From the NCBI RefSeq assembly GCF_016888135.1, contig NZ_JACSWB010000167.1, positions 1-64,000 on the forward strand: DNA of 64,000 bases, read 5' to 3'. The position numbers and the translations under genes are program-made. Under the pieces are notes generated by a model that made no database searches, was not told the DNA's origin, and saw nothing but the letters and a program-made list of their open reading frames with translations. Positions 1 to 64,000 of this stretch are shown in pieces; positions within the stretch are counted from its first letter, which is position 1; every line of letters starts with the position of its first letter. The DNA is from Leptolyngbya sp. CCY15150. Its GTDB lineage: Bacteria; Cyanobacteriota; Cyanobacteriia; RECH01.

Positions 1-55
1 TGCGATGCCCATTCTTGACAACGTTGGTGCTGGCGCAGTGAGGACAGTTCATCAT
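1..55 (-). CDS. Transposase N-terminus (IS1/InsA-like zinc ribbon), cut by window edge
   Basis: Only the first 18 codons are visible, read leftward from ATG ATG at 55/52. They encode MMNCPHCASTNVVKNGHR, with the CPxC pair followed by KNG that begins the zinc ribbon of InsA-type (IS1-like) transposases. An AAGGGA motif lies just upstream of the start as a ribosome site. The gene continues beyond base 1, so it cannot be said whether it is intact. It lies immediately 5' of the alcohol dehydrogenase gene and faces away from it. The family call rests on a very short motif; another zinc-ribbon protein is possible. Confidence 0.55.
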   Translation of the reverse strand, partial: MMNCPHCASTNVVKNGHR

Positions 56-86
56 GGCTTCCCTTGACTCTATGTCATTTTACACT

Positions 87-96
87 GTGCAACGCC
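87..96. repeat. Possible end of the insertion element next to the transposase
   Basis: About 30 bases upstream of the transposase start the sequence reads GTGCAACGCC. Its last eight bases (GCAACGCC) are the complement of GGCGTTGC, which also opens the 130 bp element at 9720. This may be the outer terminus of the insertion sequence. The other end lies outside the window, so the assignment is weak. Confidence 0.25.
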
Positions 97-207
97 GTCT
101 TTTAAATCACAGTGTTCTTGGGGCATCTTGTTCTGCTATCGCTCCCCAGGATGTCATTAATCGCTGACGTTCGCCACACCAAGCTTCCATACAGCGCCTT
201 GAGAGAC

Positions 208-1449
208 ATGGTAGTCTTCTACGATAACGCTCTCATTGCCGCGAGAAACCCCGTGACTGCTGAGATTTACACCTACAACTTCCCAACCCGGATTCGATTT
301 GGTGCTGGTGCCCGCACAGAGCTTTCCCAGACCTTAGCCCAGATCGGCATCCATCGACCGATGATTGTCACCGATCGCGATGTAGTCACCCTGCCTTGGT
401 TTTCCGAGATTCCCGATGCACTCACCTTGCCCGTCGCCACCTTCAGCGGCGTCTGGGGCAATCCGGTGGTCTCCCAGGTTGGGGCAGGGCTTAGGACATG
501 GCAAGAACATGGTGCCGATGGCATTGTGGCTATTGGTGGCGGTGCGCCGATGGATGTGGCCAAGGCGATCGCCCTCATGGCTAACCATCCGGGGCATTTG
601 TTTGACTACGAGGATGGTAAACCAGACGGGCGATCGGTGGATCAACCTGTGCCGCCCATTGTGGCGATTCCTACGACCGCAGGCACGGGCAGCGAAGTGG
701 GGCGCAGCACCGTGATCTCTGATGATCAGACCCATGCCAAAAAAATTATGTTCGACCCTCAGCTCCTGCCCGCTGTGGTGCTAGCCGATCCGGAGTTGCT
801 GCTGGGGCTGCCGGCAGGGATCACCGCCGCTACGGGCATGGATGCCTTGACCCATTTAATTGAAGCCTATTTAGCTAAGGGATATCATCCTATCTGTGAT
901 GGCATTGCCCTAGAGGGAATAAGTTTGGTTGCCCAGCATCTAACCAACTGTGTACAGTTTGCCCGACGGCAAAGGGCAGGGGAGATGCTGACGCCGGAAG
1001 ACCATCAGGCACACCTAGCTGCACGGGGCGGGATGCTCAATGCTTCTATGATGGGAGCGATCGCGTTCCAAAAAGGTCTGGGGGTGACTCATTCCTGTGC
1101 CCATGCCTTATCTACGGTGTGTAATACTCACCACGGGCTAGCGAATGGGGTGATGCTATCGGCGGCAATGCGATTCAATATTGTCACCGAGGGCGATCGC
1201 TTTTTGCGGATGGCGCGGGTGGTGAACCCCTTGGCCACCAGTGGCTATCAGTTTCTGGAATGGATTGATGCCTTGCGGATGGGTATCGGCATACCCGGCA
1301 CCTTAACGGAGCTAGAGGTTTCATCTGACGTTCTAGATAAGTTGGTGATGGTGGCAGAACAGGATGGCTGCCATCCCCTCAACCCACGCCCGGTGACTAA
1401 GGATGATTTCTACGCCATTTACCAGGATGCCTTAGGCGCTGCTCCATGA
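208..1449 (+). CDS. Iron-containing alcohol dehydrogenase family protein
   Basis: A group III (Fe-dependent) NAD(P)-linked alcohol dehydrogenase, which interconverts a primary alcohol and an aldehyde in the cytoplasm. The N-terminal YNFPTRIRFGAG strand is typical of the family. It is followed by the nucleotide-binding GGGAPMDVAK loop and PTTAGTGSEV. The metal-binding helices contain GMDALTHLIEAY and THSCAHALS...HHGLANG, which supply the conserved Asp/His ligands. At about 400 residues it has normal length. The ATG at 208 is chosen; GTG at 253, just before the conserved strand, or GTG at 112 are alternatives. The next gene, an aldehyde dehydrogenase, starts 25 bases after the stop, so the pair probably forms a two-step alcohol-aldehyde-acid oxidation or its reverse. 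The substrate cannot be read from sequence. Confidence 0.88.
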   Translation: MVVFYDNALIAARNPVTAEIYTYNFPTRIRFGAGARTELSQTLAQIGIHRPMIVTDRDVVTLPWFSEIPDALTLPVATFSGVWGNPVVSQVGAGLRTWQEHGADGIVAIGGGAPMDVAKAIALMANHPGHLFDYEDGKPDGRSVDQPVPPIVAIPTTAGTGSEVGRSTVISDDQTHAKKIMFDPQLLPAVVLADPELLLGLPAGITAATGMDALTHLIEAYLAKGYHPICDGIALEGISLVAQHLTNCVQFARRQRAGEMLTPEDHQAHLAARGGMLNASMMGAIAFQKGLGVTHSCAHALSTVCNTHHGLANGVMLSAAMRFNIVTEGDRFLRMARVVNPLATSGYQFLEWIDALRMGIGIPGTLTELEVSSDVLDKLVMVAEQDGCHPLNPRPVTKDDFYAIYQDALGAAP

Positions 1450-1474
1450 CCATACTCACCGTTACGGAGGATCC

Positions 1475-2881
1475 ATGATCATGACCGATGTGCTGCATGT
1501 GATAAACCCCGCTACCGAGGAACTGCTGGAAGAGGTGCCGGTGGATGATGGGGAGGCGATCGCTCAGAAAGTGTCGCGATCGCGATCGGCTCAGGCGTCC
1601 TGGCGCGATCGCCCTTTTGCAGAACGAGCAGCCTGTGTGCGGGCTTTTCGCGATCTGTTGGTGGAGCACCAGGATGAACTAGCGGCTACGTTAACCGCCG
1701 AAACGGGTAAGCCGATCCGTCAGTCGCTCAACGAACTCAAAGGTACGCCAGCGCGCATCGACTTTTTTATCGATCACGTACCCCAGGTTGTGGAACCACG
1801 GATCATGTACCAAGATCCAGCGAATGCGCTACCGGGAACGGCCGCGTTGGAGGAAGTGCTCAGCTATGATCCCCTCGGGGCGATCGCTAATATCTCCGCC
1901 TGGAATTATCCTTACTTTGTGGGTACGAATGTCTTTGTCGCCGCTTTGCTGACGGGCAATACGGTGCTGTATAAACCCTCGGAGTTTGCCACGCTGACGG
2001 GATTGGCGATCGCTGCCCTGATGAAAGAAGCTGGGGTGCCGGAGGATGTATTTACGCCGGTGATTGGCGGTGGTGTAGCGGGGGCGGCGCTGTTAAACCA
2101 GCCCTTGGATGGCGTTTTCTTCACCGGCTCCTATGCGACGGGCATGAAAATTGCAGGGGCGGCGGCGCAACAGTTGACGAGGGTGCAGTTGGAGCTAGGA
2201 GGTAAGGATCCGGTCTATGTCTGTGAGGATGTGGATGTGGAGACCGTCGCTCCAGCGATCGCTGATGGGGCCTTTTACAACAATGGGCAAAGCTGCTGCG
2301 CGGTGGAGCGTATCTATGTGCATAGCAATTGCTATGAAGCCGTGGTGGATAAGTTCCTGGCAACGGTGCAGGCTCTCAAGCTGGGCGATCCCACCGATCC
2401 TAAGACCGATCTTGGCCCCCTCAGCCGTCGCCCCCAGATCGATGTCCTCCAGCGTCAGGTTCAAGACGCGGTGGATAAGGGGGCAACCCTGCGCTGCGGT
2501 GGGCATCCGGTGGATCGCCCTGGCTGGTACTTTGCTCCCACAGTGCTAACCGAGGTGACCCACGCCATGGCGGTGATGCAGGAGGAGAGCTTTGGCCCCA
2601 TCATCGGCATTCAGCGCGTCTCCAGCGACGAGGAGGCGATCGCCCTGATGAACGACACGCCCTATGGGCTGACGGCATCGGTCTACTGTGGCGATCGCCA
2701 GCGAGCGACGCGGATTCTACAGCAGGTTCGCAGCGGCACCGCCTACTGGAACTGCTGCGATCGCGTGAGTCCTTACTTACCCTGGACAGGGCGTGGACAT
2801 TCCGGCTATGGGTCTACCCTATCCATCGACGGCATTCGCTCCTTTGTCCAACCCCGTGCCTGGCACCTGCGTACGGTTTAA
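1475..2881 (+). CDS. NAD(P)-dependent aldehyde dehydrogenase
   Basis: Class I/II aldehyde dehydrogenase of 468 residues, close to the family norm (about 450-500), oxidising an aldehyde to its acid. Visible marks are the substrate and cofactor strand ISAWNYP, the Rossmann turn FTGSYATGMKIA, the general-base segment LELGGKDP and the catalytic loop NNGQSCC, with the nucleophile probably Cys274. The C-terminus has EESFGPI and YGLTASVY. A strong GGAGG lies 4 bases before ATG 1475 and 10 before a second ATG at 1481; the latter spacing is also good, so the protein may start at residue 3. It follows the Fe-alcohol dehydrogenase directly and is probably cotranscribed with it. Substrate unknown. Confidence 0.9.
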   Translation: MIMTDVLHVINPATEELLEEVPVDDGEAIAQKVSRSRSAQASWRDRPFAERAACVRAFRDLLVEHQDELAATLTAETGKPIRQSLNELKGTPARIDFFIDHVPQVVEPRIMYQDPANALPGTAALEEVLSYDPLGAIANISAWNYPYFVGTNVFVAALLTGNTVLYKPSEFATLTGLAIAALMKEAGVPEDVFTPVIGGGVAGAALLNQPLDGVFFTGSYATGMKIAGAAAQQLTRVQLELGGKDPVYVCEDVDVETVAPAIADGAFYNNGQSCCAVERIYVHSNCYEAVVDKFLATVQALKLGDPTDPKTDLGPLSRRPQIDVLQRQVQDAVDKGATLRCGGHPVDRPGWYFAPTVLTEVTHAMAVMQEESFGPIIGIQRVSSDEEAIALMNDTPYGLTASVYCGDRQRATRILQQVRSGTAYWNCCDRVSPYLPWTGRGHSGYGSTLSIDGIRSFVQPRAWHLRTV

Positions 2882-2948
2882 ACCCCAGGCCTCAGCCGAT
2901 CGGCCAATCTTTGACCGATCAGGTCAAACCAGCGATCGCTACCATGTC

Positions 2949-3809
2949 CTAGGTCTGCGGTGGGTTGATCACCTGAAACAGGGCTGAATAGTCCAAATCT
3001 GCCAAATTTTGCGCCATGGCTCGATGGAGAATTTGTTGCACACCCTGTAGTGCCGCCGGATCTTGTCCCACTGCCTCCGCAGCAGCGATCGCCAAGGTCA
3101 TATCCTTCAGCAAATGCCGGGTAGGGAAATTGGGTTGCTCAAAGGTACGACCCACCATGCGATCGAGCTTCTTATCAAAGGTTGGCGCATAGAGAGCACT
3201 CTGGCGCACCACGTTCATAAATGTATCTACCTCCACCCCATAGCGCTGCACGAGCCCCAAACTTAGGGCAAAGGCCGTGGTCAGGGAGCCAATCAACTGA
3301 TTCATGGCTAGCTTGAGCGCCGCCGCCATTCCCACCTCGCCCACATAGATCGGGTCGGGGCCCAGGTGCTGCAACAGCGGTGCATAGGTCTGAAACAGCT
3401 CCGGCGAACTGCCCACCATCACAATCAAACTGCCGTCCTTGGCCTGGGGAATGCTGCCCAACACCGGCGCTTCTAGGTAGCTGCCCCCTGCCTGCTGCAC
3501 CTGCTCAGCGATCGCTTGACTCTCTTGGGGAGCGATCGTGCCCATTTGCAGCACCGTTTTCCCAGACAGGATCGATGGGTCGCTCAAGAGCACCTGCTCA
3601 ATGGCTGGTGCATCAGCCAGCATCAGCACGATACAATCAACGGAAGCTATCAGTGCGGTAGGAGACGGTGCGATCGCAGCTCCTGCCTGCTGTAGGGCTT
3701 GAGTTTTATCAAGTGTTCGGTTGTAAACCGTGAGCGGAATCTCTGCCGCCATCAGTCGATGAGCCATGGGCTCACCCATTAAACCTGTACCTATGAATCC
3801 AACCTGCAT
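2949..3809 (-). CDS. NAD-binding beta-hydroxyacid dehydrogenase (3-hydroxyisobutyrate/6-phosphogluconate DH family)
   Basis: A 286-residue protein starting MQVGFIGTGLMGEPMAHRLM, the Rossmann motif and start typical of beta-hydroxyacid dehydrogenases such as 3-hydroxyisobutyrate, tartronate semialdehyde and glyoxylate/succinic semialdehyde reductases. The central EAPVLGS segment and the ALKLAMNQL helix with the catalytic Lys are present. ATG 3809 is chosen because GGAGG lies 8 bases upstream and the homologous start fits; longer readings add 50 residues of low-complexity leader. It is convergent with the aldehyde dehydrogenase upstream and divergent from the antiporter gene. By family, a glyoxylate or succinic semialdehyde reductase role is plausible in a cyanobacterium, but the substrate is not determined. 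Confidence 0.85.
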   Translation of the reverse strand: MQVGFIGTGLMGEPMAHRLMAAEIPLTVYNRTLDKTQALQQAGAAIAPSPTALIASVDCIVLMLADAPAIEQVLLSDPSILSGKTVLQMGTIAPQESQAIAEQVQQAGGSYLEAPVLGSIPQAKDGSLIVMVGSSPELFQTYAPLLQHLGPDPIYVGEVGMAAALKLAMNQLIGSLTTAFALSLGLVQRYGVEVDTFMNVVRQSALYAPTFDKKLDRMVGRTFEQPNFPTRHLLKDMTLAIAAAEAVGQDPAALQGVQQILHRAMAQNLADLDYSALFQVINPPQT

Positions 3810-4018
3810 CGCCAATCCTCCAAACCTCGTCATTGCACCATAGGCATTATGCAATAGACCGCAACCGGTCGTCGTCCCTCGGGCGATCGCCCTGGTGACC
3901 TTGAGTTTCTTGCATCGCGATCGATCATCGCTCAAACCGTCAGACAACTTGTTAGACAACTACCGACATAAGGTAGGATGCGATCGCCCTTATTGTCCCT
4001 TTACCCCTTTGGCAGCTC

Positions 4019-6124
4019 ATGCAGGACATCCTTCAAGCCATCTCCAGTAGTCCCCTTGCCGCCTTCACCATTTTGCTGTTGGTGGTGCTGATTATTCCCC
4101 CTATTTTTGAGCGGCTGCGGCTGCCAGGGCTCGTCGGTTTACTTGTCGCGGGTGTTGTGCTGGGCCCTAGTGGCGTGGGCGTTCTAGATGGCGACACCGA
4201 AACCATGAAGCTGCTCTCTGACATCGGTAAGATCTATCTGATGTTTGTAGCTGGTCTAGAGATTGATCTAGGAGACTTCCGGAAAAATAAAAATCGTTCC
4301 CTCAGTTTTGGGCTAGCAACCTTTGCTGTACCCCTCATTGCGGGTACCTTTATCGGCTACCAGTTTGGCTATGGTTGGAATGCTGCCATCTTGATCGGAT
4401 CACTGCTAGCCTCCCATACGCTTTTGGGCTATCCCATCGTTCAGCGCTTAGGTATTGTGCGCAGCGAAGTTGTATCGATTACCATTGGCGCAACTATTTT
4501 TACCGATATTGCTGCTCTACTGGTGTTAGCGATTTGCGTGTCTATTCATCAAGGAGAATTTTCGCCAACCAGTTTCATTTTGCAGATCACCTCTCTCGTG
4601 CTCTATGCGATTGTGGTGTTATTTGGATTTGATCGCGCTGGGAAGGAGTATTTTCGCCGCACCGGTGATGAGCAGGGCAATCAGTTTTTGTTTGTTTTAT
4701 TAGCCGTTTTCTTAGCTGCTGTTGGTGCTCAGATTATCAATATCGATAAGATCGTGGGAGCATTTCTAGCAGGGCTAGCCGTCAACGACGTGGTGGGTAA
4801 TGGCCCCGTTAAAGAAAAGGTGGAATTTGTAGGCGGGGTGATGTTTATCCCCTTTTTCTTTATTGGTATGGGGCTGTTGCTGGACATTCCCCTCTTTATC
4901 GAAACTCTGACCCAACAGTATTCCTTCACCCTAGCCATCGTTTTCGGCTTGCTTGCTAGCAAATTTTTAGCAGCTCTGCTGATGAAGGGAGTTTTCGGAT
5001 ACGGATGGTATGGCACGTTTACCATGTGGTCGTTGTCGATGCCGCAGGTAGCTGCAACTCTAGCGGCGGCCTTGGCAGGGGTTGAGGCTAACCTGATCGA
5101 CAGTCAAGTCTTTAATGCCGTGATTGTGCTGATGTTAATCACCTCATTACTTGGCCCACTCCTCACCGAACGATTTGCCTCCCGGATGCCTCTGCCTAAA
5201 CACTTTTTTGAAGAAGCACCCCAGGGCATCTGGTGGGAAACTCAGGCCCAGGAAAGTGTGAAAGCCCTAGAGGCTGGCTTGATTGCACCGCCGCGCTCGT
5301 TCACGGTGGTGGTGCCCGTCTCCAATCCTCTAACCACCATGTATTTGATCGAGATGGCATCTCTACTAGCCCGCCATGAAGCAGGACGCATTGTGCCCCT
5401 AGTTTTGTCTAAGGCCCACGTCCACATGGATGAACCTGCTCTTGATCATGCTATCTTCCAAGCCCGCCGCCTCTTGACGCGAGCCGTAGATATTGGCAAG
5501 TCCTTTGATGTAGTGGTGGAACCAGCCATCCGTATTGATGATGATGTCGCCAATGGCATTAGTCGCGTGGCGCGGGAGCAAGATGCGAGCTTGATTGTTA
5601 TGGGTTGGGGAGAGAGCGTTGGTCTGCGTGCCCGTCTGTTTGGCAATGTGATTGATAATGTCTTTTGGTCGTCCCACTGTCCCGTAGCGGTCATGCGCTT
5701 GCTGGATGAACCCATGACGATGCGGCGCATTCTGGTGCCGGTGAAGAACGTGACGCCCCAAACCATTCGCACGATCCAGTTTGCTCTTCTGTTTGCCGAT
5801 GTCAACCAAGCCGAGGTGACCGTGCTGCACGTGAGCGATCGCCGCACGTTAGCAGAATCGGTGACAGACTTTGAAACCAGCCTGTCCAATGTTCTGTCCA
5901 CGGGCAGCTTCCAAAACAGTTTCAAAATTCGTCCGGCCATTTCTTCCCTGATTAGTGAAGACGTAGCCGGAACGATCATCAAAGCTTCTACGGGTTATGA
6001 CTTGGTGATCCTGCGATCGATCCGTCGTCGGACTGCCGGAGGATTAGCCGTCAGCGATGTGACGACGGAGGTGGTCAATCAACTCACCTGCTCCCTCGTC
6101 CTATTTGGCGAACCCCATTCGTGA
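4019..6124 (+). CDS. Kef-type (CPA2) cation:proton antiporter with C-terminal universal stress domains
   Basis: A 701-residue membrane protein. The first 390 or so residues form about 12 hydrophobic helices of the Na+/H+ exchanger (CPA2) family, including GLVGLLVAGVVLGPSGVG and a fragment around FVAGLEIDLGDF that matches Kef-type exchangers. Residues from about 420 to 700 hold two universal-stress-like alpha/beta domains. The first ends in LIVMGWGES...NVIDNVFWSSHCPVAVMR and the second starts RRILVPVKN. This architecture is common in cyanobacteria and suggests nucleotide- or stress-gated Na+ or K+/H+ exchange in the plasma or thylakoid membrane. No clear ribosome site precedes ATG 4019. It stands alone, divergent from the dehydrogenase at 3809. 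Confidence 0.87.
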   Translation: MQDILQAISSSPLAAFTILLLVVLIIPPIFERLRLPGLVGLLVAGVVLGPSGVGVLDGDTETMKLLSDIGKIYLMFVAGLEIDLGDFRKNKNRSLSFGLATFAVPLIAGTFIGYQFGYGWNAAILIGSLLASHTLLGYPIVQRLGIVRSEVVSITIGATIFTDIAALLVLAICVSIHQGEFSPTSFILQITSLVLYAIVVLFGFDRAGKEYFRRTGDEQGNQFLFVLLAVFLAAVGAQIINIDKIVGAFLAGLAVNDVVGNGPVKEKVEFVGGVMFIPFFFIGMGLLLDIPLFIETLTQQYSFTLAIVFGLLASKFLAALLMKGVFGYGWYGTFTMWSLSMPQVAATLAAALAGVEANLIDSQVFNAVIVLMLITSLLGPLLTERFASRMPLPKHFFEEAPQGIWWETQAQESVKALEAGLIAPPRSFTVVVPVSNPLTTMYLIEMASLLARHEAGRIVPLVLSKAHVHMDEPALDHAIFQARRLLTRAVDIGKSFDVVVEPAIRIDDDVANGISRVAREQDASLIVMGWGESVGLRARLFGNVIDNVFWSSHCPVAVMRLLDEPMTMRRILVPVKNVTPQTIRTIQFALLFADVNQAEVTVLHVSDRRTLAESVTDFETSLSNVLSTGSFQNSFKIRPAISSLISEDVAGTIIKASTGYDLVILRSIRRRTAGGLAVSDVTTEVVNQLTCSLVLFGEPHS

Positions 6125-6199
6125 CCTTCTCCCGCAACTCTACCCGTAAGGCTGAGCGCGGGCTTCCCTCCTAATCCCGACCACAGCAACGCTCAGATC

Positions 6200-6325
6200 G
6201 GTGTTGCTGAATCGCAAGATGCTGGGTGCTAGCGAATCGTGAGCGAGACGCTCACCCTTCATTCACCATCAAGGTAGGGTGAGCAAGATGCTCCCATGCC
6301 AATTTCATGCATTCAGTCAGCAACG
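6200..6325. repeat. Degenerate copy of the MITE-like element seen at 9720
   Basis: It opens with GGTGTTGCTGAAT (6200-6212) and closes with a disrupted partner, ATTCAG-TCAG-CAACG (6311-6325). Inside are two hairpins with the same cores as in the 9720 element. GTGAGCG-AGA-CGCTCAC at 6239-6255 is a perfect 7 bp stem, and GTGAGCAAGATGCTCCC lies at 6279-6295. The order, spacing (about 40 bases between hairpins) and total length of about 126 bp match the better copy. It sits between two convergent genes. No clear target duplication remains. Confidence 0.5.
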
Positions 6326-6338
6326 TTCTCAGACCTAG

Positions 6339-7289
6339 CTACGCCAGCATAGAGGCGACATTGGCCGCCTTCAGCATGTGATAGGTAATCAGCAATTGCG
6401 TTAGCGCTAGGGGATAGCTTTGCAGAATTTCCCCTGTGGTGCCCACCAACTTGCCGATATTCTCATTACCCTCTAGGCTGCAAAACTGGCCGAGGTAGGG
6501 CACTTCTTGGCAAAGGACGCGCTCTAGTTCCCGCACCTGTTCCACTGTGGCATGGCCATCAATTTCTAAGACATCTACGGGTTTACCCATATCGCGATCG
6601 AGTTCGAGGCGAATGGCCGAACCGAGATGGTTGCCCTCGGCGTTGAGCATATGGCTGAGGTCGGGATGGGGAATGGTGGGACGCAGGACTAGGCGCACAT
6701 TCAGCAACAGATCATCACCGGAAGAACCATCCGTGGGTGGGTAGAAAGACACCACTACATCGGCCCACTGGCGCTGAGGATCGATAAAGGCGGCGGAGTC
6801 TGAAGCCCGGGCCCGCAGTTGCTCCCGCACTTGCTCTTCGGTATAGCCTCGCTTGCGGGTATCCCGATTCACCTTCCACGACTCCCGCAATGACTCAGGC
6901 GGCGCGAGATAGACTCGCACATCATAGCTATCCCGCATACCTCGGGTGGAATAGCCCAGCAAGCCTTCTACAATCACAAATTTACCGGGCTTGATATATT
7001 CCGGTGGATCAAATTCACCACTGGAGTGGTTATAAATGGGCTTGAGAATCGGCTGACCGGTGCGCAACAGGCTCAAATGCTGCTGCATCACATCTAGATA
7101 GTTACAGTCGGGGTGAAGGGCTGAAATGCCTAGCTCTGCCCGTTGCTTGCGGTCGTATCGATGATAGTCATCCGTGCAGATCACGGTAACGTTTTCTTCC
7201 CCCAACACTTGGGCAATACCGCGAGTCAGCGTGGTCTTTCCGGCTGCGCTATCGCCAACGATGCCGAGGATAATAGGGCGATGGGTCAT
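6339..7289 (-). CDS. Phosphoribulokinase/uridine kinase family protein (PRK paralogue)
   Basis: A 316-residue P-loop kinase. The N-terminus MTHRPIILGIVGDSAAGKTT carries a Walker A motif, followed by VICTDDYHRYDRKQRAELG, which resembles the ribulose-5-phosphate-binding segment of phosphoribulokinase. KPIYNHSSGEFDPPEYI and IVEGLLGYS also match. It differs from the Calvin-cycle enzyme as generally known in cyanobacteria: the P-loop reads SAAGKTT rather than SGCGKST, which removes the first regulatory cysteine. It is therefore more likely a second PRK-like protein than prk itself. ATG 7289 is preceded by AGGAG at 6 bases; the 50-residue upstream extension is rejected. Substrate not certain. Confidence 0.8.
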   Translation of the reverse strand: MTHRPIILGIVGDSAAGKTTLTRGIAQVLGEENVTVICTDDYHRYDRKQRAELGISALHPDCNYLDVMQQHLSLLRTGQPILKPIYNHSSGEFDPPEYIKPGKFVIVEGLLGYSTRGMRDSYDVRVYLAPPESLRESWKVNRDTRKRGYTEEQVREQLRARASDSAAFIDPQRQWADVVVSFYPPTDGSSGDDLLLNVRLVLRPTIPHPDLSHMLNAEGNHLGSAIRLELDRDMGKPVDVLEIDGHATVEQVRELERVLCQEVPYLGQFCSLEGNENIGKLVGTTGEILQSYPLALTQLLITYHMLKAANVASMLA

Positions 7290-7590
7290 GGTGTCTCCTG
7301 ATAGATCATCGAAGCGGCCAGGGGTGACTGTATCAGGCAAGACCGATGCATCCAAGTAAGAGTGGGTGTTTAGACGCCGTAGATGAGTCAAACGCCATAT
7401 AACGGTGCGCAATGTCCCCTGTTGGTCATTGACATACAAAACAGAGGGTAGCTACTCAATCCTGGCGATCGCATCTGTGAAGCTGGTGAATTACAGTCTG
7501 TAATTTTTCCCATTTTAGAAGGTATTGGGGACACATCCTCAACTAATTTGAGAATCCTCCTATGGGTATAGAATGCTCTCTCCGGTGGGA
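7290..7590. other. Intergenic region between histidine kinase and PRK-like gene
   Basis: A 301-base gap on the minus-strand reading direction. It holds the AGGAG ribosome site of the PRK-like gene near 7300 and an exact palindrome at 7489-7505. No convincing gene is present; the readings through it are extensions of the flanking genes. Confidence 0.6.
7489..7505. promoter_or_regulatory. Perfect palindrome AATTACAG-T-CTGTAATT
   Basis: Two exact 8 bp arms surround a single base, which is too tight for a simple RNA hairpin but good for a dimeric DNA-binding protein. It lies about 200 bases upstream of the PRK-like start and about 85 bases beyond the end of the kinase gene, both read leftward. 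No regulator can be named. Confidence 0.35.
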
Positions 7591-9420
7591 TTAGGCGGGG
7601 CGAGCTGCATCGACAGGATCGAGGGCTGGTGGAGCGATCGCTTGGTGAATGGGCAAAAGGATGGTGAAGGTTGTGCCCTGTTGTAGCGTTGAGTCGCACA
7701 GTAATTGACCGCCATGTTTGCTTTCCACGATTTGGCGGCAAATGGATAGCCCCAGCCCGGTTCCTTTGCCGGTGGGCTTGGTGGTAAAGAAGGTGTCAAA
7801 AATACGATCGAGGTGGTCGGGGGGAATGCCAGGGCCGTTGTCAGCAATGGAGATCTGGACGCGATCGCCCTTCTGCAGCGTGGAGATGGTGATGCTAGGC
7901 GATCCGGGGTTGGATCCAATGGCTTGCTCTAGGAGGGCATCAATGGCATTACTAATGAGGTTCATAAACACCTGATAGAGGGAGCCGGTGTAGCCTTCGA
8001 TGGTGGGAACAGAGCCATAACATCGCACCAGTTGAATGCCGCGCTTCAGGCGATTGTGCAAAATCAGGACTGTGTTGTCGATACATTCATGGAGATCTAC
8101 AGGGCGGGGGCGGCTTTCATCAATGCGGGAGAAGTTGCGGAGGCTGAGCACAATTTGGCGAGTGCGATCGGCTCCGAGCTTCATGGACTGCACGATTTTA
8201 GGTAAATCATGCTCAATAAAGAGCAGGTCAATTTCTTCTATCTTATCTTTAACGGAGATAGGAGTATCTGGAATTTCAGTTTGATATAGATGAATTAGAT
8301 CTAGTAAATCTTGAATATAATCATTGGCGTGAATGACATTGCCATAGATGAAGTTAACTGGATTATTAATTTCATGGGCTACGCCAGCCAACATCTGCCC
8401 TAAGCTCGACATTTTCTCGCTCGCAATCAGTTGCTGAGCGGTGGAGGCCTTGAGATCATCTACCAAATGATCCACCTGACGAATGAGATGGTTAAGCGAC
8501 AGGGCCAAAATGCCCACTTCATCACGGGTGGTGACAGGGGCCTGGAGAGAAAAATCGGAGTCTTCCGCAACCCGTTTGGCGATCGCTGTCACGTCTCGCA
8601 GGGGACGAGAGATGGCGCGGCTGGTGTAGATGGCCATCACCAAGGCGATCGCCACCGAGAGAATCACACCTAGACCAATAATCAGCGTGCTGGTGCGCTC
8701 TGCCTGAGCTAGGGCAACATCCGCCGCATCGCCCTTTTCCAGAGCTGTTGCTAGCAAACTATCTAGCGTTTTGGAAAACTGCTCAAGGTCGGTGACGACA
8801 TCGCTGAGTTCAAAGGCCAACAGTTGGTCTTGCACCTGAATCATCGATTCATAGGAGCCTTCTGCCTCAAGCTGGTCGAGCAGCAGTCGCGTTTCCCGGA
8901 AATATTGCCCCACGGAGCGATTGTAGAGCTCTACAGTGGTTTGAAAGCGTTCCCGCTCCCCATTGGAAACTTGGGGGTCGTCTAGCTGATAGGCATGGAT
9001 AAATTCAAACCAGGTGCGCTGAAACTGTTCTGCATGGCTGTTAAACAAGGCCTGTTGCTCTGGCAGGCGATCAGGCTGAAACGTGACGGAAACCACCTGC
9101 TGCTGATGAATGCGGGCATGGAGCAGATTGCTTTGCAGTTGCTGCAGCAACGCGATATCTTCCAGGGTTCCTTCCCGAATCGTTTTCGCCTGATCGCGAT
9201 AGCTCATACTCAGGGAAATGCCGGCCGTGATGCCTACCACCGCCAGCCCCAGGGCCATGAGATAGCCCACAGCAATTTTCTGCCCCACCTTTAAGCGGGC
9301 TAACCATTGCCGAGGTCTCAGGATGGGCAATTGAGTAGACCTCGATGATAAGGATAGCTCTGTCTCTAAATTAGTAGAGCCCTGGGAGAATAAGAGCGAT
9401 ACAGACGATGACTTGGTCAT
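7591..9420 (-). CDS. Membrane sensor histidine kinase (four-helix sensor, HAMP, HisKA, HATPase)
   Basis: A 609-residue sensor kinase. A first membrane helix spans about residues 47-72, then a helical periplasmic or lumenal sensor domain of about 170 residues, and a second membrane helix near 244-267. A HAMP linker follows at about 268-320 (SRPLRDVTAIAKRV...), then the phosphoacceptor box GVAHEINNPVNF with His349. The ATPase domain carries NLISNAIDAL, DNGPGIP and GKGTGLGLSI. The HEINNP form of the H-box is typical of a large cyanobacterial kinase group. Start ATG 9420 is chosen from the protein layout; no strong ribosome site is visible. No response regulator lies next to it, so the partner and stimulus are unknown. 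The kinase at 27905 has a closely similar transmitter. Confidence 0.9.
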   Translation of the reverse strand: MTKSSSVSLLFSQGSTNLETELSLSSRSTQLPILRPRQWLARLKVGQKIAVGYLMALGLAVVGITAGISLSMSYRDQAKTIREGTLEDIALLQQLQSNLLHARIHQQQVVSVTFQPDRLPEQQALFNSHAEQFQRTWFEFIHAYQLDDPQVSNGERERFQTTVELYNRSVGQYFRETRLLLDQLEAEGSYESMIQVQDQLLAFELSDVVTDLEQFSKTLDSLLATALEKGDAADVALAQAERTSTLIIGLGVILSVAIALVMAIYTSRAISRPLRDVTAIAKRVAEDSDFSLQAPVTTRDEVGILALSLNHLIRQVDHLVDDLKASTAQQLIASEKMSSLGQMLAGVAHEINNPVNFIYGNVIHANDYIQDLLDLIHLYQTEIPDTPISVKDKIEEIDLLFIEHDLPKIVQSMKLGADRTRQIVLSLRNFSRIDESRPRPVDLHECIDNTVLILHNRLKRGIQLVRCYGSVPTIEGYTGSLYQVFMNLISNAIDALLEQAIGSNPGSPSITISTLQKGDRVQISIADNGPGIPPDHLDRIFDTFFTTKPTGKGTGLGLSICRQIVESKHGGQLLCDSTLQQGTTFTILLPIHQAIAPPALDPVDAARPA

Positions 9421-9596
9421 GGTGTGACAGGATCCGCAGGTTAACAGAGCAGGCACAGGATGACCCAACACATCTGCCCCTTGGGGACATCTGTCTTGGC
9501 GGCTGTGGATCTGCTCAGGCAGCAATCACCAGGTCTACTGGGGAACGGGCGATCGCTAGGATGATGACGAGACCATCAAGGTGTTCACGTCGGATG

Positions 9597-9610
9597 GAAC
9601 CATGGTTCCA
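9597..9610. promoter_or_regulatory. Perfect palindrome GGAACCATGGTTCC
   Basis: A 14-base exact palindrome in the gap upstream of the kinase gene (about 175 bases before its start) and upstream of the MITE-like element. It could be an operator or a chance palindrome; nothing else identifies it. Confidence 0.3.
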
Positions 9611-9719
9611 TGGAGCAGCATTCTAGACCCCACCCATCTACAGGAGCAAGCTAGCCACGCTAAGTTGCCCATAGGTTGCCCAGTTTGGGGGGTCGTCATA
9701 ACGTTGAGAGACAAAAAGC

Positions 9720-9849
9720 GGCGTTGCTGAATGCAACGATGAAATTGGACCGTGAGCAAGAGGCTCACATGATCTTGGTTGTGCATGGACGGCAAGTGTG
9801 AGCGTTTTGCCCACGGTTGGCGCAAAGCCTCTTGCGATTCAGCAATGCC
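9720..9849. mobile_element. 130 bp MITE-like element with terminal inverted repeats and 5 bp target duplication
   Basis: The left end is GGCGTTGCTGAAT (9720-9732) and the right end ATTCAGCAATGCC (9837-9849), so 12 of 13 terminal bases pair. The flanks are AAAGC at 9715-9719 and AAAGC at 9850-9854, a 5 bp direct repeat as left by transposition. Inside are two hairpins, GTGAGC-AAGAG-GCTCAC (9752-9768) and GTGAGC-GTTTT-GCCCAC (9798-9814), and no gene. This is the layout of a non-autonomous miniature transposon. A decayed copy lies at 6200-6325 and a single end at 56417. The parent element cannot be named from the sequence. Confidence 0.7.
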
Positions 9850-9934
9850 AAAGCCCCATGCTGCTTTAGCTCAGCGGCTTAGAACGCCACAGGATAGTCT
9901 AGATAGCACCCTTAATCGTTTAGCTACACAGTTT

Positions 9935-10681
9935 ATGAAGCTAGGATCTTCCTCTCCTATTATTGGCATTACCACCTACGGGCGCAACACCGACGATCAA
10001 GTCTACCTATTTGCTAACTACCTGGATGCTCTTCGCCGGGCCGGGGCCGTGCCCATTTTGCTCCCACCAGGAGAACACCAGTGCGATCGCCTCCTGTCGT
10101 TGATTGATGGGCTGGTGCTCACGGGCGGCGGCGATATTGACCCCCAACGCTATGGCGGTTCCGGGCATCCCACCATCTATCGGGTGGATCCAGAGCGCGA
10201 TCGCTTTGAGATGCACCTAGCCCAGCTTGCCCTGCAGCAACCGAAACCCATTCTCGGCATCTGCCGGGGGTTGCAGCTTCTCAGTTTAGTCAGTGGTGCG
10301 CAGACCCTTGTGCCCCACATTCCCGATGTGTTTGGCACCCAAACGCTGCACCGTACGGAACAAGCTCGCCCCATTGAGCATCCGGTGTATCTCAATCCCG
10401 GCAGTCGGCTAGCGGCGCTGATGGGGGCCGAGACGATCTCGGTTGTGTCGTGGCATCATCAGGCCGTTGATGTACCGGTACCTGGATGGACGGTCACCGG
10501 TCGGGCCGCGGATGGCCTCCTTGAAGCGATGGAACATGATACCCATCCCTGGGCGATCGCTGTGCAGTGGCATCCAGAAATGTCGCACCCCGATGATCCC
10601 CACCAGTCAGCTCTGTTGACCGCCTTTGTGCGAGCGGCCCAGGCATCCCAAGTTGTCGATCCGGTGCTGCCCCAATCCTAG
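9935..10681 (+). CDS. Class I glutamine amidotransferase-like / gamma-glutamyl-gamma-aminobutyrate hydrolase family (PuuD-like)
   Basis: A 248-residue peptidase C26 family protein. The nucleophile lies in ILGICRGLQLL (Cys110) and the catalytic His-Glu in QWHPE near the C-terminus. LTGGGDIDPQRYGG is the oxyanion strand typical of PuuD-type hydrolases. In other bacteria these cleave gamma-glutamyl-GABA or related gamma-glutamyl amides in the cytoplasm, so a role in polyamine or glutamate recycling is possible but not shown by the neighbours. ATG 9935 begins MKLGSSSPIIGIT, which fits the family start; a longer reading would cross the MITE-like element. It converges with mobA. Confidence 0.85.
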   Translation: MKLGSSSPIIGITTYGRNTDDQVYLFANYLDALRRAGAVPILLPPGEHQCDRLLSLIDGLVLTGGGDIDPQRYGGSGHPTIYRVDPERDRFEMHLAQLALQQPKPILGICRGLQLLSLVSGAQTLVPHIPDVFGTQTLHRTEQARPIEHPVYLNPGSRLAALMGAETISVVSWHHQAVDVPVPGWTVTGRAADGLLEAMEHDTHPWAIAVQWHPEMSHPDDPHQSALLTAFVRAAQASQVVDPVLPQS

Positions 10682-10711
10682 ATGCTGCTTCAGTCATAGG
10701 GGATGCACCGG

Positions 10712-11293
10712 TCAGTTGTGGGGACGGTTCGCTAGATCTTCCGGGCTATTGCAGTTAAACAAAACGGTGCGATCGCTGAGGGGCAACTCCTGCACCTTCA
10801 CGGTGGCCAACCATCCCTGAAAAGAACGGCCGCCTTGGGTAATATAGTCGTCTAACGCTGGCAGCCCAGCTCGATGATAGAAACCGCAGAGCGGCTCCCA
10901 GCGATCGCCACTCCGGGGTAGCCAAGCGACGCCCAGACTGGGCGGTCGATCAGGAAGCTGGGCAACGGAGGGATGGAGAACCGCTGCGGTCAGACAAGGG
11001 AGATCGCAGGCTAGCAGCACGATCCAGTCATGCTTCTCGGGGAGCGATCGCCAAGCCTGCCAGAGTGCCACCAACGGCCCCTGAGCGCCTGCTTCGGGAA
11101 TGAACCGACCGTCCGGGGGCACCTGATCTCGGTAGCGATCGCTCCAGGGCGTGACCACATAGATCGGCAGCCCCAAGCCCTGGGCAACAGCACAGGTGCG
11201 CGTCAGCAACGACTGGCCATCCACCTGAATCAGCGCCTTGTCACGACCCATGCGGGTACTCTGTCCTCCCGCCAAGATCACCGCCGCCGTCAA
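10712..11293 (-). CDS. mobA: Molybdenum cofactor guanylyltransferase
   Basis: Transfers GMP to molybdopterin to make the bis-MGD cofactor used by nitrate reductase and related enzymes. The start reads MTAAVILAGGQSTRMGRDKALIQVDG, which has the nucleotidyltransferase LAGGxSxRMGxDKA signature. It is followed by the metal-binding segment LLACDLP. The length of 193 residues is normal. The start is a TTG at 11293 whose last bases overlap the TGA of the upstream glycosyltransferase (TTGA), suggesting coupled translation; GTG at 11281 is an alternative. The gene fits with narM at 15699, since cyanobacterial nitrate reductase needs this cofactor. Confidence 0.9.
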   Translation of the reverse strand: MTAAVILAGGQSTRMGRDKALIQVDGQSLLTRTCAVAQGLGLPIYVVTPWSDRYRDQVPPDGRFIPEAGAQGPLVALWQAWRSLPEKHDWIVLLACDLPCLTAAVLHPSVAQLPDRPPSLGVAWLPRSGDRWEPLCGFYHRAGLPALDDYITQGGRSFQGWLATVKVQELPLSDRTVLFNCNSPEDLANRPHN

Positions 11294-12564
11294 GCGCCAA
11301 CCTGATTGAGGTAGCGGGCATCAGCTCCCAACAGCAGCTTGCGATAGAGGCGGTCAAGCTGGCTGGCGACTCCATCCCAGCTAAAGTAATCCACCACGCG
11401 ATCGCGGGCCGCCCGCCCCAACTGATCTCGCCAGTCTGGCTGACTGAGAATCTGATCAATCGCTTGGGCAAAGGCCTCCGCATCTCGCACTGGAGCCAAG
11501 AGCCCCGTTTCACCAGGCACCACCGTATACTGCAATCCCCCTACGTCGCTAGCCACCACCGGCGTGCTGCTAGCCATGGCCTCAATGGTCACCAAGCCAA
11601 AGGGTTCGTAGTGGCTCGGCACCACACAAACATCCGCCGCCGCATAGTACAGCGGCAGATCTTCATCAGAAATGCGTCCAGGAAACCAGGTCTGGTCTTG
11701 CAAACCCAGGTCTGCCACCAGTCCCTCGATGCGATCGCGCTCTCGTCCATCGCTGTGCCCTGGACGGCTGCCGCCACCAATAATCAACCGCAGGCGTTCA
11801 TCTTGGCGCAGGTGCGACTGACCCACCGCCCGCACGACGGTTTCAATACCCTTGCGTGGGTCAAAACGCCCGACGTAAAGCACCACCTTGGCATCGGCAG
11901 CTAGCCCTAGGGCTTGTCGAGCCGCCGCCATACTCACATGGCCAAAGCGCTCAATGTCGGTGCCGCAGGGAATCACGTCCACCCGCCCGTAAGACGATAC
12001 CAGCGATCGCAAATGATCCCGCTCTTGGGGACTGGTCGCCACAACCCGCTCCGCTGTCTCCAGACAGCGCCGTTCTACCTCTAGGCGGGTCGTGGCGATC
12101 GCTGGTATCGCATCCATGGATTGATATTTCACAGCGCCGACAGAATGATAGGTATGCACCTGCTGCACCGCTTGATGCTGCTTGAGCTGCATGCCCACCC
12201 AAGACGAAAGCCAATAATTGGTGTGAATCAGCGGAAAGACATGGCCGGTTGATCGCTGGTAGTGCAAGAATTCCTGCACAAACACCGGCAGGTAGTCGAA
12301 GATGTCATCCCGGGGGACAAAGTCTTCTGGCCCTGCCGTTAAGCGGATCGTGCGACAGTTGGGCAAATGCTCAACCACCTGAGGCTGATCGGCATGGGTC
12401 TGTCGCGTAAACATCGACACGTCCCACTCCAAACGTGCCAAGGCCTCACCAACTTGGCGAACATAAACATTTTGTCCACCTGCTTCCTCTCGACCAATAT
12501 CCACGGACGGATCGCCGTGAACTGAAATTAGTGCAATCGATGGATGATGAAGCGAAGAAACCAT
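11290..12564 (-). CDS. GT4 glycosyltransferase, sucrose-phosphate synthase-like
   Basis: A 424-residue retaining glycosyltransferase of the GT-B fold. The N-terminus has LISVHGDPSVDIGREEAGGQ and NVYVRQVGEAL, the acceptor-side signature shared by sucrose-phosphate and sucrose synthases. The C-terminal half has VLYVGRFDPRKGIETV and the donor-binding PSHYEPFGLVTIEAMA. Single-domain SPS-type enzymes of about 420 residues are known in filamentous cyanobacteria, where they make sucrose for osmotic protection. A related glycosyltransferase with another product cannot be excluded. ATG 12564 is chosen; TTG 12582 in frame is possible. The 3' end overlaps mobA by 4 bases although the functions look unrelated. 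Confidence 0.75.
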   Translation of the reverse strand: MVSSLHHPSIALISVHGDPSVDIGREEAGGQNVYVRQVGEALARLEWDVSMFTRQTHADQPQVVEHLPNCRTIRLTAGPEDFVPRDDIFDYLPVFVQEFLHYQRSTGHVFPLIHTNYWLSSWVGMQLKQHQAVQQVHTYHSVGAVKYQSMDAIPAIATTRLEVERRCLETAERVVATSPQERDHLRSLVSSYGRVDVIPCGTDIERFGHVSMAAARQALGLAADAKVVLYVGRFDPRKGIETVVRAVGQSHLRQDERLRLIIGGGSRPGHSDGRERDRIEGLVADLGLQDQTWFPGRISDEDLPLYYAAADVCVVPSHYEPFGLVTIEAMASSTPVVASDVGGLQYTVVPGETGLLAPVRDAEAFAQAIDQILSQPDWRDQLGRAARDRVVDYFSWDGVASQLDRLYRKLLLGADARYLNQVGA

Positions 12565-13310
12565 AGTCTTAACGCTTTCCAAGACTTCAAAAAGTGATCT
12601 AGAAATAAATAGAAATCAAACCCTATACCGCGACCAATCTATAGAAAGACTGGAGTTCATAACGTCCTATCACTACAAAAACAGGATGAGGACATCCGCA
12701 AGGATCCTGCCTAGACTAACGAGACACCTCATCTATTGGCAAAAGCATGGAACATCGCAACATTTCGCAATATTGCTACATACATTTTAACGACCAATCT
12801 TGCTAGCCATTATTGCAAATAGTTAAGAATATCCCTCAGAATCAAACTATGTTCACAGGTAACAGTTTAAGGTCTAAAAAAATTTATAGATTAATGGGGG
12901 AACAATGTCCAGCGATCGCAACTGAGCTTGACATTGATGTTCCTATGACATGAGTTTTTTGAGTTAAGCCATCCGTAGAAACAGGGCATAAATCTTAACA
13001 TCTTAGTCCTAAAAAACTTCGTGGATTTACTGGTTAAGGTTTATGAAAAAGGCTGAGCGAGCCTCTCCTAGGAGTAGGCAAATCAGTCGTCAAGACGACG
13101 TTGGCGTAACATGGGGCATACCCAGTCATTCGTCAAGAAACATGGATATTTCTAATCCTATCCATGACTTTGCAGCATGAAGCTCTCATCGTTTCATAAG
13201 CCGCATCATCGCCTTGAATCGCCACACCTGCGAAGCTTTTCTGGATAGGATGATGGAGCTGAGCAGCCATCCTCTACCTATTCACCCATTATACTTCAAT
13301 TACTTGCTGT

Positions 13311-13325
13311 GGCTGAGACTCAGCC
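13311..13325. promoter_or_regulatory. Palindrome GGCTGAG-A-CTCAGCC
   Basis: Seven-base exact arms around one base, in the gene-free region upstream of the sigma factor. Likely a protein-binding site if functional; no regulator can be named. Confidence 0.25.
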
Positions 13326-13482
13326 GCCATCCACCCAGTTCAAACAGCCATCACTGCCCTACGTAGTCTTCCCTATTCATCTCAGCGAGAATCCTTACGA
13401 CCTTCCGCAAGATCAGCGTCTACGGCAACCCCTATCTTGCCCTAGGATGGCTAGAAATCTATGGGGATGATCGTTCCTCACG

Positions 13483-13510
13483 TTGACATTTTCAATTGAT
13501 ATAGTAGATT
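13483..13510 (+). promoter_or_regulatory. Candidate sigma-70 type promoter upstream of sigma factor gene
   Basis: TTGACA (13483-13488), a 16-base spacer, then TAGATT (13505-13510). This is the best consensus -35/-10 pair in the gap and points toward the sigma gene, but it would give a leader of nearly 680 bases. The -10 overlaps the palindrome at 13506-13526. Confidence 0.4.
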
Positions 13511-13526
13511 CAACATAAGTGAATCT
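13506..13526. promoter_or_regulatory. Inverted repeat AGATTCA-N7-TGAATCT overlapping the -10
   Basis: Exact 7 bp arms separated by 7 bases. Because the left arm overlaps the candidate -10 hexamer, a dimeric repressor bound here could block the promoter. Functional role is inferred only from position and symmetry. Confidence 0.35.
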
Positions 13527-13630
13527 TTAATTGTACGTAGACTATCCCATTTCGCATCAGGTTTAACAGCTTTTATTGCCAGCTAGGCGAAGGATTAATC
13601 TATGGTTCGACTGAGTAACGCGGCTAAATT

Positions 13631-13658
13631 TCAATCTTAAGATCTCAATCTTAAGATC
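13631..13658. repeat. Exact tandem duplication of a 14-mer (TCAATCTTAAGATC x2)
   Basis: Two identical 14-base units, each containing the 10-base palindrome GATCTTAAGATC-type core (TCTTAAGA). It lies about 120 bases downstream of the candidate promoter, within the putative leader of the sigma gene. Confidence 0.6.
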
Positions 13659-13876
13659 AGCTTTAGATTGATCGACCTAACGTCATGCTTCTAGGCAGTC
13701 ATGTTTCTAGACTAATTCAGATGATTAGACCTAGCATCATTAGGCCGAGCGTCAAGATCGAGTGTCAACGGTTGTTTGATCAATTGATGTGCAATCGCAA
13801 CCTTCCATCACGACCTTCAATCATCGTTCATCGATTACTCAGCGATCGCTACTGCCCTAGTGTATGGACAGGGTGA

Positions 13877-13892
13877 TCTAGATCTATCTAGA
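13877..13892. repeat. Inverted repeat TCTAGAT-CT-ATCTAGA
   Basis: Exact 7 bp arms with a two-base centre, directly before the triple 12-mer repeat. Function unknown. Confidence 0.35.
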
Positions 13893-13896
13893 ACGC

Positions 13897-13932
13897 GGGA
13901 CAGAATTGGGGACAGACTTGAGGACAGACTTC
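13897..13932. repeat. Three tandem 12-mers (GGGACAGAMTTG)
   Basis: Units GGGACAGAATTG, GGGACAGACTTG and AGGACAGACTTC follow without gaps. Iterated short direct repeats about 260 bases upstream of a sigma gene are compatible with an array of regulator sites, but replication slippage is the simpler origin. Confidence 0.55.
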
Positions 13933-14194
13933 GAGCTTTCTATTCAACAGTTAGATGATGAGATCACGTCAGGGAGGGAACCTAACCCATTAGCTTCAAC
14001 TTGCTCCGCTGCATCCACGCTCTAAGCGTTAGGGCAAGCGTATCGTCCGCTGCCTTCATGGCTAGCCTTCGATACCCATAGGGAACGATGCATTTCACGG
14101 GCGCAACAGCTTTTTTTAACACCCATCTCAATCAGTCACGTCATCCTATCGATTTACCTCGGCTTCTCCATCGTTTATTCCTTACTCATATCCT

Positions 14195-15394
14195 ATGAAG
14201 GCAACGTCTAATGATCACGACGGTATCTGGCTGACAGAAGGTGCAGAGGCAGATACCGAACAATCTTTACCCCATCCTTCCCAGGCATCTCAAAACGATG
14301 TACCCTCATCGCACTGGCTTGGTCAGATTGCGTCTGACCTATCCGAGGATTTGAGTGGGGATCAAGAGCCCACCATCGATGATACCGAGGCTGTCTTAGA
14401 TAAGCCGGAAGGGACGCGATCGCTCCTGAACTATAGTAAAACTGCCAGTGACGATGCGGTCGGAGCTTTCTTTAAAGAAATGGCGCGCTATCCCCTGCTG
14501 AAGCCTGATGAAGAAGTGACCTTGGCCCAACGGGTGCGGTTTTTGGTGGACATGGAGGAGTGGCGCGATCGCTTAACCGATGAGCAAGGCAGACCACCCA
14601 ACCAGGCTCAGCTAGCTGCCGCCGTTCAGCTCACAGAAGCCCAGCTAGTGCATCAGCTAGCCCTAGGGCGATCGGCAAAGCGGCAGATGGTGCGCTCCAA
14701 TCTACGGTTGGTGGTTTCTATCGCTAAACGCTACCTCAACCGAGGCGTTCCTTTCTTAGATCTGATTCAAGAAGGCGCACTGGGGCTGAACCGGGCCACC
14801 GAAAAGTTTGATCCCGAGAAAGGCTATAAGTTTTCAACCTATGCCTATTGGTGGATCCGCCAAGGGATTACCCGCACGATCGCCAATGATTCGCGGACGG
14901 TGCGCCTCCCGATCCACATTGTCGAAAAGCTGAATAAGCTGAAAAAAGCCCAGCGGGATCTACGCCGGGATCTGCATCGCAATCCCACAGAGCGGGAACT
15001 CGTTGAGGCTTTAGAGACCACCCCCGACCAGTTGCGATCGCTCCAGCAGGTGCGCCGCACGGCCCTATCGCTCAACCATCGGGTGGGCAAGGGCGAAGAC
15101 ACAGAACTGTTGGAACTCTTGGAGGATAGCACCACCCAATCGCCAGAATCCCAGATTAACGACTCGATGATGCGCCAAGATATTTACGCCATCTTGGGGG
15201 AAGTTTTGAACGAACGGGAGCGGGACATCATCGCCCTGCGCTATGGTCTACAAACAGGCGAATCCCATACTCTAGAAGAGGTAGGCGGATTATTCAATCT
15301 ATCGCGGGAACGGGTACGGCAAATTCAAACCAAGGCGATGCGGAAGCTACGACGTCCCCAGGTAGCGGCGCGCCTGCGGGGCTGGTTGCGCTAG
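14195..15394 (+). CDS. Group 2 RNA polymerase sigma factor (SigC-like)
   Basis: A 399-residue sigma-70 family protein. An acidic, poorly conserved N-terminus of about 85 residues precedes region 1.2 ([22 protein letters not shown]). Region 2 has [19 protein letters not shown], the core-binding [16 protein letters not shown] and the -10-recognising [15 protein letters not shown]. Region 3 follows, and region 4 has the helix-turn-helix [19 protein letters not shown]. It lacks the long insert of the primary sigma, so it is one of the non-essential group 2 factors. Length and N-terminal tail most resemble SigC of other cyanobacteria, linked there to carbon/nitrogen and heat responses, but subgroup assignment by eye is uncertain. 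The long upstream region suggests complex control. Confidence 0.92.
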
Positions 15395-15502
15395 GGTGAG
15401 AGGAGTCATCGGATGTCATCTGAGAAGCGGGTTGATGGACAAACGTCCTAACCGTAGCGGCGGCTCCGCATCTATGTTGCTAACGTCTCTCCCCTTCGCC
15501 CC

Positions 15503-15607
15503 ATGCCCACCGATCTGATCCCCTTCCTGGCCGGCATCACCCTACTCATTCTCTACCTCCTGTGGTCTGCTGCCACCGAAATGGGTACAAAACCCTGGCG
15601 CAAATGA
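15503..15607 (+). CDS. 34-residue single-span membrane peptide
   Basis: An ATG-to-TGA reading of 34 codons gives MPTDLIPFLAGITLLILYLL continuing to WSAATEMGTKPWRK. It has a short polar head, one helix of about 18 hydrophobic residues and a basic tail, the layout of small cyanobacterial photosynthetic or NDH subunits. It matches none of the Psb, Psa, Pet or Ndh small subunits I can recall. No Shine-Dalgarno motif is visible, but many genes here lack one. It lies 108 bases after the sigma gene and 91 before narM. Could be a real small subunit or a chance reading. Confidence 0.4.
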   Translation: MPTDLIPFLAGITLLILYLLWSAATEMGTKPWRK

Positions 15608-15698
15608 CAGCCAAGTCATGGCACACTCAATGGCACACTAGATCTAAACCCATCAAGACCTTGGGTTCGTGCTCTCTGATGGCTGTTATGCCAAACCG

Positions 15699-16151
15699 AT
15701 GATGACTTTTTTTCAATTTGAAGCAGACTTTGTTGAATCCCTGCGCTGCATTCCTATGCAGATTCGCTACAAGCTAGATACCTGCGGCGTCAAGCTCAAG
15801 CTCACCCATTGGCATCACCTCAGCCAGGGCGATCGCCAGACCCTTCTAGAGTTGCCCTGTGAGTCGCCAGCAGAGGTTGATCACTATCGTCAGGCTCTTC
15901 AGCAAATGATCACCCAAGCCACAGGTCAACCGGCCGGTGAACTGCCCTGTGATCCAGCTCCTCCGTGGCTCGATGCCCACAGTATGCCCGACAGCGTCCA
16001 AACCAAGGCTGTCGAATGCCAAGTGGCGATCGCTCTCCCTCAATGGGCAGATCTGACGCCACTCCAGCGCTTTGCCCTGATCAAACTCAGCCGCTCTGGT
16101 CATGAAAACCGTAATTTTGTGCCCGCGCTGCAGGAATTTGGTGTTCTCTAG
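15699..16151 (+). CDS. narM: Nitrate reductase-associated protein NarM
   Basis: A 150-residue soluble protein with the family's N-terminal block FFQFEADFVESLRCIPMQIR and KLDTCGVKLKL, and the C-terminal RFALIKLSRSGHENRNF. This small family occurs in cyanobacteria next to or near narB. In Synechococcus it is required for active nitrate reductase, probably as a maturation or redox partner. ATG 15699 or ATG 15702 begins just before the conserved block; the GTG upstream is rejected. narB is not in the window. mobA at 10712, which makes the cofactor of nitrate reductase, is about 4.5 kb away. Confidence 0.85.
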   Translation: MMTFFQFEADFVESLRCIPMQIRYKLDTCGVKLKLTHWHHLSQGDRQTLLELPCESPAEVDHYRQALQQMITQATGQPAGELPCDPAPPWLDAHSMPDSVQTKAVECQVAIALPQWADLTPLQRFALIKLSRSGHENRNFVPALQEFGVL

Positions 16152-16193
16152 CAGCTTTGGTCATTACCTGTGTTGGGATACCTTGACCGGCGT

Positions 16194-16709
16194 TCAATCC
16201 CCCTGAGTGGCCAGCGATCGCCACTCGCTTAGCAAGGTGGATGGCACCGGAATCAGTACATCATCTTGGTGGAGCACCGGTAGTTCCAAGCGCAGAGGCA
16301 CGGCTGGATCTAAGTCTAGGATGATCGGCTGCAGATTGTACTGTCCCACATTGGGTTCAGGGCGATCGGCATCGGTAAAGATCGGTTGGGATGCATCAAG
16401 GGCAGCCCAGGATTGTCCGAGGGAGTTGGTCAACGTTAACGGCCGACTGCGATCGATGTCGGCCATGCCTGGAAAAGCGACTAACCGTAGATACAAAGGC
16501 ACCTGACTATCTGGCTTGACGCGCTCGAAGGCGATCGCCTGCCAGGACTTGCCGTGCTGATCTTGCAAGGTCTGACGAGATTGATAGACCATCTGTCCGG
16601 GCGCTTCTTCCAACTGTCGGATGGCTGCATAAGCTGGAGTCTCAAACCAGCCCAGAGTTAAGATCACCATCAGTCCACCTAGGATGATCCTAGAGGTTAG
16701 ATAACTCAT
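16194..16709 (-). CDS. Exported DUF3122-type protein
   Basis: A 171-residue protein. Residues 1-28 are a Sec signal peptide (MSYLTSRIILGGLMVILTLG, then a cleavage site after AYA). The mature part begins AIRQLEEAPGQMVYQSRQTL and continues as a beta-rich domain with the motifs QAIAFERV and YLRLVAFPG, which I recognise as the cyanobacterial DUF3122 family of unknown function. ATG 16709 is chosen because it opens the signal peptide; upstream residues would run into the next gene. It starts 35 bases after the DUF3365-type gene ends, so the two are probably one operon and both act outside the cytoplasm or in the thylakoid lumen. Confidence 0.72.
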   Translation of the reverse strand: MSYLTSRIILGGLMVILTLGWFETPAYAAIRQLEEAPGQMVYQSRQTLQDQHGKSWQAIAFERVKPDSQVPLYLRLVAFPGMADIDRSRPLTLTNSLGQSWAALDASQPIFTDADRPEPNVGQYNLQPIILDLDPAVPLRLELPVLHQDDVLIPVPSTLLSEWRSLATQGD

Positions 16710-16743
16710 CCTTACCCATTGTCTGTAGATCGATCCTCGGATA

Positions 16744-17415
16744 TTATGGACTAACTGCATCTTGAATAGCCAGTTGAAGATCATCGGGAATAAAGACTGC
16801 ATACATACCGCGTAGATCGCCCACTTGGAAGTCGAAGGCTAAATCTTGGGGATAGTTATCTTTGACAAACTGAGGACGGTTATTCTGTAACCCGTGACAG
16901 GCCAGACAACTCGCCTCCACATCAATGCGGCGATAGTAGCGACTGCCGCTTTGGTCTGCAAGGGTTTCTCGATCCCAAAACCCTACCAGATCTGGATTCT
17001 GCTCAAAGGCAGCGATCGCCATCCTTGCATGTAAGTTATCCGGTGCATGGGCTGGGTTACGATACTTGCTGGCCAGTTGCTTGACCTGCCATCCGTTTTC
17101 TTGACTCAGTTGCTTTGCCCGCATCCCCACCGGCCGGCAAACCTCTTTCATCGTCTGCATGGTCGGTTCGTCGGTGCTGCCCTCCAAGGACGAGGCTAGC
17201 CCTGAACGTAGGCCATCCAAATTTTCAATTTCCTGCACCGCCCGCGCCAGGTCATCTGTATGCGGAACCGTAGGCGCAGCTAGAGCGATCGCCTGTGCCC
17301 CCAACAGCCATACCACCACTCCCGTCAGCAAGATGGTCGCTACCTTGTTCCGAATAGAGCTCCCCCATGGATAGCATCTCGACCCTAGCCGCTTCCAGAA
17401 TGTTGTCCAGTTCAT
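16744..17415 (-). CDS. Tll0287-like (DUF3365) exported c-type haem protein
   Basis: A 223-residue protein with an N-terminal membrane or signal segment (about residues 27-47, VATILLTGVVVWLLGAQAIA). It is followed by a Tll0287-type sensor fold: ARAVQEIENLDGLRSGL, EVCRPVGMRAKQL and FWDRETLADQSG. A CLACH motif (ECxxCH-like CxxCH) would bind haem c covalently. Tll0287 of Thermosynechococcus has a PAS-like haem fold and is thought to sense redox state or light. GAGGG lies 7 bases before ATG 17415, which decides the start. The DUF3122 gene follows in the same direction. Likely lumenal or periplasmic. Confidence 0.8.
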   Translation of the reverse strand: MNWTTFWKRLGSRCYPWGSSIRNKVATILLTGVVVWLLGAQAIALAAPTVPHTDDLARAVQEIENLDGLRSGLASSLEGSTDEPTMQTMKEVCRPVGMRAKQLSQENGWQVKQLASKYRNPAHAPDNLHARMAIAAFEQNPDLVGFWDRETLADQSGSRYYRRIDVEASCLACHGLQNNRPQFVKDNYPQDLAFDFQVGDLRGMYAVFIPDDLQLAIQDAVSP

Positions 17416-17522
17416 CCCAAGACCCTCAGTTACAATGCGCCAGCAGCACGATCGCCCATCAATCGTCTGCACAAATATAACTATATGGTGTTATGGCTAT
17501 GTCGTCAATTTGTAAGGGCTCC

Positions 17523-18122
17523 CTAGGAACCCGTGGTGAACGGCGTTCCCCAGAATCTCCAGTTCTCCTTATTAAAGGGCGATCGCCATTTGTGGATCAG
17601 GGCAGACTCCAGCCGCTGCCGTTGACGAGTATCTACCGGGGCATCGCGCCAAAAAGCGATATTCAACGACGAGGGGCGCTGGTGGCGTTGATGGATCTGG
17701 CGATAGTTCATCAGATAGCGCTTACAGTCATGCAGCCCTTTCCAGCGTTGGTTGGACTTCACGGTTTCGCCCACGTAGAGCAACAAGGGGACGGTGCAGT
17801 CGATCACAAAATAGAGGGCGGCAACGCCGGCGTCATCGGATTTCCAGCGCCAGAATTCGGCATTTTGGCGAGGCAACTGAAAGGGATCGATACCCTCCGC
17901 ATCGAGGATCGGTTCGGCGGCGGCATCAAACAAGCTGGTCTGCTGCAGTGGTGGCGTAATCGTGACGGTACGTTGAAAGGCGGCGATCGCTTCTATCCAA
18001 TGCACCAAGGCATCATGGCTCATTTCTAAGCTCGGCTCCACCAGCGTTGGGCGCTGAAATGTCCGCAAATGGTCAGCAGAAAAAAGAGATATCTGGGTCT
18101 CAGAGTCGGGGGCATTCATCAT
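17523..18122 (-). CDS. GIY-YIG-type nuclease domain protein, cyanobacterial
   Basis: A 199-residue protein. The first 90 residues are of unknown type (QISLFSADHLRTFQRPTLVE...). The C-terminal half holds ALYFVIDCTVPLLLYVGET followed by WKGLHDCKRY and a late Glu in RLESALIHKWRSPFNKENW, the pattern of the GIY-YIG fold (two tyrosine/glycine strands, then Arg/His, then catalytic Glu and Asn). No homing endonuclease, UvrC or partner domain is attached, and no intron surrounds it. Small stand-alone GIY-YIG proteins are conserved in cyanobacteria without known targets. Start ATG 18122 or 18119. Fold assignment is by motif only. Confidence 0.6.
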   Translation of the reverse strand: MMNAPDSETQISLFSADHLRTFQRPTLVEPSLEMSHDALVHWIEAIAAFQRTVTITPPLQQTSLFDAAAEPILDAEGIDPFQLPRQNAEFWRWKSDDAGVAALYFVIDCTVPLLLYVGETVKSNQRWKGLHDCKRYLMNYRQIHQRHQRPSSLNIAFWRDAPVDTRQRQRLESALIHKWRSPFNKENWRFWGTPFTTGS

Positions 18123-18551
18123 GGGGGCGATCGCAATCTAGGAGATGGTTAAACTGGGATAGTCAGACGGGGATCGTTATATCGGGGCGTCGATCAAAAA
18201 TCCACCGCCACTATAGCCCACATCCCACCTCTAATCCCATCTCCAAGTCCACCTCTAATCCCACTTCCAAGTCCACCCTCTCATTCACCGCCCACCGTCT
18301 CATCCACCACCGCTCCAGCCCAGACGACAGGTGACCGATGGGTTAATGCTGGGGCGATCGCGGCTTAATTTTCCAGGTATGTGTTCGATTCTGAGTTTTG
18401 GCGGAATACTAAGTAGAGACGGGCTTAATTTTTTACCCAGAGAGTATTAGGTTGTTGCCACCTACCCGTTCGGCCATGTTTTCCTTGCTGTGAGTATGCC
18501 AAACCCTAGTCTAGAAACGAATGCTGCCACCTTGTTATCCAGTCAAGGTCT
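18123..18551. other. Intergenic region upstream of hybrid photoreceptor kinase
   Basis: A 429-base gap between divergent genes. It holds a 24-base tandem duplication at 18225-18272 in a C-rich, TCCACC-repetitive stretch. Two similar segments, GGCTTAATTTT, occur near 18361 and 18422, and a 19-codon reading at 18496 has a stop that overlaps the kinase start. No convincing promoter or other gene is seen. Confidence 0.6.
18225..18272. repeat. 24-base tandem duplication
   Basis: Units starting CCACCTCTAATCCCA at 18225 and 18249 differ at two positions; a degraded third unit follows. It lies between divergent genes, about 280 bases upstream of the photoreceptor kinase gene, and creates spurious repetitive readings. 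Confidence 0.6.
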
Positions 18552-18555
18552 ATGA
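18496..18555 (+). CDS. 19-codon upstream reading overlapping the kinase start (ATGA)
   Basis: ATG at 18496 opens a 19-codon frame ending in TGA at 18553-18555, sharing the ATGA of the kinase start at 18552. The arrangement would couple translation of the kinase to the short frame. There is no ribosome site or family match, so it is possibly chance. Confidence 0.18.
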   Translation: MPNPSLETNAATLLSSQGL

Positions 18556-20828
18556 CATCCCCTAACGCCAATCTTCTGGTTATTGATGATCAAGTCGATC
18601 ACGTGCGGATGATGTCGGCCCTCTTGGTTCAGCATGGCTACGACGTGCGCAAAGCTCTTTCGGGCAGAATGGCACTCAGTACCATCCAGGCAGAGCGGCC
18701 AGACTTGATCTTGCTGGATGTTCGGATGCCGGACATGGATGGCTATGAACTCTGCGCCACCCTCAAGTCTCAACCGGATACCTGCGATATTCCCGTGATT
18801 TTCTTGAGCGCCGAGGATCAAAGCCAGGAAAAGGTTCGGGCCTTTGAGGTGGGTGCCGTGGATTACATCACGAAACCCGTGCAAACCGGGGAAATCCTAG
18901 CGCGTATCTCTTGCCAGCTCACGATTGTGCGCCAAAAGCAACAGCTTTTAGACCAAAATAAGCGCTTGCAGCAGCAGGAAGACTTGATGCGTCAGAGCAT
19001 GCGGCAAGAGCGGCTATTGCGTCTGATTACCCAGCGGATTCGCCAATCTCTCCAGCTCCAAGACGTTCTCAATGTGGCGGTGTCGGAGGTGCAGCAACTG
19101 CTGTCTAACGATCGCGCTTTGATTTTCCGTTTTCAGACCGACTGGAGCGGCACGGTGATCGCCGAAGCTGTCAGCGATCCAGCCTTGAGCATCATTGGCG
19201 AAACCATCCATGATCCCTGCTTTGCCTCAGATTGGCACCGTCCTTATGAACAGGGACATATCCGCGCCATTGATGACGTCACACAATCATCGCTGCAGGC
19301 CTGCCATGTTGAGATGCTGGAGAGCTTACAGGTTAAGGCCAATCTGGTGGTGCCCATTTTGCAAGCTGAGAATCTATGGGGCTTGTTAATTGTGCAGCAC
19401 TGCAAACAGCCTCGGGCTTGGCAGTCTTGGGAAGCCTCGATGCTCCAGCAATTGGCGGGGCAACTGGCGATCGCCATTCAGCAGTCAGAACTCCACCACC
19501 AGCTTCAGCATCTGAATAACGATCTAGAGCGTCAGGTGAAAGCTCGCACCACCGAACTCCAGATTGCCTTTGAGTTTGAAGACACCCTGAAGCGGATTAC
19601 CGACAAGGTGCGCGACACCTTGGATGAAGATCTGATTCTCGAAACCGCCGTGCGCGAACTTACCCAGGCTTTGGGTGTCTGCGGCTGCAACGCCTCTCGC
19701 TACAATCTACAAACCGGACTAGCCACGGTAGTCTATGAATACACCACATTACCCGGTGGAGATTACAAAGACCGGAGTGTGGCGCTTTCAGCCTTTCCAG
19801 AACTCTATCAGCCTCTCATGCAGGGCGAGTCGATTCAATTCTGTTCCCTCTTATCCAATGTCGATCGCGGCCCAGTGGTCTCCTTAGCTTGTCCTATCTT
19901 TGATGACCAAGGCATTCTTGGCGATCTTTGGTTAATTGATCATACCTACCAGGCCCGCTCGGAGCAGGATCTACGGTTGGTGCGACAGGTGGCCAATCAA
20001 TGTGCGATCGCCATCCGTCAAGCTCGGCTTTATCAATCGGCCCAGGCCCAGGTGCAAAATCTCGAACGCCTTAATCTCCTCAAGGATGATTTCCTGAGCA
20101 CCATTTCCCACGAACTGCGCACCCCCCTAGCCAGTATTCGCGTCGCCACCCAGATGCTGCAAATTACCTTCGAGCAACTGGGGATCACCGACGAGCGGGC
20201 CAATCGCTACCTAAGCATTCTCCACCAGGAATCGATTCAAGAGATTTCCTTGATCAACGATCTGCTGGACTTGCAGCATCTGGATGCTGGTACCAAGCCT
20301 TTAGAACTCGACACCATTGATCTCAAAGCATGGTCAGCTTCCATCGTAGACACCTTTCAAATTCGGGCAGAAGCCCAGCAGCAGAACTTTGAAGCCGAGA
20401 TTGCCGAAGACTTGCCGCCCATTGTCACCGATCCGGCTAGCCTCAAGCGGATCATGACCGAATTGCTGAACAATGCCTGTAAATACACACCACCGGGCGA
20501 TCGCATCCTGCTGGCTGTGCAGGTCAAAGACAACCAGCTCCACCTAAGGTTTCAAAACTTTGGCGTGCAGATTCCTGACAGTGAACTGCCCTATATTTTC
20601 GATAAGTTCTATCGCATCACCAATAGCGATCGCTGGAAACACGGCGGCACCGGCCTAGGCCTGACCCTCACGAAGAAATTGGTGGAATATCTCGGTGGCA
20701 CCATCCAGGTCTACTCCCCAGAGCAATCAACCTGTTTCACCATTTGTCTGCCCCTCCGCCCCGCTCGCCTGCCGGAGGAGGATTGGTTACTCGCCGATAT
20801 GTTGACCGATGACCATTACAACCGATGA
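18552..20828 (+). CDS. Receiver-GAF-GAF histidine kinase; first GAF is a candidate DXCF cyanobacteriochrome
   Basis: A 758-residue soluble reversed hybrid kinase. Receiver domain: residues 6-122, phosphoacceptor Asp56 in LLDVRMPDMDGYE, Lys108 in TKP. A coiled linker follows. GAF1 (about 150-312) carries HDPCF with Cys223 and ACH with Cys251, 28 residues apart, plus VKANLVVPIL and LWGLLIVQHC. This is the pattern of dual-cysteine (DXCF) cyanobacteriochromes such as TePixJ, where the second Cys holds the bilin and the first forms a reversible link. GAF2 (about 340-492) lacks these residues. HisKA has SHELRTPLAS with His520; the ATPase domain has ELLNNACKYTP and GGTGLGLTL. No membrane helix is present. 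It lies upstream of the Mo-hydroxylase operon on the same strand. Bilin binding is inferred, not shown. Confidence 0.88.
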   Translation: MTSPNANLLVIDDQVDHVRMMSALLVQHGYDVRKALSGRMALSTIQAERPDLILLDVRMPDMDGYELCATLKSQPDTCDIPVIFLSAEDQSQEKVRAFEVGAVDYITKPVQTGEILARISCQLTIVRQKQQLLDQNKRLQQQEDLMRQSMRQERLLRLITQRIRQSLQLQDVLNVAVSEVQQLLSNDRALIFRFQTDWSGTVIAEAVSDPALSIIGETIHDPCFASDWHRPYEQGHIRAIDDVTQSSLQACHVEMLESLQVKANLVVPILQAENLWGLLIVQHCKQPRAWQSWEASMLQQLAGQLAIAIQQSELHHQLQHLNNDLERQVKARTTELQIAFEFEDTLKRITDKVRDTLDEDLILETAVRELTQALGVCGCNASRYNLQTGLATVVYEYTTLPGGDYKDRSVALSAFPELYQPLMQGESIQFCSLLSNVDRGPVVSLACPIFDDQGILGDLWLIDHTYQARSEQDLRLVRQVANQCAIAIRQARLYQSAQAQVQNLERLNLLKDDFLSTISHELRTPLASIRVATQMLQITFEQLGITDERANRYLSILHQESIQEISLINDLLDLQHLDAGTKPLELDTIDLKAWSASIVDTFQIRAEAQQQNFEAEIAEDLPPIVTDPASLKRIMTELLNNACKYTPPGDRILLAVQVKDNQLHLRFQNFGVQIPDSELPYIFDKFYRITNSDRWKHGGTGLGLTLTKKLVEYLGGTIQVYSPEQSTCFTICLPLRPARLPEEDWLLADMLTDDHYNR

Positions 20829-20851
20829 CCATTACAACCGATGACTATTAC
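20806..20851. repeat. 16-base tandem repeat spanning the kinase stop codon
   Basis: Two exact units of CCGATGACCATTACAA (20806-20821, 20822-20837) are followed by a partial third with one change. The TGA of the kinase lies in the second unit, so the last codons (DDHYNR) come from the repeat. Loss or gain of one unit would move the stop. Confidence 0.65.
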
Positions 20852-20881
20852 CCATGACGATCCGTAGGTGAGCTTGATTCA

Positions 20882-21065
20882 ATGAAGCCAAGTGACCGGG
20901 TTTCGGCGTTGTTCAACCCTCTTCTCATCAAGACTTGAGCATTGATCAACGTCGAAGACCGATGACTATGACTCATGAAGCCAAGTGGCCGGGTTTCGAC
21001 TTCGCCGGGTTTTGACTTCGCCCAACCCTCTTCTTCTACGGATTTGAGCATTGATCAACGTCGAA
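20882..21065. repeat. Imperfect direct duplication of a 75-91 bp block
   Basis: Copy 1 (20882-20956) and copy 2 (20975-21065) both run from ATGAAGCCAAGTG to GAGCATTGATCAACGTCGAA. The second copy has an extra internal GGGTTTYGACTTCGCC duplication. The 18-base spacer repeats ACCGATGACTAT, which is also present before copy 1. TTCGACTTCGC-type cores also occur in the palindrome at 45435, so this may be a dispersed repeat family. Confidence 0.55.
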
Positions 21066-21120
21066 ATACTGGCCCATCGTTTGTCCTCTCACGTATGAGC
21101 CTGGACTAGCTCACCAGGGA

Positions 21121-21163
21121 GTATGGGGGAATACACTTTCCTCTCCCTAGAGACCGCTATGGT
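21121..21163 (+). promoter_or_regulatory. Candidate NtcA-activated promoter of the Mo-hydroxylase operon
   Basis: GTA-TGGGGGAA-TAC (21121-21134) is an exact GTA-N8-TAC NtcA site. It is followed after 23 bases by TATGGT (21158-21163), a TAN3T -10. The known NtcA class II layout is the same box 20-24 bases from the -10. Transcription would start near 21170, just before ATG 21189. The bare box is expected by chance several times in a window of this size, but the correct spacing and position make this one plausible. Confidence 0.5.
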
Positions 21164-21188
21164 GGAGGGTGCTAGATACTCAGCCACC

Positions 21189-22004
21189 ATGGACTTACAC
21201 AGTGTTGATACCTATCGCCGCCCCAAAAACCTCCAAGAACTGGGGGATTGGCAACCTACTTGGGCTTGGCTAGCCGGAGGCACCTGGCTGTTTACCGAAC
21301 CCCAACCCCAAGTGCAAACCTTGGTGGATATGCAGGAGTTAGGCTGGGACGAACTCACGGTGACCCCTGCCGGTTTGACCATTGGAGCCACCTGCCCCAT
21401 GCAGCGGCTGATCAGCGATCGCCTCCCAGAACCCTGGACTGCTATGCAGGCCCTGCAGCGGGGCGTGCAGGAACTGGCATCGTTCAAAGTGCAAACCCTG
21501 GCGACCGTGGCGGGCAATCTTTGCTTGGCGCTACCGGCGGGTACCTTTGCGCCGGTGATGGTGCTGCTGGACGCCGAGTATGAGCTGTGGACACCAGCGG
21601 GGGCGATGCGGCGGGTGCCGGCTCAGCAGTTTCAAACGGGGGCAAGGCAGACGATCTTGCAGCCGGGGGAAGTGTTGCGCTTTATGCATATTCCTGCCCA
21701 GACCATGGACTGGGCCACCAGCTATCACCGATTTTGTACAGCATCAGCGGGGTTGGCGATCGCTCTGGTCACAGCAGCCTACGATCCCGTGGCGCAACGG
21801 GTCAGGTTTTGTATCGGTGCATCGGTGGGCCGGCCCTACCTGGTGCAAGCCGAGGGCATCCCCACGATCGCTCAGCTTGCCGATTTATTAGACGCCCAGA
21901 TTCCCGCCAGCGCCTACCTCGACGACACCCTGGCCAGCGCTGCCTATCGTCGTCATCTCACCCAGGTGCTGATGGCGCGATCGCTCTCTGACCTGCCCTG
22001 TTAA
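21189..22004 (+). CDS. Molybdenum hydroxylase FAD-binding (medium) subunit
   Basis: A 271-residue FAD_binding_5 / CO dehydrogenase flavoprotein type subunit, which passes electrons from the Mo subunit's Fe-S clusters to NAD+ or another acceptor. Visible features are DTYRRPKNLQEL, the FAD-binding WLAGGTWL, and LTIGATCPMQ and VQTLATVAGNLCLALPAGT (the usual TVGGN/GN segment). The C-terminal subdomain includes FCIGASVGRPYL. The start at 21189 fits the family and lies downstream of the NtcA-type promoter; the readings upstream would start inside that site. The fused Fe-S/Mo subunit follows after 9 bases, so the two are cotranscribed. Confidence 0.85.
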   Translation: MDLHSVDTYRRPKNLQELGDWQPTWAWLAGGTWLFTEPQPQVQTLVDMQELGWDELTVTPAGLTIGATCPMQRLISDRLPEPWTAMQALQRGVQELASFKVQTLATVAGNLCLALPAGTFAPVMVLLDAEYELWTPAGAMRRVPAQQFQTGARQTILQPGEVLRFMHIPAQTMDWATSYHRFCTASAGLAIALVTAAYDPVAQRVRFCIGASVGRPYLVQAEGIPTIAQLADLLDAQIPASAYLDDTLASAAYRRHLTQVLMARSLSDLPC

Positions 22005-22013
22005 TCCCTGCAC

Positions 22014-24782
22014 ATGCCACCTATGACAGAGTCTTTTTCCCTTCAGGTTAACCATCAAGCCCATGCCGTCTCCTGTGCAGCGGGTAGCAGTCTCCTCGGT
22101 TTGCTGCGCCAGCAGGGCTATGTGGGGGTGCATCGGGTCTGTGAAACTGGCGACTGTGGTAGCTGTACCGTCTGGGTGGATGGCGAGGCGGTGCATAGCT
22201 GTATTTATCCTGCTCGGCGGGCTGAGGGGCGATCGCTGACCACCATTGAAGGGCTGGGCGGCGACAGTCCCATGCAGCGGGCTTTTCTGCAGGAACAGGG
22301 GTTTCAGTGTGGCTACTGCACGCCGGGCATGATCATGAGTGCGGAGAAGATGACCGCCACCACCCCGGAGGCGATTCGCCAGCAGATGGACGGCAACCTC
22401 TGCCGCTGCACCGGCTATCAGGCGATTGTGGCTAGTATTGCGGCGGGTAAACAGGGCGTAGATCGGACATCCGAGACTAGTCTCTGCGATCGCGTCGGTG
22501 AGAATGTTCCGAAGCAGGATGGCCCAGACATCGTCAGCGGCGCGCCGGTTTACACCGATGATATTGCTCCAGCGGGATTGCTGCACCTGAAGGTGGTGCG
22601 ATCGCCCCATGCCCATGCCCGTCTACGGCGCATTAACACCGAGAAGGCAACGGCCCTGCCCGGTGTGGTGCTGGTGCTGACCCATAAGGACGTGGAACGT
22701 CGCCCCTATTCCACCGCTGGCCACGGTGCGCCGGTGCCCGATCCCCACGATCATTATCTGCTGGACAACAAAGTTCGGTTTGTGGGCGATCGCGTGGCGG
22801 CGGTGGTGGCTGAAACTGAAGCGATCGCCCTCCAGGCCTGTGCGTTAATCGACGTAGACTACGAACTATTGCCCCCGGTGCTCGATCCGGTGCTGGCCAT
22901 GGGCGATCGCGCCCTGGAGATGCTGCCCGATCGATCGCCCCCGCCGGCCCCGCCCGTGATCCACGATGAGCCGGAGTCGTTCCAAATCCACGACGCGGCC
23001 CATAATATTGCCGGGGAGGTGCGTCTGGAAAAAGGGGACGTGGCCGCTGGGTTTGCCGCCGCTGATCTGGTGCTGGAACGTACCTACCAGCTTCCCGCCG
23101 TGCAGCATGCCCATCTAGAACCCCACGTCAGCCTCAGTTGGCTGGATGAGGATGGCACTCTAGTCGTACGCTCTAGCACCCAGGTACCCTTTCACTGCCA
23201 GCGCCTCCTGTCGGAACTCTTTGACCTGCCCTCGGATCGAATTCGGGTCTTTAAGGCCAAAATCGGCGGCGGCTTTGGCAATAAGCAGGAAATTCTCACC
23301 GAAGACCTCTGCGTCTGGGCCACGCTGAAAACTGGTCGCCCCGTGCGCTGGCAGTTTACTCGCCAGGAAGAATTCACCGCCACCACCAGCCGCCACGCCA
23401 CCCAGATCACCCTCAAAATTGGTATGACCCGCGACGGCACCCTCACTGCCATGGAGATGGGGGCGATCGCCAACACCGGAGCCTACGGCAACCACGGCAC
23501 CCAGGTGGTCTTTCTCACCGGCAGTATGCCCTTGGGGCTATATCGCTGCGCCCATCAGCGGTTTGTGGGGCGATCGGTCTACACCACCACCATGCCCGCT
23601 GGAGCCTTTCGCGGCTATGGGGCCACCCAAGGAGTATTTGCGGTCGAGTGCCATCTGGATGAAATGGCCGCCATTTTGGGATTAGACTCCCTTGACCTAC
23701 GACGACGCCAGGTGATCACCCCCCAGGATGAAATTTTGCTGGGCAGCGACCACCATTTTCACCTGATTGGCAGCTATGGTTTAGAGGAAGCTGTGGCCCG
23801 GGTGCAGCAGCGCTTGGGCAATTCTGCGCCGGTGGTCGAGGGATCGCGGCGGCGAGGCGTGGGGTTTGCGATCGCCATGCAGGGCAGTGGTTTAGCCAAA
23901 ATTCACGAGGCCCGGGTAAGCCTACGGCTGAAGCCTGATGGCCGCTACGAACTGCGCACCGGTGCCGTGGACGTGGGTACCGGCTCCGACACTACCCTGC
24001 GCCAGATCATTGCCGATCAGTTGAGCACCACCGTCGAGGCCATTGATCTAATCGCCGCCGATACCCAACAAACGCCCTTTGATGCTGGCTCCTACGCCTC
24101 TGCCACGCTGTATATTTCTGGAACCGCCTGCCTGCGTGCTGCCCAGGAGATGCGATCGCTGCTGCTGCACCAGGCCAGCCAGCTCTTGAACCTATCGCCT
24201 GCCGATCTATCCCTCGCCTCCACCCAGGTGATGGGGCCGACATCCCTGCCCCTGACCACCCTATCCGAGAAAGTGCTGGCCACCGGCGAAACCCTGACCG
24301 TGGAACAGTCCTACGCCGCCGATGCCTCCACTCTCACCTTCGCCGTGCAGGGCGTGGAAGTCGAGGTGGATCTGGACACCGGTCGGGTCACGGTGCTGCG
24401 CTGTGTGCAGGTGCTCGACATTGGTAAAGCCATCAACCCACGGATCTGCGAAGGCCAGGCCATTGGCGGTACGGTCATGGGTCTAGGCTATGCCCTCCAG
24501 GAAGAGCTGATCCGCGACAGTCAGGGGCAGACGGTCAATCCCCTGTTTCGCACCTACCGCCTGCCCCTAGCCAAGGAGGTGCCCCCGATTGAGATTGAAT
24601 TTATCGAACAGCCCGACCCCCACGGCCCCCTCGGCGCAAAAGGCATCGGGGAAATTGGCACTAACTGCACCGCACCTGCCGTCGCCAATGCCATCGCCCA
24701 GGCTATTGGCCAACGGCTCTACCAACTGCCCATGACCCCCGAACGGGTGTGGCGGGCTTTGCACGAACGCCATGACCCTTGA
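22014..24782 (+). CDS. Molybdenum hydroxylase: fused [2Fe-2S] and molybdopterin-binding subunits (xanthine dehydrogenase family)
   Basis: A 922-residue protein. Residues 1-150 form the small Fe-S subunit: a plant-type cluster CETGDCGSC...SC and a second cluster QCGYCTPG...NLCRCTGY. A short linker joins it to the 760-residue molybdopterin subunit (DIVSGAPVYTDDI...), with KIGGGFGNKQ, GAFRGYGATQG and the catalytic Glu in LGAKGIGEIGTN. GAFRGYG excludes the AYxCSFR loop of CO dehydrogenase. Fusion of small and large subunits without the FAD domain is less common than three chains. Substrate is not fixed by sequence; purines, nicotinate and aldehydes are candidates, and NtcA-type control favours a nitrogen compound. 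ATG 22014 or 22023. Confidence 0.88.
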   Translation: MPPMTESFSLQVNHQAHAVSCAAGSSLLGLLRQQGYVGVHRVCETGDCGSCTVWVDGEAVHSCIYPARRAEGRSLTTIEGLGGDSPMQRAFLQEQGFQCGYCTPGMIMSAEKMTATTPEAIRQQMDGNLCRCTGYQAIVASIAAGKQGVDRTSETSLCDRVGENVPKQDGPDIVSGAPVYTDDIAPAGLLHLKVVRSPHAHARLRRINTEKATALPGVVLVLTHKDVERRPYSTAGHGAPVPDPHDHYLLDNKVRFVGDRVAAVVAETEAIALQACALIDVDYELLPPVLDPVLAMGDRALEMLPDRSPPPAPPVIHDEPESFQIHDAAHNIAGEVRLEKGDVAAGFAAADLVLERTYQLPAVQHAHLEPHVSLSWLDEDGTLVVRSSTQVPFHCQRLLSELFDLPSDRIRVFKAKIGGGFGNKQEILTEDLCVWATLKTGRPVRWQFTRQEEFTATTSRHATQITLKIGMTRDGTLTAMEMGAIANTGAYGNHGTQVVFLTGSMPLGLYRCAHQRFVGRSVYTTTMPAGAFRGYGATQGVFAVECHLDEMAAILGLDSLDLRRRQVITPQDEILLGSDHHFHLIGSYGLEEAVARVQQRLGNSAPVVEGSRRRGVGFAIAMQGSGLAKIHEARVSLRLKPDGRYELRTGAVDVGTGSDTTLRQIIADQLSTTVEAIDLIAADTQQTPFDAGSYASATLYISGTACLRAAQEMRSLLLHQASQLLNLSPADLSLASTQVMGPTSLPLTTLSEKVLATGETLTVEQSYAADASTLTFAVQGVEVEVDLDTGRVTVLRCVQVLDIGKAINPRICEGQAIGGTVMGLGYALQEELIRDSQGQTVNPLFRTYRLPLAKEVPPIEIEFIEQPDPHGPLGAKGIGEIGTNCTAPAVANAIAQAIGQRLYQLPMTPERVWRALHERHDP

Positions 24783-25695
24783 GTTTTACCGCCAGGTGCT
24801 GGATGTCTTGTCCCAGGAACCGGTGGCGATCGCCACGGTCATCCACACCCAAGGATCGGTGCCCCGAGAGGTGGGAGCCATGATGGCGATCACGGGCGAT
24901 CGCACCTGGAATACCATCGGCGGCGGGGCGGGGGAGGCAGCGGTGATTGAGGCAGGCCGTGACGTGCTCCGTCAGGGAATGCCCCAGCGAGTGACCATTG
25001 ACCTGGCCGCTACGGCCCAGCCCGGTCGCCATGGGGTCTGTGGTGGCCAGATGCAGGTGTGGGTGGCTCCATGGGTGGGGGACGAGGCGATCGCTCTCCT
25101 CCAGACCCTGATCGCCCAGCTCAAGGCCGGTCATCCTGTGACCCTCACGGTACCCCTCACCGACACATTGCCTACCCTATCGATGACTCCCCTCAACCCA
25201 AGCGCGATCGCCCCCGATGGTCAGCAGTTCTTCCATGTTCTGCACCCCAGCCCCACCCTGCTGATTGTGGGAGCTGGGCATGTGGGTCTTGCCCTTGCTC
25301 GTCTAGCCCAGATGATTGACTTCCAAGTCTGGCTCCAGGACGATCGCTTGGACTTGCTTCAGACTCTGCCCCCCGGAGTCACCGGTTACGAAGCCCTCCC
25401 CGCCCTGCCCCCCACTAGCTACATCGCCCTAGTCACCCGCAGCTATCACCACGACCTCACAGCCCTGCGATCGCTGCTCCAAGCACCCACCCCCCGCTAT
25501 ATCGGCATGATTGGCAGTCGGGCGCGGATCCATCGGGTCTTTCAACAGTTGGCACAGGATGGCGTAGAGGGCGATCGCCTCTCGTCGATCCATGCCCCCA
25601 TCGGTCTCGATATCGGCGCACTCACCCCCGATGAAATCGCCGTCAGCATCGGTGCCCAGCTCATCCAAGTTCGTCGCCACTCTTCCACCCCATGA
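24772..25695 (+). CDS. XdhC/CoxI family molybdenum cofactor maturation protein
   Basis: A 307-residue protein that, by family, binds the molybdenum cofactor, protects it for sulfuration and inserts it into xanthine-dehydrogenase-type enzymes. The N-terminal XdhC/CoxI domain has ATVIHTQGSVPREVGAMM and TIGGGAGEAAV, with a conserved Cys in GVCGGQMQVW. The C-terminal Rossmann domain has LLIVGAGHVGLALARLA and GMIGSRARIHRVF...APIGLDIGA. It overlaps the end of the Mo subunit by 11 bases and the next gene by 4 (ATGA), so it is tightly coupled to the enzyme it matures. Confidence 0.88.
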   Translation: MTLEFYRQVLDVLSQEPVAIATVIHTQGSVPREVGAMMAITGDRTWNTIGGGAGEAAVIEAGRDVLRQGMPQRVTIDLAATAQPGRHGVCGGQMQVWVAPWVGDEAIALLQTLIAQLKAGHPVTLTVPLTDTLPTLSMTPLNPSAIAPDGQQFFHVLHPSPTLLIVGAGHVGLALARLAQMIDFQVWLQDDRLDLLQTLPPGVTGYEALPALPPTSYIALVTRSYHHDLTALRSLLQAPTPRYIGMIGSRARIHRVFQQLAQDGVEGDRLSSIHAPIGLDIGALTPDEIAVSIGAQLIQVRRHSSTP

Positions 25696-26300
25696 CCTAC
25701 GCCGCCATCCTCCTCGCCGCCGGTGCCTCCCGCCGTATGGGCCGCTGTAAGACCACCCTCCCATGGGGCGATCGCCCCTCTCTCCTTACCTACCAAACTG
25801 AACAGATACGCCAGGCCGGTCTCACGTCCATCGTAGTGCTGAGCCCCCACAACGCTCACCGCCAAGTAGACTGTGCTCCCAATACCCAGGTCGTGATTAA
25901 TCCTAATCCTGAACAAGGTAAGGTAAGCTCTATTCTTACTGGTCTTGCTTACCTTCCTACCCCAGTCACTGCCCTGTTTCTCTGCGCCATCGACCAACCT
26001 CGCCCCGCCGACCTGTACCTTGCCCTCATCAACGCCAACAAACGCCATGCTGCACCCATTACCGCCCCTGTACACCAGGGTAAACTTGGCCACCCCCTCC
26101 TATTCTCAGCCACTCTCCTGCCCCGTCTCCAGCAGATTCGAGATGAAACCCTCGGTCTACGGGCTGTGGTGCAGCAGGTCTACCCTCAGATCCATCGCCT
26201 AGAGTGGCCCTCTGCCCTGGTTCACCATGATCTCAATACCCCCGACGCCTACACTCAAGCCTATGCAGTGTCCCCATCAACATGTCGTAGTGATAGATAA
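25692..26300 (+). CDS. Molybdenum cofactor cytidylyltransferase-like protein (MocA family)
   Basis: A 202-residue nucleotidyltransferase with AAILLAAGASRRMGRCKTTLPWG and INPNPEQGKVSSI, followed by the metal-site segment FLCAIDQPRP and a later GHPLLFS. MocA adds CMP to molybdopterin, giving the cytosine dinucleotide form used by many XdhC-served hydroxylases; related proteins of this type may lack that activity. It differs clearly from mobA at 10712 (GMP form). ATGA overlap with the XdhC gene makes it the last gene of the operon. A hairpin with CGAGG/CCTCG arms lies right after the stop. Confidence 0.75.
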   Translation: MTYAAILLAAGASRRMGRCKTTLPWGDRPSLLTYQTEQIRQAGLTSIVVLSPHNAHRQVDCAPNTQVVINPNPEQGKVSSILTGLAYLPTPVTALFLCAIDQPRPADLYLALINANKRHAAPITAPVHQGKLGHPLLFSATLLPRLQQIRDETLGLRAVVQQVYPQIHRLEWPSALVHHDLNTPDAYTQAYAVSPSTCRSDR

Positions 26301-26680
26301 CGTCGAGGAGATAGACGCTATCCTCGTCCTATTAGATCCTGTAACCAGACTCTCTTTCTAGATCACCAGCTAAAAATAGAAAGCTACAAGCCATCCAGGA
26401 ATGTCGTACTATCTTGGCAAGGATGTGCGCAAGCTGTCTTGGCAAGATCGATGGAGGGTCTAGCATGTCAGCCGATGAGGTTGACAACCATCCCCTCATC
26501 TCCCTCACCCATCATGGGGACAACAGCCCAACGGTGACGGTGGTACGGTGGGATACGCTTCCTCAATCGTTCAACCATGCCCTGCAATCATGGATACCCG
26601 CAGCAATGCGATGTACTCGGTTGTTCCATTCACATGTCTGCATTCGTTCTAACCATTACACCCTAGGGGGACATAAACCC
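26301..26680. other. Intergenic region before lipoprotein gene
   Basis: A 380-base gap holding the hairpin at 26304-26326 and, at its end, AGGGGG 10 bases before the lipoprotein start. A frame open through this gap continues the lipoprotein leftward for 89 codons. It has no signal or family character and would bury the lipobox, so it is not taken as coding. Confidence 0.55.
26304..26326 (+). terminator. Hairpin after the Mo-hydroxylase operon
   Basis: CGAGG-AG-ATAG, loop ACG, CTAT-CCTCG: nine paired bases with a two-base bulge starting 4 bases after the last stop. There is no U-run after it, so it may stabilise the 3' end rather than terminate transcription. Confidence 0.35.
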
Positions 26681-27115
26681 ATGTCATTGTGCTATAGAGC
26701 CTCTATGTCTGCGATCGCCCTTCTGGGCCTCACCCTGGCTGCCTGCGGTGAAAGTAAGGTTGCCCAGTGCAATCGTCTGATTGAAGTCGCTAATAGTGCG
26801 GTCACGGCTGTGCAAGAGGTCACCACTGCAGCCAGTGCGGATGATCCGGAGGCATTAAATACCATTGCAGATACGGCCGATCAGGCGGTCGCTGATATGC
26901 AGGGCCTAGAGTTTGCCGATGAGCAACTGCAAGACTATCAGCAGCGGTTTGTGGCTATGTACGAGGAAACTAGCCGCGCTAGTCGTGCTATTTATACCGC
27001 CGTGGGTGCCTTGGATAACGAGGCCGCCCAGCAGGCTGTCACCGATCTGCAAACGGCGACGGGGCAAGAAACAGATCTTGTGAATGAGGTGAATACCTAC
27101 TGCAGTGCATCTTAG
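26681..27115 (+). CDS. Small lipoprotein of unknown function
   Basis: A 144-residue protein with a type II signal peptide: MSLCYRASMSAIALLGLTLA then lipobox LAAC with Cys22 as the acylated residue. The mature part is helical and acidic, has a CNRLIE...TYC pair that might form a disulfide, and contains Ala-rich heptad-like stretches. No family is recognised. ATG 26681 is chosen because AGGGGG lies 10 bases upstream and because it puts the signal peptide at the N-terminus. It is converged upon by the VanX-type gene. Location would be the periplasmic side of the inner or outer membrane. Confidence 0.75.
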   Translation: MSLCYRASMSAIALLGLTLAACGESKVAQCNRLIEVANSAVTAVQEVTTAASADDPEALNTIADTADQAVADMQGLEFADEQLQDYQQRFVAMYEETSRASRAIYTAVGALDNEAAQQAVTDLQTATGQETDLVNEVNTYCSAS

Positions 27116-27154
27116 ACCTGCGGCTTTCCTTGGGCATACCCCAGCTTCCCAGAC

Positions 27155-27883
27155 CTAAAGCCCTCCATAGCGGGCGATCGCGGGTTGAACCGTCTCTTGC
27201 CAAACCCAACGCTGATCGCCCCAGGAAAAATGCCACCATTCCTGGGGATGTTGGCAAAATCCAGCTGTGGTCATCACCTGTCGTAGCAGCAGCCGATGGG
27301 CGTGGAATTGCGCTGCTTGGGGATGGGTGGCGATCGCGGCTTGGTAATGGTCGGGATAGGAGCGGGGCGACATTTCATCGATGGGGGATCCCATGTCAAT
27401 GGGCTGACCGTGGCCATCCACTAGGGTAATATCCACCGCTGCCCCGGTGCTGTGGGGCGGTGGCGTGGCCGGGTCAGCGCTGGGTGGAGCCCAAAATTGA
27501 TAGACCTCATCCAGGAGGTGCTGCCGCTGGTCTGGCGTCAAGCGATCGCCCTCAAGCTGGCGTTTGTCCAACAGTTCCGCTAGGGTATAGTCCACCATAA
27601 ACTGCTGAACAGCAATGGGTCGGTAGGCGTCGAAGATCAAAATCCGCCAGTCGCCATGGTGGATGGATAACTGGGCTTGGGCGGTGCGCAGACGGTCGAG
27701 GACTCCCTGTCGCACAAAAAAGGGAGAGCGATCGCCATAGGGTGCCCCTAAGTTCACATAGGCATGGGGGTGCTGGAAGGCAAATTCATCGGCGGGCAGC
27801 GGCACCAGCGGTTCGCCACAGTCTTGGATAGGAATTTGATAATGGGGTTTCAAGGGCACACAAGCAAACGGGATGTTCCCCAT
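27155..27883 (-). CDS. D-alanyl-D-alanine dipeptidase (VanX/DdpX, peptidase M15D)
   Basis: A 242-residue zinc dipeptidase that hydrolyses D-Ala-D-Ala. The zinc ligands are visible as HSTGAAVDITLVD (His and Asp of the SxHxxGxAxD motif) and EWWHFSW (Glu-x-x-His motif). The Arg of IFDAYRP that stabilises the transition state is also present. No signal peptide is visible, so it acts in the cytoplasm or by another route, in peptidoglycan turnover or as a D-amino-acid nutrient enzyme. No vancomycin resistance genes are nearby. It starts 21 bases after the photoreceptor kinase ends and is probably cotranscribed with it. Confidence 0.85.
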   Translation of the reverse strand: MGNIPFACVPLKPHYQIPIQDCGEPLVPLPADEFAFQHPHAYVNLGAPYGDRSPFFVRQGVLDRLRTAQAQLSIHHGDWRILIFDAYRPIAVQQFMVDYTLAELLDKRQLEGDRLTPDQRQHLLDEVYQFWAPPSADPATPPPHSTGAAVDITLVDGHGQPIDMGSPIDEMSPRSYPDHYQAAIATHPQAAQFHAHRLLLRQVMTTAGFCQHPQEWWHFSWGDQRWVWQETVQPAIARYGGL

Positions 27884-27904
27884 TCTAAACGTCCCAAGAG
27901 CAGG

Positions 27905-29434
27905 CTAATCAGGGGCGATCGCCCCTTGGGTTACGGGAATGGTAATTTGAAATTCGCAGCCCTGACTAGGGTGCGAGATGCAGCGAATTGTGCCGTGATG
28001 GTTTTCCGTGACAATTCTATAGCTGATGGCCAAGCCTAAACCCGTGCCTTCACCAATGGGCTTGGTGGTGAAAAAGGGATCAAACAGTCGAGGCTGGATG
28101 TCGGCAGGAATGCCTGGGCCATTGTCGGCGATCGCAATGGTAATTGCTGGCGACTGGGGGGCGATCGCTTCTGTGCAAAAGGTGCGAACGTTGATGCAGG
28201 GTTGGTCTAGCGTTCCTGTGCTTCGCAGCGCATCAATGGCATTGCTCAAGATGTTCATAAACACCTGGTTGAGCTGTCCCGGTAAACATTCCACCTGCGG
28301 TAAGTCTCCATAGTCGCGGACTACCTGAATGGCAGGATGGTGAGTGGTGGCCTTGAGTTGATGATGCAGGATGAGCAGGGTGCTATCAAGACCTTCGTGG
28401 ACATTCGCCCGTTTCATATCGGCTTCATCCAACCGAGAAAAGTTGCGAAGGGATAGGACAATTTGCCGAATGCGATCGGCTCCCACCTGCATTGATTTCA
28501 GGGTTGATAGGATGTCAATTTGCAGAAAGTCTAGATCAATATCCTCAATGCGATCGTGGATAGACTGCGGTGGATCGGGGTAGATCTGCTGGTAGAGATC
28601 AATCAGCTTGATCAAGTCTTGGGCATACTGCTGCGTATGCGATAGGTTGCCGTAAATAAAATTCACGGGATTGTTGATTTCATGGGCCACCCCCGCCACA
28701 AGCTGCCCCAGGCTGGACATTTTTTCATGCTGAATTAACTGGGTTTGGCTATGGCGCAAGTCTTGCAGCATCTCGGCTAGTTGATCTGCCTGTTGCCGAG
28801 TTGTTTCCAAAAGTTCTGCCTGCCGAATGGCTACACTCAGGTGGGTCGCCACCTGCTGGGCAAAGTGAATTTCCGCCGGACGCCATAGACGCGGGCGAGC
28901 GCATTGGTGAATGCAGAGGAGTCCCCAAAGATACTGGCCCTGCAGCAGCGGCACCACCAAGTTAGCCTGCACTTGGAACTGTTCCAAAATGCTGATGTGG
29001 CAAGGGCTGAGATGGGCTGCATAAATATCATCGATGGCGTAGACCTTGCCCTTTTGGTAGCGCTTGGCATAGCTTTCACCAAAGCAGTGATCATGCACCT
29101 TGGCAGCGATCGCCGATCGATAGGGAGGCACGACATCTTCCGACACAAAGACCCCATCATCCCAGCCTGAGTTGGGATGGAAGCGAAACACACCAACCCG
29201 ATCGGCGTTGAGGGTTTGCCGAACTTCCGTGGCGGTGGTCTGAAAAATAGTTGCTAAATCTAGAGATTCGCGAATCTTCGTGATCACGCGAAAGAGAATC
29301 GACTGTTGCCCCATCGGCAGCAGCGCGGGCACTGCGGGGCCAGAGGTTGCCAAAATCCGCTGGAGTTCAGCAAATGCATCATCATCTTGGCAATAGGCAT
29401 GAAGTTGAGTCAAAAACGCTGCATCCATAGCCAT
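27905..29434 (-). CDS. GAF histidine kinase; GAF is a candidate DXCF cyanobacteriochrome
   Basis: A 509-residue soluble kinase. A short N-terminal helical region is followed by GAF at about 45-207 with DRVGVFRF, HDHCF (Cys117) and SPCH (Cys145), exactly 28 residues apart. FQVQANLVVPLL and LWGLLCIHQCARPRLW come next. This is the dual-Cys DXCF cyanobacteriochrome pattern, so the domain probably binds a bilin and responds to blue/green-type light. The transmitter follows directly: SLGQLVAGVAHEINNPVNF (His251), NILSNAIDAL, DNGPGIPADI and GEGTGLGLAI. The transmitter is close to that of the kinase at 7591. There is no receiver domain and no neighbouring response regulator. ATG 29434, or 29428. Light response is inferred from motifs only. 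Confidence 0.88.
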   Translation of the reverse strand: MAMDAAFLTQLHAYCQDDDAFAELQRILATSGPAVPALLPMGQQSILFRVITKIRESLDLATIFQTTATEVRQTLNADRVGVFRFHPNSGWDDGVFVSEDVVPPYRSAIAAKVHDHCFGESYAKRYQKGKVYAIDDIYAAHLSPCHISILEQFQVQANLVVPLLQGQYLWGLLCIHQCARPRLWRPAEIHFAQQVATHLSVAIRQAELLETTRQQADQLAEMLQDLRHSQTQLIQHEKMSSLGQLVAGVAHEINNPVNFIYGNLSHTQQYAQDLIKLIDLYQQIYPDPPQSIHDRIEDIDLDFLQIDILSTLKSMQVGADRIRQIVLSLRNFSRLDEADMKRANVHEGLDSTLLILHHQLKATTHHPAIQVVRDYGDLPQVECLPGQLNQVFMNILSNAIDALRSTGTLDQPCINVRTFCTEAIAPQSPAITIAIADNGPGIPADIQPRLFDPFFTTKPIGEGTGLGLAISYRIVTENHHGTIRCISHPSQGCEFQITIPVTQGAIAPD

Positions 29435-29629
29435 CTACCAGCATCTTGGACAAGCAGTATGGCACCATGAACCTACCCGCCGTAATTGTCTGAAGGCTAT
29501 GTTCATGCCATGCATCCTAAACACTGGACTAACCATAGATAAGTACCCAATCTTTATAGGCTGAATTTGTGCCCCTGGGTACGGTAGATACACGGCTTTT
29601 CTGGGCTAGAGCTGTCACACTCCACACTC

Positions 29630-31231
29630 CTACAAGCGTCGCTTCAGTACGAGGGGTTCCCCTGCCCCCAGGGTGCGCACCTGCGGGGTTAGGTCTAGCC
29701 AAGGTTGAAGCTGACCAGCCTGAAAGGTGCGACTCATGACCACGTAAATTGACGTTTGATCGCCGCCGATCGCCACCGCCTGTACCGTATCCCAGCTCTG
29801 GGCGTGGAGTTCGTCTGTCACCTGCCATTGTCCATCGTCCCAGGTCAAGTGCCGCACAAACTGGAAGGGAGCTGGAGCTTTGCCCACAATCAACACCCGC
29901 TGCAGCAGGCGACGAATCAAATCGGGGAAGAAACGTCCCACGGTTAGCATGACGATGCGCAGGATCAAAAGGTTCAGAGGGGTCATCTGCGTTTGCTTTG
30001 CCCAGCCCAAGGCACCCCGAATCGTAATCGCGTTCTCACTCTGCTCCACACGATAGTCTCCCACCAAATGGGCCACCGCTGTTTTAACCGATTTGCCCAC
30101 CCGCACCTGAACGGAGAATTGCGTGTCGGACACCACAAGCTGGCGATCGCGAAAGAGCTTAAACACTCCACCCTTGTTCAGTGCCAGGTACAGCTCCGTA
30201 TCCTGGCGGCGATCGATTAAAAGACGGGCATGGGGCAGCCAGATGCGATCGCGCTCTGGTATGACCGAGGGAGCTGTGTCATCCCCACGGGGCTGAAAGT
30301 CTTGCCAGGCCAGAAGGTAATTCCAAGCATGGTGACCAATGATATGGTCGTCGGCGTAGCAGGGGCCGAGATTTTGGGACAGACCAGTCAGGAAGCGATC
30401 GTTGATGGTCAGTGCTTGGGGCAGCCAGCGCCCCACCAGCTCGAAGCCATGGGGAAAAAAGTTGTAGGTATTGCGACTGGTGTATTCACCGCCGTAGGAA
30501 CCATCGGGATGGACGAAATAGCTGGCCAGCTCCACCGCCTTGGCGATCGCTTCCTGGATGCGTGGATCGGGGCGCAGGTCATACAGACGCGCCAGGCAGG
30601 AGATGGTGAGCGTGTGATAGCCCGGATCGCAGCCTTCATATTCCTGAAACCAGCCCTCCGAGTCTTGCCAATCCAGCACCTGTTCTAGGCGCAGCGCCTT
30701 AGCCCGATCCCATTGATGGCTGTGGAGCTGAGCAGACAAACGCTCCAACCCCAAGGCAATCAACGCCTGATGGTTGGATAGCCGCCCACTTTCCTGGTGA
30801 TCGGCCAGCCAATCTGCCCGGCGGGCAAAAAACCGCTGCACCGCTGGGTCATCCATGCCGATGATCTCGTAGCTTTCTAAGCAGGCCAGCAGGGAAAAAG
30901 CGGCGGCACCGCTGGCCCGTTCGAAGGGAAAGTAATCGTCACAGGAGCCGTCTGGGTGGGCACTGCGGGCGGCGTAGCGGATGCCGGCTGCTACCCAGTC
31001 TCGCAGCGCCGCCTGGCGATGGAAAGGATTGTTGGGACAGTCGGTTTGGTAGGCCAGCGCCAAGGGCCAAACAAACTCCTGGGCCATGCCGCTGGGAAAG
31101 TCGATGATTTTGTAATGCCAAAAGTTGCGATCGCCACATCCATAGGTAGGGCTATGACGATTGCGATCCATCAGGGTCAACAGCTTGGGAACTTGGGCGA
31201 TCGCCGCTTGGGCAAACAAATCTCGGCTCAT
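29630..31231 (-). CDS. Putative (alpha/alpha) toroid glycan-active protein, heparinase II/III-like
   Basis: A 533-residue protein without a signal peptide. The first 330 residues contain evenly spaced helices with repeated aromatic and HxxGSY-type motifs (HPDGSCDDYFPFERASGAAAF, FVHPDGSYGGEYTSRNTY), as in (alpha/alpha) toroid enzymes. The rest is beta-rich with LYLALNKGGVFKLF, similar to the beta-sandwich of heparinase II/III-like lyases. An uncharacterised conserved cyanobacterial protein of this size is likely; a role in polysaccharide handling is only inferred. It starts 41 bases after the small conserved gene at 31273 and may be cotranscribed with it. The catalytic type cannot be given. 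Confidence 0.55.
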   Translation of the reverse strand: MSRDLFAQAAIAQVPKLLTLMDRNRHSPTYGCGDRNFWHYKIIDFPSGMAQEFVWPLALAYQTDCPNNPFHRQAALRDWVAAGIRYAARSAHPDGSCDDYFPFERASGAAAFSLLACLESYEIIGMDDPAVQRFFARRADWLADHQESGRLSNHQALIALGLERLSAQLHSHQWDRAKALRLEQVLDWQDSEGWFQEYEGCDPGYHTLTISCLARLYDLRPDPRIQEAIAKAVELASYFVHPDGSYGGEYTSRNTYNFFPHGFELVGRWLPQALTINDRFLTGLSQNLGPCYADDHIIGHHAWNYLLAWQDFQPRGDDTAPSVIPERDRIWLPHARLLIDRRQDTELYLALNKGGVFKLFRDRQLVVSDTQFSVQVRVGKSVKTAVAHLVGDYRVEQSENAITIRGALGWAKQTQMTPLNLLILRIVMLTVGRFFPDLIRRLLQRVLIVGKAPAPFQFVRHLTWDDGQWQVTDELHAQSWDTVQAVAIGGDQTSIYVVMSRTFQAGQLQPWLDLTPQVRTLGAGEPLVLKRRL

Positions 31232-31272
31232 AGATTAGGCGACTAGAGGACAGACTGACGGCAGATCCAGGC

Positions 31273-31617
31273 TCAAGCATTGTGCCACGTATCGGCAAAG
31301 ATACTGCGAACAGCGATCGCAATCCGCTGTAAGTCCTCATCCAAGAGCGGCGGCCAGTCTAGTCCCTGCTGTCGTCCTTGGTCATACCAACGGCGACTGT
31401 CCCCGGCTAGTTGGTATAGCGCGTTAGCCAGATCGCGATCGAGGGTGGGCACCTCTCGCAATTCTTCAAAGATCACCTTCAGCGCCAGCAAAATGGTCGT
31501 CACCTGCCCCGGCACCGGTGGACGCCCCGTCTGCAGCCGCATCAAAAATTGATTGGGATCCGCCGCTGGAACCTGGCCTTGGGTGAGCAAAATGTGGTGG
31601 GCGGTCTCGTAGTCCAT
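31273..31617 (-). CDS. Conserved cyanobacterial protein of unknown function
   Basis: A 114-residue soluble protein starting MDYETAHHILLTQGQVPAAD, with PVPGQVTTILLALKVIFEEL in the middle and WPPLLDEDLQRIAIAVRSIF near the end. I recognise it as a small conserved cyanobacterial family, sometimes labelled dethiobiotin synthetase in databases. It is far too short for that enzyme and has no P-loop, so such a label should not be trusted. The ATG at 31617 matches the usual start; 16 residues upstream are not typical. It precedes the toroid-like gene on the same strand. Confidence 0.65.
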   Translation of the reverse strand: MDYETAHHILLTQGQVPAADPNQFLMRLQTGRPPVPGQVTTILLALKVIFEELREVPTLDRDLANALYQLAGDSRRWYDQGRQQGLDWPPLLDEDLQRIAIAVRSIFADTWHNA

Positions 31618-32004
31618 AACGCTATTCTTTAGAGCAACCAGCAGATTGAGAGGAGCCCAAACCATGGGTGGAGCTTTCCTCCTCCCACCATTTAAGCGCC
31701 AAACGGCAGCGATCGAGAGGGGATGGTTGCCCTAGATTGGTTGGGAACCTGGCCAACATCAACAGCTCAGTACACCGCGGGTTCTGAAAATCCTAGAATA
31801 TTAAGTGCAGAGAGAGGGGCAATTTCTGATAGCTTAACTACTGGGGGTGTTCAACGCACAGGCGTTTGTGCAGCGATCGCCCTCAATGACCCAGACAGGT
31901 ATCGACCATGGGGCAAGCTCGGGTTTCCCGACGTTCCAAAGCGCTGGCTGAGTCTCTCGTATTGTTTGCAGTAGTCTTCACGATCTAGTGGGAGAACCAA
32001 GGGA
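31618..32004. other. Intergenic region upstream of psbZ
   Basis: A 387-base gap between divergent genes. An 83-codon frame at 31723 lacks coding character. The psbZ ribosome site AAGGGA lies 1 base before its ATG, with GGGAGAACC further upstream. No consensus promoter was certain. Confidence 0.5.
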
Positions 32005-32193
32005 ATGACAATTGTTTTCAACCTATTTTTGTTTGCGCTAGTTGCACTCTCGTTCATCATGGTGATCGGAGTACCCGTGGCCTATGCGTCACCGCAAAAC
32101 TGGGATCAATCTAGACGGCTTCTGTTTCTAGGATCTGGCGTTTGGGTTGCTCTGGTTATTTTGGTGGGAGTCTTAAATTACTTGGTAGTTTAA
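32005..32193 (+). CDS. psbZ: Photosystem II protein PsbZ
   Basis: A 62-residue two-helix thylakoid protein of the photosystem II core, located at its edge beside CP43 and involved in stabilising the complex and its supercomplexes. The sequence [20 protein letters not shown] then [13 protein letters not shown] and a second helix ending GVLNYLVV matches PsbZ (Ycf9) across its length of 62. A GGGAGAACCAAGGGA purine-rich stretch precedes the ATG. ribH follows after 56 bases in the same direction, an arrangement I recall from other cyanobacteria. Confidence 0.95.
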
Positions 32194-32249
32194 TAGTCCC
32201 AGGTTTCAGCGTCGAGCCAATCTTTTGATGTTACAAAACGTTATAAATA

Positions 32250-32825
32250 ATGACAGTTTTTGAGGGCAGTTTTACCCAAACTCAGGATTTGCGCCTAGCA
32301 ATCGTGATTGGCCGCTTCAACGACTTAGTTACGGGTAAGTTGTTGGAGGGATGTCAAGACTGCCTGAAGCGTCATGGAATTGATCCCAATCCATCAGGCA
32401 TTCAGGTTGACTATGCCTGGGTGCCTGGATGTTTTGAAATACCGGTGGTTGCGCACCAGCTTGCCCTCAGCCGTCGTTATGATGCCATTATTTGCCTAGG
32501 AGCCGTGATTCGGGGGCAAACACCTCATTTTGATTACGTAGCTTCTGAGGTCTCGAAGGGCGTCGCTGCTGCTGCTTTTCAAACCGGGGTGCCCATTTCC
32601 TTTGGCATCCTCACCACCGATAATATGCAGCAGGCCTTAGAGCGAGCTGGCATCAAGAGCAATCTAGGCTGGAACTATGCCATGAGCGCGATTGAAATGG
32701 CCAGCTTGATGCGCCAGCTTCGGCGAGCCCCCACAGGAAGCGCCCAGGGGCAGTTGGCAGGTAATCCCTCCCCGCTACCCAATGTTTCCCGAGCGATCGC
32801 TGAGCCTGGCAATTTAGACGCCTAG
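32250..32825 (+). CDS. ribH: 6,7-dimethyl-8-ribityllumazine synthase
   Basis: Condenses 5-amino-6-ribitylaminouracil with 3,4-dihydroxy-2-butanone 4-phosphate, the penultimate riboflavin step. At 191 residues it has a core of about 155 plus a Ser/Gly-rich C-terminal tail. Motifs: [45 protein letters not shown] and [11 protein letters not shown]. The His of the active-site PHFDY segment is present. No ribosome site is visible before ATG 32250. The tail after LMRQLRRAP is not part of the fold and looks disordered. It is downstream of psbZ. Confidence 0.95.
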
Positions 32826-32969
32826 GGACGCAGCGTAACCTCATGGCAGACCCGCACGGAACCCCCAAGGGTGAGCGCTGGGAACCATGACGGAGTTAGC
32901 TCAAAATTTCAGCCCCAACGGGTTGACAGAGTCTGAAATTTCTGGCACATTAATAAAGCACAAGAAATT

Positions 32970-33041
32970 GCGGGTATAGCTCAGTGGTAGAGCGTCACCT
33001 TGCCAAGGTGAATGTCGCGCGTTCGAATCGCGTTACCCGCT
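32970..33041 (+). tRNA. tRNA-Gly (GCC)
   Basis: A 72-base cloverleaf. The acceptor GCGGGTA pairs with TACCCGC (33034-33040). The D arm is GCTCAGTGGTAGAGC. The anticodon stem TCACC/GGTGA encloses TTGCCAA with anticodon GCC at 33002-33004. The T arm is CGCGCGTTCGAATCGCG. The CCA end is not encoded. Confidence 0.97.
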
Positions 33042-33052
33042 TAAGATAGTCA

Positions 33053-33253
33053 AATAACCTAAGTCCTCAAAATTCTTCTGGAATTCTGGAGTATGACACT
33101 GTCCTGCCGTCACCTTGACAATTTTTGAGGGTTTGCTACGCTACAGGTTATTGATTTGCACGGCTAAGAATCTAGGCGGTTGCTGCCATCGTTTAGGTGT
33201 AACTAATAGGTGTACTAACGGCGGCTTTTCCCACGCCATGGGAACCCGTTTTT
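33053..33253 (+). ncRNA. Candidate structured RNA downstream of tRNA-Gly
   Basis: Two nested long-range stems: AATAACCT (33053-33060) with AGGTTATT (33145-33152), and CCTCAAAATT (33065-33074) with AATTTTTGAGG (33120-33130, one bulge). Downstream is a hairpin TTCCCA-CGCCA-TGGGAA (33228-33244) followed by CCCGTTTTT, which resembles a weak intrinsic terminator. The segment begins 12 bases after the tRNA. It could be a small RNA, part of the tRNA transcript, or a palindromic repeat. No known RNA family was recognised. Confidence 0.35.
33228..33253 (+). terminator. Weak intrinsic terminator-like hairpin
   Basis: Six-base stem TTCCCA/TGGGAA with a five-base loop, then CCCG and five T. It could end the tRNA-Gly or small-RNA transcript. 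The stem is AT-rich at its base, so strength is doubtful. Confidence 0.35.
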
Positions 33254-33535
33254 GTCTAAGTTCTTGCCCTCAGTCATCATCGCCCTAACCGCAAAGCAGA
33301 CAGCATGATGGTTAGCGATGAGTTTGGTTCAGCCATAGCCAGTCCCATTTCTGCAAACGCGCTAAAATACGTCAAACTTAAGCGATCGCCATGGTCACAA
33401 CCATCGAGAGCACCGACCGGCTGAGTAAGTGCTGGCGTTAGTAGCCGAATGCTCCTCCTTCTATCGATCCAGGCAAGGGTGGTGCAACCCTGATCGCGCT
33501 AAGCTATTCAACCTTTTTCACCGCTAGGGTTACTT
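33254..33535. other. Remaining intergenic sequence before the membrane protein gene
   Basis: No supported gene. A 16-codon frame starts at 33391 behind a HIP1 site and ends in TAG; it is too short to judge. TAGGG lies 6 bases before the GTG start at 33536. Confidence 0.45.
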
Positions 33536-33943
33536 GTGCAACCACAAAAACCTCACAAGATTGATTTAAGTGCTGAGTATCCCTGTCCGTGCCGCCGTCA
33601 TGGTCAACTGAAGCCGATTACGCTCACTGAGGCATTTGGGTGCGATCGCTGCCAGCAAATTTTTGTTGTGCAAGAAAATGGCTACGCTCTAGAGCAGTTG
33701 TCCTCCCACTACCCCTATAAGAAAGTCTGGCGCTGGACAGGACGACAGTGGAGCATGGTGCATCCATCCTTGGCACGGGGCTATTTGCCTGCCCTCATGG
33801 TCATCATTTTGCTGGGGTTGGCGTTTCTGCTCCTCATCACTATCTTGCAGTCCATCTTGAGTTCTGACGTTGCATTTCGCATTATTGCTGCACTAGTCAT
33901 TGTGATGCTAGTGTTGATGCTCTGGACGGCCTATCGACAGTAG
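33536..33943 (+). CDS. Conserved small membrane protein with N-terminal zinc-ribbon-like cysteines
   Basis: A 135-residue protein starting with GTG, with TAGGG 6 bases upstream. Residues 14-45 contain YPCPCRRHG...FGCDRCQQIFV, four cysteines arranged as CxC-CxxC that could bind zinc. VWRWTGRQW follows, then two membrane helices (about 80-103 and 111-132) at the C-terminus. It looks like a conserved cyanobacterial family with no known role. Its stop is 3 bases before the ATG of the ProA-like gene, so the two are translated from one message, and a functional link is possible. Confidence 0.7.
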   Translation: MQPQKPHKIDLSAEYPCPCRRHGQLKPITLTEAFGCDRCQQIFVVQENGYALEQLSSHYPYKKVWRWTGRQWSMVHPSLARGYLPALMVIILLGLAFLLLITILQSILSSDVAFRIIAALVIVMLVLMLWTAYRQ

Positions 33944-33946
33944 TTC

Positions 33947-35209
33947 ATGGCAGCATATTCCTCTATTTCTTCACCTGATCTGATTCCAGTCATTACCCAA
34001 CGGGCCCACGAGGCTTCGCTTGAGCTGCTGAAATTCAGCGGCAGCGATCGCAGTCGTGCTCTGCAGGCGATGGCCAAGGGAATCAAAACCTACAAAGATG
34101 ATCTCCTCGAAGCCAATACCCTCGACCTAGAAGCGAGTCGGGAGATGGCTGTACCCGAGCTGATTCTAGACTGGCTGAAGTTAACGCCCGAACGGTTGCA
34201 AACGGCGATCGCTATTTTGCAGCGGCTTAGCGACTTGCCCGATCCGCTCCAGCAGGTGCAAAATCCGCCCTACGCAGTGGCTCAAGGGCAAACCTATTGT
34301 CAACTGATGCCCTTGGGAGTCGTCGCGCTCGTCTACGAAGCATTTCCAGAACTGGGGGCGATCGCGGCGGGGATGTGTGTGCGCACGGCCAATAGCCTCA
34401 TCCTCAAGGGAGGCAGTGAGGCCAGCCAGTCTAACCACATGTTTGCCAGCATTCTGCAAGCGGCCCTAGAGCAGGTTGGACTGCCCACCAGCAGCCTCGA
34501 AGCCCTGCCGTCAGACTGTGGCGATCTCACCCACGAGCTGGTCACCTGCGATCGCGCCGTGAATTTGGTGATTCCCTACGGTCGGGCTAGTCTAGTCCAC
34601 CAAGTGATGCGCCAAGCCACAGCCCCTGTCCTCAAAACAGCGATCGGCAACTGCTACCTCTACTGGTCGCCCTCGGCCGGCATCGACCTCGTCCGCTGGA
34701 TGATTTTGGATAGCCATGCCAGCGAGCCAGATCCCGTCAATGCTATCGAAAAAGTTTTGATCCACCGCAATCACCTGCCCTCGTCCCTGTCGCTGCTGTG
34801 GGGTAGCTTGCTGGAAAAGGGGTATGAGCTTAAGGGTGATGAAGAGTTAGCCAAGGAATTTCCTGAGCTGAGCCCCGTAGCGCCCACAGAATGGCGGCAG
34901 CCCTACCTCAACCGCACCATTGCCTTTAAGTGGGTGAGAGATTTGGACGATGCGATCGCTTGGATGAACCGCTACAGTAGCGGCCATGCCGACTGTCTGG
35001 CCACCGAGTCTTATCAGGAAAGTCGCCTGTTTGCCTCGCAGATGGCCAGTGCCACGGTGTATATCAACGCATCATCCCGATTTTATCGGAACCCCAAGTT
35101 CAACCTGCCCATCGCCCTAGGTATGTCCAACCATAAAGGGCATCGTCGCGGATTTATTAGCCTCGAAGCCCTGACTACCGTGAAGCAGATTATTCAGGGC
35201 AACGAGTAG
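33947..35209 (+). CDS. Gamma-glutamyl phosphate reductase-like protein lacking the catalytic cysteine
   Basis: A 420-residue aldehyde dehydrogenase superfamily protein of ProA type, as shown by the N-terminal layout, SLILKGGSEASQSN, YGRASLVHQVM and the end ALGMSNHKGHRRGFISLEALTTVK. In true ProA the nucleophile sits in a VCNAxETLLVH segment. Here the aligned segment is PVNAIEKVLIH, with Val264 where Cys is expected. The RPN that usually follows YE is AFPE. Without the thiol the normal reduction of glutamyl phosphate is unlikely. Cyanobacteria often carry two ProA-like genes; this looks like the divergent one. Database labels of proA should be treated with care. It follows a small membrane protein gene by 3 bases. 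Confidence 0.8.
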   Translation: MAAYSSISSPDLIPVITQRAHEASLELLKFSGSDRSRALQAMAKGIKTYKDDLLEANTLDLEASREMAVPELILDWLKLTPERLQTAIAILQRLSDLPDPLQQVQNPPYAVAQGQTYCQLMPLGVVALVYEAFPELGAIAAGMCVRTANSLILKGGSEASQSNHMFASILQAALEQVGLPTSSLEALPSDCGDLTHELVTCDRAVNLVIPYGRASLVHQVMRQATAPVLKTAIGNCYLYWSPSAGIDLVRWMILDSHASEPDPVNAIEKVLIHRNHLPSSLSLLWGSLLEKGYELKGDEELAKEFPELSPVAPTEWRQPYLNRTIAFKWVRDLDDAIAWMNRYSSGHADCLATESYQESRLFASQMASATVYINASSRFYRNPKFNLPIALGMSNHKGHRRGFISLEALTTVKQIIQGNE

Positions 35210-35342
35210 TAGACCGAATCGGAATGAGGAAAAGCAATCAAGTCTTAACCCGAAACCGATCGATATTATGGTTGCCACATCTATTTTTATGTCGCGCAAC
35301 TCATGACCGATAAGGTCTAGTGAAGAACGGATATACAGACCG

Positions 35343-36920
35343 CTAGCTGAGATCCGCAGCCGTCGTATCAGAATGGGCCACTGGGAGCGCTGGTTCCGCC
35401 TGAGTCACCACTGGCGGGTGGAGCAAGGGCGTGCGCAGAACCGAGTCGTTGGCTAAGGTAAACAGCGGATTCGATAAGACGCCAGCCAGGGAGGTGGCTA
35501 TCAGAGCCAAGACCAAGCTCACCTGCAAGGGGCGCATCCCGAAGAGGTTCCACATGCCCTCTGGGTAGTTCTTCACCGCATCGGACATTTCCTGAGGCTC
35601 TTTCACCACCATCATCTTGACGACACGGATGTAGTAGTAAATGGAGATGACGCTGGTCAACAGACCCACCAACACCAGGGTGTAGGCCTCGGCTTGCCAG
35701 CCAGCCCAAAAGAGATAGAGCTTCCCAAAGAAGCCTGCTAAGGGTGGAATTCCCCCGAGGGATAGGAGACAGACGCTGAGGCACAGGGTCAACAGCGGAT
35801 CTTTTTGGTACAAACCGCTATATTCCGTGATTTCATCGGTGCCGGTACGCAGGGTGAAGAGAATCACGCAGGCAAACCCGCCTAGGTTCATAAACAGGTA
35901 GACCATCAGGTAGAACACCATGCTGGAATAGCCTGCATCGGTGCCCACAATCAGCCCAATCATCACAAACCCAGCTTGTCCAATCGACGAATAGGCTAAT
36001 AGGCGCTTCATGCTGGTTTGGGCAAGCGCCACCACGTTCCCCAACACCATGCTGAGGATGGCCAGGGCTGTGAGCACAAACTGCCATTGCTCAGCCACCA
36101 ACGGAAAGGCCGTCACTAACAGGCGAATGGCTAGGGCAAAACCGGCAGCCTTGGAGCCTACGGACAAAAACGCCACCACTGGGGTGGGGGAGCCTTCATA
36201 AACATCCGGCGTCCATTGGTGGAAGGGCACAGCGGCAATTTTGAAGGCAATGCCAGCGATCACAAAGACTAGGGCAATCAATAAACCAATTGAGTCTTGA
36301 GCATTACCGCTAACGATGCTGGCGGTGATGGCTGAGAGGCGAGTTTCTCCCCCAGACAAGCCGTAGAGCAGAGACACACCGTAGAGGAAGATGGCCGAAC
36401 TAGCCGCACCAATCAAGAGATACTTCAGCGCGGCTTCATTGGAGCGAGGATCGCGCTTCATGTATCCGGTCAACAGGTATGAGGAAATACTCAGGGTTTC
36501 CAAGGACACAAATACCATCACCAGTTCATCGGCACCGCAGAGAAACATGCCGCCTACGGTAGCTGTCATCAGAATAACGATGAACTCCGCAAGGGCTGTT
36601 CCAGCCTGCACCACGTACCGAATTGAAATCAAAATCGTGAAGGCGGTTGAAAGGGCAATAATCCCTCGCAGTACGGTGCTTAGCGCATCGCTGTTAAACG
36701 CGCCCAGGAAGGAAATGGGGTTGTCAAGATCCCACTGCAAAGCAAGGACAACGACCGCTCCGAGCAGGCCCGTCACGGCTACGTAGGGTGACCATTGGGC
36801 GGAGGATGTACGGCCAACAATGAGGTCTCCTACCAAGATGATGAGCAGGGTAGCGATGACGATACCCTCTGGCAAAATGACTTGAGCGTTAAGTTGTGCG
36901 GCTAAGTTAGCAACGTCCAT
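35343..36920 (-). CDS. ndhB: NAD(P)H-quinone oxidoreductase subunit 2 (NdhB)
   Basis: A 525-residue polytopic protein of the thylakoid NDH-1 complex, carrying a proton channel and working in respiration, cyclic electron flow and CO2 uptake. It has about 14 hydrophobic helices. Conserved parts include [20 protein letters not shown] (with the key Glu), [36 protein letters not shown] and [15 protein letters not shown]. Length agrees with other cyanobacterial NdhB. It is alone, transcribed leftward, with 695 bases of non-coding sequence before its start that include a 23-base tandem repeat. Confidence 0.96.
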
Positions 36921-36976
36921 AAGAGCTTGAGCGCTTTAAGAGTCAGTAGTGGCGGACAGAAATCGTGAACAGATCG

Positions 36977-37022
36977 TGTAAGGATAGGGAAATGCTTAGT
37001 GTAAGGATAGGGAAATGCTTAG
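36977..37022. repeat. Exact 23-base tandem duplication upstream of ndhB
   Basis: The unit TGTAAGGATAGGGAAATGCT(TAG) occurs at 36977-36999 and 37000-37022, with a degraded third unit (AGGATAAATGTTTAAG) after it. It lies 57 bases before the ndhB start, so it probably falls within the 5' leader or promoter of that gene. Confidence 0.65.
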
Positions 37023-37463
37023 GATAAATGTTTAAGAGGACGATTTCCTTTCACACCATATCTTAAATTGTGCGATTGGACTTATGCGATGGGAGTGAAT
37101 TCCCTAGCCTTACGAACCCTTCCCATTGTGCATCATACTCTGCAAACTAACCGGATTGAGGGGAAGCGATCGCAATTTTTCCTTGTATTTCTGCCGACAT
37201 CAGTTATAAGTAGAGATCTAACAGCTCATTGGATATTGTTCCATTCTCATGCTAGGACGGGATAGTATAGCAAGCTGATTAGAAGGACGGACAGTGAAAA
37301 CCTAGGCTGTAAGGTTCACACCTGTAAACCATCTCATGGCATACGAGACGGCAGTCATAGGCAGATTCGAGGGCAAGTCATGCAGGCAAAATTGGATCGG
37401 CACATTCGGACTCGCTGGCCCAGCGTTTGGGGGATGGGACAACCCTGGGTCTTACCATGAAGC

Positions 37464-37520
37464 ACGGACAACTCACGGGACAGAAACTTACGGGACGGAC
37501 CGCGGGACGGACAACTCACG
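37464..37520. repeat. Paired direct repeats ACGGACAACTCACG
   Basis: Two exact 14-base copies at 37464-37477 and 37507-37520, with CGGGACGGAC repeats between them, about 100 bases upstream of topA. Function unknown. Confidence 0.45.
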
Positions 37521-37615
37521 AGAGAGTCTAGGCTCATCAACCCGTCTCTCATTCACGCTCAAGGCTGTCTAGTCTTGGTTAGATCCACTCATCCACTGAA
37601 TCCTATTTAAGGCTC

Positions 37616-40336
37616 ATGTCAACTCTCGTCATCGTCGAATCTCCAACCAAAGCACGGACTATTCGCAACTACCTCCCTGCGGGCTATCGGGTCGAGGCAT
37701 CCATGGGGCATGTTCGTGATTTGCCTCAGTCGGCCAGTGAAATTCCGGCTAACGTGAAGAAGGAAGACTGGGCCAAGCTAGGCGTTAACGTTGATGCCAA
37801 CTTTGAGCCGCTCTATGTCATTCCCAAGGACAAGAAAAAAATTGTTTCCACCCTCAAAGAGGCCTTGAAGCAGGCGGATGAGCTGGTGCTAGCCACTGAC
37901 GAAGATCGGGAAGGGGAGAGCATTAGCTGGCACCTACTCCAAGTCTTGAAGCCCAAAGTGCCAACCAAGCGCATGGTGTTTCACGAGATTACTGAAGAGG
38001 CGATTCAGGATGCGATCGCCAACTGCCGAGATGTGAACGAAGACTTGGTTCATGCTCAAGAAACTCGCCGTATTCTCGATCGCTTAGTGGGCTACACCCT
38101 CTCACCCTTGCTCTGGAAAAAAATTGCTTGGGGTCTGTCGGCTGGGCGGGTGCAGTCGGTAGCGGTGCGGCTTTTGGTGCGCCGAGAGCGGGAGCGTCGG
38201 GCCTTCCGCAGGGGTAGCTACTGGGATCTTAAAGCCACGCTGCTGCGCCATGAGACGCCCTTTGAAGCCAAGATGGTCACCCTCAACGGCCAGCGGCTGG
38301 CCAATGGCAGTGACTTTGACGAAGCCACGGGACAAGTAGCGGCTGGGCGGAATGTGCTACTGCTGGGCGAACCGGAAGCGCGGGATTTGCAGGCTCGCTT
38401 AGAATCCGTGCCTTGGACAGTTTCAGGTTTAGACGAGCGTGCATCTACCCGCCGTCCATCGCCCCCCTTCACTACCTCAACCCTGCAGCAGGAAGCTAAC
38501 CGTAAGCTGCGGCTCTCCGCTCGGGACACGATGCGCACTGCCCAAAGTCTCTACGAGCAGGGCTATATCACCTACATGCGAACCGACTCGGTGCATTTAT
38601 CCCAACAGGCGATCGCCGCCGCCCGCACCTGTGTCGAAGATTTATACGGCAGCAACTACCTCAGCCCCAAGCCTCGGCAATATGACACCAAGAGCAAGGG
38701 AGCCCAAGAAGCCCACGAAGCCATTCGTCCCTCGGGCAGCACCTTCCGCACTCCCCAGGAAACGGGTCTGCGCGATCGGGAACTGCGGCTCTATGACCTG
38801 ATCTGGAAGCGCACCGTTGCCACCCAAATGGCAGAGGCCCGCCAAACCCACATCACGGTGATGATTGAAGCCGATAACGCTGAGTTTAAGGCCACCGGCA
38901 AGCGGATTGACTTCCCTGGCTTCTTCCGCGCCTATGTGGAAGGCTCCGATGATCCCGATGCCGCCATCGAAAACCAAGAGGTGATTTTGCCCAACCTCCA
39001 GGCTGGGGATCCCTTGGATTGCTCTGATCTAGAAGCGATCGGTCATGAAACCCAGCCCCCCGCCCGCTACACCGAAGCATCGCTGGTGAAAATGCTTGAA
39101 AGTGAAGGCATTGGTCGTCCTAGCACCTACGCCAGCATCATCGGTACGATCATCGACCGGGGCTATGCCCAGATGCAAACCAATAGCCTCACCCCCACGT
39201 TCACCGCCTTCGCCGTGACCACCTTGCTAGAGCAGTATTTTCCCGATCTGGTCGATACGGGCTTCACCGCTCGGATGGAGCAGACCCTGGATGATATTTC
39301 CACCGGCACGGCCAGTTGGTTGCCCTACCTAGACTCGTTCTATCGAGGCGCGACGGGTTTGGCGACCCAGGTGAAACAACAGGAAGACCAAATTGATCCC
39401 ACCGAAGCCCGCTCCATTACCCTAGAAGGGCTGGATGCCAAGATCCGCATTGGTCGATACGGCGCTTATATCGAAGTCGATCACGAGGATGGCCCGGTGA
39501 AGGCATCGATTCCCCAAGATCTCACCCCTGCCGATCTCGATCCGGATCAGGTTGAGCTGCTGCTGCGGCAAAAGACGGAAGGCCCTGATAAGGTAGGCTT
39601 TGATCCAGAAACGGGGGAGCCCATCTATCTATTAATTGGCCCCTACGGCCCCTACGTGCAGCTTGGGGAGGCGACGGAGGAGAATCCTAAGCCCAAGCGT
39701 GCTTCGCTACCCAAAGGTGTCTCCATTGAAGCGGTGACCCTAGAAATGGCTACGGGACTGCTGGCTCTACCCCGACTCCTCGGTGTCCATCCCGATACCG
39801 GCGCGAAGATCAAGGCGAGCTTAGGCCGGTTTGGCCCCTATGTGGTGCATGACCAGGGTAAAGATGGCAAAGACTATCGATCGCTCAAGAAAGAAGATGA
39901 TGTCCTGACCATTACCCTAGAGCGGGCTCTGGAGCTTTTGGCAGAACCCAAGCGTGGGCGAGGCAGTCGTAAGGGAGCCGCCAAACCCCTACGGGAGCTG
40001 GGAGCGCACCCAGGGGATCAGGAACCGGTGAATATCTACGACGGCCCCTATGGGCCCTACATCAAGCACGGCAAGACCAATGTGTCTCTGCCAGAGGGCG
40101 GTACGGTTGAGTCGGTGACCATGGAACAGGCTGTAGGATTGCTGACCGAGAAGGAGGGCAGCAAGAGCAAAACCAAGCGATCGACCAGCAAAACCACCAA
40201 ATCCTCAACGGCTAAAGGCAGCAAAACGACGAAGAGTAGCAAGACGTCTAGTAGCAAAACCTCGACGGCCAAGAAAACTACTAGCCGCCGTTCTACGACG
40301 TCGAAGAAGGCCTCGTCCCAGAAATCTGCCGATTAG
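37616..40336 (+). CDS. topA: DNA topoisomerase I
   Basis: A 906-residue type IA topoisomerase that relaxes negative supercoils. The TOPRIM domain (1-140) has [17 protein letters not shown] and the acidic DEDREGE. The catalytic Tyr320 lies in [13 protein letters not shown]. The C-terminal half has four GxYGPY-type repeats ([44 protein letters not shown]) in place of the zinc fingers seen in E. coli. The last 55 residues are almost only Lys, Ser and Thr and probably bind DNA without folding. AAGG lies just before ATG 37616. It converges with metF 19 bases downstream. Confidence 0.96.
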
Positions 40337-40355
40337 ATGGCAGGGATAATCAAGA

Positions 40356-41360
40356 TTAGGGAGCGGGAGCCTGAATGCAGGGGCGATCGCTCCCCAAGTC
40401 ACTTCCCAAGTCACTACTCCCTAAATCGCTCACCGGGGCAATGCCGGCTAGATCGAGAATCTCGGGAATCAGATCTTCGCGCTTAATCGCCATCATGTGA
40501 ACGCCTTGACAAAGCTGGCGGGCCAGTTGCACCTGTTCCGCCGCAATGCGCATCCCTTCTTGGAGGGGATGGTTGGCTTGGGCCAGGCGATCGATCAAAT
40601 GCTGGGGAATATGTACGCCGGGTACATTGCGGTTGATGAACTCTGCGTTCTTAGCCGACTTCAGCAAAAAGATGCCGGCTAGCACCGGTTTTTGGCTGCC
40701 CGCCGCGATGTGATCCATGAATTTTTCGAGGCGATCGAAGTCGGAAATCAACTGGCTTTGAAAAAACTGGGCCCCAGCCGCTAGCTTGCGCTCAAATCGG
40801 CGTTGCAGACCAGACCAACTGCCGCTTTGGGGATCCACCGCCGCCCCGGCAAACAGATGGGTGGCACCATCCGGCAAGGATTTCTCATTGGCATCTAGTC
40901 CTTGGTTTAGTTGATCAATCAGCTTCAACAAGCGTACGGATTCTAAATCAAAGACGGCTTTGGCCTGGGGATGATCGCCGGCTTTGATGGGATCACCCGT
41001 GAGGGCCAGGACGTTTTGCAGACCTAGGGCTTGGGCTCCCATCAGATCGGCTTGTAGGGCAATTTGATTGCGATCGCGACAGGCGACTTGATAAATCGGC
41101 TCAATTCCCTGTTGGTGCAGCAGCGCCGAGGCCACTAGGGACGACATGCGCAAAACGGCTCGGCTGCCATCCGTGACATTCACGGCATGAACCCGGTTTT
41201 TGAGCCCCGATGCCATGGCAATCATGCGGCTAGCATCGCCCCCTTTAGGCGGCATCACCTCAGCGGTAATAAGAAACTCCCCCGCTTGGACGGCGCGTCG
41301 GAAGCGAGACGCGATCGCTGACGAGGAACTGGCACCATTGGACGAGGAAATTCTAACCAT
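40356..41360 (-). CDS. metF: Methylenetetrahydrofolate reductase
   Basis: A 334-residue flavoprotein of the MTHFR TIM-barrel family, reducing 5,10-methylene-THF to 5-methyl-THF for methionine synthesis. Motifs: FLITAEVMPPKGGDASRM (strand 1 with Glu), VHAVNVTDGSRAVLRMSS, IYQVACRDRNQIAL, NVLALTGDPIKAGDH and AAGAQFFQSQLISD. The Ser-rich N-terminus (about 20 residues) and the C-terminal SDLGSSDLGSDLGSD tail are outside the barrel; the tail comes from short DNA repeats near 40390. A possible alternative is a related corrinoid-pathway reductase. No clear ribosome site. Confidence 0.88.
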   Translation of the reverse strand: MVRISSSNGASSSSAIASRFRRAVQAGEFLITAEVMPPKGGDASRMIAMASGLKNRVHAVNVTDGSRAVLRMSSLVASALLHQQGIEPIYQVACRDRNQIALQADLMGAQALGLQNVLALTGDPIKAGDHPQAKAVFDLESVRLLKLIDQLNQGLDANEKSLPDGATHLFAGAAVDPQSGSWSGLQRRFERKLAAGAQFFQSQLISDFDRLEKFMDHIAAGSQKPVLAGIFLLKSAKNAEFINRNVPGVHIPQHLIDRLAQANHPLQEGMRIAAEQVQLARQLCQGVHMMAIKREDLIPEILDLAGIAPVSDLGSSDLGSDLGSDRPCIQAPAP

Positions 41361-41613
41361 GAAAATCGTAGGCGCTGAGGCATGTGAGCGAGGTTGACGT
41401 AGACCAAACTAGACAAGCAGGTTGGGACGACACCTCTAACCGCTCTGCCTAGGGCTAACTAGCCTAGTGTGCCACAGTTCGAGAGGTGGAGTCATCTGAT
41501 CACGACGCGATCGCTCCCCTTGATATGCCCTCAGATCCCGCCGTTGAGATTTGGAAGATCGTGGCATAATGATCCGGCTATCGACTTTGATCACCCTATC
41601 TCTAAGCACAGCT

Positions 41614-42663
41614 ATGGTTCAATCCGTTCCCATGTCCTCCGCCCTTCCCACCGCCTCGGATACCGCCGTCGAGCTGGGCTTTCATCTCCCTGATCCCCAC
41701 GATGAGCAGGTGTCGGACAGTGAGTTTGAACATACCGTCTCCCAAGCTTGGCAGATTTGCGATCGCTTTGATCTACAAACGGATATCTGGCGCGGGCGCA
41801 TTCTTCGCACGGTGCGCGATCGGGAAAAGCGATCGGGGGACGGTCGGGGCACGGGGTTTCTCAACTGGCTCAAGGAACGGGACATTAGCAAAAGCCAGGC
41901 CTATTCTTGGATTGAAGTTGCCGATAGCGCTGATACGTTGATTGATGGCGGCTTTTTAGAAGCCGAGCATGTGAACCAATTCAGCAAGCGGGCCTTTGTG
42001 GAAACGGCTCAATCTGCCCCAGAAGTGCAGCAGATGGTGGGTGAAGCGGCGCGGCGCGGTGACCACATTACCCGCCGGGAAGTGCGGCATCTCTCCGATG
42101 ACTGGACGGCCATGAGTTCCGAACTGCTACCGGCAGAAATTCGGCAAAAGGCCGCCGACAATAGCCTGCCCACGCGCTATGTCGCTCCCCTGGTGCGAGA
42201 ACTGGAAAAACTGTCTGCCCCTCACCAAGCCCCCCTCCAGGAAGAAGTGGCGGCTAGCCCGGATCTCGACACGGTCAAACAGGTCACCGCTGAAGCTCGC
42301 TACCTGGCCAAATATCTGCAATCTGCCACCGAAGTGCAGGCCCTGACCACCACGCCCCTTGACCTAGAGTCGGCGCTGGAGGAAGCTCTGCGGGTGGGAT
42401 GCCTCAGCTCCACCGCCGATATGGTCAACCAAGCGGCTCAGCTTGAACAAACCATTGCCAAGCTATACACCACCTGGAAACGGCTGAACAACTTAGCAGA
42501 ACGGGTCTATGTAGACAGCGGAGCCAGCACCCCCCATCTGCGATCGCTGCTCACGGCTCTGGCCCCCCTGATTAGCAATACCCCAGAAGTCCGGCTCGGC
42601 GATGTGGAAAGCGCCCTCTCCCAAGTTATTCGAGTGGCGGTGTCGTCCGACCTCACGTCATAG
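41614..42663 (+). CDS. Conserved cyanobacterial protein with a DUF3102-like helical region
   Basis: A 349-residue soluble, helical protein. Residues about 45-120 read QAWQICDRFDLQTDIWRGRI, then GFLNWLKERDISKSQAYSWIEVAD. This resembles the DUF3102-type pattern (long helix, then FLxWLxxxxxxSxxxAxxxxxVA) and contains a helix-turn-helix-like turn that may bind DNA. The rest contains further amphipathic helices with RREVRHLSDDW and APLVRELEKL. No catalytic motif is seen. The chosen ATG gives MVQSVPMSSALPTASD; 21 residues upstream are not convincing and ATG 41632 is another option. It precedes ureA by 86 bases without evident link. Confidence 0.55.
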   Translation: MVQSVPMSSALPTASDTAVELGFHLPDPHDEQVSDSEFEHTVSQAWQICDRFDLQTDIWRGRILRTVRDREKRSGDGRGTGFLNWLKERDISKSQAYSWIEVADSADTLIDGGFLEAEHVNQFSKRAFVETAQSAPEVQQMVGEAARRGDHITRREVRHLSDDWTAMSSELLPAEIRQKAADNSLPTRYVAPLVRELEKLSAPHQAPLQEEVAASPDLDTVKQVTAEARYLAKYLQSATEVQALTTTPLDLESALEEALRVGCLSSTADMVNQAAQLEQTIAKLYTTWKRLNNLAERVYVDSGASTPHLRSLLTALAPLISNTPEVRLGDVESALSQVIRVAVSSDLTS

Positions 42664-42749
42664 CGATTTAACACAATGTAGTTGCGATCGCGCCCCATCT
42701 AAGGCATGATTCTTGCAACCACTGCCTACCCGCCGGTTTCACCTCACCT

Positions 42750-43052
42750 ATGCAACTGACTCCCCAAGAAAAAGACAAGCTGATGATCTTCACCGCCGCC
42801 CTAGTGGCCGAACGGCGCAAGGATCGTGGGCTGAAGCTGAATTATCCCGAAGCCATTGCCTTCATTTCTGCAGCCATCCTAGAAGGCGCGCGCGATGGTC
42901 GCACCGTTGCCGACTTGATGAGCTACGGTGCCACCCTGCTCACCCGCGATGATGTGATGGAGGGTATTGCCGAGATGATCCATGAGGTGCAGGTGGAAGC
43001 TACCTTTCCCGATGGCACCAAGCTGGTGACGGTTCACGATCCGATTCGCTAA
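42750..43052 (+). CDS. ureA: Urease gamma subunit
   Basis: A 100-residue structural subunit of nickel urease. [20 protein letters not shown], then [15 protein letters not shown] and [15 protein letters not shown] match UreA along the full length, and it ends VTVHDPIR as is usual. ureB begins 11 bases after the stop. In this window no ureC or accessory gene follows, so the catalytic subunit must be elsewhere. Cyanobacteria commonly scatter urease genes. No NtcA-type box with correct spacing was found before it. Confidence 0.96.
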
Positions 43053-43063
43053 GGTTTTGCCCC

Positions 43064-43477
43064 ATGGCTAAAAAAACATCCAAAAAGTCAGCAAAAACTG
43101 CCGCTCCCGCATCAACCATGATCCCCGGTGAGTTGATTCCAGGCGACGGCGATATTGAACTGAATGCGGGGATGCCCACTCTGACCGTAACGGTAGCAAA
43201 CAGCGGCGATCGCCCCATCCAAGTCGGCTCCCATTTCCATTTCTTTGAAGTGAACACCGCCCTGCAGTTTGACCGGGAAGCCACCAAGGGCATGCGCTTG
43301 GATATTCCCGCTGGCACCGCTGTTCGGTTTGAGCCCGGGGATGAACGGGATATCACCCTCATTCCCCTGGCCGGTAGCCGCCACGTGTATGGTCTGAACG
43401 CGCTGATTAACGGGCCTCTCGACCCGGTTAGTGCAGCCAAGGCAGACAAGAAGGGATCTCGGAAGAAGAAAAAATAG
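43064..43477 (+). CDS. ureB: Urease beta subunit with basic N- and C-terminal tails
   Basis: The core runs from [18 protein letters not shown] to [14 protein letters not shown] and contains [10 protein letters not shown] and [18 protein letters not shown], so it is clearly UreB (normally about 100 residues). The 137-residue chain has 18 extra residues in front ([18 protein letters not shown]) and a tail rich in Lys ([15 protein letters not shown]). If translation started at the internal ATG 43118 the front tail would be lost, but the ATG at 43064 lies 11 bases after ureA and fits the operon better. The tails may aid assembly or interaction. Confidence 0.93.
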
Positions 43478-43597
43478 TGCTAGTCCCATGGCGATCTGAT
43501 CCAGGCTGCGAGCCCAGCAGGGATCAGCGTTTCAAGCCTCGCCTAGGCATCTGGCTGAGAAAGTTGACGTTGTCATAGACGAAGTCCTGTTAATCTC

Positions 43598-43627
43598 TTG
43601 CGCATCAGGATGGTTAGCAGGTATTAT
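43598..43627 (+). promoter_or_regulatory. Candidate promoter of rpmI
   Basis: TTGCGC (43598-43603), an 18-base spacer, then TATTAT (43622-43627). Initiation would be near 43634, about 22 bases before the rpmI ATG. The -35 is only a partial match. Confidence 0.35.
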
Positions 43628-43655
43628 TAGAGACTGTGTAGAATTCACAAAGACC

Positions 43656-43853
43656 ATGCCCAAACTCAAAAGCCGTAAAGCCGCCGCTAAACGTTTCCGC
43701 CGCACAGGCAGTGGAAAGATTGTGCGCCGTAAAGCCTTTAAGAATCACCTTCTTCAGCACAAGTCACCCACCCGCAAGAGCCGCCTCTCGAAGCTGGTGG
43801 TGGTGAATGAGCGAGATGCTGAAAACGTTGAAATGATGCTGCCCTACCTCTAA
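43656..43853 (+). CDS. rpmI: 50S ribosomal protein L35
   Basis: A 65-residue basic protein. [20 protein letters not shown], then [17 protein letters not shown] and the end [11 protein letters not shown] match L35. The usual partner rplT follows after 174 bases; infC, which often precedes the pair in other bacteria, is absent here, as is common in cyanobacteria. Confidence 0.97.
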
Positions 43854-44027
43854 GCGCAGCGTCTTGATAGGCGATCGCTCTCCATTTAATCTGAGATGGC
43901 AGGGTTCCTCGTTTCGGACACTTGGCATGGTGAACTAGAGGGCTACATCCCGTGAGCAGGGCAGCGATCGCCCCTGATAGGTTTAGAGACAACTTACGTT
44001 TATTACAGTTACGCAGGACTTGAAACT

Positions 44028-44381
44028 ATGGTACGGGTTAAGCGCGGGAACGTTGCCCGCAAGCGTCGCAAGAAGATCTTAAAATTGGCGAAGGGCTTCC
44101 GGGGATCACACTCCAAGCTGTTCCGCTCGGCTAACCAACAGGTAATGAAGGCCCTGCGCAACGCCTACCGCGATCGCCGCCGCCGTAAGCGGGACTTTCG
44201 TCGTCTGTGGATTACTCGCATCAACGCCGCAGCGCGTCAACACGGCATCAGCTATAGCCAGTTGATTGGTCAGCTTAAGAAAGCAGATATCCAACTCAAC
44301 CGCAAAATGTTGGCTCAAATGGCCGTTTTAGATCCCAGCGGATTTGCCAAGGTTGTGGAAGTAGCCACCCAGGGTCGTTAA
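44028..44381 (+). CDS. rplT: 50S ribosomal protein L20
   Basis: A 117-residue protein that binds 23S rRNA early in assembly of the large subunit. [20 protein letters not shown] and [20 protein letters not shown] match L20, and [20 protein letters not shown] is the basic helix that contacts rRNA. In many bacteria L20 represses its own operon by binding its leader. The 174-base gap between rpmI and rplT, which is partly HIP1-rich, has no obvious mimic. It is followed by a strong terminator. Confidence 0.97.
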
Positions 44382-44408
44382 GCCCACGGCTACAGAAGAG
44401 ACTGTGAA

Positions 44409-44444
44409 CCATCCCTGAACACGTGTCGGGGATGGCGTTTTTTT
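44409..44444 (+). terminator. Intrinsic terminator of the rpmI-rplT unit
   Basis: Stem CCATCCC (44409-44415) with GGGATGG (44429-44435), whose loop contains a further ACACGTGT palindrome, followed by CG and a run of seven or eight T. The best terminator in the window. Confidence 0.85.
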
Positions 44445-44503
44445 ATGTGGTCTTTTTCCTAGATTGCTACAATGCGGAAGCCCGTTGCTAAACCCTAACT
44501 CTC

Positions 44504-45292
44504 ATGCGTAGCCTGACTCTAAGTTCATTGATGGCGATCGCCCTCTCCCTTGGCGGTGTGGGTACGCTGCTCCCGACTGCCGCCTTGGCTACCGAGCTGT
44601 CTGTCATCCAAGAACGGGGCTATTTGATTGTGGGCGTGAAAGACAATCTACGCCCCCTAGGGTTTCGCGATGCAGAAGGGGATCTGGTGGGGCTAGAAAT
44701 TGATGTGGCCCATCGCTTGGCTGAGGAACTGCTGGGCGATCGCACCGCCGTGGTGTTTTATCCGGTTCAAAATCGCGATCGCCTCACGGTGCTCCTAGAG
44801 GGTGAGGTGGATCTGGTGATTGCTGGACTAACGCGCACCAACTCGCGATCGCGCATCGTCAGCTTCAGCGCGCCGTACTATCTCGACGGCACCGCCTTCG
44901 TCACCCAGGATGCGGCCATTCAAACCCTGGCCGATGCCGGGCGATCGCCCATTGCTGTGCTCAACGAATCGAGCACCATTGCCAACCTGCGATCCTACCT
45001 ACCCCAGCCGACCCTGATCGGCGTGGATTCGTACCAAGAAGGTTTGGAACTGCTGGAAACGGGGCAAGCCGCCACCTTTGCTGGGGACACCAGTGTTCTA
45101 GCCGGATGGGTGCAGGCCTATCCCGCCTATCGCCTGTTGACCACATCCTGGTCTGCCGACTCCCTATCCGTCGCCACCCGTCGCGGCAACCAATACGATG
45201 ACCTACGACGACAGATTAATGAAGCGATCGCTAGCTGGTATACCGATGGCTGGATTCAAGACCGGATGAATTACTGGGGGCTGCCGTTCTGA
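44504..45292 (+). CDS. Periplasmic solute-binding protein, amino-acid ABC transporter type (SBP_bac_3)
   Basis: A 262-residue exported protein. The signal peptide is MRSLTLSSLMAIALSLGGVG, with cleavage after ALA at about residue 29. The mature domain is of the family 3 solute-binding type: LIVGVKDNLRPLGFRDAEGD, GLEIDVAHRLAEELLG, VDLVIAGLTRTNSRSR and VSFSAPYYLDGTAF. It probably binds a polar amino acid or related ligand. No permease or ATPase gene adjoins it, so it may serve a transporter coded elsewhere or act as a stand-alone sensor. A 9 bp stem hairpin follows the stop. Confidence 0.87.
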   Translation: MRSLTLSSLMAIALSLGGVGTLLPTAALATELSVIQERGYLIVGVKDNLRPLGFRDAEGDLVGLEIDVAHRLAEELLGDRTAVVFYPVQNRDRLTVLLEGEVDLVIAGLTRTNSRSRIVSFSAPYYLDGTAFVTQDAAIQTLADAGRSPIAVLNESSTIANLRSYLPQPTLIGVDSYQEGLELLETGQAATFAGDTSVLAGWVQAYPAYRLLTTSWSADSLSVATRRGNQYDDLRRQINEAIASWYTDGWIQDRMNYWGLPF

Positions 45293-45306
45293 GGACGTAG
45301 CTTAAA

Positions 45307-45337
45307 ACCTCCTAGACAATCTAGTTGGCTAGGAGGT
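45307..45337 (+). terminator. Hairpin downstream of the solute-binding protein gene
   Basis: ACCTCCTAG (45307-45315) and CTAGGAGGT (45329-45337) form a perfect 9 bp stem with a 13-base loop, 15 bases after the stop codon. No T-run follows, so it may protect the message end or terminate with help. Confidence 0.5.
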
Positions 45338-45434
45338 AGGCATCAGACCAGGATAAACAATGTCCAGGGATTATTGGGTTTCGACGTCACTCAGCCAGTG
45401 ACTCCTAAGCAGCGAAGTCGCAGCCAAAATCCAG

Positions 45435-45470
45435 CCATTGTTCCCTGAGCGAAGTCGAAGGGAACAATGG
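45435..45470. repeat. REP-like perfect inverted repeat
   Basis: Exact 12 bp arms, CCATTGTTCCCT and AGGGAACAATGG, surround GAGCGAAGTCGA. The CCCTGAGCGAAGTCGAAGGG core is a type of palindrome often found many times in cyanobacterial genomes. Similar TTCGACTTCGC pieces occur in the duplicated block at 20882-21065. It lies between convergent genes. Confidence 0.6.
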
Positions 45471-45517
45471 TGACCTGCTACAGGGGAAAGTTCCGCTGTA
45501 GAGTACTCAGATATGGG

Positions 45518-46198
45518 CTAAGACTCAGGCTGAGAGGGAATACAGAGCAAATTATCGCCGTAGGTTGTGATTAATCCCCGCTGGCGTAACTTACCCATCA
45601 GTCGAGTTACCGTTACCCTGGTAGAACCAATGGCGCTACCGATTTGCGCATGGGTGAGTACCCAAGGTAAGCAATAGCCATCCTCACAGGGTTCACCAAA
45701 TTCTTCGATGAGTAGGGTTAGGAAGCCTAAGAGCCGATCAATGGTACGCCGTTGACCCAACGTGCTCAACCAGAGTAGCTTCCGCTGATGTTGATAGCGA
45801 AAGGCATCGAGCACTTCCCGGCGGAAATGGGGCCAGTTATCGAGATCATGCCAATACATCCAAATCACGGATGTTTGGTCTACATGGGCAAAGCTCTGCA
45901 GGGTAAACGGCGACTGGGCCACAATTTCAAAGGGTTGACCTGCGCCAACAAACCCCAAAAAGGCCTCCTCTGAATTAATGTGGGGCGATCGCGCCGTATG
46001 CCCCGTTGCACTGACCTGCGCTTCACCAACAAGCCGTACAGAGCCACACTGCACTAGGTAGAGTAACCCTGGACGCGCGGGAATGCGTTCATCTTTTTCA
46101 AAGGTGCGACAGCGATAATGTTCCTGCGCCCAATCAATAATGCGCTGCCAAGTTAAAAATGGGCGAGAGGCCTCTGGCTGGGAGGATGCTGAAAACAT
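45518..46198 (-). CDS. Crp/Fnr family transcriptional regulator
   Basis: A 226-residue protein with an N-terminal cyclic-nucleotide-type beta-barrel (residues about 20-130) and a long dimer helix. The C-terminal winged helix has LTHAQIGSAIGSTRVTVTRL and MGKLRQRGLI. The recognition helix IGSTRVTVTRL is identical in type to that of NtcA, so it could bind related GTA-N8-TAC-like sites. The effector pocket does not obviously carry the cAMP-binding residues, and the protein is not NtcA itself, whose N-terminal part differs. ATG 46198 is preferred to the GTG 27 bases upstream. It is divergent from the DALR-type gene at 46736. Confidence 0.85.
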   Translation of the reverse strand: MFSASSQPEASRPFLTWQRIIDWAQEHYRCRTFEKDERIPARPGLLYLVQCGSVRLVGEAQVSATGHTARSPHINSEEAFLGFVGAGQPFEIVAQSPFTLQSFAHVDQTSVIWMYWHDLDNWPHFRREVLDAFRYQHQRKLLWLSTLGQRRTIDRLLGFLTLLIEEFGEPCEDGYCLPWVLTHAQIGSAIGSTRVTVTRLMGKLRQRGLITTYGDNLLCIPSQPES

Positions 46199-46735
46199 AG
46201 CTGAATATTGTGGATGCGACGTCACGAAAACCTTACACAGAGCATAAACAAGCAGACCACAGGTGAATCAATCAGAATGCGATCGCTCGACCCCAGATCA
46301 CTTGATTAACGGTAGAGGGCGATCGCATCAGCAGTTGGAAGGGAGATCAGGTTGCGCAATCCGAGGAACACTAAGTGAATACATTAGACATCAACAAGGA
46401 AAATCAGTCAGGTTTAGGGCCTATGGAACTCTTCCTCTAAATCTGTGAATGATCACTGGAGAGGAGGAGTGTAAACTTAGCATAACCGTTACAGATACAA
46501 ACAATGTAGAAAAAATTACGGACACGGGGCTGTAGTTTTATTACGTTGCTGTCTGTGACTAACTTAGAGTGATGGCTTACCAAGCTTAGGGGATGGATGA
46601 CACCCTTATGACTCCCATGGATGCGCTGGACACGACGACCTGATGGGCTCCTAATTTCAGGCTGCTAAATGGACTGTCTCTCTTTATCCCACACTGAAAT
46701 TCAATTGTGCATCTCTCTGATGATGTATTCGACGG
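46199..46735. other. Divergent intergenic region with an NtcA-type box
   Basis: A 537-base gap between the Crp/Fnr gene and the DALR-type gene. At 46506-46519 it carries GTAGAAAAAATTAC. Shorter frames in it are not convincing. Between 46470 and 46560 the sequence is AT-rich, consistent with promoters. Confidence 0.5.
46506..46547 (+). promoter_or_regulatory. GTA-N8-TAC box with spaced TAN3T
   Basis: GTAGAAAAAATTAC (46506-46519) is followed after 22 bases by TACGTT (46542-46547). The layout is that of NtcA-activated promoters, and the neighbouring Crp/Fnr protein has an NtcA-like recognition helix. The -10 is poor and the box alone is expected by chance, so this is tentative. Confidence 0.28.
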
Positions 46736-47704
46736 ATGTATTTGACGGAACTTGTAGAACGATGGACAGCCATCTCTTGGCGATCGCAAATCGCCCAGTG
46801 TTTGTTTCAGGATCTCCAGAGTTTTGCTGCTCTGCGAAGGACAGAACCAGAATGCTTCTGGCAAGCTTCAAGACTCAAACCGAGCTTTGAAGTTCCCCTT
46901 AGGCGAGAGAAAAACTCTTTATCTCTAGTGTATGGCTCAGCGATCGCCCTTAAACATGCCCCCCATGGGCATCGATCTGCCCGTGATTTAGCTCAACATC
47001 TTACAGAGCAATGGTCTCTTAGATGCTCGCACCCTGTACCGCCACCTGTGGAGGTGCGATCGGCCGTCACCCTACGCTACACAGAGACTGGATGGCTCGT
47101 GCTCCACTTGTGCGATCGCGCCCTGTTGTCTTGGATTACCGTGGCGATCGATCACCTCTCGGCTGGATACCCCACCTCACCCTTGATGCCAACGGCAGAG
47201 AAGACGTTGACACTGGGCGATCGCCTTTGGCCCATTCACCATGGTTATGCCCGCTGCCAAACTTTACGGAGGTTGATGGATGAGATGGATCGATCGTCAG
47301 ATAGACCTACCCGCCCACATCATACCAAGACCCATTTTGGTCTTTATGAGAACACCCTTAAATTATCTAGCTGGGATGTTCAGGCTGAGGATGCCATACG
47401 GATTGATCCCGCCGAAAAAGCCTTGCTCTATGAGCTGGTGGAGGTTGTGGATCACCTAGCAGAAAAGTTTGCCCAGGGGCATCTCAACCCCGATCGATCC
47501 AGTCCCATGGAAATATGCTGGCTCAAGCTGGGTCTCAGTCTGTGCGATCGCCTGCAGCAGGTGGATCGCCATAGCCATCTTTTCGATCCGCACCAAACCG
47601 CTGTCACTCACCGACAACGACAAAACCTGTTGCGACTCACCCAACAGATCCTCGCCTGGATCCTGCAAACTGGCTTCGGGCAGGTGCCGACGGCAGAGCT
47701 TTGA
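46736..47704 (+). CDS. Putative DALR anticodon-binding domain protein
   Basis: A 322-residue soluble protein. The C-terminal third (EKALLYELVEVVDHLAEKFA, then LSLCDRLQQVDRHSHLF and NLLRLTQQILAWILQTGFG) follows the pattern of the DALR helical bundle that ends arginyl-tRNA synthetase. The N-terminal part (ELVERWTAISWRSQIAQCLF...) has no catalytic HIGH or KMSKS motif, so it is not an aminoacyl-tRNA synthetase. Similar stand-alone proteins exist in cyanobacteria with no known role. The assignment is from pattern only and moderately uncertain. The short repeats GATGTATTYGACGG surround the start, so ATG 46736 is provisional. Confidence 0.5.
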   Translation: MYLTELVERWTAISWRSQIAQCLFQDLQSFAALRRTEPECFWQASRLKPSFEVPLRREKNSLSLVYGSAIALKHAPHGHRSARDLAQHLTEQWSLRCSHPVPPPVEVRSAVTLRYTETGWLVLHLCDRALLSWITVAIDHLSAGYPTSPLMPTAEKTLTLGDRLWPIHHGYARCQTLRRLMDEMDRSSDRPTRPHHTKTHFGLYENTLKLSSWDVQAEDAIRIDPAEKALLYELVEVVDHLAEKFAQGHLNPDRSSPMEICWLKLGLSLCDRLQQVDRHSHLFDPHQTAVTHRQRQNLLRLTQQILAWILQTGFGQVPTAEL

Positions 47705-47742
47705 TTCTAGATGATCAGGTCGTTAGATAGACTGTCCATCAT

Positions 47743-48867
47743 TTAGTGATCCTTAGGAGATTCTGGCGTGACTGACGGCAGCGATCGCTGAATGAGGATA
47801 TCGCGCTGGGCCATGGCTTGCTCAAACGCCGGCGTTGAGAGAATCCGCTCCACCGGGTAGACCCCAGGCTGCTGCAGTTGCTGGCTCAGCACATACTGGG
47901 CGAGACAACCCACCCCTGCCGCCGCCGCGATCGCCGTTTGCGGATGGGTCAGCGTGGCGGTGTAGGACGCGGGCTGTCCATTGACCTGTCCTTGGATCTC
48001 CAGATGAATGCCCACGCCTACACCACTCCAGCGATCGCTCCATTGAGTCATGCGGTAGCTCACTTGGGTCAAAAACTCAATGACGGTGGGATGTTGCAGC
48101 CAAGACTTGGGCAGGCCGTGGGCGGTCATCCAGGTTAGGTAGTTATACAAATCCGGCACCGACCCAAATTTGGTCGTTAGGGTTTGCAGGGAAAAGGATT
48201 CTGCCAACGTCAGAGTTTCTGGGACGTCGTACCAATAGACGCCTACGCGGCCAAAGGGTTTGGGAAAGCGCACCATCTGGCGATCGCTGTAGGGCAAGAC
48301 GGATCGCCATTCTCCATCCAGCCGCGCCAAAAAGGGATGCTGGAGACCTAAAAACGTAGTGCGCAGGACGGTCAGCCCAGCGCCTCCCGATCCACCTACC
48401 ACATAGCGTAGATGTACCGCATCAGCCTGGTCTAGGGTCTCAATCCCTTGCCGCACCATACTGTTGGAGATGCCGGGAAAGATGCCCCCATTGACGATCG
48501 CCGTTACCCCCGCCGCCTGCGCCGCCTCATGCTGGGCCAACGCCCGCTCTGTAAAGCCACGATGATCGCTGATGTCGATATAATTCACCCGGTGATGAAT
48601 GCAGGTTTGCAGCACCCGGCCATCGCGATGGTGAAAGGGGCCCGCACAGTGAATCACCAAATCCACTGAAGCGATCGCTTGGTTGAGCGCCGATTGCTGA
48701 TTCAGCTCCAGACGTTGATAGGCCAAGCGCTGGGGATGATCCGAGGACATGACCGCACCCTGTCGCCCGGTCGCCATGATGATCGTATCGGTATGGGTGA
48801 GCAAATCCGCCACAATTGCTTGGCCAATGCGCCCCCGACCACCCAATACTAGTACACGCTTAGTCAT
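47743..48867 (-). CDS. Saccharopine dehydrogenase-like NAD(P)-binding protein
   Basis: A 374-residue protein beginning MTKRVLVLGGRGRIGQAIVADL, a Rossmann fold with the GGxGxxG turn. VIHCAGPFHHRDGRVLQTCI and VNYIDISDHRGF follow, characteristic of the saccharopine-dehydrogenase/trans-acting enoyl reductase group. The C-terminal domain of about 230 residues has no diagnostic motif. Related cyanobacterial proteins have uncertain substrates, and true saccharopine dehydrogenase activity should not be assumed. ATG 48867 fits the family start; 30 upstream residues are rejected. No operon partners. Confidence 0.75.
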   Translation of the reverse strand: MTKRVLVLGGRGRIGQAIVADLLTHTDTIIMATGRQGAVMSSDHPQRLAYQRLELNQQSALNQAIASVDLVIHCAGPFHHRDGRVLQTCIHHRVNYIDISDHRGFTERALAQHEAAQAAGVTAIVNGGIFPGISNSMVRQGIETLDQADAVHLRYVVGGSGGAGLTVLRTTFLGLQHPFLARLDGEWRSVLPYSDRQMVRFPKPFGRVGVYWYDVPETLTLAESFSLQTLTTKFGSVPDLYNYLTWMTAHGLPKSWLQHPTVIEFLTQVSYRMTQWSDRWSGVGVGIHLEIQGQVNGQPASYTATLTHPQTAIAAAAGVGCLAQYVLSQQLQQPGVYPVERILSTPAFEQAMAQRDILIQRSLPSVTPESPKDH

Positions 48868-49275
48868 GGTCTGTTTTACGTCTGACGGCTCCAGAATGAG
48901 GGTGGTGAATGGGGGTGGCGCTACGAGGCGATGCTCTAATCCGACCGTAGCAGACACGATCTATCCAAAACGCTTGAGGCGATCGCCACCCCTGTGCTAC
49001 AACTATAGAACATATGAACTATAGAGCGATGGCTGCACCGATACCCGTCGCTCAGGTCAATCATCGATCAGTATCCGAAGGGTTTCAGGATGGTTCAGAG
49101 TGTTCCAGGATGAGAAATGAGAGTCCCACATTGGCATTCGCTCATGGGATCCATTGTCCAGCTATCCTGGGTCATCTGCAACTAACCTAAATCTCCGATG
49201 TAGTTGTCTCTTTGATGCTGCGTTGCTATTCTCTAGGTCAAGCGAATCGTGCCACAATCCTCCGTACTCAACGTT
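48868..49275. other. Intergenic region between the dehydrogenase and recJ
   Basis: A 408-base gap between divergent genes (shorter if recJ starts at the GTG 49249). AACTATAGA occurs twice around 49003-49027 (AACTATAGAACATATGAACTATAGA). Several TTTCAGGATGG/GTTCCAGGATG-like echoes lie near 49081-49110. No gene or certain promoter is seen. Confidence 0.5.
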
Positions 49276-52200
49276 ATGCAACCCCGCCCGGCGTTTAGCC
49301 AAGATACCCTGGCCAGCTCTCGTAAAACTCGGCGCGGACAATTGCCCGACCAGCGCTGGCGGATTGCCAAACCCCAGCCTGATCGAGTGGCTGACATTGC
49401 CCAAGGGCTAGATTTGCCGCCGCTGCTGGCCCAGGTTTTGGTCAATCGCGGTATCGACTCTGTAGCGGCAGCGCAACATTTTGTGAACCCCGAGGTGTTG
49501 CAACTGCCCTCGCCCTTGGAAGAGTTTCCTGACCTGGCCGCCGCCCTAGAACTTTTGCTAGAGGCGATCGCCCACCACCATAAGATTGCCATCTGCGGCG
49601 ACTATGATGCCGACGGCATGACCAGCACGGCCCTACTGCTGCGATCGCTGCGTTACCTCGGCGCTCAGGTAGACTATGCCATTCCCAGCCGCATGAGCGA
49701 AGGCTATGGCATCAATCGCCGCATCGTTGAAGACTTTCATGCCGACGGCGTGCGAATTATTTTGACGGTAGACAACGGCATCGCGGCCTATGACCCGATT
49801 GCCTATGCCCGTGAGCTCGGGTTAGTGGTGATTATCACCGACCACCACGACCTTCCTCCCCAGCTCCCCCCAGCCAACGCCATCCTAAACCCCAAACTCC
49901 TCGACATCGCCTCGCCCTACAGCGGTGTTGCTGGGGTCGGTGTCGCCTATATTCTTGCCGTCTGCCTGGCCCAAGCCCTTCAGCAGACCAAGGATCTGAC
50001 CACGCCGCTGCTGGAGTTGTTCACCTTGGGTACCATTGCCGATCTTGCTCCCCTCACCGGCGTCAATCGGCGCTGGGTGCGGCGGGGTCTGAAGCTCTTG
50101 CCGCGCTCTCGCATCCTGGGCATCCAGGCTTTGATCCAAGTGGCGGGCCTGGCCAATGAAGACAAGGCTCTGAAGCCAGAAGCGATCGGGTTCCGTCTGG
50201 GCCCTCGCATCAATGCCGTAGGGCGCATTGCCGATCCCCAGGTTGTGATTGAGCTGCTGACCACGGATGATCCTGGACGGGCTCTGGAGCTGGCCATGGT
50301 GTGTGAGCAAATTAACCAGCACCGGCAGCGTCTCTGTGAATTGATTGAACAGGAAGCGATCGCTTGGTGTGAGGCGACCCAGCCCAACCTGATGAATGAT
50401 CGGGTTTTGGTGGTGGTGCAGCCCGGTTGGCACCATGGCGTGATTGGTATTGTCGCCTCCCGATTGGTGGAACGCTACGGCGTGCCGGTCTTCATCGGCA
50501 CCTATGAACAGGAGGATCAGCAACACATTCGCGGGTCGGCCCGAGGTATTCCAGAATTTAACGTGTTCAAAGCCCTCCAGTTTACAGAAACGGTGCTGGA
50601 GAAATATGGCGGACACCGGGCTGCGGGCGGCTTCTCTCTCAAGGCTGAACATCTCGATGAATTTCGGTTTCGCCTCAGCCTCTCCGCTAATCAGCAGTTG
50701 ATGCCCCAGCATTTAAAACCCTTGGTGACCGTGGATGCCCAGGCTGACTTTCAAGATCTGAGCCTGCACCTTTGTGAGCAAATTGATCGCCTGCATCCCT
50801 GCGGCATGGAAAATCCTGATCCGGTGTTTTGGAGTGGCCCAGTGCGGGTGCTGGAGCAGCGGGTGATTGGGAAAAACCAGGATCATCTGAAGCTTACCCT
50901 GGGGCAGATTTCAGACTCCGCCGAAGACGTGACGTTCAAGGCGATCGCTTGGCGTTGGGGCGAATACTGCCCTTTGCCCAGCCCCATTGATATTGCCTAT
51001 CGCCTCAAGATCAATGAATGGAATAACAGTCGCACCTTGGAGCTAGAGCTGATCGGCGTACGTCCTAATGCGGCCACCCCTCTGCCTGACCCGGTTGCCG
51101 AGCCGCCTATTGACCATCCCATTGACGCGAGTTTCCAGCATTTACCTCCCCAGCGGGTCGAGTTTACCCATGGCGATCGCCCCTATGCCTGCAGCATTTC
51201 CATCACCCCCACCTCCCGAGAGCTACGCATCCAAAATGCCCAAGGGCAGGTTTTAGCTCTGCAGCCAGAGCAACGGCGAGGATTGTTGGGGCGATCGCGG
51301 GACGAGGCCATCGAAATCGATGTGGCCCAGCCTTTTTACTTCCACTTGATCCGAGCCGCCCTCCAGGCCCTGCAGTCGTCAACCCCGGTGCAGGAAGACA
51401 CCCAGGATATTCTAGAGGAGGCGATCGCCCCTGTAGATCACCTAGAGCACACCGATGGGTTTGCAGCGCCAGAGCCAGACAGCGAGATGGCCGAGCTAGA
51501 GGAGGCGATCGCCCTCACGTCTAGGGTGGATTGGGTAGATGATGGAGATGCATCTGCCCCAGAGATGAACGATCCAGACAGGTCAGAGAAGCTCACGACC
51601 GTTCTCAACCATGATCCGGAGGCAGATTGGGATGGGGCAGACGGTGATGATGCCGATGACGTTAATGACCCAGATGAAACGGCTCTTACTCAAGCAACTG
51701 TTCTCAACCATGAACTGGAGGCAGATTGGGACGAGGTAGACGGTGATGGCGTTGATGAGGTTGATGAAGCGGCCCTTACTCAAGCAACCGTTCTCAACCA
51801 TGAACTGGAGGCAGACTGGGACGAGGCAGATATGGATGATTTCGATGAAGCAGCCCTCGCCCAAGAAATGGAAGCTCTGGCCAATGAAGGAGCAGCGGCC
51901 TTGGCTGGGCCGGTGGTGGCCGATCTTTATCTCTCGGCTCAGATGGAGGCCTCTGATGACGAACCACCCCAAGATTTGGCCAGCATCCCCGGTCTGATGA
52001 CGGCAGCACAACTCCAGGCTCGTCGTGCGAAGCAGCCGGTTCAACCCTATGAAAAGAAGATGGCAGAGCCGGTTCAACCAACCGTTGTAGAGCTAGTCCA
52101 GCCGACCGCTGTTGGTTCTAGTCGTCCCCCGGCAGAGCTAGACTCAACGCCAGAGTCTGCCCATCCATTACCTGACCCGATGCTCACCCCTGCGGAGGAT

Positions 52201-52935
52201 GCCGCCGATATTGAGCCCTCAGCCGCCGTTCTACCCTTGGTTACCGATCTGCATCTAGACCTATCCCCGGCCAGCTCGCCCCTAGAGGAACTGCGGACAG
52301 CACCCTCCCTCTTCTCCGCTCCTCAGATGCGCAAATGGTTTATGGCCTTGGTGGGCAAGTCTCGCTGGGAATGCCTACAGGCCCGTAGCCAGACCGACCT
52401 AGCTGCTGCCTATCGTGGCTATCAGGCTCAGTGGCAGGATGGGGGTGAGGCTGCAGACTATTCCGAGGCGGGCGATCGCTTCAGCCTTGCGGTGGATCGG
52501 GAGGTGATTCAACCTTTCTTCAAAGATCTGCGGGCGGCCTTCGTCGAGCAGAATCAGCCCCCTGAAGTGGCGGGTCTGCGGTTGCTGGCGCGCAAGAAAT
52601 ATACGGCAACCGATCTACTGCCTCTGCTGGCAGACCATTGGCAAATTGCGGAGGATACTGACCTGGATGATCCGAATCCTGGATCCCACCGGCTCAAAAC
52701 CGTTCAGGCACCTCTGATTGCAGAAAGCGATCGCACCGTGATTCAAACCTTTTTGCGCACCTGGCAGCATCCCCTCGCCAAAGCCATGCAGCAGCAGGAG
52801 ACGGTGGATGCGATCGCCCACTTGGCACAACTTTGCGATCGCGCTCAACAGGATGGGGTACCGTTCTATGCCTGGCAGTTTGACCAGCTCCATCAGTATC
52901 TCTGGGGCTCAGATCGCCAGCCTGGACTGTTCTGA
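49276..52935 (+). CDS. recJ: Single-stranded-DNA-specific exonuclease RecJ with acidic repeat insert
   Basis: About 1219 residues, twice the usual RecJ (about 570). The catalytic part occupies residues 1-590: DHH motifs ICGDYDADGMTSTA, VDNGIAAYD and ITDHHDLPP, the DHHA1 motif GGHRAAGGFSL and an OB-like segment. It degrades ssDNA 5' to 3' in repair and recombination. Residues about 600-1010 are mostly disordered, rich in Asp/Glu/Pro, and include three TVLNH-x-EADWD repeats at about 775-867. Residues about 1015-1219 form a helical domain starting APQMRKWFMALVGKSRWE, which I associate with cyanobacterial RecJ proteins. ATG 49276 is chosen over GTG 49249. Codon use shows no break, so no frameshift is suspected. 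Confidence 0.93.
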   Translation: MQPRPAFSQDTLASSRKTRRGQLPDQRWRIAKPQPDRVADIAQGLDLPPLLAQVLVNRGIDSVAAAQHFVNPEVLQLPSPLEEFPDLAAALELLLEAIAHHHKIAICGDYDADGMTSTALLLRSLRYLGAQVDYAIPSRMSEGYGINRRIVEDFHADGVRIILTVDNGIAAYDPIAYARELGLVVIITDHHDLPPQLPPANAILNPKLLDIASPYSGVAGVGVAYILAVCLAQALQQTKDLTTPLLELFTLGTIADLAPLTGVNRRWVRRGLKLLPRSRILGIQALIQVAGLANEDKALKPEAIGFRLGPRINAVGRIADPQVVIELLTTDDPGRALELAMVCEQINQHRQRLCELIEQEAIAWCEATQPNLMNDRVLVVVQPGWHHGVIGIVASRLVERYGVPVFIGTYEQEDQQHIRGSARGIPEFNVFKALQFTETVLEKYGGHRAAGGFSLKAEHLDEFRFRLSLSANQQLMPQHLKPLVTVDAQADFQDLSLHLCEQIDRLHPCGMENPDPVFWSGPVRVLEQRVIGKNQDHLKLTLGQISDSAEDVTFKAIAWRWGEYCPLPSPIDIAYRLKINEWNNSRTLELELIGVRPNAATPLPDPVAEPPIDHPIDASFQHLPPQRVEFTHGDRPYACSISITPTSRELRIQNAQGQVLALQPEQRRGLLGRSRDEAIEIDVAQPFYFHLIRAALQALQSSTPVQEDTQDILEEAIAPVDHLEHTDGFAAPEPDSEMAELEEAIALTSRVDWVDDGDASAPEMNDPDRSEKLTTVLNHDPEADWDGADGDDADDVNDPDETALTQATVLNHELEADWDEVDGDGVDEVDEAALTQATVLNHELEADWDEADMDDFDEAALAQEMEALANEGAAALAGPVVADLYLSAQMEASDDEPPQDLASIPGLMTAAQLQARRAKQPVQPYEKKMAEPVQPTVVELVQPTAVGSSRPPAELDSTPESAHPLPDPMLTPAEDAADIEPSAAVLPLVTDLHLDLSPASSPLEELRTAPSLFSAPQMRKWFMALVGKSRWECLQARSQTDLAAAYRGYQAQWQDGGEAADYSEAGDRFSLAVDREVIQPFFKDLRAAFVEQNQPPEVAGLRLLARKKYTATDLLPLLADHWQIAEDTDLDDPNPGSHRLKTVQAPLIAESDRTVIQTFLRTWQHPLAKAMQQQETVDAIAHLAQLCDRAQQDGVPFYAWQFDQLHQYLWGSDRQPGLF
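51598..51876 (+). repeat. In-frame tandem repeats in recJ coding the acidic TVLNH...EADWDE units
   Basis: Units begin at ACC/ACT GTT CTC AAC CAT at 51598, 51697 and 51787, that is 99 and 90 bases apart, both multiples of three. The second and third units are nearly identical over 40 bases, so expansion looks recent. They encode highly acidic 30-33-residue repeats with a conserved WDE core. Confidence 0.8.
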
Positions 52936-52942
52936 AGCCATG

Positions 52943-52966
52943 AAAAAGCCCGGCGGTGAAACCGGG
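52943..52966 (-). terminator. Intrinsic terminator of trmFO
   Basis: Read leftward: CCCGG, loop TTTCACCG, CCGGG, then C and five T (A-run at 52943-52947). It lies about 105 bases beyond the trmFO stop and a few bases after the recJ stop on the other strand, separating convergent transcripts. Confidence 0.6.
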
Positions 52967-53072
52967 GAAATACTCAAACTGTTGTCAGTGGCTTTAACCT
53001 ACCATGGCGATCGCTCAACCGTTGGTTATACAGACTACCAGGCACGGTTATTTTCCCAACGGCCGATGAATA

Positions 53073-54464
53073 TCAAGCCGATAGGGGGCTGAGCTCGCCC
53101 GCTTGCAGAACCAGGTTTTGCTCCTGGGCCCAGCGTTCGAGGTCTTGAAAGGCGCGATCGCGATAGGTGCCGTAGCGTTCCTGCTTATTGCGGATGCGCT
53201 GGGGCAGCTCTGGCAAAATGCCGAAATTGGGCGGCATGGGCTGAAAGTGCTTCGGTGAAGCGCTGCTGATAAAGTCAATCAGGGCACCCATCATCGTGGT
53301 TTCTGGTACCTCTAGGGGCGATCGCCCTTGGACAACTCGCGCCGCATTAGTGCCCGCTAGCCAACCCCCGGCCGCTGCCGCTGTATAGCCTTCGGTACCC
53401 ACCAATTGCCCGGCTGCCAACAGGGACGGCCGCGTTTTAAACTGCAGCGATCGGGTCAGGAGTTCCGGCGTATTAATAAACGTATTGCGGTGCATCACGC
53501 CCATACGCACAAATTCCGCTTCCTCCAAGCCTGGAATCATCCGGAATACTCGCTTTTGTTCGCCCCAGCGCAGATTCGTTTGAAAGCCAACCATATTCCA
53601 AAGCTGGCCTGCCTTGTCTTCTTGACGAAGCTGCACCACTGCGTAGGGACGTTTATCGCGATTATTGGGATCTCGAAAATCACCATGGCGGGCATCAAAG
53701 AGCCCCACCGGCTTCAGCGGCCCATAGCGCATCGTATCTTCACCGCGCCGCGCCATTTCTTCAATGGGCAAACAGCCTTCAAAAAACTTCGCCGTTTCCC
53801 GCTCAAAAGCTTTTAATTCCGCCTGTTCCGCTGCACAGAGCGCCTGCCAAAACGCCAAATATTGCGCTTGGGTCATCGGGCAATTGAGATAGGCAGCCTC
53901 TCCGCGATCGTAGCGGGATGCTAAGAAGGCAATATCTTGGTTAATTGACTCTCCCACCACAATCGGACTGGCGGCATCAAAAAAACTCAAATACTCCATG
54001 CCCGTAAACCGACGCAAATCGTCTGCCAAGGCCTCACTGGTTAACGGCCCTGTTGTTAGCACCACAACGGCATCGGTGGGAATCGTCGAGACTTCTCCCC
54101 GCCGCAGTTCAATCAAGGGATGACGGCTGAGGGTTTCTGTCAGATCTTGGCTAAACACCGCCCGATCCACCGCCAAGGCTCCCCCGGCTGGTACCGCATG
54201 GTCATCCGCCTTGCCAATCACCACCGACCCCAAACGCCGCAATTCCGCATGGAGAAGCCCCGAGGCGCGATCGCTGGCCCGGGCCCCAAAGGAGTTACTG
54301 CACACCAGTTCGGCCAAATGCTCAGTGTGGTGGGCCGGACTGACCTGCTGCGGTCGCATTTCATGTAAAATCACGGGCACCCCTGCCTGGGCTACCTGCC
54401 AAGCCGCCTCTGTGCCGGCCAGGCCGCCGCCAATGACGTGAACCGGCTGTGTCGTTACGGTCAT
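53073..54464 (-). CDS. trmFO: tRNA (uracil-5-)-methyltransferase, folate-dependent (TrmFO)
   Basis: A 463-residue FAD protein that methylates U54 of tRNA using methylene-THF. The N-terminal [20 protein letters not shown] is the FAD-binding motif, followed by [16 protein letters not shown] and [10 protein letters not shown] with the conserved Cys. Further on are FFDAASPIV and the GxEGY motif [18 protein letters not shown]. Length equals the family (about 440-470). ATG 54464 is supported by protein alignment; 21 upstream residues are atypical. metF at 40356 supplies the same folate pool but is not linked. A terminator follows. Confidence 0.94.
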
Positions 54465-54683
54465 GCTGATTCCAAATGCGCTAGAACGAGTGAACAGTGC
54501 TTTCCCCATGCCTACTGGGTTGCCCAAAACGGCATTGAACCAGAGGTGGGGCGATCGCCTCTAACCAGCCTAGCGGATTTTGAGAAGCGATCGCCAAGGA
54601 TGACCGATCAAAACCTGCTCTCGTCAACCAACCAGGGGTGAGGTTAGATAGTATGTAAGCGCCTACGTGCAGGAGTGAAGCAG

Positions 54684-55934
54684 GTGAAATTAGGAGAGTG
54701 GATTGGGATACTGTGTCTAGCGATCGCCCTGGTGCTGCTATGGCAAATTCGCCAAATGCTGCTCTTGGTTTTCACGGCTGTGGTCTTAGCTACGGCTATT
54801 AATAGCCTTGTACGACGCATCCAAAAATTTGGCATTCGTCGAGGGCTAGCCATTCTCATCGCCATGACTGGCTTAGCCTTGGTAGGTGGAATCTTCGTGC
54901 AGGTGATTGTCCCTCCTTTCACCGAGCAGTTTCTCAGCCTTCTAGAACTCCTGCCCAAGGGATTTCAGCAAATTACCAATTGGCTCGATGGCATTATTCG
55001 CAATAATCCAGAACTGTTTGCTGAACAGTTTGAACTCTCCAGTATTTCCAACCTAGCCCAGCAGATTCAGCCGCTTGTTCAGAATATTCTGAGCAACTTC
55101 TTTGCCCTATTTTCCAATTCTCTTGCGGTGGTGTTCCAGCTCTTGGTCGTCATTGTGATTACCTTGATGCTTTTGGCCAACCCACAGCCCTACCGACAAG
55201 CTGTCATCCACGCTTTCCCATCCTTCTATCGCCGTCGTGTTGATACCATCCTCGTGGAATGTGAATCAGCCCTAGGCAATTGGTTTGGCGGCATTGTCAT
55301 TAGTTCCGTCACCTTAGGGCTGCTCAGTGGATTGGGATTGCTGGTTCTTGGCATTCGCTTAGTCCTAGCCCATGCGCTCCTAGCCGGTTTACTCAACTTT
55401 ATTCCCAATATCGGCCCGACCCTCAGCCTCATCTTCCCGCTGACGATCGCCCTGATTGACGCGCCTTGGAAGGCCATTCCCGTGATCATTCTCTATATCG
55501 TCATTCAGAATATTGAAAGCTACTGGCTAACACCAACCGTCATGGCCAAGCAGGTTTCCCTATTGCCGGCCATGACCCTGATCGCCCAAATCTTTTTTGC
55601 CGCCACCTTTGGCTTCCTCGGGCTCTTGCTGGCCCTGCCTCTCACCGTTGTCGCAAAAGTCTTGATTGAAGAAGTGCTGATTCGCGATGTGATGGATCGA
55701 TGGACATCAGACCACTATCCCGAACCAGCGATCGCCACCCTCCCAAATCCGATCATGAACAATCGGACTCCTGCCGACGATCCTTCAGCCTGGCTCAGCA
55801 GTGCGGTGGCCCTTGATAGTATTCATGGGCCAACTGCCGAAGATGCTCATCCCCACGCGATCGCCCCTGAGCCATCCCTGACCACCGACCCATCTACGCC
55901 ATCTGACCCCTTTGAACCCGAATCCTCGCCGTGA
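54684..55934 (+). CDS. AI-2E family transporter (PF01594-type permease)
   Basis: A 416-residue membrane protein with about 8 hydrophobic helices and a soluble region after the first pair. IGILCLAIALVLLWQIRQML, then FVQVIVPPFTEQFLSLLELL and NFIPNIGPTLSLIFPLTIAL are typical of the TqsA/PerM family. Members export small molecules or act as Na+/H+ antiporters, so the substrate here is not known. AGGAG is 8 bases before GTG 54684, which settles the start. The last 80 residues are Pro-rich and disordered. Its end is overlapped by the next small membrane protein gene. Confidence 0.85.
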   Translation: MKLGEWIGILCLAIALVLLWQIRQMLLLVFTAVVLATAINSLVRRIQKFGIRRGLAILIAMTGLALVGGIFVQVIVPPFTEQFLSLLELLPKGFQQITNWLDGIIRNNPELFAEQFELSSISNLAQQIQPLVQNILSNFFALFSNSLAVVFQLLVVIVITLMLLANPQPYRQAVIHAFPSFYRRRVDTILVECESALGNWFGGIVISSVTLGLLSGLGLLVLGIRLVLAHALLAGLLNFIPNIGPTLSLIFPLTIALIDAPWKAIPVIILYIVIQNIESYWLTPTVMAKQVSLLPAMTLIAQIFFAATFGFLGLLLALPLTVVAKVLIEEVLIRDVMDRWTSDHYPEPAIATLPNPIMNNRTPADDPSAWLSSAVALDSIHGPTAEDAHPHAIAPEPSLTTDPSTPSDPFEPESSP

Positions 55935-56353
55935 TGAAACTGCCTTGGCTAGCCCTCGGATTACTGTTGTTGGGCTACACCACCTTTAGCTGGTTTTTAT
56001 ATGCTGCCCATGTCACCTGGATAGCTTGGGTCGCCGTGCTAGCCTTTACCCTCGCAGAAGCTCTTTTGCTGACCACCTTTTCAAAAGGGGTGCGAACTCT
56101 CATCCGCTCGTGGCTTACGTCGGATGTTGGCTACTTCACCACCATTATCTGTGCAGCCTTTCTCGTGGTGCTCGCGCTCGTTTGGGTGCGGATATTTAGC
56201 TACGTTGTCATGATATTAGCCGCCGAGTTGCTGGCCCGGCTAGAGTTGCAGCAATGGCAGCAGAGCCGCTGGCAATCCTTTGTCATTTTGTCGCTGGTTT
56301 CATTTACGGGGTTAGGTTTGGGGCTAGGTATCGGGTATCTGTTTCGCGTATGA
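55934..56353 (+). CDS. Small conserved four-helix membrane protein
   Basis: A 139-residue integral membrane protein with hydrophobic helices at about 4-24, 31-50, 68-100 and 114-135. The end of the preceding gene reads GTGATGA, so its TGA overlaps the ATG at 55934 and translation is likely coupled; GTG 55931 is another possible start. RSWLTSDVGYFTTIICAAFL and YVVMILAAELLARLELQQW are the most conserved-looking parts. No function is recognised. The operon link with the AI-2E transporter suggests it acts in or beside that transport complex. Confidence 0.7.
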   Translation: MKLPWLALGLLLLGYTTFSWFLYAAHVTWIAWVAVLAFTLAEALLLTTFSKGVRTLIRSWLTSDVGYFTTIICAAFLVVLALVWVRIFSYVVMILAAELLARLELQQWQQSRWQSFVILSLVSFTGLGLGLGIGYLFRV

Positions 56354-56416
56354 TATTTTCCTGTTCCTCACCCAATGCTTAAACCACGGTTTTTTTACCT
56401 GGTGGCGAAGAGTTCC

Positions 56417-56429
56417 GGTGTTGCTGAAT
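56417..56429. repeat. Solo end of the MITE-like element (GGTGTTGCTGAAT)
   Basis: The same 13 bases that open the copy at 6200. No paired right end is found in the following bases, so this is a truncated remnant or a chance match. It lies in the 120-base gap between convergent genes. Confidence 0.35.
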
Positions 56430-56473
56430 CAGACGTCTGGCAGGCAATCTTCACCATCCCAAGCTATAGCTCT

Positions 56474-58105
56474 TTAACCGGATTTTATGTCAGGGGTCAA
56501 GTGCCAAAACCAAACTCGATCAGCTTCGAACACCAGCCGCGATGTATAGCCTTGGTCTGCCAGTCTCCGGACTAACCGGCGCGATGGGCTAAGGACAAAT
56601 ACATCGGGGCGATCGCTTGGTAATACAGGAATTTGAGGCGATCGCACTAGCTGCAACCGAGTCTCGGGTGGTAGATCATAGCTCAGGGTTAGCATTCGAC
56701 AAGCAAAGCAGGTGCTGAGGTCGGTTGAATCATCGCTAATCAACAGGGGGCGATCGCTTTGGTTGAGAGCCGCTACGATGCGATGATTGTGCTGATGCTT
56801 ATCTGGACTTTTTGTCCACCATAGCGTGGCTTGACTGCTGATGCCGCAGGATACGATGCCCGCTACCAAAACACCTAGGGTGATTAACTGCCAGCGGGCG
56901 CGGGTGCGCGTAGCTGTTTCTAGACGGAGGCTGAGGGCATAGATGACAGCTAGATGGAGTCCAAAATAAACGGGTATCATATAGCGGGCAGTGCCCGATC
57001 GCTGCCCCCCGAAGAGTAAATCAGGCAGAATGAGCATCAGGGCTGGGACGGCGGTGGTGACGAAGATAAATTGAGCGGTGAGGGGCGGGGCTTCACGGGC
57101 AACGACGATGACGGCATAGATGATGAGCGCCACCATCGCCACCATTAAGAGGATGGCGGGCGAGGTCAGATAGCGATCGCCTAGGTTTAGATCTAGAACC
57201 TGATTGATGGGATACAATAACCAGCGGAGAATCAGCCAATCTAAGGAAAATCGCTCATTCGCCCAGGCGGCTGTACGGCTCACCCGCTGGGCATGGCTGA
57301 TCATCACCCCTAGCCACGGAGTAAAGAGAAGGATGGCTGCTGCTGTTGCGACTAAGTACGATAGGAGCAGCGATCGCTCCCGCTTTTGCCACGTACGGAT
57401 GCCGATGAAGACGCCATGGGCGATCGCCACCAGGCCCGTCAGCAAAAAGGTGTAGAAACTCGTAGCCAGCAGTAGGGTATAGGTGAGCCAAGCTAGCCAG
57501 CGCCGTGGGGGAGGAACAGCGGTTTGGGTCAGACGCATGGCCCACAGGAGAGCGGCTCCGCTGGCAATGGTCAGAGCTGTCCATAAACTGTATTGCCGAG
57601 CTTCTTGGGCATAGAGCACATGGAAGGGGGAGACAGCTACGCAGGCGATCGCTAGCCAGCGGGCTGTAGGGCGTTCAAACAACTCGCGTCCTAGCCAGTA
57701 GAGGGCAGGAAAGGTGAGTAAGCTGAGCAGAGCCGAGAGCGATCGCACCGTGGCGGGACTAGCTCCCCATATCTGTATCCACAGTCGTCCGAGTAAAAAA
57801 TAAAGGGGAGGATGTTGGGGGGACTCGCTCAGGGATTTTAAGGTATCTGTCCAGGTACGATCGGGGCTCAGGTTCTGGAAGCTTTGCAAATCAGCAACGG
57901 TGATCACCTCACCGGTATAGGTCTGGGCGATCAGCTCCTGTTCCCCATAGCCAGATATCCTCAGAGACGTATAGGTTTCATCAATCCAATATACCTTTTT
58001 GCCCAGGTTGCCAAATCGGAATAGGATACCGATGACTAAAAGAGCGATCGCCCCCCATCGGAGCCATTGTCCCAAGGGTGCTTCTAGTTTCACCGACGCC
58101 TCCAT
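56474..58105 (-). CDS. GT39-like membrane glycosyltransferase (ArnT/PMT superfamily), copy B
   Basis: A 543-residue polytopic protein with about 11-13 helices. The first loop has KVYWIDETYTSLRISGYGEQ, with the acidic pair typical of the GT-C catalytic site. HPPLYFLLGRLWIQIWG and VSPFHVLYAQEARQYSLWTA, later in the chain, match dolichyl/undecaprenyl-phosphate sugar transferases. It uses lipid-linked sugars to modify a protein, lipid or glycan on the outer side of the membrane; the acceptor is unknown. It begins 16 bases before the end of its upstream paralogue (overlap 58090-58105), so both are one operon. Confidence 0.82.
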   Translation of the reverse strand: MEASVKLEAPLGQWLRWGAIALLVIGILFRFGNLGKKVYWIDETYTSLRISGYGEQELIAQTYTGEVITVADLQSFQNLSPDRTWTDTLKSLSESPQHPPLYFLLGRLWIQIWGASPATVRSLSALLSLLTFPALYWLGRELFERPTARWLAIACVAVSPFHVLYAQEARQYSLWTALTIASGAALLWAMRLTQTAVPPPRRWLAWLTYTLLLATSFYTFLLTGLVAIAHGVFIGIRTWQKRERSLLLSYLVATAAAILLFTPWLGVMISHAQRVSRTAAWANERFSLDWLILRWLLYPINQVLDLNLGDRYLTSPAILLMVAMVALIIYAVIVVAREAPPLTAQFIFVTTAVPALMLILPDLLFGGQRSGTARYMIPVYFGLHLAVIYALSLRLETATRTRARWQLITLGVLVAGIVSCGISSQATLWWTKSPDKHQHNHRIVAALNQSDRPLLISDDSTDLSTCFACRMLTLSYDLPPETRLQLVRSPQIPVLPSDRPDVFVLSPSRRLVRRLADQGYTSRLVFEADRVWFWHLTPDIKSG

Positions 58106-59730
58106 TCCCAGAGTTGCATATGTCGCCCCTCATACTGCATCGTCAAGCGTCCTAAGGAGGCTAACTGGGTCTGAAAGCCTGGGGAAGGATCCACCACCCA
58201 AGCCGTTCCCCGCTCCATTGCCTCTAGGTTCATCCCGCCGGTGGAGACCGGAGCTAGGGTGCGATCGCGTAGTCGAGATGGGGTTAGTTCTGCTAGCTGA
58301 TCGGCGGATGGTGGAAATAACTGCAGGGTGGCCTCTGGCTTGAGGCGGTAGCTAAGGGCGATCGCTCTCACCGGTCTTGTATCACTGACGATGCGAGGAG
58401 CATCCTGAGCATTGATCACCTCAGCAATGGCCAAGTAATCGCGCACCTTGCCGCCATTAATCCAAGGCACGTCGGTTTGATAGACACCGACTAAACTTCC
58501 AGATACAGATCCCACCAAGAGCAAACTCCAGCTAAACCGCCAAAGGCTACGCTGCCAACGCTGCTGGGTGTAGATACCCTGGGAACATTGCAGAGCGATC
58601 GCCCATTGAATGCCTAGATAAGCAGGAATCATATAGCGCACCCGAGCCGACTGAGCACTGCCGGTGATCAGATCTGGTATCGCCAGCACCATAAAAGGTA
58701 CAACAATTAAACTCACAATCAACACCGTGCCAGGGATGGGCGATCGCCGCCAGAGCTGATAGACCACTACGCCAATCAACAGCACGAGGATGCCATTGGC
58801 CCAGGTGAGATCGGCGTTAAAAAAAACCCGGTTGATCAATCGAGACAGATCCTGAACGAGGTTCACCACGGTGCGACTGTTTTGCGCCTGCTGTACCGTG
58901 TGCTGTAGTCCTTCAAACCGGGTCACAATCACCCATAGCCAAGGGCTAAAGGCTAGCAGGGCCAGGGCGATCGCCTGTCCATAGCGCCGGAAGATAGCTC
59001 CAGTGCGCCATCCTTGGCTGGCTACCACGTAGAGGCCTTGGCAGATCAACACCAGGCCAAACAAGAGATGGGTATATAGGCCCAGGGTTGCCGTTAGGGC
59101 ATAGAGCCCCCACCTCGTCCGAGTGGACTGCTCCACTGCCCGCATCACCGCCCAGTTAGACGCCACCATCAACAGCATCCACAGGCTATACTGCCGCGCT
59201 TCTTGGGCATAGAGCACATGCAGGGGAGACACGGCCATCAGGGCGATCGCCATCCATGCTACCCGATGACTAAAACACTGTCGCAGCCAGGCGAAGGTTA
59301 GGGGCAAGGTGGCTAAACTAAACACAATGGACAGGCTGCGTACGTTGGGCACAGGGCGATCGCTCCAGAGCCCTACCAGACGAGTCCAAATGCGATTCAG
59401 GACATAGTACAGGGGAGGATGTTCTGGGTGGTCGGTGAGCACGGCCCAAACCGCTCCCCAGCCGGGCCTGGCCTGGGGCTGCTGGTAGACCTGCAGGTCT
59501 TGGAGCTGTAGGGCCTGCCCTTGGTAGAGCTGATCGATGACGGTCACTTCAGAATAGCCGGAGATGCGTAGGGCGGTGAGCACCTCGTCTCCCCAGAAAA
59601 ATTCTTGCTCTAAAAATACAACTCGTAGCACGACCCCGAGGAGTAGGAAGGCGATCGCCACCGTTCTCAGACGAGGAAATAGGCGTTTGGCTAGACGATC
59701 CTGGATCTGTGGATCTTGCGTGAGAGTCAT
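58090..59730 (-). CDS. GT39-like membrane glycosyltransferase (ArnT/PMT superfamily), copy A
   Basis: A 546-residue paralogue of the gene downstream with the same landmarks in the same order: EFFWGDEVLTALRISGYSE, HPPLYYVLNRIWTRLVG and VSPLHVLYAQEARQYSLWM. The C-terminal soluble domain (AIAEVINAQDAPRIVSD...) is shorter on motifs. ATG 59730 begins MTLTQDPQIQDRLAKRLF; the upstream 33 residues are not typical. Tandem duplication followed by divergence is the likely origin. Both might glycosylate different acceptors or form a heteromer. Lies in the plasma membrane by hydrophobicity. Confidence 0.82.
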   Translation of the reverse strand: MTLTQDPQIQDRLAKRLFPRLRTVAIAFLLLGVVLRVVFLEQEFFWGDEVLTALRISGYSEVTVIDQLYQGQALQLQDLQVYQQPQARPGWGAVWAVLTDHPEHPPLYYVLNRIWTRLVGLWSDRPVPNVRSLSIVFSLATLPLTFAWLRQCFSHRVAWMAIALMAVSPLHVLYAQEARQYSLWMLLMVASNWAVMRAVEQSTRTRWGLYALTATLGLYTHLLFGLVLICQGLYVVASQGWRTGAIFRRYGQAIALALLAFSPWLWVIVTRFEGLQHTVQQAQNSRTVVNLVQDLSRLINRVFFNADLTWANGILVLLIGVVVYQLWRRSPIPGTVLIVSLIVVPFMVLAIPDLITGSAQSARVRYMIPAYLGIQWAIALQCSQGIYTQQRWQRSLWRFSWSLLLVGSVSGSLVGVYQTDVPWINGGKVRDYLAIAEVINAQDAPRIVSDTRPVRAIALSYRLKPEATLQLFPPSADQLAELTPSRLRDRTLAPVSTGGMNLEAMERGTAWVVDPSPGFQTQLASLGRLTMQYEGRHMQLWEWRRR

Positions 59731-59886
59731 AGATGCAATCGGAAGAAATGGATGCAACGGAACGACAAGAGGAACGCTACACAACCTATGCAGCATCGAG
59801 CGATCGCTACCTCGCATCTTGTCCCACAAAGATCTCTGGTAGGGCTTGACTGTGATCGAACCACCCTGTCCAAGAGGTCAGACGGA

Positions 59887-60777
59887 TCAGGAGCGATCGC
59901 TTTCCATCATCGTATAGCGAAGTTGGGTTGGGTTAAGGTTTGTGTCGCTCAAATCAGCCTGGGTGAAATCAGCCCGATCGAGCTTGGCGTCTTCTAGATT
60001 GGCCCTGCGCAGGCAGGCACCTCGAAAATTAGCGCCCCGCAGGTCTGCCCCCCGCAAATTGGCCTGGGTGAGGTCGGCCTGTTGGAACTGCGATCGCTGC
60101 AACACGGCCCAGCGTAGATCGGCCTGGAAGAGATCGGCCTGTTGAAAATCGGCCTCTGAGCCATAGACTCGAACTAAGTTGGCGGAGCTCAAGGTTGCCT
60201 GGCGAAAGATCGCCCCATAGAGAGAAGCGCTCACCAACTGGGTGCCCACTAGGCTGGCATGGTCAAACACAGCTTGGTTCAAATGAGCAGAGACTAAATA
60301 GGTACCCCGGAGATTGGCTCGGTTCAGGGTTGCTTGGTTGAAGTTCGCCCGTTCTAGATAGGCATCTTGCAGATCCACGCCGACCAAATTGGCATGGCTG
60401 ACATCGGCGTCACGCAACGTCACGCCGCGTAAGTTGGCGCTAATCAAATTAGCATGGCTGAGATTGGCGTGGGAGAGCTGGGCGTAGGACAAGTCTGCGC
60501 CAACAAACTCAGCTCCCTGGAGTTGGGTATGGCTGAGCTCCGATCGCGACAGGTTGGCATGGCTGAGGTCGGCCGCCTGCAAATTAGCTGCCGTGAGCAC
60601 CGTCTGACTCAAATCCGCTCCCCGAAAGTTGATGTGGCTCAGGTCGGTGTCTTTGAAATACACCCCGGCCAAGCGCACCTCACTGAGATCCAAAATTTGC
60701 CCAGGATGGTGCGATCGCCATGCGTGCCAGCGATCGGATCCCTGTTTCAACAGCGCCAAATGGTCGTAGTTAGCCAT
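59887..60777 (-). CDS. Pentapeptide-repeat protein
   Basis: A 296-residue protein. After about 30 residues of unrelated N-terminus (MANYDHLALLKQGSDRWHAW) it is built of about 50 A(D/N)LxX repeats, such as GADLSQTVLTAANLQAADLS, which form a right-handed quadrilateral beta-helix. It has no signal peptide or membrane helix, so it is probably cytosolic. The function of such repeat proteins in cyanobacteria is mostly unknown; some mimic DNA and protect gyrase. It begins 12 bases after ccmP ends, so they are probably cotranscribed. Confidence 0.88.
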   Translation of the reverse strand: MANYDHLALLKQGSDRWHAWRSHHPGQILDLSEVRLAGVYFKDTDLSHINFRGADLSQTVLTAANLQAADLSHANLSRSELSHTQLQGAEFVGADLSYAQLSHANLSHANLISANLRGVTLRDADVSHANLVGVDLQDAYLERANFNQATLNRANLRGTYLVSAHLNQAVFDHASLVGTQLVSASLYGAIFRQATLSSANLVRVYGSEADFQQADLFQADLRWAVLQRSQFQQADLTQANLRGADLRGANFRGACLRRANLEDAKLDRADFTQADLSDTNLNPTQLRYTMMESDRS

Positions 60778-60789
60778 ACCTCTTCCGTC

Positions 60790-61428
60790 CTATTCCTGAG
60801 CGCCACTGCCGTGATCGCGTCCTGGTGCGTCTTCCAGGGAAGCGATCGCCGCCGCCGACCCCGCCAAAATATCCCGTTCTTCGCCCCCCAGGTAGAGCCG
60901 CCCAAAGCTCCCCACCGCACCCACTTGCAAAATGTTGATCAACGCTGCTTTCTCAGCCTGGTTGGCTGCTAGGGCCGCATAGGCCGCCGGCTGCACTTCC
61001 AGCACATAGAGCGTTTGTCCCGCCAAAATCATCTGTCCCCGCCGGTTGCGGTTAATCAACTGCGCTTGGTGGGCGTCGATGTTGCGAATAATCTGGCTCG
61101 ACACAATCCTCGGTCGTAAGCAATCGCGCTGGCGCACCCCGAGGGCTTCCAGGATCGCCTGCCCTGCGGCGCGGGTCTCCCCCTGATTGGTGGAATGAAC
61201 TTCCAAGAGTCCATACAGCCGTTCGACAAACTGCACCCCCGGCCGCACGGCGGCCGCTTTCAGGGCCACGTCGGTGATGCGATTAATTTCTACGCCCGGC
61301 GAAATTTCAACCCACAGCGAGGCATCCCCCGGCAGCGGCAAAAAACCCAGCGATACCGTACCAATGTAGGCAGCGTGCTGTGGTTGTAGGCTATCGAGAT
61401 ATACGTAGCTTCGCAGTTCTGCCCCCAA
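60790..61428 (-). CDS. ccmP: Carboxysome shell protein CcmP (tandem BMC domain)
   Basis: A 212-residue protein of two BMC domains (about 1-100 and 105-200) that forms a pseudo-hexamer; two stack to give a gated pore in the carboxysome shell. The sequence [20 protein letters not shown], then [20 protein letters not shown] and [20 protein letters not shown] closely matches CcmP. The start is TTG at 61428, with GAGAGACGGA just upstream, since no ATG or GTG lies at the conserved N-terminus. A pentapeptide-repeat gene follows after 12 bases. The main ccm cluster is not in the window. Confidence 0.93.
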
Positions 61429-61612
61429 AATCCGTCTCTCCGTGCTGACAAGTGCATATCGTTACATCCAGTCGCGATGAAGGGGACATTCAGCTTGGCT
61501 CAACAAGCTGCCAGAACGCCCCGATTCCACCACGATGGTGCCCCCTGAGTGTACCGCGCTATGCCTGCGAAAACCTGAAGGATTCGGGCAGGCTTGCTAG
61601 AACTTGACCGGC

Positions 61613-63814
61613 TCACGAGAGCTGCTGCATCCGCCACACCGATCGCATGATCCGGATTTCGTTGAAGTCGTAATCCTCTCCCACCTGGTCGCGAATCGTC
61701 CGCAGAGCATCATCGCCTACCTGAGCGATCGCCCCCAAAATAGCCTGCTGCCGCTCGGGATCTACCAGTTGATCCACGTCGATCACTTCGCCCCATTCAA
61801 GCAAGGTCGCTAGGTTGTCGTAGATAGTCCCCAACCGTAGGTCACATTCCAAAGCAATCTGGGCAGGAGCGATGCCCTGCTGATGCAGGTTGAGGATTTG
61901 GCGACGGCGGGCGGAGAGCGGCGGTTTGGAGGTCGGTTCGTCTACTACAGGTGTGACCGTCTGGGCTAGGAGGCCATGCTCTTGGCAAAATTGGCGAATA
62001 GTCTCGGTGAAGCGCGGCCCATACTGGGTGAGTTTGTGGCTGCCGACTCCAGAAATCGAGGCAAATTCTTCCAAGGTGGTGGGTCGGCTTTGCACCATCA
62101 GCCGCAGACTAGAGTCGGCAAAAATCACGTAGGGCGGCACCGATTGCTCATTGGCGATGGTTTTCCGCAGCGATCGCAGCAGATCCATCAACAGTTCACG
62201 GGTGGATGCGGCTTGGCTATCGTCGGCCACGCTAGAGCGCTGAGAACGCGTGGCCACCATCTGCACCGGTCGCTGCCCTCGCATCACCTCCCAACTGCGG
62301 GCATTCAGCCGCAATACCGAATAGCCATCGCTGGTTTCATCCAGCAGGCCCTGGTGTAAGAGCGATCGCCCTAGGTGTTTCCAGTCCTCGGCAGAGCGAT
62401 CGCTGCCGATGCCGTAGGTGGACAACTTGTGATGCCCTCGCTGCTGGATCTTGCTCGATCGACTGCCCCGCAACACCTCGATGATGTAGTTCATGCCAAA
62501 GCGTTCTTTGCATCGGGCGACGCAGGATAGGAACTTCTGAGCATCAACGGTGCGATCTTCAATGGGCTTAGGATTCAGGCAGTTGTCACACTGCTGGCAG
62601 TTGCCGCTAAAATCTTCCCCAAAGTAGCGCAGTTGAATCGTCCGCCGACATTCCAATCCCTCAGCATAGTCCAATACCTGACGGAGCTGCTGCCGGGCGA
62701 TCATCTGCTCGGCTTCGTCAGGTTTTTGGTCAATTAAATAGTTAATCTTGCTGACATCACCGGTGTTGAAAAACAGTAAACAGCGGGAGGGCTCCCCATC
62801 GCGCCCGGCTCGCCCCGCTTCTTGGTAGTAGCCTTCTAGGTTCCGAGGCAGATTGTAATGCACCACCAGGCGCACATCGGGCTTATCAATACCCATGCCG
62901 AAGGCCACCGTGGCCACCATCACCTGCACATCATCCCGGATGAATCGGGTTTGATTTTCCGTCCGCACGCGATCGCTTAAGCCTGCGTGGTAGGGCAGGG
63001 CGACAATGCCGTCTTGCTGGAGGCGATCGGCGGTTTCGTCCACCAGCTTGCGGCTGAAGCAATAGACAATGCAGGAACCATGGCGATGACTGCGGATTTC
63101 CCGCAGCAGATCGGCATAGGCGTTGCGCTCCTTGGGACGCACTTCGTAGTACAGGTTGGGTCGGTTGAAGCTGGCGACGTAAACATCTGGCTGGCGCAGG
63201 GCAAGCTGCACCACAATATCTTGCTGTACGCGCTGAGTGGCGGTGGCGGTGAGGGCGAGCAATGGCACCGTGGGGTAGCGCTGCCGGATCTGGCTGAGCT
63301 GTCGATATTCTGGGCGAAAGTCATGCCCCCATTCCGAAACGCAGTGGGCCTCATCAATGGCGATCGCCACCAGCCCCAAGGCATCATGGAGGCGATCGAG
63401 AAACGGCAGGAAGCGATCGTTCAGCAACCGCTCTGGAGCCACGTAGAGCAACTTAATCTCGCCTCGGAGGAGCTGGGCCGTGCGCTGCTGGACGTGCTCA
63501 TTAGACAGACTGCTGTTGAGGAACGTCGCTGGAATGCCGTTATCGTTTAGGGTTTCCACCTGATCCTGCATCAGCGCAATCAACGGCGATACCACCACCA
63601 TCAGCCCCGGCTTGAGCAGGGCCGGCAACTGATAGCACAACGACTTCCCGCCCCCGGTAGGCATAATCACCAGCAGATCTTGTCCCCGCAGGGCTGTTTC
63701 GACAATATGTCGCTGGCCTGGCCGGAAGCGATCGTAGCCAAAGTAATGCTTAAGAGCCTGCTCCAGGGAGTCAAACGTTGGGGTTGTCGATGCGATGGCT
63801 GAATGCAGAGTCAT
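61613..63814 (-). CDS. recQ: ATP-dependent DNA helicase RecQ
   Basis: A 733-residue 3'-5' superfamily 2 helicase. Walker A MPTGGGKS (51-58), DEAH 154-157 in IDEAHCVSEWGHDFRPEYRQL, and the helicase C-terminal motif YYQEAGRAGRDGEPS. Zinc cysteines lie in ECRRTIQLRYFGEDF and GNCQQCDNCLNP. The RecQ winged-helix domain follows, and HRDC (about 545-625) contains FASISGVGSHKLTQYG. The last 90 residues resemble the HTH_40 helix-turn-helix (RRRQILNLHQQGIAPAQIAL) found at the end of some RecQ proteins. ATG 63814 fits. RecQ and RecJ (49276) act together in recombination repair, though they are 10 kb apart here. Confidence 0.96.
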   Translation of the reverse strand: MTLHSAIASTTPTFDSLEQALKHYFGYDRFRPGQRHIVETALRGQDLLVIMPTGGGKSLCYQLPALLKPGLMVVVSPLIALMQDQVETLNDNGIPATFLNSSLSNEHVQQRTAQLLRGEIKLLYVAPERLLNDRFLPFLDRLHDALGLVAIAIDEAHCVSEWGHDFRPEYRQLSQIRQRYPTVPLLALTATATQRVQQDIVVQLALRQPDVYVASFNRPNLYYEVRPKERNAYADLLREIRSHRHGSCIVYCFSRKLVDETADRLQQDGIVALPYHAGLSDRVRTENQTRFIRDDVQVMVATVAFGMGIDKPDVRLVVHYNLPRNLEGYYQEAGRAGRDGEPSRCLLFFNTGDVSKINYLIDQKPDEAEQMIARQQLRQVLDYAEGLECRRTIQLRYFGEDFSGNCQQCDNCLNPKPIEDRTVDAQKFLSCVARCKERFGMNYIIEVLRGSRSSKIQQRGHHKLSTYGIGSDRSAEDWKHLGRSLLHQGLLDETSDGYSVLRLNARSWEVMRGQRPVQMVATRSQRSSVADDSQAASTRELLMDLLRSLRKTIANEQSVPPYVIFADSSLRLMVQSRPTTLEEFASISGVGSHKLTQYGPRFTETIRQFCQEHGLLAQTVTPVVDEPTSKPPLSARRRQILNLHQQGIAPAQIALECDLRLGTIYDNLATLLEWGEVIDVDQLVDPERQQAILGAIAQVGDDALRTIRDQVGEDYDFNEIRIMRSVWRMQQLS

Positions 63815-64000
63815 GTCCGGTCTATGTCAGTGCGCTATCCAATATCCCCCACTGTACGAATATTTGTCGTCCTATCGCTAGAGGGAGGATACCGATTCGC
63901 GGTGACGGCCCTAAAAAACCGCCCCTAGAAGCGATCGCTGGGAATCAAGTCTAGAGACGGTTTGGATGACCAATGTGGGCTCAATGGAATGGGGCAGCTA

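Follow-up and report, generated by a model that had tools for sequence, protein, structure and literature searches.

The window, a 64,000-nucleotide stretch of DNA from Leptolyngbya sp. CCY15150, carries an intact open reading frame (18552..20828, forward strand, ATG start) encoding a predicted sensor histidine kinase of 758 residues, exactly where an earlier note on this DNA had placed it. Also as claimed there, a receiver domain stands at the N terminus (Pfam, residues 9–119), ahead of the first of two GAF domains, and it keeps all of the catalytic set D12, D13, D56, S86, and K108. GAF2 is a weaker Pfam match than GAF1 and lies between GAF1 and the HisKA domain. The protein appears to be soluble, in agreement with the same note, since no membrane-spanning stretch was evident across the 758 residues (19-residue hydropathy window, best mean 1.44). 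The features are as follows.

18552..20828, +, whole gene, receiver-GAF1-GAF2-histidine kinase, 758 aa (ORF list and Pfam)
18576..18908, +, receiver domain, aa 9–119 (Pfam Response_reg, 2e-29)
18885..19046, +, predicted long helix joining receiver to GAF1, aa 112–165 (AlphaFold2 model)
19056..19478, +, GAF1, aa 169–309, DXCF dual-Cys cyanobacteriochrome-type (Pfam, sequence and structure alignment)
19155..19157, +, Val202, beta2 trapped-twist position (alignment; role of the position from PMC5240096)
19218..19220, +, Cys223 of DPCF, second Cys, opposite TePixJ C494 (alignment, predicted model)
19302..19304, +, Cys251 of ACH, canonical bilin Cys, opposite TePixJ C522 (alignment, predicted model)
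19326..19328, +, Leu259, alpha4 trapped-twist position (alignment; role of the position from PMC5240096)
19554..20036, +, GAF2, about aa 335–495, conserved C379, C431, C447, and C484 (domain search, conservation)
20082..20291, +, HisKA, aa 511–580, predicted phosphoacceptor His520 (Pfam, residue check)
20430..20759, +, HATPase_c, aa 627–736 (Pfam, residue check)

H520, N641, and the G2 glycines are all present in the kinase core. In the G1 box of the ATP lid, N669 (20556-20558, +) replaces the Asp typical of histidine kinases, a substitution common to 114 of 116 members of the GAF2-kinase family.

On the upstream side, one gene product has no Pfam match, and the others are a Tll0287-like haem protein with a CLACH haem-binding motif (16744-17472, −), a DUF3122 protein, a nitrate-reductase-associated protein, and a sigma factor. 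Genes for a molybdenum hydroxylase follow directly downstream (21123-26300, +), in a set that also includes XdhC and a MobA-like NTP transferase; the hydroxylase large subunit has an N-terminal 2Fe-2S part fused to molybdopterin domains. The order of kinase and molybdenum hydroxylase genes is kept in two congeneric genomes, while matching genes are absent beside more distant receiver-first homologues; the arrangement therefore looks like local synteny, and a functional tie between the two was rejected. No response regulator was recognized adjoining the kinase gene, and consensus scans, which are weak evidence, returned no promoter or terminator around it.

Assignment of GAF1

The earlier note had read from the sequence a DPCF motif (Cys223) and an ACH motif (Cys251) 28 residues apart in GAF1, together with ANLVVPIL and LWGLLI blocks, and had equated the two cysteines with C494 and C522 of TePixJ. 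The motif residues were found as described (D221-P-C223-F224, then C251-H252, with 28 residues between the cysteines), as were both blocks, and the pattern of DXCF with CH at 28 residues appeared in 0 of 200,000 random shuffles of the GAF1 residues. The top matches of GAF1 among solved structures were PPHK (5e-43) and TePixJ (2e-29), others being cyanobacteriochrome-derived fluorescent proteins and an RcaE-type GAF; its best PDB matches were cyanobacteriochrome-type GAF domains by both sequence and fold. Bilin GAFs as best matches, with cysteines aligned, are the opposite of the pattern that the note had set against its own proposal, namely a best match to non-bilin GAF domains with misaligned cysteines. 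In the alignment with TePixJ (PDB 3vv4), both GAF1 cysteines and the following His share columns without gaps. The predicted REC-GAF1 model (mean pLDDT 90) aligns over 149 residues with TePixJ (PDB 4glq), residues 165..313 on 436..584 at a constant offset of 271, so that C223 falls on 494 and C251 on 522; the equivalence with the TePixJ cysteines thus holds for sequence columns and for places in the predicted model. The host genome encodes two heme oxygenases and a protein scoring above the cut-off of the PcyA equivalog model, and the host can therefore make phycocyanobilin.

A quick-stage, poorly resolved tree of 147 GAF domains grouped GAF1 loosely with other DXCF GAFs, its neighbors there including some receiver-first proteins (L036, L056) and some degenerate domains. 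As judged from sequence, there is good support for identifying GAF1 as a candidate DXCF dual-cysteine cyanobacteriochrome, and hence for the photoreceptor reading; very probably the gene product responds to blue and green light via a bilin held by two cysteines.

Color tuning of the predicted photocycle

Conversion of phycocyanobilin to phycoviolobilin is typical of DXCF types (PMC11284453). In the red/green and teal-DXCF types, trapped-twist tuning has been linked to Phe residues at beta2 and helix alpha4 (PMC5240096). At these positions GAF1 has V202 and L259, lacking the Phe pair of the teal-DXCF and red/green (XRG) types, and in the alignment it resembles blue/green TePixJ and differs from NpR6012g4. 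Because Val202 and Leu259 stand where the teal and red/green types carry Phe, a green photoproduct is favored. The prediction of a blue dark state and a green photoproduct is moderately supported.

Q282 (19395-19397, +) sits in the bilin-pocket region of GAF1. The corresponding residue is His in 29 of 31 aligned receiver-first relatives and in TePixJ, Asn at the matching place in PPHK, and Gln in two congeneric species. This residue is an oddity counted against the blue/green DXCF reading, which we nevertheless consider likely. One alternative is a DXCF photoreceptor of another color, with a blue dark state and a teal, yellow, or orange photoproduct, the cause being either that the pigment stays phycocyanobilin or that the pocket is unlike that of TePixJ. 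Such an outcome would be in keeping with the diversity of DXCF photocycles, which run from blue to green, teal, yellow, or orange (PMC5240096), with Gln282 instead of the common His, and with Met255 instead of Q526 of TePixJ in the alignment, but the Val and Leu at the trapped-twist positions, as in blue/green TePixJ, speak against it; we regard it as unlikely, though with a chance worth keeping in mind.

Nine GAF domains with dual cysteines 27–29 residues apart were counted in the CCY15150 genome by targeted searches. The window itself holds a second kinase with a DXCF GAF (27905-29434, −, 509 aa, DHCF...CH 28 apart). This protein has Phe at both trapped-twist positions, and for it a teal-type photocycle is therefore predicted to be more likely than green.

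Receiver-first relatives, GAF2, and constraint

The earlier note had called the receiver-first order less usual, a point of interest that was not supported: PPHK has the same order, and many genomes of the class hold receiver-first relatives, with strong matches to REC+GAF1 (E below 1e-65) in 40 of 390, nearly all of them covering both domains. Rarity of the layout was rejected on this precedent and these matches. Cysteines occupy both positions in 12 of 31 aligned receiver-first proteins, 10 of these 12 keeping D-x-C-F; another 10 have the canonical Cys only, and 9 are without it, and the family therefore does lose pigment binding. Proteins from other cyanobacteria, among them L036, L047, L048, L063, and L064, likewise have the order REC-GAF-GAF-HK with both cysteines kept, at ∼41–47% identity to the CCY15150 kinase over REC+GAF1. 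Beside the L063, L064, and L036 loci, none of the window's neighbor genes was found, other signaling proteins excepted. The predicted combination of a leading receiver with a DXCF domain thus recurs among cyanobacteria; no earlier description of a receiver-first DXCF kinase was found in the literature.

The counterparts of the protein in two congeneric genomes are 96–97% identical to it and keep both cysteines, and whole-gene dN/dS against them is 0.04–0.07; the gene is therefore under purifying selection in congeneric genomes. Among the folded domains, GAF1 is the least constrained (dN/dS 0.11) and GAF2 the most (0.022). The last 19 residues (aa 740–758; 20769-20825, +) are unlike the rest of the protein, with dN/dS of about 1.2, a value that is only approximate for so few residues.

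Each of C379, C431, C447, and C484 of GAF2 is kept in 86–97% of 113 homologous GAF2-kinase modules, and all four occur together in 69. These cysteines may be of greater importance than the light switch, because modules of this GAF2-kinase kind are very widespread among cyanobacteria. They raise the possibility that GAF2 is a second sensor, of redox state, thiols, or a metal, the kinase then integrating phosphate, light, and redox; this would add to the preferred photoreceptor reading and not replace it. In its favor are the cysteine conservation, the lowest dN/dS of the protein's folded domains, and the precedent of Hik2/CSK, a cyanobacterial GAF kinase with a redox-active [3Fe-4S] cluster (PMC6949291). 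Against it, the cysteines are lost one at a time, unlike those of a shared metal site, and by predicted model and fold search GAF2 is a generic GAF, with PPHK and other GAFs as its nearest matches and no metal-site pointer among them. We give a sensory GAF2 a small chance. An Fe-S reading in particular drew no support from anything but the cysteine conservation. A literature search for cyanobacterial GAF kinases with three conserved cysteines found nothing. The fuller version, a kinase with three inputs (phosphate at the receiver, blue/green light at GAF1, and a thiol, metal, or redox signal at the four-cysteine GAF2, itself representing a large undescribed cyanobacterial sensor family), is slightly more doubtful again. 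That GAF1 holds no bilin, its cysteines being relics in a protein acting mainly through the receiver and GAF2, is highly improbable: pigment-less relatives exist and GAF1 is less constrained than GAF2, but its dN/dS is just 0.11, and in all three congeneric species the DXCF motif retains its Asp, Cys, and Phe and the canonical Cys is present with His behind it, residues that are gone in relatives that lost the function.

Proposed signaling and comparison with known photoreceptors

The reading that we prefer, and hold to be probable, is a soluble receiver-first sensor kinase with a DXCF dual-cysteine cyanobacteriochrome as its light input. GAF1 would bind phycocyanobilin through C251, and C223 would make an additional, light-labile thioether to its C10, so that the dark state absorbs blue; conversion of the pigment to phycoviolobilin is assumed and probable. 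Light would isomerize the pigment and the second bond would break, giving a green-absorbing state, and the change in GAF1 may pass along helices and by way of GAF2 reach the kinase core, where it would affect how far H520 is phosphorylated. A phosphate on D56 of the receiver could serve as a second input via the long linker helix, as has been described for PPHK. Weighing against this reading are Q282, the standing of GAF1 as the least constrained folded domain, the loss of the canonical Cys in relatives, and Asn669 of the G1 box; with these taken into account, it is still the one that we expect to hold.

If the preferred reading is right, the CCY15150 kinase has a dual-cysteine blue/green switch following its receiver, in the position taken in the solved example, PPHK, by a switch without the second cysteine. 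One could then ask whether the logic of combining phosphate with light also works with another photochemistry, and the protein would be a candidate part for optogenetics.

PPHK of Leptolyngbya sp. JSC-1 (PDB 6oap, 6oaq, and 6ob8) is, like the CCY15150 kinase, a histidine kinase that begins with a receiver and continues with a cyanobacteriochrome GAF, and it is the top match over REC+GAF1 (6oap; 296 residues, 38% identity, Z 25.8). As in PPHK, the receiver directly precedes the cyanobacteriochrome GAF, with a long predicted helix between them, in a histidine kinase. The study of PPHK reportedly arrived at a "logic OR" result. The two proteins differ in that PPHK has DQYF, hence no second Cys, where the CCY15150 kinase has DPCF; the solved PPHK chain stops after the first GAF. 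According to PMC11480761, PPHK responds to phosphorylation and is photosensitive, and its Pg state absorbs at 562 nm. The GAF of TePixJ (PDB 3vv4, 4fof, and 4glq), the type example of the DXCF blue/green cyanobacteriochromes, has both cysteines in register with GAF1 and has in common with it the His after the canonical Cys and the lack of Phe at the trapped-twist positions. Identity between the two is about 33% in the structural alignment, TePixJ having His where GAF1 has Q282, and TePixJ, whose annotation is that of a methyl-accepting chemotaxis protein, has an output unlike that of the CCY15150 kinase. The CCY15150 kinase is a sound but ordinary addition to a known photoreceptor class, with a layout close to that of PPHK.
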